From the NCBI GenBank assembly GCA_022822005.1, contig JAJECO010000080.1, positions 1 through 64,000 on the forward strand: a stretch of DNA of 64,000 nucleotides. The letters are read 5' to 3'. This DNA comes from Candidatus Poribacteria bacterium. Its GTDB lineage: Bacteria > Poribacteria > WGA-4E > PCPOR2b. Under the pieces are notes generated by a model. That model saw nothing but the letters and a program-made list of their open reading frames with translations, did no database searches and was not told the DNA's origin. Every line of letters begins with the position of its first letter. Position 1 is the stretch's first letter. A program made the translations under genes and the position numbers. Shown one piece after another: positions 1 to 64,000 of the stretch.

Positions 1-228
1 ATTTCCCAATCCCGACACTCGTTTTTCTGTAGGAGGGATCTCCGAATCCCGACTTCCCGACTCCGACTTTTCAAACAAAACGGGTAAAAAGCCTAAAACT
101 GAATAGCCCTAACAAAGAAAAGCCCTTGAGTTTGTTGTCAGTGTTTGATACACTACGCTGGAGCAAATCTGCCTGTTCTGCCTATCAGGTGGATGTACAC
201 AGGTATGTCACGACTTTCGGAGGTTTGA

Positions 229-792
229 ATGTCAGAAGTGTTCAGCGACACGTCCGTCGAAAACTTCAAAGGGATATTGCAACAATATTGTCAGCAACGC
301 GCGTTAGGAGATCTAACCTATGAAACCGATCAACAGGGTACACCAAATGAACCCAGTTGGATCGTCACTGTTAAGTATGGAGTAACGACCTATACCACGC
401 CTACACCCATTCGTGGCTCTAAGCGCTGGGCAGAAAAGATGGCAGCCAAGCAAGTCCTGGAGCAGATAGAATCCCATCAAGAAGCGTTCCTTGCGGGGAA
501 TTCAAATGGCACGACCGAAGTGCAGGCAAAATCAACGGAACTGTCGTCGCCAGAACCCCTCCACGTGCCGACCGAGCTCGTCACCACAGCCCTGGGCATT
601 GCGAACCATCGGTTGAATGGGCAGCAGCGCGGCGCACGCTATCGCGACTCGGTACAATCGAAGCAAGGTAACCAAGCGTTTGCCCAGAACCTTGCAGATC
701 TCACACTGAAGATTGTACGTGAAGTTGCCAATGCTGCGGACGCAGCTGGGGTGAAGTTTGGCAATGCATCGCAGCCCGACGCCGACGAATAG
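229..792 (+). CDS. Stand-alone double-stranded RNA-binding domain protein
   Basis: 187 aa. Residues about 9-83 follow the double-stranded-RNA-binding domain pattern seen at the C-terminus of RNase III: an N-terminal helix (FKGILQQYCQQRAL), three strands around WIVTVKYG, and the diagnostic second helix beginning SKRWAEKMAAKQVLEQI, where the Lys/Arg-rich start contacts the RNA backbone. No RNase III catalytic domain precedes it. The C-terminal half (residues 90-187) is polar and unrecognised, with a short Ala-rich helix near the end. GGAGG lies 7-8 bases before the ATG, which fixes the start. The next gene is about 120 bp downstream on the same strand. Binding of dsRNA is inferred from the fold; the biological target is unknown. 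Confidence 0.75.
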   Translation: MSEVFSDTSVENFKGILQQYCQQRALGDLTYETDQQGTPNEPSWIVTVKYGVTTYTTPTPIRGSKRWAEKMAAKQVLEQIESHQEAFLAGNSNGTTEVQAKSTELSSPEPLHVPTELVTTALGIANHRLNGQQRGARYRDSVQSKQGNQAFAQNLADLTLKIVREVANAADAAGVKFGNASQPDADE

Positions 793-911
793 CCCGCAGT
801 CCAAAATTTGATCCGAGAGATCACGCCCTACGCACGACGCACAAATATAGACCCACAAGGCTCCTAATCCTTCCTTCAGGTTTGGGAGTAGGTTGAAAGG
901 AAGGAATCATA

Positions 912-2978
<2,067 letters not shown>

Positions 2979-3014
2979 GAGGACTCCCCGTAGGAACGGT
3001 ACGATGCCTATCTT

Positions 3015-3079
3015 CGCTCCAGCGGAGCGATATGTCTATAGCAATGGCGATGCTACGGTTTCCGCGCTCCAGCGGAGCG
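3015..3079. repeat. Paired CGCTCCAGCGGAGCG palindromes, 50 bp apart
   Basis: Two copies of the 15-bp palindrome CGCTCCAGCGGAGCG lie at 3015-3029 and 3065-3079. Each is followed by a related tail (ATATGTCTATAG and AATGTCCATA). The spacing is exactly 50 bp. The same pair with the same spacing recurs at 33264-33328. The pair sits between the DUF255 gene and the TPR gene. Confidence 0.85.
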
Positions 3080-3154
3080 CAATGTCCATACACAGCAATA
3101 GGATTAATCTGCTACCCTAGGAACCCAACCGATGGATAACACAAGGAGCCCACT

Positions 3155-3646
3155 ATGAACGAAGATGAACTTGAGCGCAGAGAACAGGCGTTGCTGTACC
3201 TGCTTGAGGGAGAGACTCATCAGATGCGTGGTGAGTTTGGACAGGCAATTGCGCTCTACATGAAGTCGATAGTCCTCCATCCCACTGCGAAAGCGCACAC
3301 ATGGCTCGGCTGGACCTACAGCATGATGGGACGTCTCCAAGACGCAATCGATGAGTGCCACAAGGCGATTCGCTTGGACGCCGATTTTGGGAATCCGTAC
3401 AACGATATCGGCGCGTGTTTAATTCAACTTGGTGAGTACGACGCAGCTATCCCTTGGTTAGAGAAAGCCATTCAAGCGCCGGACTACGAGGCACGGTGCC
3501 ATCCGCACATGAATCTGGGACGTGTCTGGGAACATCGCCTAGAATGGGGGCAAGCAATCGAAAGCTACAAACGTGCCTTATACGAAAGTCCCGATTATGA
3601 ACCCGCATATGTCGCGCTGAGGAAGCTGCGAGCAAAACTGAATTAG
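3155..3646 (+). CDS. Small tetratricopeptide-repeat protein
   Basis: 163 aa made almost wholly of TPR-type helix pairs. An initial helix pair (about residues 10-45) is followed by three clearer repeats with the W/L-G-x(3)-A-F/Y-P spacing, for example HTWLGWTYSMMGRLQDAIDE, NDIGACLIQLGEYDAAIPW and NLGRVWEHRLEWGQAIESYK. No signal peptide or enzymatic domain is visible, so it is probably a cytosolic protein-protein interaction module. AAGGAG precedes the ATG by about 7 bases. The gene is flanked by intergenic hairpin repeats on both sides and does not form an obvious operon. Partner unknown. Confidence 0.85.
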   Translation: MNEDELERREQALLYLLEGETHQMRGEFGQAIALYMKSIVLHPTAKAHTWLGWTYSMMGRLQDAIDECHKAIRLDADFGNPYNDIGACLIQLGEYDAAIPWLEKAIQAPDYEARCHPHMNLGRVWEHRLEWGQAIESYKRALYESPDYEPAYVALRKLRAKLN

Positions 3647-3669
3647 ATAAGACTTACGGACATGGTCTG

Positions 3670-3699
3670 AAACCGAGTTTTTTCTGCAAAACTCGGTTT
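3670..3699 (+). terminator. Hairpin AAACCGAGTTTT / AAAACTCGGTTT (candidate terminator)
   Basis: A perfect 12-bp stem with a 6-base loop lies 23 bases after the TPR stop codon and is followed by CTCTAAG rather than a clean T run. The same stem sequence recurs at 14840-14868 after the second lipoprotein gene, so it is a repeated 3'-end hairpin. It may act as a terminator or as an RNA-stabilising stem. Confidence 0.55.
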
Positions 3700-3721
3700 C
3701 TCTAAGATGCCCTGCACTTTC

Positions 3722-3830
3722 TTTTGACGTTTGGTAGGCACTGTTTCCAACAGTGCCAATGCGGTGCGGTTGGAAACCGCACCTACCGGTCCCCGATAAA
3801 TCGGGATCGAAATCGAGGGGCGAAAGTGTC
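3722..3830. repeat. MITE-like repeat, copy 1
   Basis: The block contains nested inverted segments (GGTAGGC...CTGTTTCCAAC / GTTGGAAACCGCACCTACC), then CCCGATAAATCGGG, then GAGGGGCGAAAGTGTCTA. A second copy is at 12943-13018 with the flanking GAGGGGCGAAAGTGTCTA segment inverted relative to this one. There is no coding capacity. It is the main content of the gap before the restriction-modification gene. Confidence 0.7.
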
Positions 3831-3882
3831 TATTTATTATTTTTAGAATTCACCACTGATTCAGACAACTATTCATCTGCTC

Positions 3883-3922
3883 AATGAACTAATGAACCAA
3901 TGAACCAATGAACCAATGAGCC
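3883..3922 (+). repeat. Five-unit 8-bp tandem repeat (AATGAACC) containing the start codon of the R-M gene
   Basis: Units begin at 3883, 3891, 3899, 3907 and 3915; the first and last differ by one base from AATGAACC. Each unit supplies an ATG. Those at 3892, 3900 and 3908 read Met-Asn-Gln-stop, and each stop overlaps the ATG of the next unit as ATGA. The last ATG (3916) opens the long reading frame. No purine-rich ribosome-binding site is evident just upstream. Confidence 0.9.
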
Positions 3923-6900
3923 AACTACCCAACGCCGTCAAAAACCGATCGCTTTTTTCAAACTACTACCTCGATTCCCTCATCGTCGAACAACCCCAGT
4001 GGGTGGGTACGCCCGACATCGAATCGGACTACGCAGCAATTAAGAACCTCTTCGATGCTGTCGCACCGGATGCCGAACACCTCAAAGAGGCGCAAACTGA
4101 ACGCCAATTCATCCAACCGCTACTTGAACAGTTAGAGCACATTTTCGAGGTACAACCCACCCTCCAAACATCACAAGGAACCAGAGAACCCGATTATGCC
4201 TTCTTTGCATCGGATAGTGTCCTCAACACAGCACAGTCTCACATCAACACAAACCAGTTCTTCACAGCCTCTTTCGCTGTCGGGGACGCCAAAGCATGGT
4301 CACGCAACCTGGATCGAAAGGCGCAGGGCGGAGGGGACCCGTTCACCAATCAAAATCCCAGCTACCAGATCGACTGCTATCTGCGCGGCGCGGATAAAGA
4401 CTGGGGCATCTTGACCAACGGGAGGCAGTGGCGGCTCTACCATCGTCAGACCAGTTATCGGCTCGATAGCTTTTACGAGGTAGACCTCGCCGCCCTACTT
4501 ACCCAAAACCAAGACTTAGAGATCTTCCGCTATTTCTACTGCCTCTTTCGGCGCGCCGCCTTCATACCCGATGCGAGCGGGACATCCTTCCTCGACCGCG
4601 TATTGATGGAGAGCCAACAATACACCGTCGCTATTTCCGACGATCTGAAAAACCGTGTCTACGATGCCCTACGTCTACTCATTGACGGCTTCCTCAAGTA
4701 TCCCCACAACCGTTTCGACACAGCCAACCCGCCGCTTGGTGAAATCCACACCAATTCTCTGATCCTGCTGTACCGTGTTCTGTTTATCCTCTACGCCGAA
4801 AGTCGGGATTTGCTGCCACTCAATAATCGCGATTACGCGCTACAGTACAGCCTCGACTATCTGGCAACTGACATCCATGAAAAATTGGATGGCGGTATCG
4901 CCTTCGCACCGGGAGCAAGCCGCTATTGGACTGGGCTGCGGCAGCTATTTACGCTCATCAACGACGGCTGGGACGACCATATCCCACAGTATAACGGCGG
5001 GCTTTTCAATCCGAAGCAGCATCCGTTCCTTGAACGTTATGGGATTGGGGACGACGCGCTGGCACAGGTCATCGAACTCCTGACACGGACGGAGGCAGGC
5101 GAACGCATCGCCTACCGCGACCTCGACGTGCGCCATCTCGGAGATATCTACGAGGGCTTGCTCGAATATCAGCCCCAAATTGCCGACCAAGATCTGGTCA
5201 TTGTCTCAAAGAAGGGCAGCGAGACGGTCGCGCCGCAATCCTCCCCCAATCAGGAAGTCGCCTATTCGGAGGGCGATGTCTACCTTCTGACCGATAAGGG
5301 TGAGCGGAAGGCGACCGGGAGTTACTACACCCCCGATTACATCGTCCGCTACATCGTCGAAAACACCCTTGGACCGCTCTGCGAGGGCAAAACCGTTGAC
5401 GAAATCCTATCCCTCAAAATTCTCGATCCCGCCACAGGGAGCGGCCATTTCCTCGTCGTCGTCGTCGATTATCTCGCCGAAGAACTGATCACCCACCCGG
5501 ACGCGCCACATATAACCGAAACGACGGACGCAGAGACGGAGCTCGCCTATTGGCGGCGGCGTGTTGTCGAATCGTGCGTTTACGGCGTTGACCTCAATCC
5601 GATGGCGGTGGAGTTGGCGAAACTCTCACTCTGGCTCCACACCGTGGCAAAGGGCGAACCGCTCTCGTTCCTCGACCACCACATCCGCTGCGGCAATTCC
5701 CTTATCGGCGCGAAAATTGAAAACCTGTCGAACCTGCCGGAACTAAAGAAAAGCCGCCGCAAGACGAGCGAATCCCAAACAGAGATTTCGATGGAATTCC
5801 CGTTCACCGACAGGGTATCAACCGCCATCGGACACTACCTGCTGATCGAGGAGACCGAGAGCCGTACCGCCGACCAGATCCACGCGAAAGAACACCAATT
5901 AGATATCGTCCAACAGATGCTTAGCCTTCACAAAGACGTGGCGAATCTCTGGACAAGCGTTTATTTTGGGAACGATGTATCTCGATCCGCTTACCATCAA
6001 GCCTTGAATGCACTACGTTCTAAGAACACCGATGCCCTTGAAGATCTGCTCTCTTATTGTCGAGCGCAAGAGATTGCAGCGGAGAAGCGATTCTTCCATT
6101 GGGAGATTGAGTTTCCCGAGGTCTTTCGTGACAAATATGGACGGGAGAAGGACAATCCGGGATTTGATGCAGTGGTAGGAAATCCACCGTATGCAAATGC
6201 GTGGGGAATGACAAATGTTGATCCTCAAGACCGATCTGCCATTCAAAAACTATGTTATATTCCTGATCTTCTTAAAGGTCATTGGGATCTCTATGCCGCT
6301 TTTATCATCAGGTCACTTGAATTGCTGTGCAAACGGGGGTGCCATGCCTTTATCGTGCCAGATGCGCTAGCCACAGAGAAATATGCGGATCGATTGCGTG
6401 AATTTCTGTTGAAAAATACCCAGTTACGGACTCTACTTCATTTTGAGGGATTCAATGTTTTTGAGGATGTTTCTCGACACTGCTTTATTTACACATTAAC
6501 GCTTGAAAATCCCGATCCACAGTCAGAAACAAAATTGTATGCGCCTACCTTAAATATGGGTGAAGAACAACAGATTGGTCAAATTAACCAAGTTGAATGG
6601 CTTTCAAGCGAGAATTATCAAATCCGTTTTCAACTCGTTAATCCAGCCGTCCGTAGTCTCGGAAATAAAATAAAAGCAAAGTCAATTCGGCTTGGTCAGT
6701 TCTGCTACGTAATGGTTGGAGCAACCACCCATAGTAAAGATAAGGGACGTTTTACTAAGGCGGAGGTCATTTCAACACAAGAAATTGGAAACGCCAAACA
6801 TTTTATTGATGGGAAGAATTTGCAGCGTTATGACATAGATTGGGACGGTCGCTACATTGATTATCGACAGGATGAGATGTATGGCCCACGAGTTCCTGAA

Positions 6901-7767
6901 TTGTTCGAGAGTGAGAAAATTGTGGTGCGGGATGTGACAGGAGAAAGCGAACAGTTGATAGTATCCTATGATAACAGTGGACTCTATTGTGATCATTTGG
7001 TAACGTGTGTTACTTACTACGAAAACGTCGAACACACTCCCGCACAGACAGACTTTACAGGATATGATAGGATCTCCCCCACATACCCTGCATTAACCTA
7101 TGTAACGGCGTTATTGGGGAGTTCTCTGCTCACTTGGCTCTTTAGAATATATTTTGCTACGGGAACATTGCAAGGATCGTATTCCCATACATATCCTCAA
7201 CAAGTTCGCGCCATGCCCATCCGCTGCATCAACTTCACCACCCCCGCCGATGAGCGGGACCGCCAACTCGAAAAAGCCAAAACCCTTTATCAATTCTGTC
7301 TTAACAAAGGGAGTACCGACTGCGTCCTCGGCTTCGTGAGGCACCATCTCACCGCCGATCCAGAACGTTCCGATGTCGTCCACGACCTGCTCGCCTACCT
7401 CGCGGAGGGGATGGTTGAGATGAACAAAGCGAAGGGGGAGGAGATTCGCGGCTTCCTGCGCTGGTTGGAACGAGAAATCAGAGCCGAAATTGATACCCTC
7501 AAAAACAAGACCGCGATACAGGGTTACTCCGACCTATCACTTGAAGAACTGCTTGAAATCCTCAAGAAAAATCACAGATCCATCGCCGTTGATCCATCAG
7601 ACCGAAATTTCCAAGAATCGCTGGAGCGCGAATTTACACGGAGCCTCGACAAACTCAACCCCTTACTCACTCGCATCCAACAAACTGACGCGCTGATTGA
7701 TCAGGTGGTCTATCAACTCTACGGCTTAACCGACAAAGAAATCGCCGTTGTAGAGGGTAACGTTTAA
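3916..7767 (+). CDS. Type IIG restriction-modification enzyme (fused endonuclease, DNA methyltransferase and specificity domain)
   Basis: 1283 aa. The N-terminal region has a PD-(D/E)xK-like nuclease pattern (EPD at 91-93, then D124-A-K126). Around residue 504 lies the SAM-binding motif LDPATGSGHF, and around residue 756 the catalytic NPPY motif of adenine-N6 methyltransferases of the Eco57I/TaqI class. After the methylase comes a target-recognition-like domain (from about residue 915) and a helical C-terminus. One protein would thus both methylate and cut its site, a DNA-level defence against phage and plasmids. No separate R, M or S gene is adjacent. The stretch from about 5950 to 7200 is visibly more AT-rich than both ends, suggesting exchange of the specificity segment. 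Start taken at the last ATG of an 8-bp repeat. Cutting activity is inferred from motifs. Confidence 0.88.
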   Translation: MSQLPNAVKNRSLFSNYYLDSLIVEQPQWVGTPDIESDYAAIKNLFDAVAPDAEHLKEAQTERQFIQPLLEQLEHIFEVQPTLQTSQGTREPDYAFFASDSVLNTAQSHINTNQFFTASFAVGDAKAWSRNLDRKAQGGGDPFTNQNPSYQIDCYLRGADKDWGILTNGRQWRLYHRQTSYRLDSFYEVDLAALLTQNQDLEIFRYFYCLFRRAAFIPDASGTSFLDRVLMESQQYTVAISDDLKNRVYDALRLLIDGFLKYPHNRFDTANPPLGEIHTNSLILLYRVLFILYAESRDLLPLNNRDYALQYSLDYLATDIHEKLDGGIAFAPGASRYWTGLRQLFTLINDGWDDHIPQYNGGLFNPKQHPFLERYGIGDDALAQVIELLTRTEAGERIAYRDLDVRHLGDIYEGLLEYQPQIADQDLVIVSKKGSETVAPQSSPNQEVAYSEGDVYLLTDKGERKATGSYYTPDYIVRYIVENTLGPLCEGKTVDEILSLKILDPATGSGHFLVVVVDYLAEELITHPDAPHITETTDAETELAYWRRRVVESCVYGVDLNPMAVELAKLSLWLHTVAKGEPLSFLDHHIRCGNSLIGAKIENLSNLPELKKSRRKTSESQTEISMEFPFTDRVSTAIGHYLLIEETESRTADQIHAKEHQLDIVQQMLSLHKDVANLWTSVYFGNDVSRSAYHQALNALRSKNTDALEDLLSYCRAQEIAAEKRFFHWEIEFPEVFRDKYGREKDNPGFDAVVGNPPYANAWGMTNVDPQDRSAIQKLCYIPDLLKGHWDLYAAFIIRSLELLCKRGCHAFIVPDALATEKYADRLREFLLKNTQLRTLLHFEGFNVFEDVSRHCFIYTLTLENPDPQSETKLYAPTLNMGEEQQIGQINQVEWLSSENYQIRFQLVNPAVRSLGNKIKAKSIRLGQFCYVMVGATTHSKDKGRFTKAEVISTQEIGNAKHFIDGKNLQRYDIDWDGRYIDYRQDEMYGPRVPELFESEKIVVRDVTGESEQLIVSYDNSGLYCDHLVTCVTYYENVEHTPAQTDFTGYDRISPTYPALTYVTALLGSSLLTWLFRIYFATGTLQGSYSHTYPQQVRAMPIRCINFTTPADERDRQLEKAKTLYQFCLNKGSTDCVLGFVRHHLTADPERSDVVHDLLAYLAEGMVEMNKAKGEEIRGFLRWLEREIRAEIDTLKNKTAIQGYSDLSLEELLEILKKNHRSIAVDPSDRNFQESLEREFTRSLDKLNPLLTRIQQTDALIDQVVYQLYGLTDKEIAVVEGNV

Positions 7768-8121
7768 TTACAAGTGGCATAATTTTTCCAATCGTAGACA
7801 GCCCGATTGGATCGGGATGATCGAATCGGAATTTCACCACGCTTAACTGACATCCCGTAGGCGATATTCGCTGGATAGTAGTAGGCATACGCCGTATGCC
7901 GTAACTCTTTCAGTCTTACAGACCCTGTAGGTCGAGATTCACATCTCGACACCAAACCGTCGATTTTGGAAAATCGACCTACAAAAATGATTCAATTTGC
8001 ACAGGGATTAGGGTCTATTGGTTTGAATATGCTGTCTACTAGCAACTTGCGTAACATTTTGAACAAACGAGATTGAAATGGACTTTTCAGCACGGTCGTC
8101 GTCACAATGGAGGCGGGAAAG
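7768..8121. other. Intergenic gap with paired hairpins
   Basis: No gene is supported here. It contains two hairpins in tandem: GTCGAGAT/ATCTCGAC (7931-7950) and GTCGATTTT/AAAATCGAC (7959-7978), bounded by GTAGGTCG and CGACCTAC so that the whole 7927-7981 block is itself an inverted repeat. TAGCAACTTGCGT begins at 8040 and reappears inverted at 8562-8576. Confidence 0.7.
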
Positions 8122-8418
8122 ATGATTAGAATAGCGATAGTCACCCTTGTATTGCTCATCGGGTGTGTAATGCCTAAACCGGAACCCCAATTCATGGGGC
8201 AGTATCTGAGCCTGACAACTGAACCGTTCAAAACGGACTATCCCAACATCAAGGAATTGGACAGAAGCAAACATGATAACTATGTCAAATACCTCACGCT
8301 TAATGGAAAAATCTTGATGGCTCGTTATAACGACAAGAAGGGGGCGTGGCAGATAACTGTAAGGCAACCGCACCCCAATGAAGTGGAACAATACAAAGAA
8401 GAGTGGCATTTTGATTAG
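8122..8418 (+). CDS. Small predicted lipoprotein
   Basis: 98 aa from the ATG at 8122, chosen because GGAGG sits 8 bases upstream; an ATG at 8107 is also in frame but has no such site. The N-terminus is a short hydrophobic signal (IRIAIVTLVLLIGC) ending in a lipobox with Cys at residue 15, so it should be processed by signal peptidase II and anchored to a membrane by lipid. The mature part is polar, about 80 residues, and not recognised. The gene is bracketed by inverted copies of a TAGCAACTTGCGT motif. Confidence 0.6.
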   Translation: MIRIAIVTLVLLIGCVMPKPEPQFMGQYLSLTTEPFKTDYPNIKELDRSKHDNYVKYLTLNGKILMARYNDKKGAWQITVRQPHPNEVEQYKEEWHFD

Positions 8419-8753
8419 CCCCAAACATGGAGTGGTATGATGAAAAAGGTGCGACGTTTCGCAAAGGAGCAACCCATGAACTGTGAGACCCGTGAAGCCT
8501 TCTTGAATCTTAGGCTTGACATGATGTTTGCAGGGATCAAGGCACTCTCTTATCCGAACAATAACGCAAGTTGCTATTGATGTGAAATGTCGCAAAGCGG
8601 AAGCATGAAAACGAAATCGAGTTCCTCACTGCTTGCAGTGGATTGACAAATCCACTGCACACGCGCAAAGATGGCTTGGATATGCCTATCCAAGCCGAGC
8701 CAGCTTAGCAACTAGCAACTCAGGTGAACAATACTTAAAATAAGGAGAAAACT
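8419..8753. other. Intergenic gap: repeat-rich, with possible tiny reading frames
   Basis: It holds an inverted TAACGCAAGTTGCTA motif (8562-8576), the bipartite hairpin repeat copy 1 (8635-8696) and TAGCAACT copies at 8706-8720. A 34-codon frame (8476-8580) preceded by AAAGGAG is present, but it ends inside the repeat and is not convincing as a gene. Confidence 0.5.
8635..8696 (-). repeat. Bipartite hairpin repeat, copy 1
   Basis: Two adjacent stem-loops: GCAGTGGATT/AATCCACTGC with a 4-base loop, and GGCTTGGATA/TATCCAAGCC with a 4-base loop. Read on the minus strand, order and loops match copy 2 at 20203-20264. A degenerate copy 3 lies at 37323-37442. Confidence 0.85.
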
Positions 8754-10415
8754 ATGGCAATTTTGGAAGGCGGTCAGATTATTACAAAGGTCCTAAAGCA
8801 AGAAAATGTGGAATATCTATTTACACTCTGCGGCGGGACGATTGAATCGATATATGAAGGGTGCTTGAACGATGGCATCAAGATCATCGACACGCGCATA
8901 GACCCATCTGCAACGATGATGGCAGATGCGTATGCAAGGGTGACCGGAGGTGTCGGTGTGAGTGGGGTTACCCGCGGTCCCGGGCACGCTGCCATGATCT
9001 ATGGGCTAGCTACGGCACACATGATGGGTAGTCCACTGTACTCGATAAGCGGCAATAGCGATGCGGATCAGATCGACATGGGCGGTTCCCAGGAATATAA
9101 CCAGACCGGGCTTGTCAAGCCGATTACCAAGTGGACGCGGTTAGTCGCGCAGACCGAGCGACTGCCGGAGTACGTTGGCACAGGGTTTCGTAAAGCGTTA
9201 GGTGGGCGTCCCGGACCCGTTCATCTCAATGTGCCCTACGACGTGCTGTACGACAAAATCGATGATGCCGACATTGATTATCCTGAGCCGGCTAACTCTC
9301 GCGCGAACGGCAGAGTCCATGGTGATCCGGAGCAAATTGAGCACGCATTGAAGCTACTGGCGGGGGCGGACAGTCCGGCAATTATCGCCGCCGGAGCAAT
9401 TCATTGGCAGAATGCCGCCGGCGCACTCTTAGACTTTGTCGAGGCCACGGGGATACCGTTCTTCTCAAGAGGCGCTGATGTCAACGCAATTACCCGCCCA
9501 CATCCGCTCTTCTTCGGCATGGCGACTTCCCGATTCGGCAATGCGTCAAAGGAGCTGCGCAACGCCGATGTGATCCTCTCCTTAGGAGTTAGATTCGATA
9601 CAAACATCAGCTACGGCAAACCACCGTTTTTTCACAAAGATGCTAAGTTTATCTGCGTCGATATCGATGCCGAGGAGATGGGCAAGAACCGCCCCTTTGA
9701 TGTCGGGGTCATCGGTGACCTGAAAGCAGTCTTGACCGAGATGACAAACGGTGTGTCCAAGCACGATTTTCACGCACCGACCGATTGGGTTGAACGTCTC
9801 AGCCTCGTGCGCCAGAGTTTTAGGGAGCGACTCGCTGAAGCGGAGAACTCCGACAGTGTTCCGGTTCATCCGCTCCGCATCTGCAAAGAGGTGCGTGAAC
9901 TCTTCGGGGATGACGCCACAATTTCACTCGATGGTGGAGACGCCTCACTCTTTTCCCACATGGCACTCGATCACTACCATCCACCCTACCTACTGTTCAC
10001 AGGTCCTATCGGTGGAATCGGGCAGGGCGTGCCCTTCGCGTTAGCTGGCAAAGTGGCAAGACCAGACCATCCGAGTGTCCTCATCACGGGTGACGGTTCC
10101 TTCGGTTACGGGGTCATCGAGTACGATACCGCGCTCAAGCATGATCTGCCGATTATCACAGTCGTTTCAAGTGATGAGGCGTGGGGTATTGTGAGACACC
10201 CGCAAATCCAGCGTTACGGTTTGGATCGTGCCGTTGCGACGGATCTGCGGGCGGTTAGTTATGAACGGGTTGCCGAAGCACTCGATTGTTACGGAGAGCT
10301 TGTTACAAAACCGGACGAAATCCGTCCAGCCCTGCAGCGCGCTGCGGATTCAGGCGCGCCAGCAGTGATTAATGTTCCCACGATCTTTACAAGCGCAGCA
10401 GCATACTGCCCGTAA
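8754..10415 (+). CDS. Thiamine-diphosphate-dependent enzyme, acetolactate-synthase/decarboxylase superfamily
   Basis: 553 aa with the three-domain layout of the superfamily: an N-terminal pyrimidine-binding domain, a central domain, and a C-terminal diphosphate-binding domain with GDGSFGYG and a downstream SSDEAWG in place of the more usual N-N/D pair. The residue that in most members is the cofactor-activating Glu (RHE..A) appears as Asp50 in TRIDPSATMMADAYARVTG. The enzyme should cleave or join a 2-oxo acid in the cytosol, but the exact substrate cannot be read. There is no small regulatory subunit next to it, so acetolactate synthase of the branched-chain pathway is less likely. AAGGAG lies about 8 bases before the ATG. 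A converging FAH-family gene follows. Confidence 0.82.
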   Translation: MAILEGGQIITKVLKQENVEYLFTLCGGTIESIYEGCLNDGIKIIDTRIDPSATMMADAYARVTGGVGVSGVTRGPGHAAMIYGLATAHMMGSPLYSISGNSDADQIDMGGSQEYNQTGLVKPITKWTRLVAQTERLPEYVGTGFRKALGGRPGPVHLNVPYDVLYDKIDDADIDYPEPANSRANGRVHGDPEQIEHALKLLAGADSPAIIAAGAIHWQNAAGALLDFVEATGIPFFSRGADVNAITRPHPLFFGMATSRFGNASKELRNADVILSLGVRFDTNISYGKPPFFHKDAKFICVDIDAEEMGKNRPFDVGVIGDLKAVLTEMTNGVSKHDFHAPTDWVERLSLVRQSFRERLAEAENSDSVPVHPLRICKEVRELFGDDATISLDGGDASLFSHMALDHYHPPYLLFTGPIGGIGQGVPFALAGKVARPDHPSVLITGDGSFGYGVIEYDTALKHDLPIITVVSSDEAWGIVRHPQIQRYGLDRAVATDLRAVSYERVAEALDCYGELVTKPDEIRPALQRAADSGAPAVINVPTIFTSAAAYCP

Positions 10416-10440
10416 TAGATTATAGGGGTTATGCACTTCA

Positions 10441-10468
10441 GTAGGGAACAACGATCGTTGTTCCCTAC
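10441..10468. terminator. Perfect 28-bp palindrome between converging genes
   Basis: Each half is GTAGGGAACAACGA and its exact complement, centred on GATC, lying 26 bases after the TPP-enzyme stop codon. It lies between two genes that converge, so a bidirectional terminator or a dispersed GTAG-type repeat are both possible. No T run follows. Further downstream, 10499-10515 holds CCCGATTTATCGGG, and 10552-10580 a C-run/G-run hairpin. Confidence 0.5.
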
Positions 10469-10616
10469 GAACCCTTGATGGCCCCTCTATTGTAGTTGCC
10501 CGATTTATCGGGCGTTGGAAATTGTGTGCTGCGGCGATGAATCCCCGAACTACCCCCCTGATAAGGGGGGCAGGGGGGTTGGTTTTGAACGTTCAACTGC
10601 GTAGGTCCTAAGATTA

Positions 10617-11468
10617 TTAATGCGCTTCCCAAGACGTACGCTTCAGGGGATCATGAACGTCGATCGTCAATGCAGGACCAAAGCCCTCGATCTCCAGACG
10701 CAGGTTATCTCCATCCTGAATCGGTGCCAAGGCGTAGTGGTGAGTTCCCGTAGATACAACGTTCCCGGGTTCAAGCGTCAAGACCTTGGTAACCTCTTCT
10801 AACACCTCTGGTATGAAACGCGCCATCGAGTTAGAGGAAAAGTCGTGCCTCAGGTCATCGCCGACCCATAGCTTTATTCCGAGTTCATTTGGATCGTCAA
10901 CCTCATCAGCGGTGACCAGCGCCGGACCCATCGGAGCGAAGGTGTGCCAGCTTTTTCCGAGGAAGAACCCACCGGGAAGACCACGGGCAGACACATCGAT
11001 AAATTGGGTATAGCCGAAGACATGATCCATAGCTTCATCTTGCGACAGGTGGCTCGCTGTTTTCCCAATGACCACACTGAGTTCAGGCTCAAAATGGAAC
11101 ACGGTTGCGTCTGTTTCGGGGAGTTGGACTGTATCATCTTTTCCAATAATTCCTGTGGGAGATTTCAGGAAGGCGTTAAACTCTCCTCGATCTGGGGCCG
11201 CAGGTTCGATATAGTTGCCTGCAAGACAGACCAACTGACCCGGTCTCGGCAATGGTGCTCTGAGACGCACACTGTCAAGTGCTGTTCCCGCATTTCCTTC
11301 CGCAGCCTGCGCGATCTGGGATTGTAAATTGTCCCAGTCCTTGATGAGCGTTTCCATTAGCTCTTGAGGACTGTGATAAGAAATGCTTTCCAGTGCCGAA
11401 GCGACATCAATAATCTGATCCCCACTTATTACACCCAGCTGATAATCATTGAAAAATGCAAGTTTCAT
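10617..11468 (-). CDS. Fumarylacetoacetate hydrolase family protein
   Basis: 283 aa. The catalytic core starts near residue 80 with LVCLAGNYIEPA and has the metal-binding pattern FEPELSVVIG (E127, E129) and FIDVSARG (D158), then GKSWHTFAPMGPALVT, all typical of the FAH fold. Family members hydrolyse C-C bonds, tautomerise or decarboxylate small oxo acids using Mg2+ or Mn2+. Which of these applies is not decidable. The first 70 residues form the small N-terminal domain common in the family. It converges with the TPP-dependent gene, and an M20 peptidase gene lies 190 bp upstream on the same strand; a shared catabolic role is possible. Confidence 0.88.
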   Translation of the reverse strand: MKLAFFNDYQLGVISGDQIIDVASALESISYHSPQELMETLIKDWDNLQSQIAQAAEGNAGTALDSVRLRAPLPRPGQLVCLAGNYIEPAAPDRGEFNAFLKSPTGIIGKDDTVQLPETDATVFHFEPELSVVIGKTASHLSQDEAMDHVFGYTQFIDVSARGLPGGFFLGKSWHTFAPMGPALVTADEVDDPNELGIKLWVGDDLRHDFSSNSMARFIPEVLEEVTKVLTLEPGNVVSTGTHHYALAPIQDGDNLRLEIEGFGPALTIDVHDPLKRTSWEAH

Positions 11469-11617
11469 CTGATATTTTTCCTTTCAAATTTTAAGATAAT
11501 GCAAGTCTTATTGTAGAACATGCCTGCTCCTTCAAACACACATGTTTTCAAGGACAATTTTGGATTATAACACGAACTGTGCCTGTGTCAAAATACTTTC
11601 AGAGTTTTTAATATACA

Positions 11618-11647
11618 ACCCACCCTGCCACACGGGGTGGGTTTTTC
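11618..11647 (+). terminator. Hairpin ACCCACCC...GGGTGGGT followed by T5
   Basis: A strong G/C stem (ACCCACCC / GGGTGGGT, 8-9 bp) with a short loop is followed on the plus strand by TTTTT. It lies 12 bases downstream of the minus-strand M20 gene's stop codon. The stem forms equally in minus-strand RNA, though the T run there is weaker. Taken as a terminator, possibly bidirectional. Confidence 0.5.
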
Positions 11648-11658
11648 CCTGCCCTGTG

Positions 11659-12774
11659 TTACATGCAAAACTGCTCAATCATCTGTCCGTACACACCAAC
11701 CGCTTCCGACAGTTGTGCAATATCAATCCACTCTCCAACGGTATGCGCTTGGACAATGTCGCCGGGACCGAGGATAACGAGGTCTAAATGATGTTTGAAA
11801 GCGTGCGCGTCCGTCCCGAATGGCACCGTCCCCGCCTTCGCTGCGCCTGTGGCTTTCAATCCCGCTTGGACAATCTCAGCGTCGGGTGAGACATAGAATG
11901 GCGTCCCTTTATTCGAGGACGCTTCAAGGCCATATTTCTCTGCCGTCTCCGTTATCATAGCAATTACATCGTCGCTGCGGTCATTTGGCATCGGTCTAAA
12001 GCTGAGTGTGCAAACCGTTTTCGCTGCGGCGACGTTCGGTCGGCACCCCCCGTCATCAAGTACCATATTAAAGCCGTTCGTCGGCGGATTGAACTCCTTG
12101 TTCATGAAGGACTCATCCGTCTTGAATAGTTGTGCCAATTCTGCCATCTCGGCAAGGAAGGGGGCGATTAGGAAGTTCGCCGATACCCCTTTATCTGTGC
12201 TGGTATGCGCCGCCCGTCCTCTCGCGGTTACAAGGACCCGTCCGCCTCCCTTGTGGGCATAAACCGGTGTCAATCGTGTCGGCTCCGCGATGACGCCGTG
12301 TTTGGGGCGTTCCGCGTTGAAGAACTCCGATTCTTCCGCAACCTGTCGTGCTCCGAAACCGCCAACCTCTTCGTCCGCTGCGATGACAACAAAAAGCGGT
12401 TTCTTCAAATCAGCGGCATTGACTTGTGCGCCCGCTGCGATTGTCGCAGCGAGCGGTCCTTTCATATCACAACTGCCGCGACCAAAAAGGCGGCCATCTT
12501 GGATTACTGGATCGAATGGGTCCCATTCACCCTCTAAACCGGGAACCGTGTCGGAGTGGGAAAAAAGTCCGAAACCATCTGATCCTTCTCCCTTCTTCCC
12601 CACCAGACTCACCTTTTGTTCACCATTCTCATCGAGGTATTCAAGACGTTCCACCTCAAAATCACAATCCTTTAATGTGTCTTCAAGGAGGTCCGAAACC
12701 TCCTTATTACTCCGCTGGCTGACGGAATTGATTGCTACAATATCCCTGGTCAATTGAACAACATCAAGTCCCAT
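11659..12774 (-). CDS. M20 family metallopeptidase/deacylase (ArgE/DapE type)
   Basis: 371 aa from the ATG at 12774, preferred because AGGAG lies 10 bases before it; a second in-frame ATG at 12795 lacks a site. Dinuclear zinc motifs are visible: SHSDTVPG (H73, D75), GRGSCDMKG (D103) and ADEEVGG (E135/E136, containing the general base). The family hydrolyses N-acyl or peptide bonds, for example N-acetylornithine or succinyl-diaminopimelate. No arginine or lysine biosynthesis genes are nearby, so a catabolic or salvage role is as likely. Cytosolic, with no signal peptide. Confidence 0.85.
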   Translation of the reverse strand: MGLDVVQLTRDIVAINSVSQRSNKEVSDLLEDTLKDCDFEVERLEYLDENGEQKVSLVGKKGEGSDGFGLFSHSDTVPGLEGEWDPFDPVIQDGRLFGRGSCDMKGPLAATIAAGAQVNAADLKKPLFVVIAADEEVGGFGARQVAEESEFFNAERPKHGVIAEPTRLTPVYAHKGGGRVLVTARGRAAHTSTDKGVSANFLIAPFLAEMAELAQLFKTDESFMNKEFNPPTNGFNMVLDDGGCRPNVAAAKTVCTLSFRPMPNDRSDDVIAMITETAEKYGLEASSNKGTPFYVSPDAEIVQAGLKATGAAKAGTVPFGTDAHAFKHHLDLVILGPGDIVQAHTVGEWIDIAQLSEAVGVYGQMIEQFCM

Positions 12775-12942
12775 TAAAAATGAACTCCTATCCAAAATTT
12801 AACTCATTCCAAAAACTAAACGACCCACTGGCGTATTGTCAGAATGAATAATATGCTTGTGAAGATGCTCTTTCAGAGCAGAATATGGTGATCTCAATCG
12901 ATCGTAACCGTCGGACTATGGTGAATTAGATAAATAAGTAGA

Positions 12943-13018
12943 CACTTTCGCCCCTCGTGTATGGTAGGCGCTGTTTCCAACTGCGCCGATGCGGTGCGGT
13001 TAGAAACCGCACCTACCG
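12943..13018. repeat. MITE-like repeat, copy 2
   Basis: TAGACACTTTCGCCCCTC, then GGTAGGCGCTGTTTCCAAC and GGTTAGAAACCGCACCTACC. Compared with copy 1 (3722-3830), the TAGACACTTTCGCCCCTC segment is on the other side, so the copy is inverted around a symmetric core. Outer flanks GAATTAGATAA (12923) and ATTAATTC (13053-13060) may be element ends. The rest of the 12775-13417 gap holds a small hairpin (GGCAATAG / CTATTGCC, 13093-13115) and a promoter. Confidence 0.65.
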
Positions 13019-13269
13019 GGTCTGGGAGCAATGCGGTTCGGTTTAGAGTGTCTCATTAATTCTAAGGTCCATCATAAATTGCTAACCGGTGGCAATAGTC
13101 CCAGTCTATTGCCAGTGATACGCTAAAAGCTCACTCCAATCTCTGGCTATGGCGTCTTACCATGCCCAGATGATTACCTTCCCGTCTTGCTGACCGCATG
13201 GTACAGACCTTGTTATGCTATCATATATTCGATGAGAGGTCTATAAAAAAGTCAGTCTTTTCATTTTCG

Positions 13270-13298
13270 TTGACTTTTCACCAGAATATGGGTAAAAT
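13270..13298 (+). promoter_or_regulatory. Sigma-70-type promoter for the lipoprotein pair
   Basis: TTGACT (13270-13275), a 17-base spacer and TAAAAT (13293-13298). It lies about 120 bases before the first lipoprotein gene. Confidence 0.6.
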
Positions 13299-13417
13299 GG
13301 CTAATGTCGCATATCCTCAGACTTGGCTTGTCAACAGAATTTCTCTGGGGATAGGAGGATTTTCGGGGACAGTAAGGCATTGTTGGGTAACAACATGATC
13401 GCAGGAGGGAGAGAATA

Positions 13418-14011
13418 ATGAAACTGAGGCTTACAATTTACTTAGTCTGCCTGCTATTTGTCGTGGGCTTCATTGCTTGTGGTGGGGATTCAGAAGACGA
13501 CACAGAGAAGCAACCTACTAAGCCCGCGGCATCGGCTGGTGGTGGCGAAGTCCTACAGATTACAGTTGACTATGCGGCGGAGGAAGCAGCAATCATCGAG
13601 GTGATGAACCTGCACGCAGAAGCCATCGGAACAAAGGATGCGGACCAATTTATGCCCTATTGGTTGCGGAGCGAAAGCGAAGATGTCTTCGTGGCGTGGG
13701 ACTTTTGGGCGGGGGCGTTTGAGAAACACCTCGGCTGGAAAGCAATCAAAAAGGGATGGGAAGGCATTTTTCGTCTACGCAGCGGCAAGATGAGCGTTGA
13801 AATCGAGAGTATTGCAATCGATAAAATTGGCAAGAACGCCTCACTACGTGGCCGCTATCAGTGGGCGGTCAGCGGTGGTCTGATTGCATCAATGAAGAAG
13901 GACCGCGAAGAAGGGTGGAAAATTCAGCAAATTGATTACACGAATCAGAAGTTCGGAAAACAGGTCGATGAACTTAAGGATCCTGCCTATGTGAATCCGC
14001 CACCCGAATAA
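13418..14011 (+). CDS. Lipoprotein with NTF2/SnoaL-like domain (paralogue 1)
   Basis: 197 aa. The N-terminal signal (LTIYLVCLLFVVGFIAC) ends in a lipobox with Cys21, followed by an acidic and Pro/Ala/Gly-rich linker. From about residue 55 to 180 is a single domain with the helix-then-curved-sheet order of the NTF2/SnoaL/DUF4440 fold (AAIIEVMNLHAEAIGTKDADQF ... GWKAIKKGWEGIFR ... LRGRYQWAV ... EGWKIQQIDYT). The fold often binds small ligands or assists in protein interactions; no catalytic residues are assigned. AGGAGGGAGAG precedes the ATG. A close tandem copy lies 200 bp downstream. Confidence 0.8.
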   Translation: MKLRLTIYLVCLLFVVGFIACGGDSEDDTEKQPTKPAASAGGGEVLQITVDYAAEEAAIIEVMNLHAEAIGTKDADQFMPYWLRSESEDVFVAWDFWAGAFEKHLGWKAIKKGWEGIFRLRSGKMSVEIESIAIDKIGKNASLRGRYQWAVSGGLIASMKKDREEGWKIQQIDYTNQKFGKQVDELKDPAYVNPPPE

Positions 14012-14068
14012 GAGTAGAAGTGAATACTGGCTGAACTACCTAATGGATAGAGAGCTATTTGCTTACAA

Positions 14069-14181
14069 TAACCCAAGTTGCTATCGGGAATTGGAATTCC
14101 CTCTTACAAAAAATGGACGGTAGGGGGCGTACCCTCCGAATCGCGACTCACTTGACTACAGCTACCTAGCAACTTACGTTA
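14069..14181. repeat. 113-bp block with TAACCCAAGTTGCTA / TAGCAACTTACGTTA ends
   Basis: Inverted ends at 14069-14083 and 14167-14181 enclose about 80 bp that include a GGGAATTGGAATTCCC hairpin. The element sits exactly between the two paralogous lipoprotein genes. Related ends occur at 8562-8576 and 8706-8727. Confidence 0.65.
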
Positions 14182-14208
14182 CAATATGTCCGCACGAGGG
14201 AGAAAACA

Positions 14209-14820
14209 ATGAAACGGAGTTTTGGCACTTACTTAACCTGTGCGTTATTTATCGTGGGCCTCACTGCTTGCGGAGGGGATTCGGACGACGATGTAGATAA
14301 GCAGCCCACACAGCCGTCAACCCAGCCATCGACATCGGGCGGTGGCGATGTCCTACAAATTGATGTTGATTATCCGGCGGAAGAAGCGGCAATTATCGAG
14401 GCTTTTACCCTACACGCCGAGGCCATTGGAACAGAAGATGCCAACCAATTTATGGCTTACTGGTTGCGCAGCGAAAGCGAAGATGTCTTTGTTGCTTGGG
14501 TATTTTGGGCGGGGGCGTTTGAGAAACACCTCGGCTGGCAAGCAGTAAGAAAGGCATGGGAAGGTATTTTTCACATACGCAGCGGCAATATGAGCGTTGA
14601 TATCAATAGCGTCGCAATCAATACAACCGGCAAAAAAGCTAGCTTACGTGGTAGCTATCGATGGGCGGTTAACGGTAATGTAATCGCATTAATGGTCAAA
14701 GACCGCGAAGAAGGATGGAAAATTCAACAAGCTGATTACACGGGTGAAAAGTTTGGTAAACAGGTTGAGGAAATTGAAAATCCTGCCTATGTGAATCCAC
14801 CACCCGAAGAAGACGAGTAG
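14209..14820 (+). CDS. Lipoprotein with NTF2/SnoaL-like domain (paralogue 2)
   Basis: 203 aa, closely similar to the gene just upstream over nearly its whole length, including the lipobox (FIVGLTAC), an acidic/Thr-Pro-Ser linker that is a few residues longer, and the block YWLRSESEDVFVAW shared word for word. It ends in PPPEEDE. The pair clearly arose by tandem duplication. Both should be lipid-anchored outside the cytoplasmic membrane. A 12-bp-stem hairpin follows 20 bases after the stop. Confidence 0.8.
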   Translation: MKRSFGTYLTCALFIVGLTACGGDSDDDVDKQPTQPSTQPSTSGGGDVLQIDVDYPAEEAAIIEAFTLHAEAIGTEDANQFMAYWLRSESEDVFVAWVFWAGAFEKHLGWQAVRKAWEGIFHIRSGNMSVDINSVAINTTGKKASLRGSYRWAVNGNVIALMVKDREEGWKIQQADYTGEKFGKQVEEIENPAYVNPPPEEDE

Positions 14821-14839
14821 GAGTAGATGCTGGTACTAG

Positions 14840-14868
14840 AAACCGAGTTTTTGACCAAAACTCGGTTT
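14840..14868 (+). terminator. Hairpin AAACCGAGTTTT / AAAACTCGGTTT, second copy
   Basis: The same 12-bp stem as at 3670-3699 with a 5-base loop, followed by CTCTATCCTTTTTC. The T run 8 bases later makes this the better terminator of the two. Confidence 0.6.
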
Positions 14869-14978
14869 CTCTATCCTTTTTCTGGTCCACCAAGAAAGAA
14901 GATAAGAATTGACAGTGGTTGAGGATTATCGGAACTAACACACAACCGTGCTGGCAGCGGTAATACTCGGTTAGGCAA

Positions 14979-15554
14979 TTAACCGATGATAAGATGAAAT
15001 CCAATGCCAGCAATACCGGCACCGATATAGCGCAGCAACTGTCCGCCATCCTTGAGTCTTTCCGCAATAATACCAATAAAAACACCCGCAACGTGGATTC
15101 CCGCCGTTCCGAGGACAAATCCACAAGCGTAGAACAGCGGCTTGGACAGAGACGGCATCTCTGTTCCGTGCGCGTGACCATGAAATATAGCGAAGAACCC
15201 CACGAATACCATAGCCAATAGCGACGAAAGTTTCTTTTCTAAGGCAATCGCAACGCCTAACGCCAATACAGATAAAGCTATGCCTAACTCAACCGAGAAT
15301 ATTGGTATCCCGTTAATTCCAAGAATTCCACCACCGAGCATAACAAGCACAAAAGTGAGTGGCACTTTCCATATAGCTCGCCCTCCCATCTGCGCACTTA
15401 GGATCCCCACGCTTAACATTGCCAAGAGATGATCAAATCCAAGTACTGGGTGTGTCAGACCTGCCACGAATCCGCCCCCAGAGCCTTCATGTGCATAGGA
15501 GATGCTCGGCAAAAACGGTACGATCCCCACTGTTACTAGAATGATTTTCCTCAT
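14979..15554 (-). CDS. HupE/UreJ family metal transporter
   Basis: 191 aa. An N-terminal signal peptide (IILVTVGIVPFLPSISYA) is followed by about six membrane segments. The two family signatures are present: HPVLGFDHLLAM near residue 35 and the His-rich FAIFHGHAHGTE near residue 120. HupE/UreJ proteins take up nickel or cobalt; neither a hydrogenase, a urease nor a cobalamin gene is in the window, so the metal cannot be chosen. The gene has its own strong promoter and a leader of about 115 bases with a possible stem-loop. AGGAAAGGA precedes the ATG. Confidence 0.88.
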   Translation of the reverse strand: MRKIILVTVGIVPFLPSISYAHEGSGGGFVAGLTHPVLGFDHLLAMLSVGILSAQMGGRAIWKVPLTFVLVMLGGGILGINGIPIFSVELGIALSVLALGVAIALEKKLSSLLAMVFVGFFAIFHGHAHGTEMPSLSKPLFYACGFVLGTAGIHVAGVFIGIIAERLKDGGQLLRYIGAGIAGIGFHLIIG

Positions 15555-15677
15555 CAGCGTTCCTTTCCTGTAATGATCTGTATGGGTTGGATTTCACATT
15601 TCGCGTTCAAATCGGTTCATTTCATTCTGCCGCCGATTACAGCGCGCGAAGCCTACCCGGTGCTGATAGCTTGTGTT

Positions 15678-15706
15678 ATTATACTGCCCCCGATTGGAAT
15701 GGTCAA
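15678..15706 (-). promoter_or_regulatory. Sigma-70-type promoter for hupE
   Basis: On the minus strand TTGACC (15706-15701), a 17-base spacer and TATAAT (15683-15678). This implies a transcript start near 15671 and a 5' leader of about 115 bases before the ATG at 15554. A stem AATCGG/CCGATT is possible in the leader. Confidence 0.7.
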
Positions 15707-15713
15707 TTTTTTT

Positions 15714-15753
15714 ACCGCTGCCTAAACGTTGGAAATAGCAGTTAGGCAGCGGT
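15714..15753 (+). terminator. 12-bp perfect stem followed by T5 on the plus strand
   Basis: ACCGCTGCCTAA (15714-15725) pairs with TTAGGCAGCGGT (15742-15753), followed by TTTT on the plus strand. It lies between two minus-strand genes, 33 bases after the AAA+ gene's stop and just upstream of the hupE promoter. In minus-strand RNA the stem is followed by A residues, so as an intrinsic terminator it points against the flanking genes. It could still form the 3' end of the AAA+ transcript after trimming. Confidence 0.5.
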
Positions 15754-15786
15754 TTTTCTATCTCTGATTTCTTTGCCTATGTGCTT

Positions 15787-16683
15787 CTATTGTGGGATTG
15801 ATTGTTTCGTGGCTGTAAGTGCGGGAAAGTAATCTGGCGTAATCTCATCGCCTTCGCAGAGCACTACTGCTCTTGATATTACGCTGTATAGTTCCCGCAC
15901 ATTTTCTGGCCAATCGTACTTGTGAAGCAGATCCATTGCTGCATCAGATACTTGCGGGGGCTTTTTGCTATCTAACTCCGCTTGCTGTTCAACGAAATGC
16001 TGTACCAGAGCCGGGAGATCTTCAAGCCGTTCTCGGAGCGGTGGCGATTGTACCACACAGATGCTCAGGCGATAGTATAGATCAGACCTAAACTTCCTCT
16101 GATCGACAAATTGCTTGAGGTCACCATGGGTTGTGCCAATAATACGTACATCGGCATAAATGGGCTTTGTTCCGCCGACGCGGGTAAAATAACCGTTCAC
16201 CAGGAAATCGTGCAACCGGTTCTGGGTTTCGAGTGGGAGTGCATCAATCTTATCAAGGCATACTGTGCCGTCATTCGCTATTTCGAGCATTCCTTTTTTT
16301 TGACTGGCTGCCCCGGTGAAAGCACCTTCTTCATGACCAAATAGTTCACTATTAGCAAGCGTTGGCGCTGTTGATGGTGTGTGAAGAGCGACAAAGGGAC
16401 CGCTTGCGTACTTGCTATTATAGTGGATTATCCGGGCGATAAGCTCTTTTCCTGTTCCCGTTTCTCCTTGGATTAGAACAGGCGACTGCGTTCCTGCGAT
16501 CTTGTGTAAGTTGGTGCGAAACTGTTGCGTCCATTTGCTTGTGCCGATTAACTCGACTTTGGGAATTGATGGCACCGGTGACCGCTGCGGTGTTTCCATT
16601 GCGTTCAAGAGTTCTTCGGCTTCATCGACAGTAACTTTGTGATCATGGAGCAGAGTGAGTACCTTCCGTTGTGCTGCGTACAT
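15787..16683 (-). CDS. Sigma-54-interaction AAA+ ATPase lacking a DNA-binding domain
   Basis: 298 aa from the ATG at 16683, which has GGAGG 7 bases upstream; longer in-frame starts overlap the preceding gene. Walker A is GETGTGKE (73-80). The sigma-54 contact loop GAFTGA is intact (120-125), and the arginine-finger region FRSDLYYRL is at 198-206. Walker B reads VCLDK (D144, K145), so the usual Glu after Asp is Lys. There is no receiver or GAF domain and no C-terminal Fis-type HTH: the protein stops soon after the AAA+ lid. The first 30 residues (KVLTLLHDHKVTVDEAEELLNAM) form a helical hairpin like the one ending the DUF2089 protein encoded 49 bp upstream. Probably a transcriptional activator working with that partner; ATP hydrolysis is uncertain. 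Confidence 0.85.
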   Translation of the reverse strand: MYAAQRKVLTLLHDHKVTVDEAEELLNAMETPQRSPVPSIPKVELIGTSKWTQQFRTNLHKIAGTQSPVLIQGETGTGKELIARIIHYNSKYASGPFVALHTPSTAPTLANSELFGHEEGAFTGAASQKKGMLEIANDGTVCLDKIDALPLETQNRLHDFLVNGYFTRVGGTKPIYADVRIIGTTHGDLKQFVDQRKFRSDLYYRLSICVVQSPPLRERLEDLPALVQHFVEQQAELDSKKPPQVSDAAMDLLHKYDWPENVRELYSVISRAVVLCEGDEITPDYFPALTATKQSIPQ

Positions 16684-16732
16684 GATTGAACCTCCGATTC
16701 TTTTAAGAGTTAAATGGTTAAAATTGGCCTTT

Positions 16733-17122
16733 TCAGTCCCCTTCGGATTTGCCAAGGGCACTACTAAGTGTTTGCATGGATGCGATACCTTCCTGTGGGG
16801 ACATCTCGCCATGCTCGATTGCCTCAAGGATTTCGAGTTGGTCCCGTCGTTTTGCGCGAGGTGCATACCCCAGGGCGTCGATGACCTCATCAAGTTTTTT
16901 TCGCACCGTTGGGTATGAGATCCCCAGTTCTTTTTCCACCTCCTTGATGTTGCCTCTCGCAACGAGGAACGCTTCAATAAACTGTTGTTGATCGGATGGC
17001 AGTAGTCCCAGTTTGGAAATTGGGAAACGCCCCTCCATTGCGATGTCACAGGAAGTACATTTCAATTTGACAGGTTCAAGCCGGCCCTCACAGATCGGGC
17101 AGTTACTAATTGGTTTGCGCAT
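16733..17122 (-). CDS. DUF2089 zinc-ribbon/HTH protein
   Basis: 129 aa from the ATG at 17122 (GAGAGG about 6 bases upstream; an in-frame TTG at 17140 is less likely). An N-terminal zinc ribbon has CPIC (residues 9-12) and CTSC. A helix-turn-helix-like segment follows (GNIKEVEKELGISYPTVRKKLDEVI), and a C-terminal helical hairpin (LEILEAIEHGEMSPQEGIASMQTL). This is the DUF2089 architecture, thought to be a DNA-binding regulator. It is the first gene of a two-gene unit with the sigma-54-type AAA+ protein and could supply the DNA-binding function that protein lacks. Confidence 0.85.
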   Translation of the reverse strand: MRKPISNCPICEGRLEPVKLKCTSCDIAMEGRFPISKLGLLPSDQQQFIEAFLVARGNIKEVEKELGISYPTVRKKLDEVIDALGYAPRAKRRDQLEILEAIEHGEMSPQEGIASMQTLSSALGKSEGD

Positions 17123-17166
17123 GAATACCTCTCTTAACAAGAAAGATTCAGATTTTAATAGCGCAT

Positions 17167-17195
17167 ATTATAGCTGACAGAATTATAAATATCAA
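17167..17195 (-). promoter_or_regulatory. Sigma-70-type promoter for the DUF2089/AAA+ operon
   Basis: On the minus strand TTGATA (17195-17190), a 17-base spacer and TATAAT (17172-17167), about 45 bases before the DUF2089 ATG. The surrounding 17150-17270 is very AT-rich. The rest of the 17123-17434 gap holds the upstream region of the divergent isomerase gene; a TATAAT occurs near 17385-17390 with only a weak -35. Confidence 0.65.
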
Positions 17196-17434
17196 GTATA
17201 AAAATTAACTATATTTATAATATGGTATAAAAATATCAAATAAATTAATACTATAGATTGGAATTTAATAGGGTTGGTGCCGGTTTTTGAAGCCTATGTG
17301 ACCTACTTAGGACTAGGCCAGAATCGTTGATGAACTGGCACAGTCAATATTTTTATTCTGTTCTTTGTTGCCTTGTATTATAATTGTTGCTACGTTGTAC
17401 CTGACCTTTCACCATTTAAAAAGAGGAGAAACAC

Positions 17435-18361
17435 ATGAAAGTCGGAATTGGTGCCTCAGTCGACCCTCAGGCAACCGTTGAACGCTGCAAGCGACTCGGC
17501 GTAAAGCACGTGTTTATCAGTTGTGCTTCTCTTCCCGGCTATGCGGAAAACGGATGTCCGACTCAGGACAGCCTACGGGAACTCAAGGGGCGATTAGAGG
17601 ATAGCGGCGTTGAAGTGCCAAGTGCCACCTATTGGTTTGCGAAATGGCCCCCGCGACCTTGGCGCGATGGATCTACCAATCCAGACATTTTGCTGAACCG
17701 CGACCGTCGTTGCGTTGATGCTATGCTACAGATGATCGAAAACTTGGGCACGGTTGGTATCACATCGGTATTGCACTACGTTGATATCGGTAAGCCGTTA
17801 GATTCTGCGCAAGAAGAAGCTTGTTGGGAGGGATTGATTGACATCTACCGCGAACTGATACCGGTAGCAGAGGCGAATGGCGTCGGTATCGGAAATCATA
17901 GCCTTCACCGACTCCTGCCGGAGGGCGTCCGGGAACGAGCGCTCGCGCAGGGCGTGCGCATCGAAGATTATGGCAGCTATATGACGGAGGGTTGGGGCGG
18001 ACCATTCCTTGTTGGGACCTGGAAAGAGTTGAGACGATTGGTCAACGCGGTTCCCAGTTCAGCGAACGGTGTAACGCTATGTACCGGGATGGATATTCCC
18101 GGCGGGGATGTGCCGGCACTGGTTCCTGAATTTGCCGATAAGATACATTTCTGCCAACTTCGAGATCACTCTGATCGATGGCCCGCCGGGCGGGAAGGTC
18201 CCCTTGGTGAGGGACGGGTTGATCTCGCTGCTGTAATTGCCGCCTTGCAAAATGCGAACTATCAGGGGATTCTGAATCCAGAACACCTCGGTCAACCAAG
18301 ATATCCGGACGAGGATTTGGAAGCTAAGGCAGTTGGCTATATCGAATCGCTGCTGGCTTGA
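17435..18361 (+). CDS. Mannonate-dehydratase-like TIM-barrel protein
   Basis: 308 aa, xylose-isomerase-like TIM barrel. Pattern elements MDIPGGDVPALVPEFADKIH, QLRDH and NPEHLG, with spaced His, Asp and Glu residues for a divalent metal, resemble UxuA mannonate dehydratase and related sugar-acid dehydratases more than generic sugar-phosphate isomerases. The protein would act in the cytosol on a sugar or sugar acid. AAAGAGGAG is 7 bases before the ATG. The aldo/keto reductase gene follows after 30 bp and PhyH after that, all on one strand, suggesting one catabolic operon. UxuA itself is usually longer, so the substrate is left open. Confidence 0.7.
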   Translation: MKVGIGASVDPQATVERCKRLGVKHVFISCASLPGYAENGCPTQDSLRELKGRLEDSGVEVPSATYWFAKWPPRPWRDGSTNPDILLNRDRRCVDAMLQMIENLGTVGITSVLHYVDIGKPLDSAQEEACWEGLIDIYRELIPVAEANGVGIGNHSLHRLLPEGVRERALAQGVRIEDYGSYMTEGWGGPFLVGTWKELRRLVNAVPSSANGVTLCTGMDIPGGDVPALVPEFADKIHFCQLRDHSDRWPAGREGPLGEGRVDLAAVIAALQNANYQGILNPEHLGQPRYPDEDLEAKAVGYIESLLA

Positions 18362-18391
18362 TTTCGTTGACTGAAGTGGAGAGGTGAGAAT

Positions 18392-19204
18392 ATGCAGACA
18401 CGGAAGTTATCAACACTCGACGTGCCGCCTATCGGAATGGGCACTTGGAAGACGTTTGATGTGCGAACAGAGGTGGAAATTGACGTGCGCAGGGAAATTA
18501 TCACAGCCTGTGTCTCAGAAGGTGTGTATTTTCTCGATTCATCGCCGATGTACGGCGAGAGCGAAAGTGTAGTTGGTATAACGACCGAGGGCAAGCGAGA
18601 GCGGTTGCAGTTCGCAACGAAGGTGTGGTGCACTGGAGAATCACAGGGTAAGGCTGAGATTGCCCAATCTTTCGAACGGTTTAAAACCGACTATATTGAT
18701 GTCTTTCAGATCCATAACCTCTTAGATTGGAAGACCCATCTACCAACGTTGGAGGAGTTAAAGGAAGAGGGGAGGATTGGTCTCATCGGGATTACCCACT
18801 ATCAGACCCAAGCCTATCCTGAGATGATTCAAATTATGAGGGGTGGGCGCATCAGTACAATACAGATTCCCTACAACGTGTTAGAACGGACATGTGAGGA
18901 GGAAATCTTACCGCTCGCTGAGGAGCTTGGAATTGGTGTGATTGTGATGCAACCGCTTGGTGTAGGAAGATTGGTGACGGATCTAAGGAGAGAACCAGAT
19001 CTCAAGCCGCTTCGAGCGCACGGAATAGAAACATGGGCACAGGCGTTATTGGCATGGATTCTTGCGGATGCCCGCGTGAGCGTGCTAATCCCAGCGACCT
19101 CAAAACCGGAACGGATTCGAGAGAACGCTGCGGTGGGTAGATTGCCGGTGCTGCCGAATGAGTTACGGACCTATATTGAAAAGGAAACACAACGGTGCCT
19201 CTGA
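18392..19204 (+). CDS. Aldo/keto reductase
   Basis: 270 aa (beta/alpha)8 barrel. The catalytic tetrad is visible: Asp and Tyr in LDSSPMYGESE, Lys in FATKVW and His in FQIHN. The C-terminal NADPH-binding signature (SVLIPATSKPERIRENAA) matches the IPATSKPEHL type. It should reduce an aldehyde or ketone, or oxidise the alcohol, with NADP(H). The protein is slightly shorter than typical for the family. GGAGAGGTGAG precedes the ATG. It lies between the TIM-barrel isomerase and a PhyH gene with 30-50 bp spacing, so co-transcription is likely. Confidence 0.88.
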   Translation: MQTRKLSTLDVPPIGMGTWKTFDVRTEVEIDVRREIITACVSEGVYFLDSSPMYGESESVVGITTEGKRERLQFATKVWCTGESQGKAEIAQSFERFKTDYIDVFQIHNLLDWKTHLPTLEELKEEGRIGLIGITHYQTQAYPEMIQIMRGGRISTIQIPYNVLERTCEEEILPLAEELGIGVIVMQPLGVGRLVTDLRREPDLKPLRAHGIETWAQALLAWILADARVSVLIPATSKPERIRENAAVGRLPVLPNELRTYIEKETQRCL

Positions 19205-19254
19205 CCGATTTTTCTGCTAAAGTATAGTTTGACTTTGCATGGAAGGAGTTTTAT

Positions 19255-20133
19255 ATGTTGACCCAAGAGCAGGTCGAGTTCTATCATACTAACGGCTATA
19301 TCGTCGTTGAAAACGTGATTTCAGCGGCAGATATCGCAGAACTTCGCAAGATTACTGATGGCTTTGTTGATAAGTCTCGCGAGGTCACTGAACATACCAA
19401 CGTTTTTGACTTGGAGCCGGGTCATACGCCAGAAGCGCCCCAGTTGCGGCGGCTCAAGAATCCCGTAACCCTGCATCCAATTTACGACCGGATGCTACGC
19501 CACCACTTTATCCTCGATAGCGTTGCCCAATTGGTTGGACCGAATATTCGCTATGATACCTCCAAACTGAATATGAAATCCGCTGGATTCGGCAGTCCTG
19601 TTGAATGGCATCAGGATTTTGCGTTTGCAGCGCCTGTAACCAACGACGATATGCTGTCGGTCGGCCTTGCGCTTGACGATATGACTCAGGAAAACGGCTG
19701 CCTTTTGTTTATTCCAGGTTCACACAAAGGTCCAATTTACGACCATTATCAGAACGACGTTTTCGTCGGTGGAATTACCGCCCCGGATTTCAGAGCGGAT
19801 AGTGCTGTTCCTATTGAGGTAAAAGCCGGTGGTATCACGATCCATCATACCCGTACCTTACACGCTTCGGCGCCTAACTCCAGCGGACGGTCGCGCCGTT
19901 TGCTTTTGCTCCAGTACAGTGCTGCTGACACACTGTCCCAACGACCCATTACTGACTGGGAACCCTTAGACGCTGCCATACTACGTGGGGAACAGGTCCG
20001 AGAACCGCGCTATGCCGATATTCCCACCGTTCCCAGACCCGAAACTCCTCTGCCTGGTGGGCGTGGCGGGTCAATCTACGAAATACAGACACTGTTGTCG
20101 CACAAGCGGGTTGTCGAAGATACTCCCAAGTAG
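19255..20133 (+). CDS. Phytanoyl-CoA dioxygenase family protein (PhyH)
   Basis: 292 aa. Fe(II)/2-oxoglutarate dioxygenase fold with the proximal facial-triad residues in EWHQDFAF (H119, D121), a distal His in the HHTRTLHASAPN region and the 2-oxoglutarate-binding Arg in GRSRRLL. NGCLLFIPGSHKGPI is the usual PhyH strand-turn. It opens with QVEFYHTNGYIVVENVI, the standard N-terminus. Bacterial PhyH proteins hydroxylate many small substrates; this one's target is not apparent. AAGGAG lies 7 bases before the ATG. Last gene of the 17.4-20.1 kb cluster. Confidence 0.9.
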   Translation: MLTQEQVEFYHTNGYIVVENVISAADIAELRKITDGFVDKSREVTEHTNVFDLEPGHTPEAPQLRRLKNPVTLHPIYDRMLRHHFILDSVAQLVGPNIRYDTSKLNMKSAGFGSPVEWHQDFAFAAPVTNDDMLSVGLALDDMTQENGCLLFIPGSHKGPIYDHYQNDVFVGGITAPDFRADSAVPIEVKAGGITIHHTRTLHASAPNSSGRSRRLLLLQYSAADTLSQRPITDWEPLDAAILRGEQVREPRYADIPTVPRPETPLPGGRGGSIYEIQTLLSHKRVVEDTPK

Positions 20134-20202
20134 AAAAGTGATGGAAGATCGGGAGAAAGCTAGTGCTCTGTCATATAAATCATGATAAGTCTCTCACGGC
20201 TC

Positions 20203-20264
20203 GGCTTGGATAGCCATATCCAAGCCCGAATAGCGGCGGTGTTGTGGATTTGTCAATCCACAAC
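20203..20264 (+). repeat. Bipartite hairpin repeat, copy 2
   Basis: GGCTTGGATA/TATCCAAGCC and GTTGTGGATT/AATCCACAAC with 4-base loops. Compared with copy 1, the outer three base pairs of the second stem differ on both arms so that pairing is kept. This is the main content of the 20134-20470 gap besides the promoter at 20355. Confidence 0.85.
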
Positions 20265-20354
20265 GAGCAGAGGGTATTAACAATTATCTGACTGTGTACT
20301 AGTGGCAGCTTAGTGGATAGAAAGCCGCTAAGGGAGAGATCGCCCGTATTTTGC

Positions 20355-20384
20355 TTGACACTTCAAGAGTGTATTTGCTACTAT
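20355..20384 (+). promoter_or_regulatory. Sigma-70-type promoter
   Basis: TTGACA (20355-20360), an 18-base spacer and TACTAT (20379-20384), about 85 bases before the ATG of the secreted beta-sandwich gene. Confidence 0.6.
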
Positions 20385-20470
20385 TCTCGCAGATCCTCGC
20401 GCGGAGAATCGTTGGTGTAAATGGATGAAGATTCGGATTTTATATCAATGTGAGGGAGGGGATTACCTCC

Positions 20471-21169
20471 ATGAAACCTAATTGGGTCCTATCAATAGTG
20501 CTGGTGCTCACCACCGCTTTGATATGCGAAACGACCGGTTTCGCCGGTACGTGGCGCGACGATTTCGAGGATAGAGTTACGAAGGAATGGAAAATTTATA
20601 ATCTGGATCGTCAGGTTGAAAATTGGTGGGTCAATAAGGGCGAGGCTGTCGGACGAATTTTTAAGCGTGGGTTCATCAGTCTGTGGTTGACCGGTGAATT
20701 GGATTGGGAGAACTACTCTGTTTCATGTCGCGCAAAACTGGTCAAGGAACGCAACGATCCGGCGCGTGTCGGACTCACATTACACGATAGAGGTGATGAG
20801 CAGAGCCGTTACCTGTTCTTTATCAACTTCTTTTTCGGCACAGTGTCAATCACTAAGGCCGGCCCAAATGTATGGTCTACACGGGATTTCCCCTTTATCT
20901 CGGACATTGATACCTGGTATCAATTGAGGGCGACCGTTCGCGAGGGGCAGCTCGAATTTCAGGTGAATGATCAGGTCTTTCTGGCGGAAGACCCCCAGCC
21001 CCTCAAGCCCGGTCAAGCGGGGCTTGTGGTCGGTAATGCGGAAGGACGTTTTGACGATGTCGCCGTTACAGGAGTGAACATCAGGAGCGGTGGGCCAGGC
21101 CGTCAGCGCGCCGTGGACACGCGGGGAACCCTTACCACAACGTGGGGACTACTCAAGCGTGACAAGTAA
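20471..21169 (+). CDS. Secreted concanavalin-like beta-sandwich protein
   Basis: 232 aa from the ATG at 20471; the in-frame GTG at 20450 overlaps the purine-rich site GGGAGGGG that serves this ATG. A signal peptide (WVLSIVLVLTTALICETTGFA) precedes a single domain that starts GTWRDDFEDRVTKEWKIYN and ends near residue 205, with the strand pattern of DUF1080/LamG-like laminin folds (LDWENYSVSCRAKL, PARVGLTLHDRG, GQAGLVVGNAEGRFDDVAVTG). The last 25 residues are basic and probably disordered. Such domains often bind glycans. It would be exported. Own promoter; no operon partner. Confidence 0.72.
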   Translation: MKPNWVLSIVLVLTTALICETTGFAGTWRDDFEDRVTKEWKIYNLDRQVENWWVNKGEAVGRIFKRGFISLWLTGELDWENYSVSCRAKLVKERNDPARVGLTLHDRGDEQSRYLFFINFFFGTVSITKAGPNVWSTRDFPFISDIDTWYQLRATVREGQLEFQVNDQVFLAEDPQPLKPGQAGLVVGNAEGRFDDVAVTGVNIRSGGPGRQRAVDTRGTLTTTWGLLKRDK

Positions 21170-21245
21170 AGTGGGGGGGCTATCTTTAGCCTGCTGATGA
21201 TTTTCGCATGAATTGGTGGACGCAGAAATCCTTCTTAGATTCTAC

Positions 21246-21274
21246 TTGCACGGACTAAGGGATTGTGCTACAAT
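21246..21274 (+). promoter_or_regulatory. Sigma-70-type promoter for the pseudopilin gene
   Basis: TTGCAC (21246-21251), a 17-base spacer and TACAAT (21269-21274). A transcript starting near 21281 excludes an upstream in-frame ATG at 21263 and supports the TTG start at 21308. Confidence 0.7.
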
Positions 21275-21307
21275 GAGGCACATGTTTTTGATGAAGGAGG
21301 CAATTAT

Positions 21308-21760
21308 TTGAGAAACATTGATAATCAACCATCCGGTTTTACATCTACCCAACTCCTCATTGTGATTGTTATTGTCGGGATTGTGGTTGCTGTTGTTCTG
21401 GCTTCAGGCTTACTGGGGCAGGCAGGAAAAGCGGATCAAGCACAAGCAGCGGAAGAAATTGAAACTATCGGCATTGCGCTCGATACCTACGCGAAAGATA
21501 ACGGGGATTATCCTTCGAGCGAACAGGGGCTTGCTGCGCTCTGGGAGAAACCTGAACAACTACCAACCCCCGTCAATTGGCTGGGACCGTATCTGAAAGT
21601 TCCTATCACGAAGGATCCGTGGGGAAACGTCTATATCTACATCCGTCCCGGCGTTCATGATCGGTACGGTTACGACCTGATCTCGTTTGGCAGCGATGGA
21701 CGCGAAGGTGGCACGGGTGATGCCGAGGATGTAGTGAGTTGGATCCGCCCAGATGAGTAA
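21308..21760 (+). CDS. Type II secretion GspG-like pseudopilin
   Basis: 150 aa from the TTG at 21308, chosen because AAGGAGG lies 8 bases before it and a promoter rules out the earlier ATG. A short leader ends QPSG, then the prepilin-like segment FTSTQLLIVIVIVGIVVAVV, a hydrophobic stalk. Position +5 of the mature protein, nearly always Glu in pseudopilins, is Gln here. The globular part has GspG hallmarks: DTYAKDNGDYPSSEQGLAALWEKP, GPYLK, DPWGNVYIY and a C-terminal calcium-site-like YDLISFGSDGREGGTGDAEDV. No other secretion gene is in the window. Confidence 0.85.
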   Translation: MRNIDNQPSGFTSTQLLIVIVIVGIVVAVVLASGLLGQAGKADQAQAAEEIETIGIALDTYAKDNGDYPSSEQGLAALWEKPEQLPTPVNWLGPYLKVPITKDPWGNVYIYIRPGVHDRYGYDLISFGSDGREGGTGDAEDVVSWIRPDE

Positions 21761-21794
21761 AGTGGGAAGTCGAGGGGGCGGTGTTAATTCCGTA

Positions 21795-22508
21795 CTAACA
21801 CGCGACGGAGATCGCGGTTTTTAGGTCTAATGCACCCGTATACAATGCACGCCCAACGATTGCCCCATAAACCCCTATCGCTTTCAAGGCTTGAAGATCT
21901 TGTATTGAGGTTATCCCACCTGAGCCAATGACATTCACCGCGACAGTGTTCGCGATGGCTTCTGTTGTCTCCAGATTGGGTCCTTGAAGCATACCATCAC
22001 TTTTGATGTCTGTGTAGATGATGGTCTGAACCCCACAATCTTCCATCTCTCTGGCAAATGCAAGGGCGGGTTTCTCGGAGATATCGAGCCAGCCCTCTGT
22101 GGCGACCATCCCATCTCTTGCATCAATACCAACAGCGATTTTGGATCCGTGCTCTCGGCATGCGGCTTCTACTAACGGCGGATTTTTGAGCGCCGCCGTA
22201 CCAAGAATGGCGCGTGTCACACCGAGCGATAGAACGCTATCGAGTCTCTCCATGGTCCGAATACCTCCGCCCAATTGGACGGGGATCTGAACTGTTTCGA
22301 CAATTTCCTTAACGATATGGAGATTATCGGATTCTGCACTAAACGCTCCGTCAAGGTCTACAAGGTGCAAATATTCCGCACCACCGTCTTGCCATTGCAT
22401 CGCCATCTGCACAGGATGGTCTGAGAAAATCGTTTCTTGTCCTGCTTTCCCCTGCACTAAATTCACACATTTTCCATCTCGGAGATCGATTGCTGGTAAA
22501 ATTAACAC
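21795..22508 (-). CDS. hisA: HisA, phosphoribosylformimino-AICAR-phosphate isomerase
   Basis: 237 aa, standard length. A (beta/alpha)8 barrel with catalytic Asp8 (LPAIDLRDG) and Asp129 (VGIDARDG), and phosphate-binding loops QLGGGIRTME and IGSGGITSIQD. It catalyses the Amadori-type isomerisation of ProFAR to PRFAR in histidine biosynthesis. No other his gene is adjacent, so the pathway is dispersed in this genome. The gene is divergent from a C26 hydrolase gene; the 96-bp gap must hold both promoters. Confidence 0.95.
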   Translation of the reverse strand: MLILPAIDLRDGKCVNLVQGKAGQETIFSDHPVQMAMQWQDGGAEYLHLVDLDGAFSAESDNLHIVKEIVETVQIPVQLGGGIRTMERLDSVLSLGVTRAILGTAALKNPPLVEAACREHGSKIAVGIDARDGMVATEGWLDISEKPALAFAREMEDCGVQTIIYTDIKSDGMLQGPNLETTEAIANTVAVNVIGSGGITSIQDLQALKAIGVYGAIVGRALYTGALDLKTAISVAC

Positions 22509-22604
22509 GGTTGTGGAACTCCCTGTCTTGGACTAATATAAATACTGTTCAGGTGGTACTGCTCAAATTGCTTTGAATGATCTGATGAAAGAAAGGAATC
22601 GCAG

Positions 22605-23333
22605 ATGCGTCCAGTTATCGGCATCACTTGTAGCCTAACAGCGAGTGCTATTGGTGACTCGGTATACGCCCTCGAACGCAACATCGTTGCACGCGACTAT
22701 GCCGGTGCGGTCGAACACGCTGGAGGCACGCCGCTCCTCATTCCGCACGTTGGGGATCTTGAGTGTATTGATCAATACTTAGGTGTGCTCGATGGGCTCG
22801 TTCTTTCCGGTGGCGGCGACATCGATCCGTTACTGTTTGATCAGGAGCCGCATCGAAATATCGGCAGTGTTGACCGCGTCCGTGATGAAATGGAGTTTCA
22901 ACTGACTCAGAAGGCATTAAATCAGGATCTACCGCTCCTCGGCATCTGCCGCGGTATCCAGATGCTGAACGTTGCTGCCGGCGGAACAATCTACCAAGAT
23001 ATCGCAGCCGAAATGCCACAACCAACTTTGTGTCACTCCCAAACGGGCGCAGGTTGGTATGCGTCCCATACAATCGACATCCTACCCGAAACTCGTCTAC
23101 TTCAGATTATCGGCAGCCCAACGACCCGTGTCAATTCGTTCCATCACCAAGCTGTGTGTGATGTTGCCGAGGGTTTTATCGTTACAGCTAAAGCGAAAGA
23201 TAACGTGATCGAAGCGATCGAAAGCCCCGCGCACCGGTTTGCGCTCGGTGTGCAGTGCCACCCTGAGCTGATGTGGGAGCAGCATCCGGAGGCACTGAAT
23301 CTATTTACGGCATTCTTGAAAGCTTGCCAATAA
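22605..23333 (+). CDS. Class I glutamine-amidotransferase-like hydrolase (peptidase C26, PuuD type)
   Basis: 242 aa. The nucleophile elbow GICRGIQMLNVAAGGTIYQD has Cys115, and the His-Glu pair lies in GVQCHPELMWE near residue 218. SGGGDIDPLLF is the family oxyanion strand. It resembles gamma-glutamyl-gamma-aminobutyrate hydrolase of the putrescine pathway, but no puuA/B/C homologue is nearby, so the substrate may be another gamma-glutamyl amide. Cytosolic. A purine-rich GAAAGAAAGGAA lies before the ATG. Confidence 0.88.
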   Translation: MRPVIGITCSLTASAIGDSVYALERNIVARDYAGAVEHAGGTPLLIPHVGDLECIDQYLGVLDGLVLSGGGDIDPLLFDQEPHRNIGSVDRVRDEMEFQLTQKALNQDLPLLGICRGIQMLNVAAGGTIYQDIAAEMPQPTLCHSQTGAGWYASHTIDILPETRLLQIIGSPTTRVNSFHHQAVCDVAEGFIVTAKAKDNVIEAIESPAHRFALGVQCHPELMWEQHPEALNLFTAFLKACQ

Positions 23334-23380
23334 ATATCAGGCTTGCCTGCCCAAGCCCCGTCTTCATTTGCAAATTTCTG

Positions 23381-24166
23381 CTACGCCCATATCTTGCTGT
23401 CACGCCCCACCACCCGATGATCGTACAGGAGTTTTGTCTCCTCTGGGAAGGTGTCAAAAACGTCTGCTGGGATAGGGGCTGTGTTTACACCGAAGAACTC
23501 CAGATTGAGCCACCACGGCGCATAGCGGACTACTACCGCAGTTCGCGGTTTCTCGCTGGGACTGGCTGCATTCGAGTGCCAGATACGACTATCCATCATC
23601 AGGACGCTACCCGCATCTCCCGTCGCTTGCAGTTCGCCCGGAATTGGCGCGAACTCATCGATTCCGTCGTTTTCGCCCCTCGGATTTCTGGGACTTACGT
23701 GTGTGCCGGGCACAACCCATGTACCACCGTTGCTGGTTGTGAACGGAGTAAGCATCCACAATGTTGTGATACCAAGTACCGCTTTGGGAAAAGGTTGACT
23801 GACGTGCCACGGCTGTTTGAGATCGTGCGGAAAGTCGGAGTGATAGGCGCGATTCAGTTCATAGTTCGGCGGACGGATCTTATATTCAGTCTGGGAGATA
23901 CGCACTTGCGGTCCCAATATTGCTTTGACGACGTTCAATAAGTGCTTGTTGGATAGATGGGCTGCCAGCGATGGAAAAAAGGCGATGACGTTTTTTGCCC
24001 AGCGATCATGTTCTTCACTGAATTTCTTGTATAACGGTTCAGATGTCTCTACCTCTTCACGCACCGCATCCACTTCATCTAACGGGATGATACCTTCCAT
24101 CACACACCATCCCTCCTGCTCCAACTGCGTGATATACTTATCGGTTGTAGTCTCTAATGTACCCAT
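23381..24166 (-). CDS. Phytanoyl-CoA dioxygenase family protein (PhyH)
   Basis: 261 aa from the ATG at 24166, with AAAGGAGAG upstream. The reading frame stays open further upstream but through repeat DNA (a hairpin at 24236-24251), so the longer version is unlikely. Iron ligands H109 and D111 in YHSDFPHDL, a distal His in SRIWHSNAA, and the 2-oxoglutarate Arg in KPRTAVVVRY. GGTWVVPGTHVSPRNPR is a typical PhyH segment. Substrate unknown. It converges with the C26 hydrolase gene. Confidence 0.9.
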   Translation of the reverse strand: MGTLETTTDKYITQLEQEGWCVMEGIIPLDEVDAVREEVETSEPLYKKFSEEHDRWAKNVIAFFPSLAAHLSNKHLLNVVKAILGPQVRISQTEYKIRPPNYELNRAYHSDFPHDLKQPWHVSQPFPKAVLGITTLWMLTPFTTSNGGTWVVPGTHVSPRNPRGENDGIDEFAPIPGELQATGDAGSVLMMDSRIWHSNAASPSEKPRTAVVVRYAPWWLNLEFFGVNTAPIPADVFDTFPEETKLLYDHRVVGRDSKIWA

Positions 24167-24235
24167 AGCAGATAAAAACTCTCCTTTTCGAAAGCTAGTT
24201 TTAAAAATAGGACTTACGCACTTGGGTTTGTAGTA

Positions 24236-24251
24236 GCGCAATTCATTGCGC
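24236..24251. repeat. Short hairpin GCGCAAT / ATTGCGC in a GTAG-type repeat
   Basis: A 7-bp stem with a 2-base loop, preceded by GGACTTACGCA (24210-24220) and GTAG. Similar GTAG-headed hairpins occur at 7927, 10441, 49731 and 57323. Confidence 0.5.
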
Positions 24252-24340
24252 GTCGAAGACAGGAGGCATCTCGGAGTCATAGTAGCCGATCCGAACTGAT
24301 TTTCGCCACTGATCGGTCTGATTCACATGTGAAATAGCGG

Positions 24341-25363
24341 CTATGCTGCGAGTGCTTCCATCTGATGAGTATATTTACCGTAACGCGCAGCACTGTTACA
24401 CTTTGCTCGCTGGTAGAAGATCTTCTGCGCCTTCGCAGCGTTGGCGGATTTTCCGCCCCACGCCTCAAGCGTTGGTCCCTGAAGCGCCCGACCGTACGAG
24501 AAACTAAGTTCCCATGGACAGTTACCTATGGCGTTCATGGCGTTGAGATGTTCCGTAGCTAATTTAGCGCTTTGACCGCCGGAGAGGAAAACAACCCCAG
24601 GTACGGCGGCGGGTATAGCTCGCCGGAAACAGCGCACAGTTGCCTCTGCTACCTCTTGGACACCTGCCTGCACCGGGCAGTCTGTTCCCGATAGAACCAT
24701 GCTCGGCTTGAGCAGGGTCCCTTCCAGAACGACACGGTGTGCATGAAGTTCAAAATAGACACGCTTTAACGTTGCTTCCGTTATCTCCTCACAACGCTCA
24801 ATCGTATGTGTACCCTCCATGAATATTTCTGGCTCAACGATCGGGACAAGTCCAACTTCTTGGCATATCGCCGCGTAACGCGCTAACGCATGAGCATTTG
24901 CGTCGATACCGGATTGTGTCGGGAAACCATCGCCGACGTTGATGACCGCTCTCCATTTACCGAATTTTGCTCCCAGTTCACGATATTCAGTGAGGCGTTC
25001 GCGCAGGCCGTCGAGCCCCTCCGTCACGGTCTCGCCGGGGAAGCCAGCAAGATCGTGGGGACCCGTGTCCGCCTTGATCCCGGATATGATGCCTTTGCTC
25101 GCAAGCAGTTCGGGAAAAGGCGTACCACCTTCAGTGCTCTGACGAAGCGTTTCCTCGAACAGAATGACGCCACTAATGAACTCTTCTGTCCCAGGTGTCG
25201 TAAAAAGCATCTCACGGTAGGCACGGCGGTTCGCTTCGGTGGATTCCACGTTGATGCTGTCAAAACGTCTCTTAATGGTAGCAGTCCCCTCATCGGCGGC
25301 GAGGATGCCTTTGCCTGCTGGAACGAGTGCTTGTGCGATAGATTCGAGTTCGTGGGTGCTCAT
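24341..25363 (-). CDS. Class I fructose-bisphosphate aldolase
   Basis: 340 aa from the ATG at 25363 (AAAGGAG about 10 bases upstream; the open frame further upstream has no site). Motifs of the eukaryote-type class I enzyme are intact: GKGILAADEGTATIKRRF, Lys136 in FGKWRAV, Glu178 in VEPEI and the Schiff-base Lys219 in LEGTLLKPSMV, then LSGGQSAKLATEHLNAM. It splits fructose-1,6-bisphosphate into DHAP and glyceraldehyde-3-phosphate without metal. This class is less common in bacteria than the metal-dependent class II. The C-terminus ends YTHQMEALAA rather than the animal-type terminal Tyr. Confidence 0.93.
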   Translation of the reverse strand: MSTHELESIAQALVPAGKGILAADEGTATIKRRFDSINVESTEANRRAYREMLFTTPGTEEFISGVILFEETLRQSTEGGTPFPELLASKGIISGIKADTGPHDLAGFPGETVTEGLDGLRERLTEYRELGAKFGKWRAVINVGDGFPTQSGIDANAHALARYAAICQEVGLVPIVEPEIFMEGTHTIERCEEITEATLKRVYFELHAHRVVLEGTLLKPSMVLSGTDCPVQAGVQEVAEATVRCFRRAIPAAVPGVVFLSGGQSAKLATEHLNAMNAIGNCPWELSFSYGRALQGPTLEAWGGKSANAAKAQKIFYQRAKCNSAARYGKYTHQMEALAA

Positions 25364-25444
25364 GGATTTTAGGCTCCTTTCAATCGCGTGAGGCATGCAG
25401 ATGGACAAAAGTTCTTTACCTATGTCTGACTGCATATGTCACGG

Positions 25445-26482
25445 CTAATATTCTCGTTCAATCAAAAAACTAATCAGATCTAAAAAAATATCCTTGGCTT
25501 GGCTTGCTGGTAGATTGGAAAATGCTTGATTAAACTGCGTGTATGCTTTTTTCGCAAGTGTCTTGGCGTGCTGCTGGGCGTAGTGGATTGACCCATACCG
25601 CTTCATCAGATCCAACACCTCTTGGATCTCGTCCGGATCTTTGTCCGCGCGGTGCTGCCCCATAATTTCAGTGATACGTTTTGCTTCCCCTGGTGAGCAG
25701 GCGTTAAGCAGGTGGATGAGAATGAGGGTTCGCTTCCCTTCGCTGATATCTCCCCCAATCTCTTTACCGTACAATCTCTCTTCGCCGATCAGATTTAGGG
25801 CATCGTCCTGAATCTGGAACGCAATCCCAAGGTTCGTGCCTATGTTAATGAATGGTTCCGTCTCGTTTTTGGACGATCCTGCAATCAGGGCACCCACGCG
25901 ACACGGGGTGATGCAAGTGTAAGAAGCTGTTTTCTTGATACACATCGTCCAGTAGTCGGCTTCAGTCAGATTCCAGCGATTATTCTCAACCCAACTCAAC
26001 TCGATGTGCTGCCCTTCGACGATACTGTTGCTCAATTGTGCAAATTCAGATGAAATCTCAAATGCGAGTTCATATCCGAGCAGGTCTGCGTTTCGGTTTA
26101 ACATCTCCCACATTCTGCAATGAAGTCCATCCCCAACATTAATCGCGATTGGAATCCCGTATTTCTGATGAAGACACGGTTCGCCCCGACGCAGGTCGGA
26201 GCCGTCTTCGATATCATCGTGGATCAGTGCCCAATTTTGCAGGAGTTCAAGCGCGGCAGCGGTATTGAGAGCCTTCTGTGGGTTTCCTCCGAACGCCTCG
26301 CAAATGAGTAGACAGATTGCTGGGCGCAAACCTTTTCCGGCTCGGAGCGGGTAATCCAACATCATCTGATAGAACTGATGGACTTCAGGATGATCGTGCT
26401 CACTGGGCAGAAAGTCAAATATGTGCCCGTCAATCTGCTTTTTTGTCTCTTTGAGAAAGTCCAGCGGCTGCGTTGCTGACAT
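25445..26482 (-). CDS. Polyprenyl (geranylgeranyl/farnesyl-type) diphosphate synthase
   Basis: 345 aa, all-alpha trans-prenyltransferase. The first aspartate-rich motif is DDIED (89-93) with downstream LRRGEPCLH, the second QDDALN (225-230). GKGLRP (50-54) is the IPP-binding region. It condenses IPP with allylic diphosphates to give a precursor for quinones, carotenoids or other isoprenoids; chain length cannot be set by eye. The gene lies 81 bp upstream of the aldolase gene on the same strand and may be transcribed with it. Confidence 0.9.
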   Translation of the reverse strand: MSATQPLDFLKETKKQIDGHIFDFLPSEHDHPEVHQFYQMMLDYPLRAGKGLRPAICLLICEAFGGNPQKALNTAAALELLQNWALIHDDIEDGSDLRRGEPCLHQKYGIPIAINVGDGLHCRMWEMLNRNADLLGYELAFEISSEFAQLSNSIVEGQHIELSWVENNRWNLTEADYWTMCIKKTASYTCITPCRVGALIAGSSKNETEPFINIGTNLGIAFQIQDDALNLIGEERLYGKEIGGDISEGKRTLILIHLLNACSPGEAKRITEIMGQHRADKDPDEIQEVLDLMKRYGSIHYAQQHAKTLAKKAYTQFNQAFSNLPASQAKDIFLDLISFLIEREY

Positions 26483-26575
26483 AATGAATTATTGCCTTCG
26501 CAAGAGGGGTTTGATATAATGTTGCCGTCGGGAGGAAATCTTGTATGTAAAATTGGTTTGATATCACCACTTAGG

Positions 26576-26605
26576 ATTATAACCTATCTTGCCTCAATTT
26601 TTCAA
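26576..26605 (-). promoter_or_regulatory. Candidate promoter for the prenyl synthase gene
   Basis: On the minus strand TTGAAA (26605-26600), an 18-base spacer and TATAAT (26581-26576), about 95 bases before the ATG. The rest of the 26483-26907 gap has no convincing gene; a 71-codon frame at 26634-26849 lacks a ribosome-binding site. Confidence 0.5.
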
Positions 26606-26907
26606 TGCCTGAAGTTACTCTGCCCAAGAAATAATGGTGACAGCTTTCACTAAGAATGATATACTTACCGAAGATGTTAGCTATCATAACCTAAGCTCGT
26701 ACCTACGTTATAATACTATACACATGTCGCCCCGCCTCGCTTTCGATTTCAATGAGTCCCACGAAGTGAAAATCCTCAGTGATTCGGAGAATGCTCAGAA
26801 CGCCATAAGCGCGGGACTTGGGGCGGGTAGGGTTCGGATGGCAATCTAACAGCCAATCTCTACATCCCATTGTACGCTTTAAGCCGAACAGTGTCAGGAG
26901 AAGGAAA

Positions 26908-27954
26908 ATGCCCAATGTAATGCCCGAACGGTTGCGTAAGATCACGGCAGACATCTTTGAAGCAGCAAATGTTCCCGCCGAAGACGCAGAAATCATAAGC
27001 GAAATTCTTGTAGATGCCAATCTTGCAGGTCACGATTCACACGGTGTGATTCGCATCCCGCAGTATATGGGTTTCATAGATGCCGGACAGATTGACCCCG
27101 GTGCCACAATGGAAATTGAGCGGGAATCCCCGTCACACGCCCTAATTAACGGCAACTGGGGGTTTGGTCATGCCATCGCGCAGCGTGCAATGTCGCTCGC
27201 TATTCAAAAGGCGCAGTCAAGCACGGTCAGTGCTGTTAGCATCTATAACTGCAATCATATCGGTAGGATCGGTAGCTATAGCATGATGGCGGCGAAAGCG
27301 GGACTGGTGGGTATTGTGATGGTGAATGCCGGAGGGGCTGCGCTTTATGTCGCACCGTTTGGGGGTAGCGACGGACGACTTGCAACGAACCCCATTTCGA
27401 TTGCTGCACCCACACAGGGTGATGAACCCATTGTTCTGGACATTACAAGCAGTGTAGTGGCGCAAGGAAAGATTCGCGTTGCTTTGAACCGCGATGATAC
27501 TGTCCCACTCGGATGGTTGATTAACGGTAAAGGTGAGCCGACAACGGATCCTCGCGATCTCAATGGTCCACCTCCCGGTGCATTGCTACCGCTTGGGGGG
27601 ATCGCTGGACATAAAGGCTTCGCACTCGGTTTAATGATTGATGTGTTGGGAGGCGCGTTGTCCGGCGCTGGTTGTAGCGGTTCCGGCACAACAACGGTCC
27701 AAAACGGCGTCCTGATGATAGCAATCAACATCGCAGAATTTACGCCGATGCAGGATTTCTACGACAGGGTTGACGCACTTGTCGACCACGTGAAAGCGTC
27801 GCCTCCTGCGCCCGGCTTTGATGAAATCTTAGTTCCCGGTGAAATCGAGGCGCGCCAAACCAAACGCCGCTCGAGCGAGGGGATTCCTGTTGATGACGAG
27901 ACGTGGAGACAGATCCAAGAGACTGCAGCAGCGGTTGGAATATCCGAGCTTTAG
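26908..27954 (+). CDS. Ldh2-family malate/L-lactate/ureidoglycolate-type dehydrogenase
   Basis: 348 aa from the ATG at 26908, which follows CAGGAGAAGG; the longer frame begins in intergenic DNA. Family signatures are GHDSHGVIRIPQY near residue 45, IYNCNHIGRIGSYS with the catalytic-type His near residue 113, and the Gly-rich GGIAGHKGFALGLMIDVLGGALSG. The family oxidises 2-hydroxy acids or reduces 2-oxo acids with NAD(P)H in a fold distinct from Rossmann dehydrogenases. Substrate not apparent. mutS follows after 24 bp, so the two are probably co-transcribed though functionally unrelated. Confidence 0.88.
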   Translation: MPNVMPERLRKITADIFEAANVPAEDAEIISEILVDANLAGHDSHGVIRIPQYMGFIDAGQIDPGATMEIERESPSHALINGNWGFGHAIAQRAMSLAIQKAQSSTVSAVSIYNCNHIGRIGSYSMMAAKAGLVGIVMVNAGGAALYVAPFGGSDGRLATNPISIAAPTQGDEPIVLDITSSVVAQGKIRVALNRDDTVPLGWLINGKGEPTTDPRDLNGPPPGALLPLGGIAGHKGFALGLMIDVLGGALSGAGCSGSGTTTVQNGVLMIAINIAEFTPMQDFYDRVDALVDHVKASPPAPGFDEILVPGEIEARQTKRRSSEGIPVDDETWRQIQETAAAVGISEL

Positions 27955-27978
27955 TTGAGCATGGAGTAGAGGGGTAAT

Positions 27979-30657
27979 ATGGCGAAAAAAACGAAACTTT
28001 CCCCTTTAATGGAACAGTACAAACAATCAAAAAAACAGTATCCGGACTCGATTCTGCTTTGCCGGGTGGGAGACTTTTACGAGGCATTTTACGAAGATGC
28101 TGAGTTGATTGCGCGCGTCCTAGAAATTACGCTCACATCGAGGGATAAGGACAGCGTGGGCGGTCCCATTCCAATGGCAGGTGTCCCGCACCACGCACTC
28201 GATTCGTACCTGTACAAGTTAGTGAATTCCGGCTATAAAGTCGCAATTTTGGAGCAGGTCGAAGACGCAAAGAAAGCGCGGGAGGAGAACCGGCTTGTCA
28301 AACGTAATCTTGTCCGCATTGTCACAGCCGGTACCGTCACCGATCCGAAGGTCCTAGACGGTAAGACGAATAATTATCTCATCAGCACCTATTTTCTCAA
28401 TGACACCTATGGGCTGGCAGCGGTCGATCTCTCAACAGGAGAATTTACTGTAACAGAACTGGAGAACTTTGCGAAGCTCTGGTCTGAGATTCACCGGCTT
28501 GCCCCCAAAGAATGCCTCTTTTCTGAGGATTTTGATGATCCAGAAGTACTGGGACAAATTCAGGCGGATCTGAAGGCAGTGGTCAACTATCTTCCAGACT
28601 GGCGTTTCTCGTTTGACACGGCGCGATCTGAACTCCTCCAACATTTTAATACCCTCTCACTCGACGGCTTCGGCTGCGAACATCTCCCTGCTGCCATCTG
28701 TGCGGCGGGAGCACTCGTTTACTACCTCTACGAAACCCAGAAACAGGAGGTCAAGCATATTGTCTCCCTCCACACCTACACCATCGCCGACTTTATGCTG
28801 CTGGAGGCGGATACCCAACGGAATTTGGAATTAACAACCTCCATCCGGGACGGTTCATCGAAGGGGACACTTCTGGAGGTGATGGACGAAACCGTAACTC
28901 CGATGGGCGCGCGCAAGCTGCGTCAGTGCATCTTACAACCACTCCTACAACCCCCGGAGATCAGTGCACGGTTGGATGCGGTCGATGAACTAAAAAACGG
29001 CATTGGACTTCAGGAGGAATTGCGGGAACGGTTAAGCAAGGTGTATGACATGGAGCGGCTGATTTCTCGGATCAGTCTCGGTTCGGCAAACGCCCGAGAT
29101 CTTCTTGCGTTGAAAGATTCGCTGCGCCTACTCCCCGATATCAAAACACAACTCGACGATTGCGCAGCCACTTTATTACGAACCTTGAATGAGAACCTTG
29201 ACCCGCTAACAGAATTAGCAGACTTGATTGAGGGTTCCATCCACCCAGATCCACCCGTGACAATCCGTGAGGGAAGATTAATCAACGACGGCTACAACGA
29301 CCAGTTGGATGAATTGCGCGAGATTACCAGTGAGGGAAAAAACTGGATCGCAGAACTTCAACAGAAAGAACGAGATCGGGTGAACATCCCCTCCCTGAAA
29401 ATCGGATTTAATCAGGTTTTCGGCTACTACATTGAGGTTACCAAGCCAAATCTACATCTTATACCCGATTATTATATCCGTAAACAGACATTGACCAATG
29501 CCGAGCGATTCATAACGCCAGAACTGAAAGAGCGAGAATCGCAGATATTGAACGCACAAGACCAGATTCAGACCCTTGAGTACGACCTGTTTTGCGAGGT
29601 GCGCGCCCAAGTTGCTGCGGAGACCGAGGGCATCCAAAAGGCTGCCGCCGTAGTCGCTATGATTGATGTGATTGCTGGGCTTGCCTATATCGCTTCCAAG
29701 TATGATTACGCGAAGCCGATTATTGATGAGAGCGATGAACTTATCGTTCGAAACGGGCGGCACCCCGTTGTGGAGCGACTCTTTACGCGGGAGGGATTTG
29801 TTCCTAACGATACATCGTTGAACTGCCGTGACCATCAAATGCACATTATCACCGGTCCGAATATGAGCGGGAAGAGCACTTTTCTTCGTCAGACAGCACT
29901 TATCACATTGATGGCGCAAATGGGCAGCTTCGTTCCCGCATCAGCGGCAAAAATCGGCATTGTAGACCGCATCTTCACCCGCGTGGGTGCCTCCGATAAC
30001 CTTGTCATGGGTCAAAGCACCTTCCTCGTGGAAATGAACGAAACGGCAAACATCCTGAACAACGCGACGCGCAAGAGCCTGATTATCCTCGACGAGATCG
30101 GACGCGGCACCAGTACATTTGATGGCTTAAGTATCGCGTGGGCGGTGGCAGAATACATCTTGGATGAGCGGCGGATCGGTGCGAAAACGCTGTTTGCAAC
30201 CCATTATCATGAGCTGATTGAACTCGCTGGAAAATATAAGAATGTGAAGAATTATAATGTTGCCGTGCACGAGGATGGCGAAACAGTGACCTTTTTGCGG
30301 AAGGTTGTGGAGGGAGGAACGGATCAAAGCTACGGTATCCATGTTGCGCGTCTCGCGGGGTTGCCACAGGCCGTCATTGAGCGGGCAAACCAGATTTTGG
30401 AAGTCCTTGAACAGCACAACCTAAGCATCGAGAGTGAGGCAACAGATCAATCTCCAACAAAGTCAGTGCCGAAAACACCCCGGGCTCGTCGCCGAATGTC
30501 TCGCTCCACCTTCCAAGACGATTCTCTCCAACTCGCACTGTTCACGCCGAAGACGCATCCCATTGTTGAGGAGCTTCGGAATACCGAACTTAATCAGATG
30601 ACCCCGATGGATGCGTTAAATCTGATCTATCATCTGAAGGCAAAAGCAGAGGAGTGA
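27979..30657 (+). CDS. mutS: DNA mismatch repair protein MutS
   Basis: 892 aa, normal length for MutS1. The N-terminal mismatch-binding domain has the Phe-x-Glu motif in GDFYEAFYEDA (F33, E35). The connector, lever and clamp domains follow. The ABC-type ATPase has Walker A GPNMSGKST near residue 626, Walker B IILDEIGRGTSTFDG and the C-terminal helix-turn-helix with TLFATHYHEL. Recognises base mismatches and small loops and recruits MutL. mutL is not in the window. GAGGGGTAAT precedes the ATG. Confidence 0.97.
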   Translation: MAKKTKLSPLMEQYKQSKKQYPDSILLCRVGDFYEAFYEDAELIARVLEITLTSRDKDSVGGPIPMAGVPHHALDSYLYKLVNSGYKVAILEQVEDAKKAREENRLVKRNLVRIVTAGTVTDPKVLDGKTNNYLISTYFLNDTYGLAAVDLSTGEFTVTELENFAKLWSEIHRLAPKECLFSEDFDDPEVLGQIQADLKAVVNYLPDWRFSFDTARSELLQHFNTLSLDGFGCEHLPAAICAAGALVYYLYETQKQEVKHIVSLHTYTIADFMLLEADTQRNLELTTSIRDGSSKGTLLEVMDETVTPMGARKLRQCILQPLLQPPEISARLDAVDELKNGIGLQEELRERLSKVYDMERLISRISLGSANARDLLALKDSLRLLPDIKTQLDDCAATLLRTLNENLDPLTELADLIEGSIHPDPPVTIREGRLINDGYNDQLDELREITSEGKNWIAELQQKERDRVNIPSLKIGFNQVFGYYIEVTKPNLHLIPDYYIRKQTLTNAERFITPELKERESQILNAQDQIQTLEYDLFCEVRAQVAAETEGIQKAAAVVAMIDVIAGLAYIASKYDYAKPIIDESDELIVRNGRHPVVERLFTREGFVPNDTSLNCRDHQMHIITGPNMSGKSTFLRQTALITLMAQMGSFVPASAAKIGIVDRIFTRVGASDNLVMGQSTFLVEMNETANILNNATRKSLIILDEIGRGTSTFDGLSIAWAVAEYILDERRIGAKTLFATHYHELIELAGKYKNVKNYNVAVHEDGETVTFLRKVVEGGTDQSYGIHVARLAGLPQAVIERANQILEVLEQHNLSIESEATDQSPTKSVPKTPRARRRMSRSTFQDDSLQLALFTPKTHPIVEELRNTELNQMTPMDALNLIYHLKAKAEE

Positions 30658-30695
30658 GGCTTTATCCTAACGACTTATAAGATAAGGAGTCAACT

Positions 30696-31703
30696 ATGTC
30701 TAAAATCCGATTAGGGATTATCGGTTGTGGCGGAAATTCGTCTGGTCATGCCCGCCGAATGAATGAAAACTCTGATGTCCAAATTGTCGGCACCTGTGAT
30801 GTGAACACCGACATTGCTAACAGTTATATTGATCGTAATCTGCCAGAGTTGGATCCGCGTCCAGCTGCCTTTGATAATATCCCCGCGCTGCTCGACGCAA
30901 CATCGCCCGATGCCGTGGTAATTTCGACACCACACACCCTCCACTTCGAGCACGGTATGCAAGCCCTCAATGCGGGGTGTCATGTATTGATGGAGAAACC
31001 GATGGTAACCGCAGCCGAGGACGCATATACAATAGCTGAGAAGGTCGAAGCGACAGGTAAGGTGTTTACCATTGGCTATAATACACCCTGTTCAGCAAAC
31101 TTTTACTATGTGCGCGAATGCATCCGCAACCAAACGCTCGGTAAGCTGGAATTGGTGACCGGCTATATCACGCAGAACTGGCTTCGCGCAACGCAGGGCG
31201 CGTGGCGACAAGTGCCTGAACTCTCCGGTGGCGGACAGGCGTATGACAGCGGGGCGCATCTTTTTAACAGCCTGTGCTGGTCCGTTGAAGCCAATGTTGC
31301 TGAGGTTCATTCTTTCATTGACAATTGCGGCGCGGCAGTTGATATCAATAGTTCAACCAACGTTCGATTTGAAAACGGAGTTTTCGCGAGTATTGTAGTT
31401 AGCGGAAACTGCCCAAGCCCGGGTGGTACGCATATGGCGCTCATCTTTGATAATGGTCGAATTGAGGTTGACGGATGGAGCGGGGGTTGGATTCGTGTCT
31501 ACGAAGGTGGCGAACAGCTTGACCCGCCGCCAATTACTGACGAGATGGCTGCCGGTTCGCCAGACGACAACTTCATCGATGCCATTCTTGGGCGCGCTGA
31601 ACCTCGGACCAGTCCGACGAACGGGATTATCCAGTCTGAGTTGATGGACGCCATCTACGAGTCGGGACGCACCGGGCTACCCGCTCGTCCTGTGCGGAGA
31701 TAA
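30696..31703 (+). CDS. Gfo/Idh/MocA family oxidoreductase
   Basis: 335 aa. N-terminal Rossmann domain with GIIGCGGNSSGHA and the family EKP motif in LMEKPMVT near residue 100; the C-terminal alpha/beta domain carries the substrate site, with GGGQAYDSGAHLFN supplying the usual Asp/His near residue 185. NAD(P)-dependent oxidation or reduction of a sugar or inositol-like substrate is expected. AAGGAG precedes the ATG. First of a short unit with a second Gfo/Idh/MocA gene and a HIT protein. Confidence 0.9.
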   Translation: MSKIRLGIIGCGGNSSGHARRMNENSDVQIVGTCDVNTDIANSYIDRNLPELDPRPAAFDNIPALLDATSPDAVVISTPHTLHFEHGMQALNAGCHVLMEKPMVTAAEDAYTIAEKVEATGKVFTIGYNTPCSANFYYVRECIRNQTLGKLELVTGYITQNWLRATQGAWRQVPELSGGGQAYDSGAHLFNSLCWSVEANVAEVHSFIDNCGAAVDINSSTNVRFENGVFASIVVSGNCPSPGGTHMALIFDNGRIEVDGWSGGWIRVYEGGEQLDPPPITDEMAAGSPDDNFIDAILGRAEPRTSPTNGIIQSELMDAIYESGRTGLPARPVRR

Positions 31704-31802
31704 TCGCATCATTGGGTTTCCACACTGTTTGACCTGTTCGACACACGGGTTCAGCATGCCTCTACGCACTACATTTCACGTCTGGGAGAACGGAGGATAC
31801 CG

Positions 31803-32879
31803 ATGCAAACATATCGCGCGGCAGTTATCGGCTGTAGCCGGATGGGCGCATTTATTGATAACGAAGGGGTTGGTCATCTCGCATCTGAAATAACCAACTA
31901 CTTGGCGCATAATTTCCCCAAGTCACATGCTGCCAGTTATTTCGCCGAGGAACGCACGGATCTCATCGCTTGTTCTGACATCCGTAAGGAAGTCATGGCG
32001 GAGTTCGGACAGCGATACAACGTTCCGGTTGAACGGCAGTATACCGACTATAAGGAGATGCTTGATCGGGAGCAACCGGACATTGTGAGTGTCGCAACGC
32101 AGCCGGAACAACGTGCGGAGGTTGTCATCTATGCTGCAGATCACGGTGTCAAAGCCATCTACGCAGAAAAGGCGATGGCCGCGTCAATGGATGAGGCTGA
32201 TGCGATGGTAGAAGCGGTCGAGCGCAACGGCGTAGCCTTCAATTTAGGCACAAATCGTCGTTGGGATACTGGCTTCGATAAAATGAAAGAGATTATTGAT
32301 AGTGGTGAGTTGGGGGCGTTGCGAACGTTGATAATTTACGGCAATGGATCGCTCTTCAATACTGCAAGCCATAACTTTGACCTTATCCTGCGACTCAACA
32401 GCGATGCCCCTGCGTCTTGGGTTTCGGCGCACCTTCCAGGCGGAGACACAATTATCGATGGGGATATCGTCCGAGAGGATCCGAGTGGGCAGGGTATGAT
32501 CCAATTCTCAAACGGTGTAACAGCGCACGCGCTACTTGCGCCGCTTGGGTGGGAGGCAATCTGCGAGAACGGGAGCATCACGAGTTTCAGAGACGGTGCG
32601 GTTTGGCAGATCCGCCGTCAAAACAGGCTTGAGTCCTTTCCCAGATTTGAACGTACCAGCAGCGGGGCGAATATCGTCAAAGATCTTGTCCACGCGCTCG
32701 ATACAGGCGAACCAACACGCGGCGGGGTACGTATCGCACACGCAAGTACGGAGTTGATTTTTGCCTTTATGGAATCCCACCTGCGGAATGGTGAACGTGT
32801 TGAGCTGCCGCTGAAAGGGAGCAAACTGCGCTTACAAAGAGACCGTGCACCGAGACAACCGAGGTTCAAGCCACAATGA
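31803..32879 (+). CDS. Gfo/Idh/MocA family oxidoreductase with altered EKP motif
   Basis: 358 aa. Opens TYRAAVIGCSRMGAFIDNEG, close in wording to the gene at 55071 (TYRAAVIGLGRMGSTFDDE), so the two are paralogues. The motif normally EKP is EKA here (E122, K123, A124); the Lys thought to act in catalysis is kept. The substrate domain has NLGTNRRWDTGFDKM, and SHNFDLILRL in place of the His/Asp segment. Sugar or sugar-acid oxidoreduction with NAD(P) is inferred. GGAGGATACC is before the ATG. The HIT gene follows 9 bp after the stop. Confidence 0.87.
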   Translation: MQTYRAAVIGCSRMGAFIDNEGVGHLASEITNYLAHNFPKSHAASYFAEERTDLIACSDIRKEVMAEFGQRYNVPVERQYTDYKEMLDREQPDIVSVATQPEQRAEVVIYAADHGVKAIYAEKAMAASMDEADAMVEAVERNGVAFNLGTNRRWDTGFDKMKEIIDSGELGALRTLIIYGNGSLFNTASHNFDLILRLNSDAPASWVSAHLPGGDTIIDGDIVREDPSGQGMIQFSNGVTAHALLAPLGWEAICENGSITSFRDGAVWQIRRQNRLESFPRFERTSSGANIVKDLVHALDTGEPTRGGVRIAHASTELIFAFMESHLRNGERVELPLKGSKLRLQRDRAPRQPRFKPQ

Positions 32880-32888
32880 GGAGAGAGC

Positions 32889-33242
32889 ATGGCAGAAGAA
32901 ACGATTTTCAGTAAGATTATCCGAAAAGAAATTCCCGCTGACATTGTGTATCAAGATGATTTAGTAACCGCTTTTCGAGACATCAAACCTCAGACTCCCA
33001 CACATATCTTAATTATTCCGAACAAATTGATTCCCACCTCTGACGACGTGACGCCTGAAGATGAGCCGGCTTTGGGGCGAATGTTCACAGTGGCGGCAAA
33101 GATTGCTAGGGAAGAAGGGATTGCTGAAGATGGTTACCGTTTAATTATCAATTGCCGGGGGCATGGCCTGCAGGAAATTTATCATCTGCACATGCACCTC
33201 GTCGGTGGTCGTCAGTTGGGGCGTATGCTAGCACAGCAGTGA
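32889..33242 (+). CDS. HIT family protein (HINT-like nucleoside phosphoramidase/hydrolase)
   Basis: 117 aa. The histidine triad H99-L-H101-M-H103 followed by LVGGR is intact, and the N-terminus [19 protein letters not shown] matches HINT1/YcfF-type proteins. The middle His is the nucleophile in this family, which hydrolyses nucleoside phosphoramidates or adenylated compounds. A typical NxGxxxGQ run before the triad is changed to [10 protein letters not shown]. Cytosolic. GAGGAGAGAG precedes the ATG. Only 9 bp from the upstream Gfo/Idh/MocA gene. Confidence 0.93.
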
Positions 33243-33263
33243 CCTAGGGATTCGTCAAATTTC

Positions 33264-33328
33264 CGCTCCAGCGGAGTGCAATGTTTATAGAATACCGATT
33301 CAGCCAACCCTCGCGCTCCAGCGGAGCG
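33264..33328. repeat. Paired CGCTCCAGCGGAGYG palindromes, 50 bp apart (second locus)
   Basis: Copies at 33264-33278 (with GTG at its end) and 33314-33328 repeat the arrangement of 3015-3079, again exactly 50 bp apart and again followed by CAATGT. The rest of the 33243-33603 gap has a CGCAGATT/AATCTGCG hairpin (33425-33444) and no supported gene. Confidence 0.85.
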
Positions 33329-33603
33329 CAATGTCAGGTGTGCAATTTCGTGCCAATCGGGTTCGGTCACGATTCAGAGAAATACCGACATCTAAATCAC
33401 CTAAGCCATCTACGCTGTCGCGCTCGCAGATTAGGCAATCTGCGCTACGCCCCCGGTTTTCCCTTGGTTCAGATTGCTCAATTATAGAACACCCCACGAG
33501 GTGTATTTCCAATAAGTTTCAGGTGTTTAACCCTGACCCAGGCGGTCAGAAATTCCACCTTAAATCTAAGGCTTTGCTGTCTAAGGGATGGGGGTAAGTT
33601 CAA

Positions 33604-34686
33604 ATGACTATAACCGGACCGATTCTTTCGATCCCATTTTCACTCAACACCTTTGCCCAAGATTACACCCAATGGGGATTACCCGAAGGGGCTAAAGCGC
33701 GCCTCGGCAAAGGGAGTAGGAGTATAAGTGAAATACAGTATTCGCCGGACGGCACCCACCTTGCGGTAGCGGGTGCTCTCGGTATTTGGCTCTATGATAC
33801 GGCGACCCATCAAGAGGTCGCCCTGTTGACCGGGCATACGGATAGTGTCAATAGCGTATCGTTCAGTCCCGATGGGAACACGTTGGCAAGTGGGAGTGAC
33901 GACGACACGGTACGGCTGTGGGATGTGAACACCGGCGCGGAGATACGCACCCTTCAAAGGTATACGGATGATGGTATCTTTAGCGTATCGTTCAGTCCCG
34001 ATGGGAAGACGCTGGCAAGTGGGACTTACTACCCCCCGGTGCTGCTGTGGAATGTGGACACCGGCGCGCTCATACGCACCCCCACTGGGCATACGCAGGA
34101 TGTCGATAGCGTGGTTTTCAGTCCCGATGGAAACACGCTGGCAAGTGGGAGTTTCGACCGCACGGTTCGGCTGTGGGATGTGAACACCGGCGCGGAGATA
34201 CGCTTCACTGGGCATACGGGTGGTGTCAATAGCGTGATGTTCAGTCCCGATGGGAACACGCTGGCAAGTGGGAGTGACGACAACACGGTGCGACTGTGGG
34301 ATGTGGACACCGATGCGCTCATACGCACCCTTGAAGGGCATACGGGTAGCGTCAATAGCGTGGTTTTCAGTCCCGATGGGAAGACACTCGCAAGCGGGAG
34401 TCGGGACAAAATGGTGCGGTTGTGGGATGTGGACACCGGTGCGTTCATACGCACCCTTGAAGGGCATACAGGTTATGTCAATAGCGTGGTTTTCAGTCCC
34501 GATGGGAACACGCTGGCAAGTGGAAGTTGGGACGGCACAGTCCTCCTGTGGGAACTCACTACGCTTGCTATGCAGGAGAATGAGACTCTAGGTATTGGTA
34601 AAAAGATTCTGCAATTCTGGAACTCACTCCGCTTGCTGTGCAGGAGAATGTATAGGTCAAAGGGGATGTCAATGAGGATGGAGTGA
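33604..34686 (+). CDS. WD40-repeat beta-propeller protein with disrupted C-terminus
   Basis: 360 aa. A weak N-terminal export signal ending near TFAQ (residue 19) leads into YTQWGLPEGAKARLGKG and then seven WD40 blades, each reading VNSVxFSPDGNTLASGSxDxTVRLWDVxTGA; the first blade is more divergent (ISEIQYSPDGTHLAVAGALGIWLYD). A complete seven-bladed propeller, probably an extracytoplasmic interaction scaffold. After the last blade the protein enters WELTTLAMQEN and then 40 residues of unrelated sequence. DNA downstream still encodes, in another frame, a dockerin start and a sorting tail, so the present stop is a product of frameshifting. Confidence 0.85.
   Translation: MTITGPILSIPFSLNTFAQDYTQWGLPEGAKARLGKGSRSISEIQYSPDGTHLAVAGALGIWLYDTATHQEVALLTGHTDSVNSVSFSPDGNTLASGSDDDTVRLWDVNTGAEIRTLQRYTDDGIFSVSFSPDGKTLASGTYYPPVLLWNVDTGALIRTPTGHTQDVDSVVFSPDGNTLASGSFDRTVRLWDVNTGAEIRFTGHTGGVNSVMFSPDGNTLASGSDDNTVRLWDVDTDALIRTLEGHTGSVNSVVFSPDGKTLASGSRDKMVRLWDVDTGAFIRTLEGHTGYVNSVVFSPDGNTLASGSWDGTVLLWELTTLAMQENETLGIGKKILQFWNSLRLLCRRMYRSKGMSMRME
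33862..34530 (+). repeat. Tandem DNA repeats encoding WD40 blades
   Basis: The segment TTCAGTCCCGATGG recurs at 33862, 33991, 34117, 34240, 34366 and 34492, that is at 123-129 bp periods. Long runs around each copy are nearly identical at the DNA level, which points to recent repeat homogenisation by recombination. It also creates a long antisense open frame with no other support. Confidence 0.85.
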
Positions 34687-34972
34687 TTAACTACCCGAAC
34701 CCGTTCACCCCGGAGACATGGATACCGTATCACCTCGCTCACGCCGCCAATGTAACCCTCACGATTTATGACATAAAAGGTGCATCGCCACGGCGACTGA
34801 ATTTGGGGCATCAGCCTGCGGGTTTCTACACCGATTGGGCAAAGGTGGCGTATTGGGATGGGGTCAACGATGCCGGAGAACGGGTCGCCAGTGGTGTCTA
34901 TTTCTATCGGTTGAAGGCAGGCGATGTGTCCCCCTGCGGCGGAGGGTTATCCTTAATTACTTGGTGAACTAA
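34620..34972 (+). pseudogene. Remnant of dockerin plus FlgD-like/type A sorting tail of the WD40 protein
   Basis: Read in the frame of 34620, the DNA gives ELTPLAVQENV, a stop, then VKGDVNEDGVINYPNPF and a FlgD-like C-terminal domain (NYPNPFTPETWIPYHLAHA ... LTIYDIKG ... YWDGVNDAGERVASGVYFYRLKAG). GDVNEDGVIN is the start of a dockerin calcium loop joined straight to NYPNPF, so most of a dockerin seems deleted. A 32-bp direct repeat (34551-34582 and 34619-34650, offset 68 bp) caused the first frameshift. A second lies at a C5 run (34930-34934): one extra base restores PLRRRVILN, the usual ending. The 94-aa open frame from the GTG at 34683 might still be made. Confidence 0.75.
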
Positions 34973-34989
34973 TGAACCAACACAATTGG

Positions 34990-36213
34990 TTATGATCGGA
35001 GATCGAAGACAGTTTTCACCGCGCCGGATTTCCCGGTTGACATCGCGGCTTGGATGGCTTGCTTATACCTTTCAAGCGAGAACCGTTCGCCGATCAACGG
35101 AACCAGTTTATCTCCCATCTCTTCCAGCAATCGGATTCCAAGCGCAAACGTGCGGATCTCTTCACCTGCGTACCGCTCCAGCCCGTAGGTATATGCACCC
35201 TCTACCTGCAACTCTTTGTACCAAACCGATGTCCAGTCGATATTCTTGGGGATAGCGGGCATACCCACGAGCATGACACGCCCCTGTGCGCGTGTGAAGC
35301 GGAGCGCATCGTCAATCGTCGATGCTGAAGCAACGCAGTCAAACGTCACATCAACCCCGCCAAGCAGGACAGGTTTACCCAACTCTGGCTGATAGCTCTC
35401 CGCGCCTGTTAAATGACAGAAATTTGTGTACAGCGATTTGTCTGACGGGAGGATTTCATCCGCACCCAGTTCACGCGCAAGTTGACGTTGATGCGGATAT
35501 TTGGCGACAATCAGGATACGGTTCTGTTGTCCAATTGCCCGAATCGCCGCAACCGTCAGCAGCCCAACCGTCCCCGCCCCGATGACCAACACGTCGTCCT
35601 CATCTCTAAGGTTAGCTTTGAGCACACCGTGCAACGCACAGGCAAACGGTTCGAGAAGCACCGCATTCTCATCGGAAAGGGTGTCTGGCACGCGGTGGAT
35701 CTGGCTCTTGTGCGCGAGGAAATAGGGACTCCAACCGCCACCGGTGTCTCGGCAGTATCCTGTCTGAATCCCTGCGGAGATATTGCCCTGTGTAATATTT
35801 TCGCAGTTTGCAAAATGTCCTCGTCGGCACTGGTGACAGGCAGGCTCAATGCCGCGGATTTCGCACGACAACACAGGTTCAATGGCAATCCGATCGCCGA
35901 CCTTATATCCCTCAACTTCCTCGCCTAATTCCGCAATTTCGCCAACCACCTCGTGTCCAAGCACAAACGGACATGAAGTGAAAGGGGAGAAGTATGGACT
36001 GCCCTTTGCCATAATGGTTGCGAGATCCGAACCGCAGATCCCGCTCAATCGTGTTCTGATTTTTACCCAATCCGGCGTGGGCAGTTGTGGTTCAGCGATC
36101 TCAGCCAAACGGATACATGAAGCGCCAGAGGTATAAAGCCAACTCCAGCGTTTTCCTAAGAGGCGCACGATTAGATAACGCGGTACGCTTTTAATGTATT
36201 GGATAGCTTGCAT
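34990..36213 (-). CDS. Zinc-dependent medium-chain alcohol/sorbitol-type dehydrogenase
   Basis: 407 aa. The catalytic zinc site has GICGSDLA and the GHE of VLGHEVVGEIAE. A structural-zinc cysteine cluster is visible in CEIRGIEPACHQCRRGHFAN. The Rossmann motif is VIGAGTVGLLTVAAIRAIG. Roughly 40 extra N-terminal residues before the GroES-like domain make it longer than usual. NAD(P)-dependent oxidation of an alcohol or polyol. It is the second gene of a two-gene unit with another MDR protein 35 bp upstream. Confidence 0.88.
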   Translation of the reverse strand: MQAIQYIKSVPRYLIVRLLGKRWSWLYTSGASCIRLAEIAEPQLPTPDWVKIRTRLSGICGSDLATIMAKGSPYFSPFTSCPFVLGHEVVGEIAELGEEVEGYKVGDRIAIEPVLSCEIRGIEPACHQCRRGHFANCENITQGNISAGIQTGYCRDTGGGWSPYFLAHKSQIHRVPDTLSDENAVLLEPFACALHGVLKANLRDEDDVLVIGAGTVGLLTVAAIRAIGQQNRILIVAKYPHQRQLARELGADEILPSDKSLYTNFCHLTGAESYQPELGKPVLLGGVDVTFDCVASASTIDDALRFTRAQGRVMLVGMPAIPKNIDWTSVWYKELQVEGAYTYGLERYAGEEIRTFALGIRLLEEMGDKLVPLIGERFSLERYKQAIQAAMSTGKSGAVKTVFDLRS

Positions 36214-36248
36214 GATTCTGTGAAGTCTCAGTGGATGCCTATAAAGTG

Positions 36249-37223
36249 CTACTCGAACGCTACCCCTAACTTAACGCTCTTTTCTGGGTGTAGATCCATC
36301 TCTTCGTAAGCCTGAGGCGATTCAGCAAACGGTATGACTGGAGAAACAATCTCCTCACAATCAAATCGTCCATCGGAGAGCCAGTCCCAACAGTGATCCG
36401 TAATCCGTCCGAAATCCCACCGCGGGTGATCACGATTCGGATCGCTGCATGCGCGTGCAAAAATGAGATTCGGGATGTCGAAATGTGCGACAGCGCCAAG
36501 GTCCAATCCACCTTTGCACTCCTTCATCCAGCCGACGACAGCAACGTTACCGCCGTACGCTAACCCGCGGATTGCGCCGTCCAACGCTTGATAGTTCGCA
36601 CTCGTCTCGATTGCTACGTCGATTCCAAGTCCTCCGGTCGCTTTCTTCAGTTCCTCTCCAACATCAACCGTTGTTGGATCAAGCGCGAGATCTATCCCGA
36701 TGTTTTCGACAACCTCGCGTCGTTTGACGATTGGATCCACAGCAGCAACAAAAGCGGCGCCCGCCATCTTAGCCATCTGTACCGTCATTTGGCCAATCGC
36801 GCCAAGTCCAAAGACCGCAACCCTATCTCCCAATCGAACCTGACCATCCCGAATGCCAGCGAGTGCAAAATGAGCCGGATCATAGCAGACTGCGTCTTTC
36901 CACGTCATTCTATCGGTCATACGCAAAGCGCGTTCGGCGTTCCATGTATGTGTCTCTCGAAGGTTCCCGTATCCAGCCACCCGATCGTCTATCGAAAAGC
37001 CTTCGACGCCGTCACCGATCTCAATAACTCGACCGACACACATATTCCCCAATCCCATGGGGAACGATGCACCGCGAAATCCATGGTAACCTGTCAATTC
37101 TGTGCCGCGTTTGGGTGCTCCGAACTCTACCTTGATACGAATCTCTCCTGCTGATAAAGGTCCCTCTTCATAATCCTGTAGCACAGGTTGCTGCACTGCT
37201 ATTGCGACTAATTCTTTTGGCAT
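36249..37223 (-). CDS. Medium-chain dehydrogenase/reductase lacking the catalytic Cys
   Basis: 324 aa from the ATG at 37223 (AAGGAGAG upstream; the longer frame has no site). GroES-like domain followed by a Rossmann fold with VAVFGLGAIGQMTVQMAKMAG. The position where zinc alcohol dehydrogenases have CGSD reads FGAPKRGTE, and no GHE is present (LGNMCVGRVIEIG instead), so it is probably a zinc-free or differently coordinated member, as seen in quinone-reductase-like and some polyol dehydrogenases. First gene of the two-gene MDR unit. Confidence 0.85.
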   Translation of the reverse strand: MPKELVAIAVQQPVLQDYEEGPLSAGEIRIKVEFGAPKRGTELTGYHGFRGASFPMGLGNMCVGRVIEIGDGVEGFSIDDRVAGYGNLRETHTWNAERALRMTDRMTWKDAVCYDPAHFALAGIRDGQVRLGDRVAVFGLGAIGQMTVQMAKMAGAAFVAAVDPIVKRREVVENIGIDLALDPTTVDVGEELKKATGGLGIDVAIETSANYQALDGAIRGLAYGGNVAVVGWMKECKGGLDLGAVAHFDIPNLIFARACSDPNRDHPRWDFGRITDHCWDWLSDGRFDCEEIVSPVIPFAESPQAYEEMDLHPEKSVKLGVAFE

Positions 37224-37322
37224 TTTCTCTCCTTCGTTTTGATCTGGCTCTGAGTGTCCTGCCGGGATTTCCGGTGGCAATTTCCGTCATTCTAACTCAA
37301 CTGCTATTTGTCAAACCCGCTT

Positions 37323-37442
37323 GGCTTGGATGGACATATCCGAGTCTTGGACTCTCCCAGATAAGATCCCCGATAAATCGGGACAGGCGGGACAGGCGGA
37401 ACGGAGCCATTTTTGTCCGTAGTGGATTTGCCAATCCACTGC
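37323..37442 (+). repeat. Bipartite hairpin repeat, copy 3 (interrupted)
   Basis: GGCTTGGATG...TATCCGAGTC (weakened stem) and GTAGTGGATT/AATCCACTGC with a TGCC loop. About 60 extra bases between the two hairpins include CCCCGATAAATCGGGA, a motif also found at 3790 and, as CCCGATTTATCGGG, at 10500. Confidence 0.7.
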
Positions 37443-37805
37443 GAGCGGTAATTGATTCAATTTAGCTTTGATTCGCTCGGTTTGCAATGTTTTCTATAGC
37501 CCGCAACTTAGGTTAATTAATGGTAAATTTGGGCTGTTTTCGGCATCAATTCTATGCCATTTATTGATTTCTAACACCTTATAGGGTAACATATGTTAAG
37601 TATAGACTCAAAAATCACCTTAATTTTTCTTTCCCCTAATCCGTCCAAACCCAGGCAGCGAGCGGGTTTGACGGGCGGGGCAAATTTTGCAAATTACCCC
37701 GACAAACCGGCTGGAAAACGTCGAAATTTTTTCAAAAGTGTTAGATTTTGTTAGATTTTGCCAGGTCATTGTGGATAACTTTTCGACTCCGATTGACGGG
37801 AATCA

Positions 37806-37901
37806 TTACGCCGAATAAGTCAATGTGCTAAACTACCACTATAGCCCCAGAGGGGCGGTATGCTTATGAGCAAACTTATGCTATTGTAACATTCGGCGTA
37901 A
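37806..37901. repeat. 96-bp element with 11-bp terminal inverted repeats
   Basis: TTACGCCGAAT (37806-37816) and ATTCGGCGTAA (37891-37901) are perfect inverted copies. The interior contains GCCCCAGAGGGGC and a CTTATG...CTTATG repeat. The size and ends resemble a tiny MITE; no target-site duplication was identified. Confidence 0.65.
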
Positions 37902-38044
37902 ATTAAATACCAGCGAATTGTGCGTAGAAGATTCGGATTTCGCTGTTGACGCCTCGCCAAGAATCTGCTAAAATCACGAATATGAGCAGCAGGCATCTGA
38001 TGATGATCTGTTCGCACTATCTGATCTCACAGACAGGAGAAACC

Positions 38045-38782
38045 ATGATAAACACGCCAGACATTGAACGCCCGCCCCAACAACTGATTGAAACCCTCTC
38101 CTCTATCAGCAGTGCTACCGCTGCTGGTGAATTGTGCCGTCTCGGTATCCGTGATCCCCAGATTCTGGGTCCAATCCCCCGTACGCCCGGCAAGTCAGTG
38201 GTCGGTCCGGCACTCACCCTACAATTTATGCCCAAACGCGAAGATATCTACGCTGTTGATGAATATAACGACCCCGAAAAACAGCTGCACCGCCATGCAC
38301 TTTATCACACCCAGCCCGGCGATATCATCGTCGTCGATGCGCGGGGTGACATGAGTAGCGGCGTTTTTGGTGAGATGATGTTGACCTTTTTCAAGGGGCG
38401 TGGGGGAATCGGTGCAGTCATAGACGGTTGTATTCGAGATTTTCCCTATGCACAAACCTTGGGATTGGGGTTATGGTTAAAAGGCACGACCCCCAACTTC
38501 CATACCCAAACTAACATCTATCCCTTTGCGGTTAATGTTCCGGTGGCGTGTGGGGACACCTTGGTTATGCCGGGCGATATCATTGTAGCTGACGATGATG
38601 GCGCGGTGGTGGTGCCGATTAAGTTGGCACCGGAGCTGTGTGAAAAAGCCACCGCCCACTCCGAATGGGAGGATTTCAGCCGCATGAAACTGGAGGAAGG
38701 CGGCCACTTGCGCAAATATTACCCGCTCAATGATGCGGCGAGGGCGGAATACGAGGAATGGCGGAAAGCTCAAGAAAAATAG
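38045..38782 (+). CDS. RraA-like protein (HMG/CHA aldolase-type fold)
   Basis: 245 aa from the ATG at 38045, with AGGAGAAACC just upstream. The core reads GDIIVVDARGDMSSGVFGEMM, then GIGAVIDGCIRDF, the Gly-x-Arg/Asp pattern that in class II pyruvate aldolases binds the divalent metal and pyruvate, and VMPGDIIVADDDGAVVVP. Either a 4-hydroxy-4-methyl-2-oxoglutarate-type aldolase, an oxaloacetate decarboxylase, or a regulator of RNase E activity; the operon with two metabolic enzymes favours an aldolase. gamma-Glutamyltranspeptidase follows after 33 bp. Confidence 0.85.
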   Translation: MINTPDIERPPQQLIETLSSISSATAAGELCRLGIRDPQILGPIPRTPGKSVVGPALTLQFMPKREDIYAVDEYNDPEKQLHRHALYHTQPGDIIVVDARGDMSSGVFGEMMLTFFKGRGGIGAVIDGCIRDFPYAQTLGLGLWLKGTTPNFHTQTNIYPFAVNVPVACGDTLVMPGDIIVADDDGAVVVPIKLAPELCEKATAHSEWEDFSRMKLEEGGHLRKYYPLNDAARAEYEEWRKAQEK

Positions 38783-38815
38783 AACGGTTAACTGCCGTTT
38801 AGAAGGAGAATAGCA

Positions 38816-40444
38816 ATGCCAGACACAGACTTTCAAGGGATAGGTTGGAACGCTGTCAGCAAGACAGGTGCTGTCGCTGCAGGCGGAGCCGGGGCGGTGG
38901 ATGCCGGGATTAAAATTCTGGAGGCGGGTGGTAACGCCGCGGACGCCGCAGCCGGAACGATTCTCGCGCTTAACGTTACGGATCATATAGCCTGTTCTAT
39001 TGGTGGTGAGGTGCCGGTTCTGATTTTTGACGCGGAGAACCAAGAGGTAAAGTCACTTTCGGGCCAAGGACGAGCCCCGTTTTCGCAAGAAGCCATCGAT
39101 TGGTATATGGAAAATGGTATCCCGCCGGGTGACATGAAAATGGCACCCGTACCCTCGGTTGTTGATCTCTGCATCACCATGCTCCAACGGTATGGAACCA
39201 AGACATTTGAGGAGATCGTAAATCCCACACTTGCTATCTTGGATGCGGGAGACGAGGACTGGCATCCCAACTTGGCGATCACATTGCGCCGAATGGTTGA
39301 GGAGGAGCAACTCACCTCTGGTGATCGTGAAACCAAGCTACAGGCTGCCACCGACCGCTTTTACGGACGGAACAAATACCGCAACGATATCGCAGATGAA
39401 CTGGAAGCGTTCTATATCAGGAAGGGTGGATTCCTGCGTAAGTCAGATCTTGCCGCGCATGCCACATTGATCGAGGAGCCTGTAAAGGTGGACTACAAAG
39501 GGTACACCGTCTACAAGTGCGGCACGTGGACACAGGGACCCTATCTCTGCCAGGCACTGCGCCTCTTGGAAGATTTTGATCTGAAGGGGATGGGACATTT
39601 CTCAGCCGATTATATTCACGTCATTACTGAAGCACTTAAACTGGCTATGGCGGATCGTGACGAATACTACGGCGATCCAGTCTTTGTCGATGTCCCTATG
39701 GATGATCTGCTCTCCGATGCGTACACCGAGATGCGTCGCCCCTTAATCGACATGGGGAAAGCCTCGCTGGAAGCCCGACCCGGTGATATAGAGAACATGA
39801 AACCGGTGAAAGAGGGCGGTGTATTCCGTCCGGGGGTTGGTGGAACGACAACATGCGTCGTCGCTGACCGCTGGGGCAACGTGGTTTCTGCCACACCCTC
39901 CGCTAACGTTCATCGAGAAGAGGGTATGGGCGGTTCAACCGGGGTCAGTTACGGCAACCGTCTGCGAAGTCTCAACACGGTTCCGGGACATCCAAACTGT
40001 ATCCAACCCGGCAAACGACCCCGCATCACCCTGACCCCGACGCTTGTCCTGAAAAACGGTAGTCCGATTCTGGCGATTAGTGTCGCCGGCGGTGACCTGC
40101 AAGACCAAGCAGCGCTGAACCTACTCCTCGACTTCATCGAGTTCGGCATGCAGCCGAAAGAGGCTGTTACCGCACCACGTTTCGCTACAGCGCACCACCA
40201 GGATTCGTTCGATCCAAATCCCAACCGTGAAGAAGCGTTCATAAAAGCGGGAGCACTGACAGTAAGTGACACGGTAGATTCCGGTGTTCAGGAGGACCTG
40301 ATCCGGCGTGGGCATCAACTTGAAGCAAGAGGCGGAGCAATTGCGACGCCTGTGATGCTTGCTATTGACCAAGATAGTGGGATGCTCTATGCTGCCGGTG
40401 ATCCGGCTGCAAATCGTCATGCAGCGGGCTTAGAAGACGAATGA
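38816..40444 (+). CDS. Gamma-glutamyltranspeptidase / Ntn-hydrolase
   Basis: 542 aa. The maturation site and nucleophile lie at GVGGTTTCVVADRWGNVVSATPSA (Thr343-345), where the precursor cleaves itself into large and small subunits. KSLSGQGRAPF and the C-terminal NPNREEAF region fit the GGT family. No signal peptide is seen, so this may be a cytosolic member acting on gamma-glutamyl amides or N-acyl compounds rather than periplasmic glutathione. Middle gene of the RraA-GGT-hydroxyacid dehydrogenase operon, with 33 and 12 bp spacing. Confidence 0.9.
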   Translation: MPDTDFQGIGWNAVSKTGAVAAGGAGAVDAGIKILEAGGNAADAAAGTILALNVTDHIACSIGGEVPVLIFDAENQEVKSLSGQGRAPFSQEAIDWYMENGIPPGDMKMAPVPSVVDLCITMLQRYGTKTFEEIVNPTLAILDAGDEDWHPNLAITLRRMVEEEQLTSGDRETKLQAATDRFYGRNKYRNDIADELEAFYIRKGGFLRKSDLAAHATLIEEPVKVDYKGYTVYKCGTWTQGPYLCQALRLLEDFDLKGMGHFSADYIHVITEALKLAMADRDEYYGDPVFVDVPMDDLLSDAYTEMRRPLIDMGKASLEARPGDIENMKPVKEGGVFRPGVGGTTTCVVADRWGNVVSATPSANVHREEGMGGSTGVSYGNRLRSLNTVPGHPNCIQPGKRPRITLTPTLVLKNGSPILAISVAGGDLQDQAALNLLLDFIEFGMQPKEAVTAPRFATAHHQDSFDPNPNREEAFIKAGALTVSDTVDSGVQEDLIRRGHQLEARGGAIATPVMLAIDQDSGMLYAAGDPAANRHAAGLEDE

Positions 40445-40456
40445 GAGGAAATAGTA

Positions 40457-41440
40457 ATGGCTGAACAATTGACTGTTCTGTTTTTGCCCCACCCGCTTGG
40501 TCCCTCAATGTTCAAACCGTCAGGGGACGACGTGATTGCCGCAGTGGGCGACCGGCACGATCTGCGTATCTTGGATTACGATCAACCTATTGCCCCACAA
40601 TTTGATGGGGTTGATGTAGTCATTGATCACGGCGGTTCAGCGGGCACACGAGAGATGGCTGATGCTGCGGAGGGGGAAGTCCGTCTCTGGCAGATACTTG
40701 GGACAGGGTTTGACCATTTCGATCTGGACTATTGGCGCTCGAAAAACCTGCCTGTAGCAAACTGTCCAGGAATCTTCAGCGCTGTGGCATTGGCTGAATG
40801 TGCTGTAATGTTCATGCTGATGCTCGCTCGTCAGTACCCGGTCACGCAAGCGAACCTGAAGGAGGGAGAGTTGTACAGACCGGTTGGGATGGAACTTGAG
40901 GGACTGAGTTTGGGCATCATCGGTTTCGGTGCGAGCGGCATCGAATTGGCACGTCGAGCTGCGCCCTTCGGCTTAAAAATGTCGGTAATCGATATCCGTG
41001 ATGTTGGCGCGGACGAGGTGCGCGAATTTGGGCTGGATTTCGTTGGAAAACCGAAGGATTTAGATGCTGTTATCGCTGCGTCCGATTTTGTCTCGCTGCA
41101 TCTGCATCTCAATGAGGAGACTCGCCACACTATTGATGCGCGTCGCCTGCGTTTGATGAAGCCGACAGCATTTCTAATCAATGTCGCGAGAGGCGCATTG
41201 GTCGATGAGGACGCGTTGATACAGGTGTTGGCGGAAGGGAAAATCGGCGGTGCCGGACTGGATGTTTTCGGTCAAGAACCGCCAGATCTGAACTCAGAAA
41301 TCTTCAATCTCCCAAATGTGATTGCGACACCCCACATCTCAGGGGCGACGGACGGCACCTCACGGAAACGGGCGGGTGCAGCGGCGGAGAACGTGGACAG
41401 GATAGCCGCGGGATTAGAACCGTTGTATCTTATTTCCTGA
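40457..41440 (+). CDS. D-isomer 2-hydroxyacid dehydrogenase
   Basis: 327 aa. The NAD-binding motif is GIIGFGASGIELARRAAPFG, which has GxGxxG spacing but Ala-Ser at the centre. The catalytic Arg is in NVARGALVDEDAL, the Glu in FGQEPPD and the His in TPHISGATDGT, as in phosphoglycerate or glyoxylate dehydrogenases. It oxidises a D-2-hydroxy acid or reduces the corresponding oxo acid. In this operon it could handle the oxo acid made by the RraA-like aldolase, which is inference. GAGAGGAAATAG precedes the ATG. Confidence 0.9.
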   Translation: MAEQLTVLFLPHPLGPSMFKPSGDDVIAAVGDRHDLRILDYDQPIAPQFDGVDVVIDHGGSAGTREMADAAEGEVRLWQILGTGFDHFDLDYWRSKNLPVANCPGIFSAVALAECAVMFMLMLARQYPVTQANLKEGELYRPVGMELEGLSLGIIGFGASGIELARRAAPFGLKMSVIDIRDVGADEVREFGLDFVGKPKDLDAVIAASDFVSLHLHLNEETRHTIDARRLRLMKPTAFLINVARGALVDEDALIQVLAEGKIGGAGLDVFGQEPPDLNSEIFNLPNVIATPHISGATDGTSRKRAGAAAENVDRIAAGLEPLYLIS

Positions 41441-41577
41441 GTAATTGTGACTTCGATCGTTATGGAGGATTCCAGTCGAAGTGACTATCCACCCCGGTAG
41501 AGAGTGTCATTCAGGGAAAATCGATTACAGAGCGTAAGGGCTGGCTGGGACGGAGGTTCTTTTGAAAAAGGTTTTGA

Positions 41578-42924
41578 ATGTTCACGAGGGATCCAGAAAA
41601 CCGTAACCTGAACAAGCAGATTCTCAACCTCGCTGTCCCCAGCATTATCAGTAATCTGTCGGTGCCGATGCTGAGTGCGGTTGACACCGCCCTGATGGGG
41701 CGCTTGGAAAATGAGCGGTACCTTGGCGCCATCGCCATCGGTGGTATCATTTTCGGCTTCGTGTATTGGGGGTTCGGATTCCTCCGAATGGGTGTTACCG
41801 GACTAACGGCGCAAGCCTATGGCGCAAAAGATACCCAAGAATGTACGTTAATCCTAAAGCAGGCGGGAATTATCGGACTGCTGATTGGTCTACTGCTCAT
41901 TGCCGTTCAACCTTTAATTGCAGCGCTCAGTTTCTATCTGATGGACGCCGGTCCTGAAGTCGAACAGCTTGCGCGCTCCTATTTTCATATCCGTATCTAT
42001 GCCGCACCAGCCACCCTAACGCTGCATGTGTTCCACGGCTGGTTTCTGGGTATGCAGAATGCCAAATACCCCATGATTCTCACCATCTTGGTGAATCTGT
42101 TGAACCTTGGATTGAATTTTTTCTTTGTTAAGGTTCTATTGATGAACTCCGATGGAGTTGCACTTGGGACTGTGATCGCACAATACCTTGGGTTGTTATG
42201 CACTGCTGGGCTGTTTGTGAAGACTTACAGACATCTTTGGGCGGGATGGAGTCTTAAGGGGGTGCTGCACCTCCCTGCCTTAAGGCGCTTTTTCAGGATA
42301 GGTGGCGACATCTTCATCCGAACACTGTCCGTGCTATTCTGCCATGCGTTTTTTACAACGAAGGCGGCCGCCTTAGGTGACGTGGCACTCGCTATTAATA
42401 CGATCCTCATGCAGTTCATCCATATCTTGGCTTACGGCGTTGACGGTTTTGCTTTTGCAGCGGAAAGCCTTGTCGGTAGATACAAAGGGGCACAGGATCT
42501 AATCAGATTAAAACGTTCCGTGTTCTTTTCGTTCTGTTGGGCGCTATTTCTTTCCGCAGGATTCAGTCTGGTTTTTGCGTTGTTGGGGACGAAATTGCTG
42601 TACCTGTTCACGGACAAAAGTGACCTGCTCGTCGGTGCCCGCCCTTACCTAATCTGGATCGCCATAGCACCACTGGTCAACTCCACAGCCTATATTTGGG
42701 ACGGGGTTTTTATTGGTGCCACCGCTTCCACCGCTATGCGAAATTCCATGCTGACTTCAACAGTGGTCTTTCTCCTGGCGTATTTCCTGTTAAAAGGGTT
42801 AGGAAACCATGGACTGTGGTTGGCGTTGACCCTGTTTTCCATTTCACGTGGTGCAACGCTAACCCTCCTTGCACCAAAACATATCTTTTCACAGAGTGTG
42901 TCACGAGCGCAGAGTTTGAGATAA
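41578..42924 (+). CDS. MATE family efflux transporter (DinF-like)
   Basis: 448 aa with about twelve membrane segments. The N-terminal half has the MATE pattern LAVPSIISNLSVPMLSAVDTALMGRL and GVTGLTAQAYGAKD, and the inner repeat has ALGDVALAINTILMQF followed by GFAFAAESLVGRYKGA, characteristic of the DinF/NorM group. It should export organic cations or drugs in exchange for Na+ or H+. AAAAAGG lies about 7 bases before the ATG. It stands 137 bp after the RraA operon and may be separate. Confidence 0.93.
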   Translation: MFTRDPENRNLNKQILNLAVPSIISNLSVPMLSAVDTALMGRLENERYLGAIAIGGIIFGFVYWGFGFLRMGVTGLTAQAYGAKDTQECTLILKQAGIIGLLIGLLLIAVQPLIAALSFYLMDAGPEVEQLARSYFHIRIYAAPATLTLHVFHGWFLGMQNAKYPMILTILVNLLNLGLNFFFVKVLLMNSDGVALGTVIAQYLGLLCTAGLFVKTYRHLWAGWSLKGVLHLPALRRFFRIGGDIFIRTLSVLFCHAFFTTKAAALGDVALAINTILMQFIHILAYGVDGFAFAAESLVGRYKGAQDLIRLKRSVFFSFCWALFLSAGFSLVFALLGTKLLYLFTDKSDLLVGARPYLIWIAIAPLVNSTAYIWDGVFIGATASTAMRNSMLTSTVVFLLAYFLLKGLGNHGLWLALTLFSISRGATLTLLAPKHIFSQSVSRAQSLR

Positions 42925-43052
42925 GATTCCATATTTGCTGCACAACATAGCCAGTTCATACACATAACTCTTTACGCATTATTTTTCTACTCAGAAAAGC
43001 CATTAGCAACTTAGGGTCTTCACAGAACATGTACATTTGGAGGAAATTCAGC

Positions 43053-43826
43053 ATGGTATTAAAAGACCGAGTCGCCATCGTTACCGGTGCCAGTTCCGGC
43101 ATCGGACGAGGAATTGCACTCGAATTCGCCCGTGAGGGTGCTAAGGTCGTCGTTGCAGATGTGCAAGAGGCTCCCAAACAGGGGAAGTACCACGAACAAG
43201 ACGTGACAACCTCAACGGTTGAAGAGATCGAGAAACTGGGCGCAGAAGGCCTATTTGTCCAAACCGATATGTCGGATGACTCGCAGGTCGAGCGACTCGT
43301 TCAGGCAGCGGTTGCACGCTTCGATGAGTTAGACATCCTTGTCAATAATGCTGGCATCCATATCCCTGGCACCAGCCAAGATATCACGATAGCCGATTGG
43401 GACAAAGTAGTGGGCGTGAATCTGCGCGGCATTTTTGTCGCAACAAAACTTGCTATCCCTCACTTGACAAAGTCACAGTATGGACGTATCATCCAAATCG
43501 CTTCCGTCCACGCCTTCGGTGGCGGTGGAGGTCCCGCCTACGCATCGGCAAAAGCTGCGCTCGTGAACATGGTGCGTGATACCGCGCTGGAAGTCGGGGG
43601 ATACGGCGTTACCTCGAACGCAATCTGTCCCGGCTATATTGAGACCGCTATCCAAGATTATTTGACGCCGGACCAGATTCAGGAGGCGAGCCAGAGAACA
43701 CCTATTCCACGATTTGGTTTGCCCCGAGACATCGGTCGCGCATCGGTCTTTCTGGCATCGGATGATGCGGAGTGGATCACCGGTGCCTCGTTGCTGGTTG
43801 ATGGAGGATATGTCGCCGGGCTCTAA
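43053..43826 (+). CDS. Short-chain dehydrogenase/reductase
   Basis: 257 aa from the ATG at 43053, which follows GGAGGAAA; an in-frame ATG at 43029 overlaps that site. Classical SDR motifs: TGASSGIG (11-18), NNAG, the catalytic Ser in IIQIASVHA and the Tyr/Lys pair in YASAKAA. The C-terminal GDIGRASVFLASDDAEWITGASLLVDGG is typical. NAD(P)-dependent interconversion of a hydroxyl and a carbonyl in a sugar or small metabolite. A TAGCAACTTAGGGT repeat end lies 50 bp upstream. Confidence 0.93.
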   Translation: MVLKDRVAIVTGASSGIGRGIALEFAREGAKVVVADVQEAPKQGKYHEQDVTTSTVEEIEKLGAEGLFVQTDMSDDSQVERLVQAAVARFDELDILVNNAGIHIPGTSQDITIADWDKVVGVNLRGIFVATKLAIPHLTKSQYGRIIQIASVHAFGGGGGPAYASAKAALVNMVRDTALEVGGYGVTSNAICPGYIETAIQDYLTPDQIQEASQRTPIPRFGLPRDIGRASVFLASDDAEWITGASLLVDGGYVAGL

Positions 43827-43953
43827 ATGGGTTAAGTATCAAATTTACGCAATAAATATCACGCTTTCTTTACACATAGGACTAACGCAGCCAACTGTGC
43901 TGAAATACAGGAACTGTGATACATTGCAAGTCATACTGAAAAAGGAGAATCTC

Positions 43954-45027
43954 ATGAGTCAAAAAACATATCGCGCTGCCGCGATCGGACATACAGGTGC
44001 TGGAAACTACGGACACGGTCTCCACATGCCGTTTAACGAGTTGGATAACATTGAGTTTGTTGCCATTGCTGACCCCGACGAAGCGGGACGGCACGAAGAG
44101 ATGGAAAAGACCGGTGTGCAACGCGGCTACGCCGATTACCGCGAAATGCTCGACAAAGAGGAATTGGACATCGTCAGTATGGGACCGCGCTGGACGACTG
44201 ACCATCTCGAAATGCTGCTTGCATGCATCAACGCCGGTTGCCACGTCTACAGCGAAAAGCCGATGACAGCAACCCTTGCCGAGGGAGACCAAGTTGTGGC
44301 AGCGGCGAAACAGAAAGGCAAAAAAGTTGCCGTCGCCCACCAAGCCGTATATTTGCCATCAATTCAGGCTGTCAAGCAGATGCTGCACGATGGGGTGATC
44401 GGAACGCTGCAAGCCATTCACGCACACGGTAAGCAGGACCGGCGCGGAGGCGGTGAAGACATGATTGTGCTTGGTACTCACCTCTTCAACATGATGCGTT
44501 TCTTCGTTGGAAATGTTGCATGGATGCAGGCGCACGTCACGGACAATGGAAAAGAGGTCACCATTGATGATGCGCGTGACGCTACCGAGCCTGTGGGGCT
44601 AATCGCTGGCGATAGTGTCAACAGCTACTTCGCTTTTGAAAGCGGCGTTTCTGGACTGTTCGATTCCTGTAAGCATGAGGAGAGCGGCGATTACTACGGG
44701 ATGGAGATTATCGGCGACGAAGGCAGGATATCGATGCGTGGCGGCGGTGGCGACAGTCTGGTCATCTACCCGCATCCGTGCTGGTCACCAGCAAATACCT
44801 CTCAGAAATGGGAAACGGTGCAAGTTGACGACACGCCTTTTTCCAGCGGCAATAACCTTGCAGTTATCGATTTAATCGATGCGATCGAAAATGACCGCAA
44901 ACCGATTTCCGCGGCGGAAGATGCTGTCGCAGCGTTGGAGATGATTCTCGGTGCGTACGAATCCCAGCTTACGGGGAAGCGGGTTCCATTTCCTATTGCA
45001 AATCGCGAGCATCCACTACAAGGATAG
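43954..45027 (+). CDS. Gfo/Idh/MocA family oxidoreductase
   Basis: 357 aa from the ATG at 43954, preceded by AAAAAGGAG; an open frame extending upstream overlaps the SDR gene and has no site. Rossmann start AAAIGHTGAGNYGHG, a variant with an aromatic loop, and the EKPM motif near residue 101. The substrate domain has GGGEDMIVLGTHLFNMM. Together with the SDR gene 127 bp upstream it suggests two-step oxidation of a sugar or cyclitol. Substrate unknown. Confidence 0.9.
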   Translation: MSQKTYRAAAIGHTGAGNYGHGLHMPFNELDNIEFVAIADPDEAGRHEEMEKTGVQRGYADYREMLDKEELDIVSMGPRWTTDHLEMLLACINAGCHVYSEKPMTATLAEGDQVVAAAKQKGKKVAVAHQAVYLPSIQAVKQMLHDGVIGTLQAIHAHGKQDRRGGGEDMIVLGTHLFNMMRFFVGNVAWMQAHVTDNGKEVTIDDARDATEPVGLIAGDSVNSYFAFESGVSGLFDSCKHEESGDYYGMEIIGDEGRISMRGGGGDSLVIYPHPCWSPANTSQKWETVQVDDTPFSSGNNLAVIDLIDAIENDRKPISAAEDAVAALEMILGAYESQLTGKRVPFPIANREHPLQG

Positions 45028-45060
45028 CTGCTATGTATTGGCACCGGACCCTGTTTGATA

Positions 45061-45089
45061 TTGACGTGCTTCTTGTTTCGTGTTAGAAT
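45061..45089 (+). promoter_or_regulatory. Sigma-70-type promoter of the NfeD/FloA operon
   Basis: TTGACG (45061-45066), a 17-base spacer and TAGAAT (45084-45089), about 100 bases before the first NfeD gene. Confidence 0.7.
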
Positions 45090-45198
45090 GAGAAGGTAAA
45101 TCTTTCTGTAGTAAAATATCATGCGACGCCAGAAAAATCAGCGCGACTTGGTAAACGATTTGAACGCTGTACCGGTTACCTCATAAGGGAGACGGTCT

Positions 45199-46716
45199 AT
45201 GAAAACCAAAAGACGCATTTTCAGCGGTGTGTTCATACTACTCGCGATACTGCCTTGGTTAACCGCCGTATCGTCAGAGGATGCGCTGGTGTACGTCATC
45301 AACATACGAAATGAGATTGGCAACGGGCTCCGTGTGTATATTGACAACGGGATTAAACAGGCATCAGAAGCGGAGGCGGACGCAATTATTTTTGACGTCC
45401 ACACACCCGGAGGTGCTGTGGGGGCCGCCAGAGATATTATTGATGCTATCCAGCGGACAGAAGTTCCTACAATCGCCTATGTCAACACAGAAGCGATCTC
45501 TGCCGGAGCCATGATTTCCTTGTCATGTGACCAGATTGTCATGAGGCACGGTGGTGCAATTGGTGACTCCGCCCCGGTTTCAATTCAAGGGGAGGAACTG
45601 AGTGAAAAGGCGGTCTCTTATATCCGCGGCAAGATTCGTGCAACAGCCGAACGGGGTGGCAGAAATCCTGACATCGCCGCCGCTATGGTAGACAAACGGC
45701 TCTATCTCGTTAGACTTATAGATGGCGAAATCGTTACGCTCAGAGAGGAAGAGTATATCGAACGGAAGGACCTTGGGGAGGAGATGGAAATTATCGCCGC
45801 TGGGGGACCTGAGGGAGAACTGCTTACCTTAACCACTGAAGAAGCATTAGAGTATAATTTAGTGGATGGAGTAGCAGATTCCGTCGAAGATCTGTTGGCG
45901 ATGTATCAAATTGTAGAAGTTGATGGGGAGCGCAAAGCCCTGACGACAGAGGGAACGGCGCTGAAGCAGTCGGAGCTTGGCGGCGATCGGGTAAAGGTAG
46001 TGAAATCCTTAAACGGAGCGACGCAGCAAACTGTCTTGGCAAGCTTAGCGGACAGATTTGTCTTTTTTCTTACTAGTCCGTTTATTAGTGCAGGCCTGCT
46101 TGCATTGGGTTCACTCGGATTATTCATGGAAATTCGGACTCCCGGGTTCGGTCTTCCCGGCATTGCTGGGCTAATATGTCTAGGGCTATTTTTCTGGGGG
46201 CATAGACTCCTGAATATTAGCGCAGATTATGCCGCACTCGCATTTATTGCTGGCGTGGCACTGCTTCTTATAGAACTGTTTGTAATACCGGGATTTGGTG
46301 TTGCGGGTATCGCTGGGATTGTGCTGATGGTAGGTAGTGTGTTTTTCGTATTCCAAAACGCATACAGATTGGAAACCGCAATGTTTGCACTGTCGTTTTC
46401 GATAATTCTGGCTTTTGTGCTTGGGATGGGGCTCGTGTACATCCTGCCTAAAACCCGGACATGGAATCATTTTGTCTTGCAGACCGCCATGGATTCAGGC
46501 GCGGGGTTTCACTCCGCACCACGGGAAGATTTCCAGGCGTACGTGGGTAAGACGGGGGTTGCCCTCACACCGTTACGTCCTGCCGGTACGGTTCGTATCG
46601 ACGACAAACGACTCGATGTGGTCACTGTTGGAGATTTTGTCTTGCGTGACACGCCCGTGAAAATTGTCGATGTCGAAGGATCGAAAATCTTTGTCGAAGC
46701 AATTGATGAAGCCTAG
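45199..46716 (+). CDS. NfeD-family membrane serine protease (ClpP-class)
   Basis: 505 aa. A signal peptide (IFSGVFILLAILPWLTAVSS) is followed by a ClpP-like protease domain with VHTPGGAVGAARDI, the nucleophile Ser101 in EAISAGAMISL and a candidate catalytic Lys137. Four or five membrane segments follow (about 280-400), then a C-terminal OB-fold NfeD domain (GKTGVALTPLRPAGTVRIDDKRLDVVTVGDFV). This is the long NfeD type (1510-like), which works with SPFH/flotillin proteins in membrane quality control. The short NfeD and two FloA genes follow directly, matching that partnership. Confidence 0.93.
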   Translation: MKTKRRIFSGVFILLAILPWLTAVSSEDALVYVINIRNEIGNGLRVYIDNGIKQASEAEADAIIFDVHTPGGAVGAARDIIDAIQRTEVPTIAYVNTEAISAGAMISLSCDQIVMRHGGAIGDSAPVSIQGEELSEKAVSYIRGKIRATAERGGRNPDIAAAMVDKRLYLVRLIDGEIVTLREEEYIERKDLGEEMEIIAAGGPEGELLTLTTEEALEYNLVDGVADSVEDLLAMYQIVEVDGERKALTTEGTALKQSELGGDRVKVVKSLNGATQQTVLASLADRFVFFLTSPFISAGLLALGSLGLFMEIRTPGFGLPGIAGLICLGLFFWGHRLLNISADYAALAFIAGVALLLIELFVIPGFGVAGIAGIVLMVGSVFFVFQNAYRLETAMFALSFSIILAFVLGMGLVYILPKTRTWNHFVLQTAMDSGAGFHSAPREDFQAYVGKTGVALTPLRPAGTVRIDDKRLDVVTVGDFVLRDTPVKIVDVEGSKIFVEAIDEA

Positions 46717-46731
46717 GGTTTGGCTAATCTC

Positions 46732-47214
46732 ATGTCATGGTTCCTAATTTTTCTCATCGGTCTGGGTGTAATATTGTTGTTTATCGAGATTATTTTCCTG
46801 CCCGGCTTTGGTGCGGCGGGAATCCCCGGAGCAGCGCTAGTTCTCGCGGGAGTAGGACTCTCGTGGATTGAATTTGGGTTGAGAACTAGCCTTACTCATG
46901 CAGGTGTTACCGTTGCGGTGACCGTTCCGCTTGCAATTGTCGGATTCAAATTCTTGCGGCGTACGCGGCTCGGAAGGTCATTTATTCTTGATACCGCTGC
47001 CAACCGTGCGGACGGGTTTCAAGCACCGCCCCAAGACTTGGTCAACTTGCTCGGTAAATCGGGGAAATCAATCACTCCCTTACGCCCCGCCGGTGCTGCG
47101 TTAATTAACGATCAGCGTATTGATGTCGTTACATTGGGTGATTTCATTGGAGCTGAGGTTGAAGTCGAGGTCATCCTCGTTGAAGGAAGCCGTATCGTCG
47201 TTAGGAGTTTATGA
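46732..47214 (+). CDS. Short NfeD-domain membrane protein
   Basis: 160 aa from the ATG at 46732; a TTG at 46720 is in frame and nearer the upstream stop. Three or so membrane segments (FLIFLIGLGVILLFIEIIFLP ... and up to residue 90) precede an NfeD OB-fold (GKSGKSITPLRPAGAALINDQRIDVVTLGDFI) nearly identical in wording to the end of the upstream protease. It lacks the protease domain. Such short forms pair with FloA-type flotillins. Only 15 bp separate it from the upstream gene, so translation may be coupled. Confidence 0.88.
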   Translation: MSWFLIFLIGLGVILLFIEIIFLPGFGAAGIPGAALVLAGVGLSWIEFGLRTSLTHAGVTVAVTVPLAIVGFKFLRRTRLGRSFILDTAANRADGFQAPPQDLVNLLGKSGKSITPLRPAGAALINDQRIDVVTLGDFIGAEVEVEVILVEGSRIVVRSL

Positions 47215-47248
47215 AAATAGACAGGTAACACAAAGAAGGAGGTAAAGA

Positions 47249-48151
47249 ATGGGTCCAGAACAAACGTCTATCCTATTTCTTGCTATCGTAATAATTATCG
47301 GACTGTTGGTGCTCTTCTGGGTCGTGCCCGTCGGACTGTGGATCGCCGCTATCTTCGCTGGTGTGCGGGTCCGCATTATCGAACTTATTGGCATGCGCCT
47401 CCGTCGCGTCAGTCCACCAGTAATTGTCAATGCACAGATTAGTGCCCACAAAGCGGGGCTAACAATTGATATGGAGCGGTTGGAAGCGCACTACCTCGCG
47501 CGGGGCAACGTAATTCGTGTAGTCAACGCCTTAATTGCTGCCGACAAGGCGAAGATCGATCTTGGTTTGCAACAAGCAACAGCGATTGATTTGGCTGGAC
47601 GTGACGTGCTTGATGCTGTGCAAGTGAGCGTGAACCCACGCGTCATCACAACGCCGAAGATTACGGCGGTAGCACTCGATGGCGTTCAACTCATCGCGAC
47701 CGTCCGGATCACTGTCAGAGCGAACATCAACAGGCTTGTTGGGGGTGCGGGTGAAGAGACTATCGTCGCGCGCGTTGGCGAAGGCATCGTGAGCGCTATC
47801 GGTGCGTCAGAGACCTACGAGGATGTCCTCGAGAATCCCGACATTATCTCTAGGACGGTATTGGATCGGGGCCTTGATTCGGGAACAGCCTTTGATATCC
47901 TCTCCATTGATATTGCCGATGTAAACGTTGGAAAAAACATCGGTGCTGAACTACAAGCAGAACAGGCAGAGGCAGATCTCGTTGTTGCCCAAGCCAAAGC
48001 AGAGGAACGCCGGGCAATGGCGGTTGCACGCAAACAGGAGATGACAGCCGGTGTCCAAGAGATGCGATCGAGGGTTGTTGAGGCGGAGGCAAGCGTTCCC
48101 CGCGCAATTGCCGGTGCATTTCGAGATGGGAATCTAATGGGTCAGAATTAA
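47249..48151 (+). CDS. floA: Flotillin-like protein FloA, paralogue 1 (C-terminally short)
   Basis: 300 aa. An N-terminal membrane hairpin ([32 protein letters not shown]) precedes the SPFH-like domain ([71 protein letters not shown]). An Ala/Glu-rich coiled-coil follows ([21 protein letters not shown]). FloA scaffolds lipid microdomains on the cytoplasmic face. The protein stops at [11 protein letters not shown] and lacks the MDYYNLRN tail present in paralogue 2. AAGGAGG sits 7 bases before the ATG. Confidence 0.93.
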
Positions 48152-48207
48152 GGGACGATCCCACTATATCGGGATCTCCTTCCACTAACCTCAGGAGGAG
48201 GTTTCAC

Positions 48208-49233
48208 ATGGCTATTCCGTACATTATTCCAGCGATTGTTGTAATTATTTTTGTTCTTTGGCTGGCGTGGTTCGTGCCGTTGGGGCTATGGATCGCCGCC
48301 CTTGCAGCAGGGGTGCGCATCCGGATCTTTGGTGATCTCGTCGCAATGCGGTTGCGTCGTGTTCCTCCCAAAGCTATTGTCGAGCCGCAAATTGAAGCGA
48401 CCAAAGCCGGGCTACAACTCAGGGTTGATAACCTGGAAGCACATTTTCTAGCCGGAGGCAATGTAACAGATGTTGTGCGCGCGCTTATTGCTGCCGATAA
48501 AGCGAACATCCAGTTGGACTTTGCACAGGCAGCTGCAATTGATTTAGCGGGCAGAGATGTGCTACAAGCTGTGCAGATGAGTGTCAATCCACAGATTATC
48601 GATGTCCCTGCAAAAGGCGATACCAGTCCCGGAATCACTGCGGTTTCCCGCGATGGGATTCAGCTCATTGCCAGAGCCAGAGTCACGGTACGAGCCAATA
48701 TTGATAGACTTGTCGGGGGCGCAGGAGAAGCAACTGTTATCGCGAGGGTCGGTGAAGGGATTATTACAACAATCGGTTCGTCTGCGAGTCATAAAGCGGT
48801 CTTAGAAAATCCCGCACAAATCTCGGAGGTAGTGCTGGAAAAGGGGTTGGCGGCTGGCACTGCTTTTGAGATCCTATCCATTGATATTGCGGATATAGAC
48901 ATCGGCGAGAATGTGGGGGCTAAACTGCAAACGGATCAGGCTGAGGCGGAGTTAAAAATCGCTCGCGCTAAGGCAGAGGAGAGACGGGCACTCGCGCAAG
49001 CCCAAGAGGAAGAAAACAAAGCCTTGGTCGAAGAGATGACCGTGAACTTGGTTGAAGCGGATGCTGAGGTGCCTCGCGCAATTGCAGATTCTTTCGCATC
49101 GGGTAGGATTAGCGTAATGGATTACTACAATCTGCGGAATGTCATTGCGGATACCGAGATGCGCCAATCTATTGCTGCCCCGACCGGCGACGGAAGCACA
49201 ACCCGTTCAGCCCATGCGGTCGGTCTATCGTAA
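48208..49233 (+). CDS. floA: Flotillin-like protein FloA, paralogue 2 (full length)
   Basis: 341 aa, the length of typical FloA. Same layout as paralogue 1: membrane hairpin [30 protein letters not shown]-like domain with [31 protein letters not shown], a coiled coil, and the complete end [23 protein letters not shown]. The two FloA proteins could form mixed oligomers. AGGAGGAGG precedes the ATG; the gap to paralogue 1 is 56 bp and has an imperfect CCCACTATATCGGGATC stem. Confidence 0.95.
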
Positions 49234-49266
49234 GAAGGCAGCGGGGAGACAAATAAGGGGATACCG

Positions 49267-49674
49267 ATGGACGACTTGATTCAGTTGGTGATTTTTGTCA
49301 TTTTTGGAGCTGTGGCACTATTCTCAAGGATATTGAGCCGAAGGAGATCCCAAGAAGGGACTGACACTGTGCCAGAGGAGGAAGAGATAACTCTACCGCC
49401 CTGGGGAAACGTGCCAATGGAAGAAGATGCACCGCTGCCTGATTTCATCGAGGTTGATGAGACTCAGCCTGCAACTGTGCAACCACCCGAGGTTCAAGTC
49501 GCCCCACAACCGGAACCGGTCAGGGCGGAACCCCCGCCGTCACCGGTTAGCAAATCTCCGTCTGCGACACCTACAATAGCAGGTATCCCTTTGTCGCCCC
49601 AAACCTTTCGGCAAGGGATTATCCTCGCCGAAATTCTCCGCCCTCCCAAATCACTTCGGAGACCTCAGCAGTAA
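49267..49674 (+). CDS. Single-pass, proline-rich membrane protein in the FloA operon
   Basis: 135 aa. An N-terminal membrane segment (LIQLVIFVIFGAVALFSRIL) with Arg-rich flank RRRSQ puts the rest in the cytoplasm. An acidic and Pro-rich linker of about 75 residues follows. The C-terminus is a short basic amphipathic helix, LSPQTFRQGIILAEILRPPKSLRRPQQ in two parts, the only segment that looks conserved. No catalytic features. As the last gene of the NfeD/FloA unit it is a plausible tether or adaptor of the FloA scaffold. Function unknown. Confidence 0.75.
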   Translation: MDDLIQLVIFVIFGAVALFSRILSRRRSQEGTDTVPEEEEITLPPWGNVPMEEDAPLPDFIEVDETQPATVQPPEVQVAPQPEPVRAEPPPSPVSKSPSATPTIAGIPLSPQTFRQGIILAEILRPPKSLRRPQQ

Positions 49675-49734
49675 ATTAATCCAAATTGCTTGGAATAGGC
49701 ATACTACGTAAATCGTAACCCGCACACACCCGTA

Positions 49735-49755
49735 GATCGGGCATCTTGCCCGATC
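49735..49755. repeat. Hairpin GATCGGGC-ATCTT-GCCCGATC
   Basis: An 8-bp perfect stem with the loop ATCTT, preceded by GTA. A second copy with a different stem but the same loop lies at 57327-57345. The hairpin lies 40 bp before the minus-strand isomerase gene's stop. Confidence 0.6.
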
Positions 49756-49796
49756 GTCCCACGCAGCCCAGTGCCGGCTACAAATGGCAACCGCGC

Positions 49797-50558
49797 CTAT
49801 TCACTACACAACGCCTCCCACAAGGCGCGATAGTAATTCATCATACGCACGGAATCGGAACTGTCCGGGATCTCAGCCAAAGTATATCCATTGTATGCAG
49901 ATCCCTTTAATAATCCAAAAAGCTCGCGCCAAGGGTATTCCCGCCGATGTAGCTCATTGATGTGAACCAACTGAATCCATTTCTTGACGCGGTCAAAATT
50001 GTTCTTGACCGACCCATCCTCGACCTCACCCGGGTTGGAATTCCAGCAGACAAATACGTTGTCGTGATCCGCGATTTCCATGATCGTTCGGATATGCGGG
50101 ACATGCGATGTTTCTCTTCCATGCACCTCAAGCCGGATCTGAACTCCAAGATTATTCGCAAACTCTCCGCACTCGCGTAGAGATAACCCGATTTGCGTTA
50201 GCGTCTCTTCCACAGGGACCTCATCGGGCAGGCCGTTAGGACGAACTTTCACGCCGGGCGCGCCGACATCGGCTGCAAGCTGCGCGTATTCTTTCGTACC
50301 ATTGATATTCTCGCGTACCTCCTCTGCGTCGGTGGAGTGATAATCGAACGCGCTTCCCAACCCCGCGAGTTCGATTGGTGAATCCTCGAACTGCTTCCGC
50401 ACTTCCTGACGCTCAGTTGCGGAAAGGTCTACCTCGACGTTATGGGCGTGAGTGGTGCGGAGTTCAACCCCTTGAAAGCCTGTTGTCGCACAATTCTCAA
50501 TAATCGTTGGTATGTCCCAATCCTTCGCCAGATTATACGTTACAAGTCCTAACTTCAT
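49797..50558 (-). CDS. Sugar phosphate isomerase/epimerase-like TIM barrel
   Basis: 253 aa xylose-isomerase-like barrel. Starts KLGLVTYNLAKDWDIPTIIENC, and carries metal-type residues in QGVELRTTHAH, RLEVHGRETSH, VCWNSNPGEVEDGS and LVHINELH. Substrate is probably a ketose, inosose or similar. The isomerase/epimerase name is the safe family label. AAGGAGATACAG precedes the ATG at 50558. No co-directional neighbour, so it is transcribed alone. Confidence 0.85.
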   Translation of the reverse strand: MKLGLVTYNLAKDWDIPTIIENCATTGFQGVELRTTHAHNVEVDLSATERQEVRKQFEDSPIELAGLGSAFDYHSTDAEEVRENINGTKEYAQLAADVGAPGVKVRPNGLPDEVPVEETLTQIGLSLRECGEFANNLGVQIRLEVHGRETSHVPHIRTIMEIADHDNVFVCWNSNPGEVEDGSVKNNFDRVKKWIQLVHINELHRREYPWRELFGLLKGSAYNGYTLAEIPDSSDSVRMMNYYRALWEALCSE

Positions 50559-50763
50559 TCTGTATCTCCTTCGTATGTGGTGGGTATGGAGGCTTGTCTA
50601 AACCCTACCCTAACAACTGCGCTCATATAATCCCTAAATATGCGTGCCGCACCGTTATATAAAATTGTGTTATGATAACGGAAAGTAATTGATCTCACTC
50701 TGTTTTTATATTACAATAGTTGCTCATCGGATGCAAAGGCAAAAGAGAGGATTGCTAAAACAG

Positions 50764-51852
50764 ATGGAACGTAGATTTTATGACGAACTTGCCCAAACAG
50801 GCTTACGGGGAGACATGCTCTCCGACGAACTGTCTCTACGAATATTAACTTCGTCGACCGTGGAACTTCTTCCGCTGCTCGACGCGGCTTATCAGGTACG
50901 CAAAAAATACACCGGCAAAGAGGTGCAGCTACATATCATTAATAACGCTCAAAACGGCTACTGTCCCGAAGATTGCCATTACTGTGCGCAGGCGAAGTCA
51001 TCAGATGCAGATATCGAGGCATATCCAATCAAGTCGGATGAAGAGATGCTGGAAGAAGCCAAATGTGCTTATGAATCGGGTGCATTTCGCTACTGTATGG
51101 TCTTTGCCGGTCGTGGACCCTCAAAAACTCGCGTCGAGCATCTCGCTGGGCTGATTGGGAAGATAAAATCCCGTTATCCAATCCAAGTCTGCCTCAGCGC
51201 AGGTCTAATCGATAATGAGGCTGCGCAAACCCTCAAGCAAGCTGGATTAGATCGGCTCAACCATAATCTCAATACATCGGAGAGACACTATCCTCAGATC
51301 TGTACAACCCATACATACCAGGACCGATTGGACACACTGCACGCTGCGCAAACGGCAAGCATTGAATTATGTGCGGGAATCATCGTTGGGATGGGAGAGA
51401 AAGAGAAAGATGTCATTGAAGTTGCTAAGACGCTCCGAAAGCTGGAGGTCCAGTCGATACCGGTCAATTTTTTGATTCCGATTCCGGGAAATGCGCTCTC
51501 AGATGCGCCGGATCTCAACCCAGAATATTGCTTGCGCGTATTGTGCCTGTATCGTTTCCTGAATCCCAGAGCGGAAATCCGAGTTGCAGCCGGCAGGGAA
51601 GTGCACCTGCGAAGTATGGAGGTTATGGCACTGTATCCGGCCAATTCACTCTTTGTGGAGGGATACCTGAATACGCGGGGTGCGTCGCGAAAACAGACAC
51701 TCCAGATGATCAAAGATGCGGGGTTCACCATTAAAGCAGATCGTGCTCTGGAGGAACTGTTAAAGCAGGAAGACGAAGCCAAGGACTTACTGACAATTGA
51801 CGATTCAAAAACGCTGTTGAAAGATGTGAAGGACCTGAGACCACAGATGTAA
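50764..51852 (+). CDS. bioB: Biotin synthase
   Basis: 362 aa from the ATG at 50764 (AGAGAGGATT upstream; in-frame ATG at 50731 also possible). Radical-SAM cluster C67-P-E-D-C71-H-Y-C74, then NHNLNTSERHYPQI, GIIVGMGE, PVNFLIPIPG and NPRAEIRVAAGRE with the Arg that replaces a Cys as a ligand of the [2Fe-2S] sulfur donor. It inserts sulfur into dethiobiotin. No bioA, bioD, bioF or birA gene is near. The C-terminus is longer by about 25 residues than usual. A weak AAATGCAC...GTGCATTT hairpin follows at 51860-51893. Confidence 0.93.
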   Translation: MERRFYDELAQTGLRGDMLSDELSLRILTSSTVELLPLLDAAYQVRKKYTGKEVQLHIINNAQNGYCPEDCHYCAQAKSSDADIEAYPIKSDEEMLEEAKCAYESGAFRYCMVFAGRGPSKTRVEHLAGLIGKIKSRYPIQVCLSAGLIDNEAAQTLKQAGLDRLNHNLNTSERHYPQICTTHTYQDRLDTLHAAQTASIELCAGIIVGMGEKEKDVIEVAKTLRKLEVQSIPVNFLIPIPGNALSDAPDLNPEYCLRVLCLYRFLNPRAEIRVAAGREVHLRSMEVMALYPANSLFVEGYLNTRGASRKQTLQMIKDAGFTIKADRALEELLKQEDEAKDLLTIDDSKTLLKDVKDLRPQM

Positions 51853-51934
51853 TAGGACGAAATGCACTTGCAGATCTTTAGACCTGTGCATTTGTAGGCA
51901 ATACTTCTCTTTTACGCATAAGGAGGGTCAATGG

Positions 51935-52729
51935 ATGGTGACATTATCGAATGAAGACATTCTGTTTTTCAAACGGGAAGGCTATCTGGTTAAACGGGAA
52001 GTTCTGGATCCGGATCTGATGGCGCGAGCGAGGGATCGATTGTGGGACGGCGCACCGCCCTCCATGGATCGGTATGCCCCTGAGACTTGGGTGGGTCCTA
52101 TTAAAAAAGAAGAAGAATGCGAAGATTCCACGAATGCAAAGCGCGGTTTCCGTTGGAACTTTCGCGAACCGGGGGTCGAAGATTGGATGGTGCGACTGCT
52201 TGCGACAGATCCAAGTGTGTGGGGCATGGCAGAGCAGCTTCTGGGCAAAGGGAATCTACAAATACCTGACGGGATTCGGGGAATCTACTGCACACTCCCC
52301 TACGGCGATGAGCCTGAGAAACCGACCACTTGCCACGTCGATGGACATCCCTTTCACCTTGGAGTTGTCGGGTACATTGACCACGTTCCGCCACGGGGCG
52401 GTGGATTTACCGTTTGGCCCAAAAGTCACAAGGAGTTTTATTACGAGTTCCATTCACAATACAAGCATGAACGCACCGATGGATACGACGACGTACTAGC
52501 AATGGTCAACCAGTGGCCCTACGTCGAAACCTACGGGGGACCGGGGGATATAGTGTTTTGGCATCATCGTATCGGTCATGCAGCGGGACAAAACTTCTCC
52601 GATCAGATCCGACAAGCGGTGTTGTACGATTTCCGTAAGAAAGACCTTGAGCAGACACAAGAGGAACCGCCGGGTGCGGATATGTGGCGGGATTGGCCCG
52701 GAATTCAAGCGTTGAAGGACGCGGATTGA
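51935..52729 (+). CDS. Phytanoyl-CoA dioxygenase family protein (PhyH)
   Basis: 264 aa. Iron ligands H134 and D136 in TTCHVDGHPF; the distal His is in FWHHRIGHAAG. RGGGFTVWPKSHKEFYY is the PhyH turn. AAGGAGGG lies about 8 bases before the ATG at 51935; an ATG four bases earlier is out of frame. First gene of a PhyH, Gfo/Idh/MocA, aldo/keto reductase operon with 12 and 9 bp spacing. A hydroxylation feeding an NAD(P)-dependent oxidation is plausible. Confidence 0.9.
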   Translation: MVTLSNEDILFFKREGYLVKREVLDPDLMARARDRLWDGAPPSMDRYAPETWVGPIKKEEECEDSTNAKRGFRWNFREPGVEDWMVRLLATDPSVWGMAEQLLGKGNLQIPDGIRGIYCTLPYGDEPEKPTTCHVDGHPFHLGVVGYIDHVPPRGGGFTVWPKSHKEFYYEFHSQYKHERTDGYDDVLAMVNQWPYVETYGGPGDIVFWHHRIGHAAGQNFSDQIRQAVLYDFRKKDLEQTQEEPPGADMWRDWPGIQALKDAD

Positions 52730-52741
52730 AGAGGAGTTGAT

Positions 52742-53980
52742 ATGGAGAAAATCAGACTTGGCTTGGTAGGTTGCGGCGGTATGGGAACTCGACACCTCTA
52801 CGGGCTGCGAGAGCTTGCCGAAACCCCATTCAATAATATTGAGTTGGTTGCCCTGTGCGACATTCGCCGCGAAAATGCTGAACTCGCTGCCGGCGAAGCG
52901 GAAAAACTGCTCGGAGTACGCCCGGCTATCTTTACGGATTTGGAGGAAATGGCACGTGGGGCGCCCGATCTCACCGCCGTGGATGTAGTGACAGATCCGT
53001 CGGTGCACCACACCGTGGTCTGTCAAGCATTGGACTTGGGACTGCACGTAATGGTCGAGAAACCGATGGCGATTACGGTTGGGGCGTGCCAGCAAATGAT
53101 TGACGCCGCAGAACGAAACAACCGGAAACTGTCGGTGGCGGAAAACTACCGACGCGATCCTTCAGCACGGTTGGTCAATCATCTCTTAAAAACGGGAGCA
53201 ATCGGTACACCCTATATGGGGTTGTTCCACTCGCTCAGTGCTGGCAATTCGATTTTCATAACGCCGTGGCGACACCTCAAGGATAAAGGGGGACCCATTG
53301 TTGACATGGGGGTTCACATGGCAGATCAGATCCGCTATCAACTCGGAGACATTGCGGAGGTCTACGGCGATGTGTGGTTGGTCGAACCGGTAAGACGTAA
53401 GGCAGACAGCATCGGTGACACCTACACCTTCTACCAGAATCGGCATCGGGCAATGGACAATGAAGTTCCAGCCACAGCGGAGGACACCTCGATGGCGATA
53501 TTCAAGATGGAGAGCGGTGTCACTGTGAACTGGTTAATCAGCCGCGGTGGTACGGGCAGCTATGGCGGTGAGATGATTTTGGGCGATCAAGGATGTATCA
53601 ACGGTTTTGGGGCGCGCGGCAGCCGGGTCAGTATGAAACGACGGGATGAAGATGAGATGACTCAGGAGGATCTCCTTGCATCCGTAGACGGTTTTGCGCT
53701 GGAGCCTTTGGCGGAACATCTCTTCCCTACCCAAATCACTGACAAGGACAGCAAAGTGGACTGGAAAATTATCGCACTTGAGTATTACGAACTGGCTGAA
53801 GCCATCCTCAATGAGAGAGAGATCGAGGTAGATGGGCTTGAGGGGATGAAGGACGTGGCAGCCATCTATGCCATATTTGAATCAGCTAGGGCTGGGCGGG
53901 CGGTGAAAATGAGCGAAGTAGAGTCCTGCCAAGTCTACGAATACCAGTCCGAGATTGATCAAGCACTCGGGTTGCTGTGA
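52742..53980 (+). CDS. Gfo/Idh/MocA family oxidoreductase
   Basis: 412 aa. Rossmann start RLGLVGCGGMGTRHLYGLREL and the EKP motif in MVEKPMAI near residue 106; SVAENYRRDPSARLV and GGPIVDMGVHMADQIRYQLG form the substrate segment with its Asp/His. About 60 residues longer than the other members in the window, with the extra length in the C-terminal domain. GAAGAGGAG is before the ATG. Middle gene of the 51.9-55.0 kb operon. Confidence 0.92.
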   Translation: MEKIRLGLVGCGGMGTRHLYGLRELAETPFNNIELVALCDIRRENAELAAGEAEKLLGVRPAIFTDLEEMARGAPDLTAVDVVTDPSVHHTVVCQALDLGLHVMVEKPMAITVGACQQMIDAAERNNRKLSVAENYRRDPSARLVNHLLKTGAIGTPYMGLFHSLSAGNSIFITPWRHLKDKGGPIVDMGVHMADQIRYQLGDIAEVYGDVWLVEPVRRKADSIGDTYTFYQNRHRAMDNEVPATAEDTSMAIFKMESGVTVNWLISRGGTGSYGGEMILGDQGCINGFGARGSRVSMKRRDEDEMTQEDLLASVDGFALEPLAEHLFPTQITDKDSKVDWKIIALEYYELAEAILNEREIEVDGLEGMKDVAAIYAIFESARAGRAVKMSEVESCQVYEYQSEIDQALGLL

Positions 53981-53989
53981 GGAGAGAAC

Positions 53990-54970
53990 ATGGAGTATCG
54001 ACACATAGGAAAAACGGGTGTGAAGGTGTCCAGCATCTGTTTGGGAACAGCCTTCCGCGGTCAGGAGGACGAAAAGACCTGTATACAGGTGATAGACCGG
54101 GCAATCGATCTTGGGTGCAACTTTATCGATACCGCGCTCTACGGTGCGGGACGATCCGAAATCATCGTTGGCAAAGCGATCAAGGAAAAGCGTGATGATA
54201 TTGTGCTGTGCACTAAAATCTTCGGAACGCTTGGGGATAGCCCAAACCACACCGGCTTATCGCGCGTGAATCTGATGCAGGGCGTCGACGCAAGCCTTAA
54301 ACGGCTTCAAACGGATCATATTGATCTCTATCTGCTCCACAGTTTTGACCCTAAAACGCCGCTTGAGGAGACCGTGCGTGCGTTGGACGACATGGTCCGT
54401 GCCGGAAAGGTACGCTATGTCGGTTGCAGTAATTTCCGGGCGTGGAAAGTCATGGAAGCACTCGGAATCAGCACACTTCGCAATTTAGAGTCGTTTGTCT
54501 GCCTCCAGAACCAATATAACCTACTCAACCGCTGGGAGATCGAGCCGGATTTGATGCCGCTGTCCCGCGAACACGGTCTCGGAATCATGACCTTTAGTCC
54601 GCTTGCCATTGGACTGTTGACTGGACATTTTCGACGTGGACAGGAGCCACCGGCGAACACCCCCTGGGGAAAAGGACCTGAATGGGGTCTGAGCGCACAC
54701 AAATACAACTTTGAAGAGGCGATGACAGAAAGAGTCGATAGGATTGTACAGACGCTCATTGACATTGGCTCAGAAAATGGCCGAACACCCGCACAGGTGG
54801 CGGTGGCGTGGATTTTAGACCATCCAGAGATAACGGCCCCGATTCACGGGGCAGATTTCCCTGAACACGTGGACGAGGTCTTCGGATCGGCGGATTGGCG
54901 ATTACCCCCGGAGGCGCGAGAAGCCTTGGATGAGGTATCGAAGATTGAAGAACTGAGGAGATACGCCTAA
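53990..54970 (+). CDS. Aldo/keto reductase
   Basis: 326 aa of the YhdN/Gas-vesicle-like AKR group. Start MEYRHIGKTGVKVSSICLGT. Catalytic Asp/Tyr in FIDTALYGAGRSE, Lys in LCTKIFG, His in YLLHSFDP. The C-terminal IHGADFPEHVDEVFG stands where other members have the cofactor motif IPGARTPEQV, a change that may affect NADPH binding. Last gene of the operon, 9 bp from the Gfo/Idh/MocA gene, with GAGGAGAGA as ribosome-binding site. Confidence 0.92.
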   Translation: MEYRHIGKTGVKVSSICLGTAFRGQEDEKTCIQVIDRAIDLGCNFIDTALYGAGRSEIIVGKAIKEKRDDIVLCTKIFGTLGDSPNHTGLSRVNLMQGVDASLKRLQTDHIDLYLLHSFDPKTPLEETVRALDDMVRAGKVRYVGCSNFRAWKVMEALGISTLRNLESFVCLQNQYNLLNRWEIEPDLMPLSREHGLGIMTFSPLAIGLLTGHFRRGQEPPANTPWGKGPEWGLSAHKYNFEEAMTERVDRIVQTLIDIGSENGRTPAQVAVAWILDHPEITAPIHGADFPEHVDEVFGSADWRLPPEAREALDEVSKIEELRRYA

Positions 54971-55070
54971 GACTGGAGATATGTACAACTCTTTTTGAAG
55001 ACGTGTGCTGTATAAAAAGTTAGGTTTTGGTTAATCTAATCCTAATGAAACATTACCGGAGGACAAATCT

Positions 55071-56180
55071 ATGTCAACCTATCGTGCCGCAGTGATCGGT
55101 CTTGGAAGAATGGGCAGCACCTTTGACGATGAGATCACGCAGGGCGGTTCCCTTTTCCTGCCCTATTGCCATGGGCCCAGCTATCACGCTGCACCAAATG
55201 TCGAACTCGTTGCGGGGGCAGACCTCCACGAGGAACAGGCAGCCATCTTTGGGGAACGTTGGGGCTTGAGTGCCGACCACATCTATAGTGACTATCGGGA
55301 GATGTTAGCGAATGAGAATTTAGACCTCGTCAGCGTATGCACAACGGCACGTGTCCGCGCAGCTATCGTACAGGAGGTCGCGCGTGCGGGAGTCAAAGCC
55401 ATCTGGGCGGAAAAACCGATTGCGTTGACCTTGGAGGAAGCGGATGCAATGGTGAACGTCTGCCAAGAGAATGGTGTCGCGCTTGCAGTCAACTGTGCCC
55501 GTCGTTGGAATCCGTTCTTCAGTGAAGCACGTCGCCTCATTGACGCGGGCGAACTTGGTGAGCTTCTACAGGTAACGGTTTATGCCCAGTGCGGACTGTC
55601 CCATAACGGCAGCCATGCCATCGATATTTTGCGCTACATGGCTGGCGGCAATGTCGAATGGGTTTTCGGCGAGATGGAATCGGACGAAGCCGCCGCCGGT
55701 GAAACTGACCTGAGCGGCAACGGATACCTCGTTTTTGATAATGGAGTGCGCGCTTATCTTAGGAGTATGCCGTGTGGCGCTGCGTCTTGGGAGGTCGATG
55801 TGATTGGCACAGAGGGACGTATCCGTTCCTTGAATAACGCAGAGGAATTTGAACTTATCCTCACCGTACCCGGCGGTCGCCGAGGGCGTCCCAGACCGGC
55901 AAAGGTTCCATTTCCTTGGCCCGTGCGGATGCAGGGGATGGGACTGACAATCGTTGCGGACCTAATCAATGCTGCGGAAACGGGACAGCCCCCCAAATGT
56001 TCGGGCGACGACGGACGGGCGGCGTTAGAAGTCGCTGTCGGGTTGCGGGAATCGCACCGGCGTGGTGGAGCCAAGGTCAATCTTCCGTTGGCAGACCGTG
56101 GCTTGGGGATTCAATCCATAGAGATTGTCAACGATGATGTGCCAGCAAGGGTTCGACGGTTGCAACAGGAAGGTTCTTAG
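55071..56180 (+). CDS. Gfo/Idh/MocA family oxidoreductase
   Basis: 369 aa. TYRAAVIGLGRMGSTFDDEI at the start and EKPIAL near residue 115 for the catalytic Lys. NCARRWNPFFSEARRLIDAGE and GSHAIDILRYMAGG match the layout of the gene at 31803, its paralogue. The C-terminus ends in ARVRRLQQEGS. GGAGGACAAATC precedes the ATG. It begins a loose series with an enolase-superfamily enzyme (80 bp on). Confidence 0.9.
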   Translation: MSTYRAAVIGLGRMGSTFDDEITQGGSLFLPYCHGPSYHAAPNVELVAGADLHEEQAAIFGERWGLSADHIYSDYREMLANENLDLVSVCTTARVRAAIVQEVARAGVKAIWAEKPIALTLEEADAMVNVCQENGVALAVNCARRWNPFFSEARRLIDAGELGELLQVTVYAQCGLSHNGSHAIDILRYMAGGNVEWVFGEMESDEAAAGETDLSGNGYLVFDNGVRAYLRSMPCGAASWEVDVIGTEGRIRSLNNAEEFELILTVPGGRRGRPRPAKVPFPWPVRMQGMGLTIVADLINAAETGQPPKCSGDDGRAALEVAVGLRESHRRGGAKVNLPLADRGLGIQSIEIVNDDVPARVRRLQQEGS

Positions 56181-56259
56181 AGGTTCCAATACAACATAGA
56201 CTGGAGAATAATGTAGATTTCTGCCATAGGTCCAGAACCACAAAAGGAGAGATGTTCAC

Positions 56260-57264
56260 ATGAAAATCATTCAGGTTGATCTTTACGAGGTGGAAATTCC
56301 TCCAATCCCACCGATTGCCAAGTACATGCCCAAGATCTACGACATAACGCTTTGTCGCGTTCAGACCGACGAAGGCATAGAAGGTTGGGGAGAGTACCAA
56401 GGCACACGATCTGCACAGGAGGGCACGGCACAGTCTTACATCGGGCAGGACGTTTTTGGATTAGATCCATTCGCTCAACCCGATGCGTTCACCTGTGCGT
56501 TATTGGACATCACCGGGCGAGCCTACGGTATCCCCGTCCACCGCTTTTTTGGTCCAAAGGTGCGCGCCGAGGTGCCGGTCTCCTACTGGTCCTGTCCCAT
56601 GGAACCGCACGAAACGGCTGCGGAGGCAGAGGTGGGGGCGGGTTTGGGATTCACGAACCACAAACTGAAGGCGCGTTCCTGGAACATCGTGGAAACGGTG
56701 CGCCTTATAAAGGAGGCGGCGGGTCCCGATTACACCGTCGGCGTGGATCCAAATACAGAATTCAAATACCTACATACTGCCACGCGCTTGGCAGAACAGC
56801 TTGAACCTTTCGGAACGGTTGCCAACTTTGAGGACCCGGTCCTCAAAAATAACTTGGATTGGTATCGCCTGTTACGCGAGAAAACCCATATCCCGCAAGC
56901 CTTGCATCTCGGACCACCGGCTGGGGTTCTCGCAGCGCTCAAAGCAGAGTGCATCGACTACGTGAACTTGGGCGGTTCTGGCCAAAGCCTACGAAAGTCC
57001 GCTGCGTTGGCTGAGGCCGCGGATGTGCCGTGCTGGGTACAGATGGGGGGACTCTGTTTGAGTATCTTAGCTGCTTATTCCGTCCATGTACAATGTACGC
57101 TTCCCAATGCGACCCTGCCGTGTGACGAATTGCCCCACATGCGCATCGCCGATGTTGCAAAAGAGGGTCTAACAATCGAAGCGGGTCACTTTCTGGTGCC
57201 GGACGGTCCGGGGCTTGGTATCACAGTGGACATGGATGTAATTGAAAAATACCGTGTAGCCTGA
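56260..57264 (+). CDS. Enolase-superfamily protein (mandelate racemase/muconate lactonizing type) with incomplete metal site
   Basis: 334 aa. Capping domain then a modified TIM barrel. Lys residues of the K-x-K motif in NHKLKARS (K135, K137), first metal ligand D163 in VGVDPN and second E191 in NFEDPV are present. The third, usually Asp or Glu in an IPIALDES-like strand, aligns with His216 in IPQALHLGPP. The C-terminal acid/base is not evident. Abstraction of a proton alpha to a carboxylate is expected of the family but may be changed here. AAAGGAGAG precedes the ATG. Confidence 0.85.
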   Translation: MKIIQVDLYEVEIPPIPPIAKYMPKIYDITLCRVQTDEGIEGWGEYQGTRSAQEGTAQSYIGQDVFGLDPFAQPDAFTCALLDITGRAYGIPVHRFFGPKVRAEVPVSYWSCPMEPHETAAEAEVGAGLGFTNHKLKARSWNIVETVRLIKEAAGPDYTVGVDPNTEFKYLHTATRLAEQLEPFGTVANFEDPVLKNNLDWYRLLREKTHIPQALHLGPPAGVLAALKAECIDYVNLGGSGQSLRKSAALAEAADVPCWVQMGGLCLSILAAYSVHVQCTLPNATLPCDELPHMRIADVAKEGLTIEAGHFLVPDGPGLGITVDMDVIEKYRVA

Positions 57265-57326
57265 AGCGATGGAAAAGGAATGCAAGGCAGCTACGACATA
57301 AATGGAACTTACGTAGCTAACTGTAG

Positions 57327-57345
57327 GCGGGGCATCTTGCCCCGC
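57327..57345. repeat. Hairpin GCGGGGC-ATCTT-GCCCCGC
   Basis: A 7-bp stem with loop ATCTT, headed by TGTAG and preceded by AACTTACGTAGC. Same loop and layout as 49735-49755 with a different, still fully paired stem. Confidence 0.6.
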
Positions 57346-57490
57346 GCTGAAATGCGTAACTTTCAAAAAAATAATAAAAAATTCTTCTTAGTGTCTTGAC
57401 GACTTTGCGTTAAAATTCTCCTGATAATCCTTTAATCCAGAAAATCCTGATTCTGACATTAATACAGCTATCCGAGAGAGATTGCACTGA

Positions 57491-58249
57491 ATGTCGCTGA
57501 TTGACTTGGAAATCTCCAATCGAGTCGCCACGTTAACCCTGCGTCGTCCCGAAGCGCTTAACGCCATCAATCAAGCTTTATTGCGCGATTTTGAGGACGC
57601 ACTGTGTCAGGTGCAGGAAGCTTCAGAAGTGGTGGTGCTCGTGACCCAAGGCAGCGGACAGGCGTATTCCGCGGGCAGTGACTTGAAAGAGTTAGCCGGA
57701 TGTTCGCCTCAAGAGGCGGCTGAATTTGAGTATACGCATGGACAGGTTTTCGCGCAACTGGAGGAGCTTCCGCAGATTACCGTTGCCGCATGGCGGGGAT
57801 ATGTTCTGGGCGGCGGACTCTTCTTGGGCGTCTATCACGATTTCCGCGTAGCTGCACAGGGTGCTAATATTGGACTGCCAGAAGTAGCTCACGGCTGGAC
57901 GCCGCCGTGGGGTGTATCGCGCTTAGTAGAATTGGTTGGGGTTCAAGCTGCGCGAAAACTGATGTTGTGCGGTGGGCAATTTGATGGCGTATCAGCACAG
58001 CAATTCGGCTTGGTCGACGAAGTGTGGTCTGATAAGGACTTTGATGCCCAATCGGCGGATTGGATTAATGAACTTGCCTCGCGCCCAAAAGCCGCACTAA
58101 CTGAAACCAAAACGTTGCTGCGTGAAATGCGGGTACTGGATCACGAACACTGGGAGCGACGGACAGTTGCGGCGTTTGAGAGGTGCTATAAAACGGAGGA
58201 AGCACAAAGTGCAGTGAATCAGTTTATGCAACGGAGACGCAGCGATTAA
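57491..58249 (+). CDS. Enoyl-CoA hydratase/isomerase (crotonase) family protein
   Basis: 252 aa. The oxyanion-hole segments are AYSAGSDLKEL and GYVLGGGLFLGVYHDFRVAA, and IGLPEVAHGWTPPWGVSRL is the second helix with its Glu. In crotonase the Gly-Gly-Gly-Cys-Glu run carries one catalytic Glu; here that place is Phe, so simple hydration is doubtful and isomerase or C-C cleavage chemistry is possible. Next to an acyl-CoA ligase gene 26 bp downstream, which would supply its CoA substrate. Confidence 0.88.
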   Translation: MSLIDLEISNRVATLTLRRPEALNAINQALLRDFEDALCQVQEASEVVVLVTQGSGQAYSAGSDLKELAGCSPQEAAEFEYTHGQVFAQLEELPQITVAAWRGYVLGGGLFLGVYHDFRVAAQGANIGLPEVAHGWTPPWGVSRLVELVGVQAARKLMLCGGQFDGVSAQQFGLVDEVWSDKDFDAQSADWINELASRPKAALTETKTLLREMRVLDHEHWERRTVAAFERCYKTEEAQSAVNQFMQRRRSD

Positions 58250-58275
58250 TTTCGCAGAGATGAGGGGAAACATAA

Positions 58276-59838
58276 GTGGACATCGCTGGTAATCGCACAA
58301 TATCATCTATCTTTAGCCAATTCGCAGCATACCATCCCGACAAGACCTATCTGATTTTTGAGGATTTGGAAGGGCACTGTCAACAGTGGAGCTTTGCCCA
58401 GTTTGAAGCACTGGTGAATCAGACTGCTAAGTGGTTGCTGGAGATCGGGATCAAACGCGGGGAATCGTTCACCTTTCATGCGCCCAACTCGCCGGTCTTC
58501 GTGGCACTTGCTATCGCTGCAAGTCGCATTGGAGCGGTCATGGTGCCGGCCGACCACCGCGCTACGGTTGATGAGCTTGTCTACATTTTGGGACACTCGG
58601 AGTCTCGACTTGTTATCACAGAGTTTGATCAGTTGACAGTTGCACAGGCGGCAGCATCAGCGACCGCTTGTGTGCAGGAGGTTGTGGTGTCGCGATGTGA
58701 GCATCCGACGGGACATCCGATATTTGAGCGTGAAGTTGCACGTCAGGATGCCTCGCCACCCAATGTAGAGATTTCGGCGGATGATGTCGTACACATGATA
58801 TATACCTCCGGTACAACCAGCAACCCCAAAGGTGTACTGATGACCAATAGGGCGTTGATCTACGGGGCGGAAGTCTTCGTGCGCGGCAGCGGTCTAAGGA
58901 ACGAAGATCGGCACCTTATCACGTTGCCTGTTTTTCATGCCGCTGCACACTGCCACGCCTTTTGGCCCTCTCTGGTTTGTGGTGCCAGCATTGTTGTGTC
59001 CCCGCGATTTAGTCCCTCCCGATTCTTTGGGTTAGCTGTCCGACACCAATGCACGATGGCAGCGTTGTTCTCCGCGCCGCTGCGTATGTTGCTCGCCCAA
59101 CCTCCCAACGAAAGCTGGCGATCCAATCGTCTGAGAAACGTCACATTCGCCATTGCTCTAACCGATGAACAGTTTGCCGAGTGGGATACACGATTTGGCG
59201 CCCCGCTCCAACACCTGTGGGGGATGACCGAAACGGTCGGGCTGCCGCTCATGAGTCCGCTCTACGGTCCGCGAAACCTACCCTCAATGGGAAAACCTGT
59301 CGTGGGCTACGACGTACGAATCCTCGATGACGCGGGCAACGAAACTTCTCCGGGAGAGATTGGACAGATTGCTATTGGCGCGGATCCCGGTCGCACAGTG
59401 ATGAAGGGGTATTTCAAAAATCCGAAGGCAACTAATGAGACCATGCGGGAGGGCTGGCTGTATACCGGTGACAATGCCTACTACGATGAGCAGGGATATT
59501 TCTATTTTGTTGATCGGGGCAAGGATATAATCAAGCGCGGCGGAGAGAATGTTGCCCCCAGCGAAATCGAGTCGGTAATTAAGGGGATCAGTGGGGTTTC
59601 CGACGTTGCGGTTGTCGGTATGCCAGACCCGATGTTCGACGAAGTGCCTCACGCATTCGTGATTCCACAGCCGGGCGTAAAACTGACCGAGGAGGGGATT
59701 ATAGAGGGGTGCGGCCAATCACTCACGCGGTTCAAAGTCCCTGTAGCAGTCACGTTTTGTGATGAATTTCCCAGAACCTCTGTGGGGAAGATCCAGAAAC
59801 ATCTGTTACGGGATCAGGCGTTGGAGTCAGATGAATGA
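58276..59838 (+). CDS. AMP-forming acyl-CoA synthetase (CaiC-like size)
   Basis: 520 aa from a GTG start with GAGGGGAAAC about 7 bases before it. AMP-binding P-loop YTSGTTSNPKG (one Gly of the usual TGTTGxPKG is Ser), the A5 motif LQHLWGMTETVG, A7 YTGDNAY, A8 FYFVDRGKDIIKRGGENVAPSEIE and the A10 Lys in SVGKIQKHLL. It activates a carboxylate as adenylate then CoA thioester. Length and the adjacent crotonase-fold gene resemble the caiC/caiD pair of carnitine metabolism, but no other cai gene is present. Confidence 0.92.
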   Translation: MDIAGNRTISSIFSQFAAYHPDKTYLIFEDLEGHCQQWSFAQFEALVNQTAKWLLEIGIKRGESFTFHAPNSPVFVALAIAASRIGAVMVPADHRATVDELVYILGHSESRLVITEFDQLTVAQAAASATACVQEVVVSRCEHPTGHPIFEREVARQDASPPNVEISADDVVHMIYTSGTTSNPKGVLMTNRALIYGAEVFVRGSGLRNEDRHLITLPVFHAAAHCHAFWPSLVCGASIVVSPRFSPSRFFGLAVRHQCTMAALFSAPLRMLLAQPPNESWRSNRLRNVTFAIALTDEQFAEWDTRFGAPLQHLWGMTETVGLPLMSPLYGPRNLPSMGKPVVGYDVRILDDAGNETSPGEIGQIAIGADPGRTVMKGYFKNPKATNETMREGWLYTGDNAYYDEQGYFYFVDRGKDIIKRGGENVAPSEIESVIKGISGVSDVAVVGMPDPMFDEVPHAFVIPQPGVKLTEEGIIEGCGQSLTRFKVPVAVTFCDEFPRTSVGKIQKHLLRDQALESDE

Positions 59839-59883
59839 CTGTTTTGATACAAAACTGCAAGGCTCAATTTGGAGAAAAGTCGA

Positions 59884-60096
59884 ATGAAGTGTCTGTACTG
59901 CCAATCGGAATTGAAACGCGGTAAAGCTACATTTACCGATAGCCGCAACGGTTATGTGATTGTACTACAGGACATTCCTGCCTGGGTTTGCACACAGTGC
60001 GGTGAGCCTTTGTTTGACCCCGGTGCTGTAGCCGGCATTCAGGATGTGCTCCGAGCGGTAGATGAGCGTGTCGAGAAATTGCGTGCCGTTGCCTAA
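59884..60096 (+). CDS. YgiT-type zinc-finger protein
   Basis: 70 aa from the ATG at 59884. Two Cys pairs, C3-x2-C6 and C36-x2-C39, make the MqsA/YgiT-type zinc-binding fold, followed by a helical end LFDPGAVAGIQDVLRAVDERVEK. In other genomes such proteins are often antitoxins next to a DUF4258 or MqsR toxin. Here the upstream gene is an acyl-CoA ligase and downstream is a converging flavoprotein, with no room for a toxin. Role unknown, possibly a DNA-binding regulator. Confidence 0.85.
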   Translation: MKCLYCQSELKRGKATFTDSRNGYVIVLQDIPAWVCTQCGEPLFDPGAVAGIQDVLRAVDERVEKLRAVA

Positions 60097-60186
60097 GTAA
60101 TGCTATTTCAATTCCCGGCTGTCGCGATCTGGAAGGTACACCCCCTACTATATGTGCTTTGTAGGCGGAATTCCAATTCCCGACTT

Positions 60187-61863
60187 TTATGTCTTACGGT
60201 TGACGTGGCGACCAACCTCTGTTGGGAAATACTTTATCAAACTCTCGGTGATATTTGGCGCAGCGGTGCCGAGACTACATGCACTCGTTGCCTGCATGGT
60301 TGCGCCGATGTCGCTGACCTCACTTCGCCATTTCGCCAAATCCCCCGGGCCTGCCTGTCCAGTGAGTCGTTCAGTGAGCCGTTGCGTGCCGATACGGCAC
60401 GGGAAACACTTACCACATGATTCTTCAGCGAAAAATTCCATTGCGTTACGTGCCATCTCGATTATATCCCGGCTGTCGTCGAAGGCGATAATCCCAGCAG
60501 CACCGAGCATAGCCCCCACCTTCCCAACACTCGGCTCATCAAGCGTTACGTTCAGATCTTCTCCCGCGAGGAAACCGCCGGATAAACCCGCCATTGTAAC
60601 CGCCTGAATCGAACGCCCTTCTCGGGGACCGCCTGCCCAGTCGTAAAGCAGCGTTGGCAACGGAAGTCCGAACGGTACCTCATAGTTACCCGGTCGCTGG
60701 ATGTCGCCGGAAAGACTGATCACCTTCGTACCAGCATGACCGTTCAGTCCAAGGTCGCGATACCATTCTGCTCCTCGACGCAGAATCTGAGGTGAAGCCG
60801 CAAGGGTTTCAACGTTGTTGACCACCGTTGGGAGATTATCGTAGCCGTGGGTTACTGGATACGGAGGCCGGTTGCGGGGGAACGGGTGTTTGCCTTCCAG
60901 ACTATTGAGAAGCGAACCCTCCTCACCGCAGATGTACGCACCAGCACCACGTCGCAGGTAAAGTTGGAAGCTGAAGTCGGCATTCAGAATCCCATCTCCA
61001 AGGAAGCCCGATTCCTCTGCTTCGATGATTGCCTGTTGTAATATGTTGAGGGTTTCGGGGTATTCATATCGGAGGTAGATGAAACCGCGCGTGGCTCCGG
61101 TAGCGTAAGCGGCGAGAACCATCGCCTCAATCACCGCATGGGGATCGTGATCGAGGATTGCCCGGTCTTTGAAGCAGCCGGGTTCCCCTTCGTCCGCGTT
61201 ACAGACAATCGTTTTTGGGTTGCCAGATGCTTCCGCTACCGCTTGCCACTTCAGTCCTGTTGGAAAGCCTGCTCCGCCACGCCCCGCCAGCTTGCTTTTT
61301 GTGATGATGTCGATCACTTCAGATGGGCGCATCTCCTGCACTGCGCGTGTTAGCCCCTCATAACCCCCTGTTCGGCGGTAACCGCCAATGCTCCCGCGAT
61401 CCGGTTCACGGATAGCGCTATAGACACATTCATCAATCCCACCCGGATTTGGCGGCGGCAAGGGCGATGTTTTCGCTTCCAGTCTGTCCGGATCCACCCC
61501 AATCAGCACCTGATCTCCCTTTAGGACCGGCACGAAATCGTCACACCGCCCAGCACACGGCATGGGTGTGGCTCCCTCTTCCTTGAGCGCAGCAAGAATC
61601 TCATTCCCGCCGACCAAGCAGCATACCGGTCCTGTACAGACCCGTGGTGCACGCTTCCCGGGGGCTTGACGGGAAAAATGATGGTAGAAGGTAACGGTGC
61701 CATAAAGATCTGCAAGCGGTATCCGAAGCCCCACGGCTATGTCCCTGAGAGCCTCCTCAGAGATAAAGCCGTCGCGGTCGTGGAAGGCGTGGAGCAGCGG
61801 GAGCAGCGGTGCTGGCTCGTCACGCCAGCACTCAATCAGCTCTCGGTTCGTTGGGGTTGACAT
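60187..61863 (-). CDS. Fused NuoE/NuoF-type NADH-binding flavoprotein
   Basis: 558 aa. Residues 1-115 are a thioredoxin-fold NuoE-like domain with four Cys for a [2Fe-2S] cluster (C76, C81, C103, C107). From about residue 185 comes NuoF: GRGGAGFPTGLKW binds NADH, NADEGEPGCFKDR and the FMN region GAYICGEEGSLLNSLEGK follow, and the [4Fe-4S] motif ESCGKCFPCRIGT with a later Cys ends it. The layout is that of FdsB or HoxF, the diaphorase part of NAD-dependent formate dehydrogenases and hydrogenases. No catalytic partner subunit is encoded nearby. It is 15 bp downstream of a TIM-barrel isomerase gene. Confidence 0.93.
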   Translation of the reverse strand: MSTPTNRELIECWRDEPAPLLPLLHAFHDRDGFISEEALRDIAVGLRIPLADLYGTVTFYHHFSRQAPGKRAPRVCTGPVCCLVGGNEILAALKEEGATPMPCAGRCDDFVPVLKGDQVLIGVDPDRLEAKTSPLPPPNPGGIDECVYSAIREPDRGSIGGYRRTGGYEGLTRAVQEMRPSEVIDIITKSKLAGRGGAGFPTGLKWQAVAEASGNPKTIVCNADEGEPGCFKDRAILDHDPHAVIEAMVLAAYATGATRGFIYLRYEYPETLNILQQAIIEAEESGFLGDGILNADFSFQLYLRRGAGAYICGEEGSLLNSLEGKHPFPRNRPPYPVTHGYDNLPTVVNNVETLAASPQILRRGAEWYRDLGLNGHAGTKVISLSGDIQRPGNYEVPFGLPLPTLLYDWAGGPREGRSIQAVTMAGLSGGFLAGEDLNVTLDEPSVGKVGAMLGAAGIIAFDDSRDIIEMARNAMEFFAEESCGKCFPCRIGTQRLTERLTGQAGPGDLAKWRSEVSDIGATMQATSACSLGTAAPNITESLIKYFPTEVGRHVNRKT

Positions 61864-61878
61864 CGATAAGCGTCTCCG

Positions 61879-62673
61879 TTAATAGCCTGCCAACAGTGTG
61901 CGTAGTTGGTTAGCGGCTTTACGCACCTGATCAATTCGATCCGGATGTTCACCTTCGTAGACAATGGATATGCAGCCGTTGTAATTGACGCTTTTCAGAA
62001 TGCCTGCGATTCGCTCGTAATCCAGCCACTCCTCCGTGCCGCTTTCGTTTTTGTAAAATTTCGTGCGGACGTATAAGGCATACGGTACAGTCTGTTCCAT
62101 GAACCCATAGAAGTCAATATCTGGATCTGTTTCGCCTTTTGGACCCGATCCGGGAGAGCCAACCCACTGACCTGTATCCATGACAAAGCCGAAATTGTCT
62201 CGATTCGTCTCGCTTCGGATCCGTAGCATATCGTCGCCGGTAGATGGGTGGTTTTGCAATCCCACAGCGATCCCTTTCGCGGCAGCATAATCGGCAGCAT
62301 CCTGATAACCCTTAATCATCGCGGGCCAGGGATCATCGCCGTCACCATTCTTTTCCGGTATTACCGCGCAGAAAGCCCGGATAATCGGTGAACCCAAAAA
62401 CGCAGCGAGGTCAATCGCATCCCTACAGTTTTGCGCGTGTTCTTCTCGTTCGGCAGCATTCCCAACGAACAGACCACTCACACCAATATAGCCGATGGGC
62501 ATACCGTATCTAAGACATTGAAGCTTGATATTGCCGAGATATTCTGGATCCGTCGAAGTGAACGCCCGATAATGGAAGTCAACGACATCCATTCTTAAAT
62601 CGTGTGCAACCTCGATAAAGGACTCGACGTCCGTGTTTTGTAAACTCAGGAAATTACAGCCGATCTTAATCAT
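61879..62673 (-). CDS. Sugar phosphate isomerase/epimerase-like TIM barrel
   Basis: 264 aa barrel of the xylose-isomerase-like group. Metal-site residues fall in VGLQNHPSTGDD, FGFVMDTGQWVGSPG and ISIVYEGEHPD (Asp, His, Glu). KIGCNFLSLQNTDVESFIEVAHDL is the first strand-helix. It presumably interconverts a sugar or cyclitol; the substrate is not apparent. GAAAGGAAAC is before the ATG at 62673. Shares a transcript with the NuoE/F fusion 15 bp further on. Confidence 0.87.
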   Translation of the reverse strand: MIKIGCNFLSLQNTDVESFIEVAHDLRMDVVDFHYRAFTSTDPEYLGNIKLQCLRYGMPIGYIGVSGLFVGNAAEREEHAQNCRDAIDLAAFLGSPIIRAFCAVIPEKNGDGDDPWPAMIKGYQDAADYAAAKGIAVGLQNHPSTGDDMLRIRSETNRDNFGFVMDTGQWVGSPGSGPKGETDPDIDFYGFMEQTVPYALYVRTKFYKNESGTEEWLDYERIAGILKSVNYNGCISIVYEGEHPDRIDQVRKAANQLRTLLAGY

Positions 62674-62778
62674 GTTGCTTGTTTCCTTTCATACCGATGG
62701 CCACTAATAGAGCCAACTGAATTATTAAGGTTTCAAATCGAATACTTATGCTACTACACATGCGAGGGGAAGTCAATA

Positions 62779-64000
62779 TCAATTCTTCTCCCATGAGTAA
62801 CTGAACAATTTCGCGTTCTGGAGGGTAAAGCGGAGCTTAACTCGTTGGCCCATTAAGTCTGCGAGGGGATTCGAGAAAGATACGGGAGCCTCGATATAGT
62901 CTCCCCGGATCGGTTGGGATTGTTCATAACCTTTTAGTGGGCGGCCTCGCTCTGTCAGGACGCTCACGACCACCTCACCGCCTATGGCATCACAGTTAAC
63001 TAATAACCGACTGTCGTCCACGGTTACAGCTTTCGTAATCACGCGACCAACTCGCGTACCTGCTTCTAAGGAGACGTAACGGTCGGGTCGAAATCTCACA
63101 CACCCGATCGCTTGGAGGGGATGCCGTTTACCCGCCTCAATTAATCTTCTCTGCTCGATCAGCCACCGCTGATCCACCGAGGGATGTGGGAGATTGCCTG
63201 ACGAATAGTACTGGTACATCCAATCTCCTACGCGGATCGGCACACTATCGAAGTGTATCATCGCACAGTCCTGTTCACCGGCTTCGCCCCGTCCAATCCA
63301 CGGTTGGCGGTCACCGAGTCGATCCCAATGCACCAGATCACGGCTGTACACCAGTTGTGTCTCCATGATACCGTGCTGATTCCACATGCTATGTTTGTAC
63401 ATATCCATACTGACATCGAAAATATAGAGCGCTCCTACAAAAACGTTGCCCACCGCCCACGGCTGCATGGTATAAAATTCGCAATGCTGGTCTACCGGGT
63501 CATTGTAGTGGATAATTCCATCGGCGTAGGCTTTATTCAAGCGTTCGCGCGCCATCTCGTCGTCAACCAGATCTGGGGCAAGAACGAGGTTGGAGCGGGG
63601 CCAATCCAACATCAGTCGAGCGCGATTCGGCAGAGAATTGGCAAATGTCATTCCGACAGCCCTGCGACGGAAACGCCCAACAGTCGCGTGGAGGCGTGGA
63701 AAGGCAACATAGCGACCGGGCACATCTTCGCGCATCATCGGGAAAGCCTCATCGGCAACAAGAAACGTACCGGTGTCGCCCACACCATCGCTGATGCCAG
63801 GTTCCTCGTCCATGTTTTCCGCCGTATGCCAATTGAATCCGTCCGGACTAAAAATCGGTAAGTATCGCTGTCTCCACTCACCGCCAGGGATCCATGAAAC
63901 TGTCCGATACAACGTGTCATCACCTTCGGAAAGCGTCGATTCAGGACAGTAGAAAACTGCGCCGGGCCCAATCCGTCCCGGCGTCTTGACTTTGTTGTTC
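62779..64000 (-). CDS. Beta-propeller glycoside-hydrolase-like protein (5' end outside the window)
   Basis: At least 406 residues; the frame stays open to the edge, so the start lies beyond 64000. The visible part has repeated strand pairs of a five-bladed GH32/43/130-like propeller (SWIPGGEWRQRYLPIFSPDGFNW, VYSRDLVHWDRLGDR, and Asp/Glu in DEEPGISDGVGDTG and GEAGEQDCAMIHFD that could be catalytic). The end RLRFTLQNAKLFSYSW resembles a small beta-sandwich appended to such propellers. A role in cleaving or phosphorolysing a sugar is inferred. The stop is at 62779. Confidence 0.65.
   Translation of the reverse strand, partial: NNKVKTPGRIGPGAVFYCPESTLSEGDDTLYRTVSWIPGGEWRQRYLPIFSPDGFNWHTAENMDEEPGISDGVGDTGTFLVADEAFPMMREDVPGRYVAFPRLHATVGRFRRRAVGMTFANSLPNRARLMLDWPRSNLVLAPDLVDDEMARERLNKAYADGIIHYNDPVDQHCEFYTMQPWAVGNVFVGALYIFDVSMDMYKHSMWNQHGIMETQLVYSRDLVHWDRLGDRQPWIGRGEAGEQDCAMIHFDSVPIRVGDWMYQYYSSGNLPHPSVDQRWLIEQRRLIEAGKRHPLQAIGCVRFRPDRYVSLEAGTRVGRVITKAVTVDDSRLLVNCDAIGGEVVVSVLTERGRPLKGYEQSQPIRGDYIEAPVSFSNPLADLMGQRVKLRFTLQNAKLFSYSWEKN

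Follow-up and report, generated by a model that had tools for sequence, protein, structure and literature searches.

Does a DUF2089 regulator encoded next to an activator-type ATPase stripped of its outer domains form a split sigma-54 activator, or has the ATPase been put to another use? The question is raised by a locus on the minus strand of a 64,000-nucleotide stretch of a Candidatus Poribacteria genome, referred to as the window. The initial annotation, made from the sequence alone, had proposed a split activator in which the DUF2089 protein binds DNA and the ATPase remodels or inhibits polymerase. Its description of the parts, i.e. the coordinates, the GAFTGA loop, the absent outer domains and the lysine at position 145, proved correct throughout when compared with open reading frames, Pfam matches and alignments (Table 1). 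Pfam revealed no receiver, GAF or HTH match in the AAA+ protein and no membrane domain in either protein. The two genes are separated by 49 nt, both clearly code for protein, and a GGAGG-type ribosome site precedes the AAA+ gene. The genomes compared here are mostly draft metagenome assemblies.

Table 1. Features of the DUF2089/SHOCT-AAA+ locus (window positions 15787-17122)
Feature	Positions	Strand	Remarks
DUF2089 protein, 129 aa	16733..17122	-	zinc ribbon, HTH and C-terminal SHOCT-like hairpin
DUF2089 zinc ribbon, residues 8-38	17009..17101	-	Pfam E 1.4e-8
DUF2089 HTH, residues 41-86	16865..17002	-	Pfam E 4.7e-24
DUF2089 C-terminal two-helix hairpin, SHOCT-like, residues 89-118	16769..16858	-	
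SHOCT-AAA+ protein, 298 aa, without sensor or DNA-binding domain	15787..16683	-	
SHOCT-AAA+ N-terminal SHOCT-like hairpin, residues 6-32	16588..16668	-	Pfam SHOCT-like_DUF2089-C, sub-threshold
NtrC-type AAA+ domain (Sigma54_activat), residues 45-210	16054..16551	-	Pfam E 1.1e-55
AAA+ lid domain, residues 217-294	15802..16035	-	Pfam E 5.5e-23
Walker A GETGTGKE	16444..16467	-	intact
His101 at the switch Asn position	16381..16383	-	
GAFTGA loop, residues 120-125	16309..16326	-	intact in the window protein
Lys145 (AAG) at the Walker B Glu position	16249..16251	-	
Sigma-70 type promoter TTGATA-17-TATAAT	17167..17195	-	conserved in 5/6 genomes of the genus

The helical hairpins of similar wording noticed in both proteins represent a real domain. 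The N-terminal hairpin of the window AAA+ protein matched Pfam SHOCT-like_DUF2089-C with an E-value of 0.0014, under the curated cut-off, and that of a Latescibacterota ortholog (L070) reached 27.2 bits against a cut-off of 27. A profile of the partner-protein hairpins matched the C-terminal hairpin in 23 of 46 DUF2089 proteins with up to 22 bits, compared with 13 of 920 shuffled sequences that matched at all (best 4.2 bits); the C-terminus of the window DUF2089 protein gave no score of its own against this profile, its aligned relatives did. A chance likeness of the two hairpins was ruled out by the Pfam pass of L070 and the shuffle control. An earlier study has already described the SHOCT-like domain, which is C-terminal in DUF2089 and N-terminal in its partner proteins; the role proposed in the passages considered here is sub-membrane anchoring, not pairing (PMC11237479). 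Among the 80 nearest DUF2089 loci, readable downstream genes mostly start with such a hairpin, and these partners carry Toastrack or short unknown domains (Bacillota, Spirochaetes, Halanaerobia). The initial annotation had regarded unrelated genes beside DUF2089 as contrary to its proposal; the neighbours indeed differ elsewhere, but they bear the same hairpin. The domain links DUF2089 to its downstream partner across many phyla and seems to tag the partners of DUF2089 regulators in general.

To determine how the AAA+ partner is distributed, a DUF2089 profile of the window clade was run over 85 Poribacteriota and 64 Latescibacterota genomes; the MAG L068, titled Gemmatimonadetes, falls in the phylum group of the latter. 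The scores were bimodal, and all 11 genomes with at least 217 bits carried a SHOCT-AAA+ gene downstream, that of G007 being truncated by the end of its contig. Among the intact DUF2089 loci with lower scores in these genomes, no SHOCT-AAA+ gene followed save in the decayed pair of G113; the locus of G063 is decayed as well, and that of G145 is cut by a contig edge. Conversely, a SHOCT-AAA+ profile was run over samples of 387 and 386 genomes, which possibly overlap and are small relative to all bacteria. Full-length proteins above 440 bits were found only seven times in one Poribacteria family and three times in Latescibacterota, and the next-best match (329 bits) was to an ordinary activator and starts behind the hairpin. 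No orphan SHOCT-AAA+ gene lacking DUF2089 was detected in these samples. The initial annotation had regarded pairs that are rare and not co-conserved as contrary evidence; they are rare, but co-conserved strictly. In a tree of 50 domains, the SHOCT-AAA+ proteins group as a single clade (support 89/90), and the AAA+ partner is accordingly a monophyletic and rare variant. In G008, a gene encoding a SHOCT-like hairpin and leucine-rich repeats (L053:7986-8816) lies between the DUF2089 and SHOCT-AAA+ genes and represents a third partner type.

In the genome G005, both proteins are encoded by a single ORF of 421 aa, which comprises zinc ribbon, HTH, hairpin, hairpin and AAA+ domain in this order. 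The fusion is in-frame, having lost the stop codon and the ribosome site that would separate the two genes, and the fused gene is placed behind a transporter-like gene without the promoter seen in relatives. In fold, this fused ortholog agrees with NtrC1 and FleQ. Its structure model showed a pLDDT of 89 and a pTM of 0.61, approximately that expected of the AAA+ part alone; it does not predict the relative placement of the halves. Strict downstream pairing, the lack of orphans in the searched samples and the single ORF in G005 provide good support for the two genes constituting one split unit. From the shared domain, the strict adjacency and the natural fusion we infer that the hairpins of the DUF2089 and AAA+ proteins bind each other.

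The two hairpins might serve a different purpose if the locus encodes an envelope-stress regulator in which the AAA+ part merely stands in for Toastrack as the signalling module beneath the membrane, to which the hairpins anchor both proteins. In its favour are the anchoring proposed in the cited passages of PMC11237479 and the fact that most DUF2089 genes precede one for a SHOCT-like protein with Toastrack or another domain. We consider this explanation improbable, as neither protein shows a membrane domain in Pfam and the neighbourhood is devoid of envelope pointers; the fusion in G005 supports proximity of hairpin to hairpin but is neutral on anchoring.

In its layout, the pair would correspond to a split activator of the FleT type, a partnership suggested by co-conservation and fusion. 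FleT of Rhodobacter (Cereibacter) sphaeroides is likewise an AAA+ protein without sensor or HTH; devoid of both outer domains, it acts in a complex with a DNA-binding partner, FleQ (PMC11999139, PMC7175178), which, unlike DUF2089, is an activator of the same kind. HrpR and HrpS of Pseudomonas syringae are similarly sensorless activators acting as a hetero-complex (PMC7057263), but both are AAA+ proteins, whereas the second partner of the window pair is DUF2089. The C-terminal Fis-type HTH is also missing in the true activators CtcC, FlgR and FleT (PMC3162934).

The state of the ATPase was evaluated from its motifs in 12 SHOCT-AAA+ members, including the contig-cut protein of G007 and the truncated one of G113. 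All 12 retain the Walker A lysine and the Walker B aspartate. The Walker B glutamate is present in 39 of 39 ordinary activators and replaced in 10 of the 12 members: lysine occupies this position in five of six members of the genus, alanine in G007, G086 and G087, methionine in G085 and serine in truncated G113, with glutamate in G004 and G008. Parsimony on the SHOCT-AAA+ tree requires at least five changes at this site. The switch asparagine, which is the partner of the Walker B glutamate (PMC7057263, PMC7175178), is histidine or phenylalanine in 9 of 12, with histidine in the genus and phenylalanine in the three full-length Latescibacterota proteins. The GAFTGA loop is intact in most Poribacteria and altered in G002 and G003, two of six members of the genus (GAFTRA, RAFTGA). 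The Latescibacterota members have lost GAFTGA, the sensor II arginine and one arginine finger; all of these are present and unaltered in the window protein, as well as in several further members. Sequencing error is an unlikely source of Lys145, since lysine occurs in five genomes and is encoded by two different codons. A pseudogene or decaying ORF was ruled out by dN/dS values of 0.09-0.21 for the AAA+ gene in the genus, which indicate purifying selection, though the loci of G113 and G063 are decayed.

With Walker A retained, the AAA+ domain probably still binds ATP. That such an ATP-bound state can be stable is shown by NtrC1, whose Walker B Glu-to-Ala mutant yielded a crystal structure with ATP bound (3m0e; PMC7175178). 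G004 and G008, which kept the glutamate, may retain hydrolysis. For a protein under selection that keeps nucleotide binding and loses parts needed for hydrolysis, the role of a scaffold or nucleotide sensor is the most fitting reading. Sigma-54 remodelling is unlikely to be the conserved job of SHOCT-AAA+ proteins: glutamate, switch asparagine and, among the relatives, GAFTGA, an arginine finger and sensor II were repeatedly lost although the gene remained under purifying selection.

These results divide the original proposal: pairing and fusion bear out that the two genes form one unit, but the motif losses speak against the ATPase as a sigma-54 remodeller. As a split sigma-54 activator, DUF2089 would bring the AAA+ ring to an enhancer, where the ring remodels RNA polymerase-sigma-54; Lys145 would have to be tolerated, or hydrolysis contributed by other cellular activators that join the same ring. 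GAFTGA, arginine fingers and sensor II of the window protein, the glutamate kept in addition in G004 and G008, and the precedent of FleT are in favour of this explanation. Moreover, rpoN is present in the window genome and in all seven relatives checked, and the window genome encodes about 18 full activator domains. With rpoN in all tested genomes and these motifs intact in some members, a sigma-54 role is conceivable in Poribacteria. Nevertheless, at least five changes of the Walker B glutamate, GAFTGA alterations within a single genus, its loss in Latescibacterota members and the lack of any sigma-54 promoter-like site in the window, allowing up to one mismatch, make this explanation doubtful.

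A hydrolysis-dead AAA+ subunit could also act as an anti-activator, which joins the hexamers of other sigma-54 activators in a dominant-negative manner or titrates sigma-54, with DUF2089 setting its level or place. Its parts for oligomerisation are kept and the catalytic glutamate is gone in most members, in keeping with this explanation. Strict pairing and fusion, however, point to DUF2089 as the partner, and the Latescibacterota members have lost an arginine finger and GAFTGA as well; we therefore judge an anti-activator very improbable.

On the DNA side, the zinc ribbon cysteines C8, C11, C22 and C25 of DUF2089 are invariant in 46 relatives. The HTH is weakly similar to HTH_8, the Fis-type domain carried by ordinary sigma-54 activators, with an E-value of 3e-4 in the window protein and a score above the cut-off in L068. 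A fold search with DUF2089 returned weak HTH matches only (best E 0.07). DUF2089 presumably binds DNA through this HTH. Sigma-70-like elements upstream of the operon were also recognised by eye in G007 and G008. TTGA-N-TCAA or TCAA-N-TTGA inverted repeats, putative operators, occur upstream of DUF2089 in G001, G002, G007, G008 and G085; TTGA-N-TCAA was found in 5 of 10 orthologs versus 0.7 expected, but this motif was picked post hoc in AT-rich DNA and is not used as evidence.

Under the explanation that we favour, albeit tentatively and with confidence falling just short of even, the pair would be one regulator in two pieces, with the AAA+ protein as an oligomeric co-regulator of DUF2089 that binds ATP and hydrolyses it poorly. 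DUF2089 would supply DNA binding through its HTH, and its C-terminal hairpin would pair with the N-terminal hairpin of the AAA+ protein. The latter would form an ATP-bound oligomer, slowly or non-hydrolysing, which clusters DUF2089 on DNA. Such a complex would not open sigma-54 promoters but would modulate those that depend on the ordinary sigma factor, its own perhaps among them, in keeping with the conserved sigma-70 promoter of the operon. TyrR, DhaR, HupR and VpsR are single proteins with a DNA-binding domain of their own. All four are GAFTGA-defective, activator-type AAA+ proteins that left sigma-54, and TyrR, DhaR and HupR work with sigma-70 (PMC3162934); the Latescibacterota members resemble this group. 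As for its origin, one may propose with slightly less confidence that the ATPase of a sigma-54 activator was captured by DUF2089/SHOCT-like docking and is becoming, in several parallel lineages, a scaffold that binds nucleotide without hydrolysing it and acts in trans on sigma-70 promoters, the Fis-like HTH being supplied by the separate zinc-ribbon protein.

The SHOCT-AAA+ pair belongs to the DUF2089/SHOCT-like two-gene regulators. Since the window protein lacks the catalytic glutamate and its family does not conserve GAFTGA, the pair was not assigned to the sigma-54 activators. The known DUF2089/SHOCT-like/Toastrack operons share the order of DUF2089 directly followed by a partner that starts with a SHOCT-like hairpin (cited passages of PMC11237479), but the window partner has an NtrC-type AAA+ domain as its effector in place of Toastrack, an architecture that the main-text passages considered here do not mention. 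Toastrack (DUF4097) is absent at the window locus according to Pfam; it marks one subtype only, and some DUF2089 operons lack it. The window genome has a second DUF2089 operon on contig C65 (L057:3755-8372), which is of the classical type and includes genes for SHOCT-like and Toastrack proteins. In G066, a member of the same class, a gene adjoining DUF2089 (L165:1933-3399) encodes a single protein composed of a SHOCT-like hairpin, HTH_8 (39.5 bits) and Toastrack DUF4097, which is a second sign of activator modules recruited into the DUF2089/SHOCT-like system.

FleT has been reviewed as the only known activator without both outer domains (PMC7175178); the DUF2089/SHOCT-AAA+ pair would be a second, different such case with a DNA-binding partner that is not an AAA+ protein. 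The natural series from the intact protein of G008 to the Latescibacterota proteins without GAFTGA and glutamate may illustrate how an obligatory ATPase loses hydrolysis and stays useful. Furthermore, the widespread and uncharacterised DUF2089 would gain a partner rule, by which its C-terminal hairpin meets the hairpin encoded by the next gene.

Downstream of the AAA+ gene, at a distance of 232 nt, a HupE/UreJ family gene is located on the same strand (14979-15554) with a sigma-70-like promoter (15706-15678); it is kept nearby in some relatives, not all. On the plus strand, positions 13418-14820 encode two similar predicted lipoproteins in tandem, SnoaL-like at a borderline score, which occur in one to three copies in relatives.
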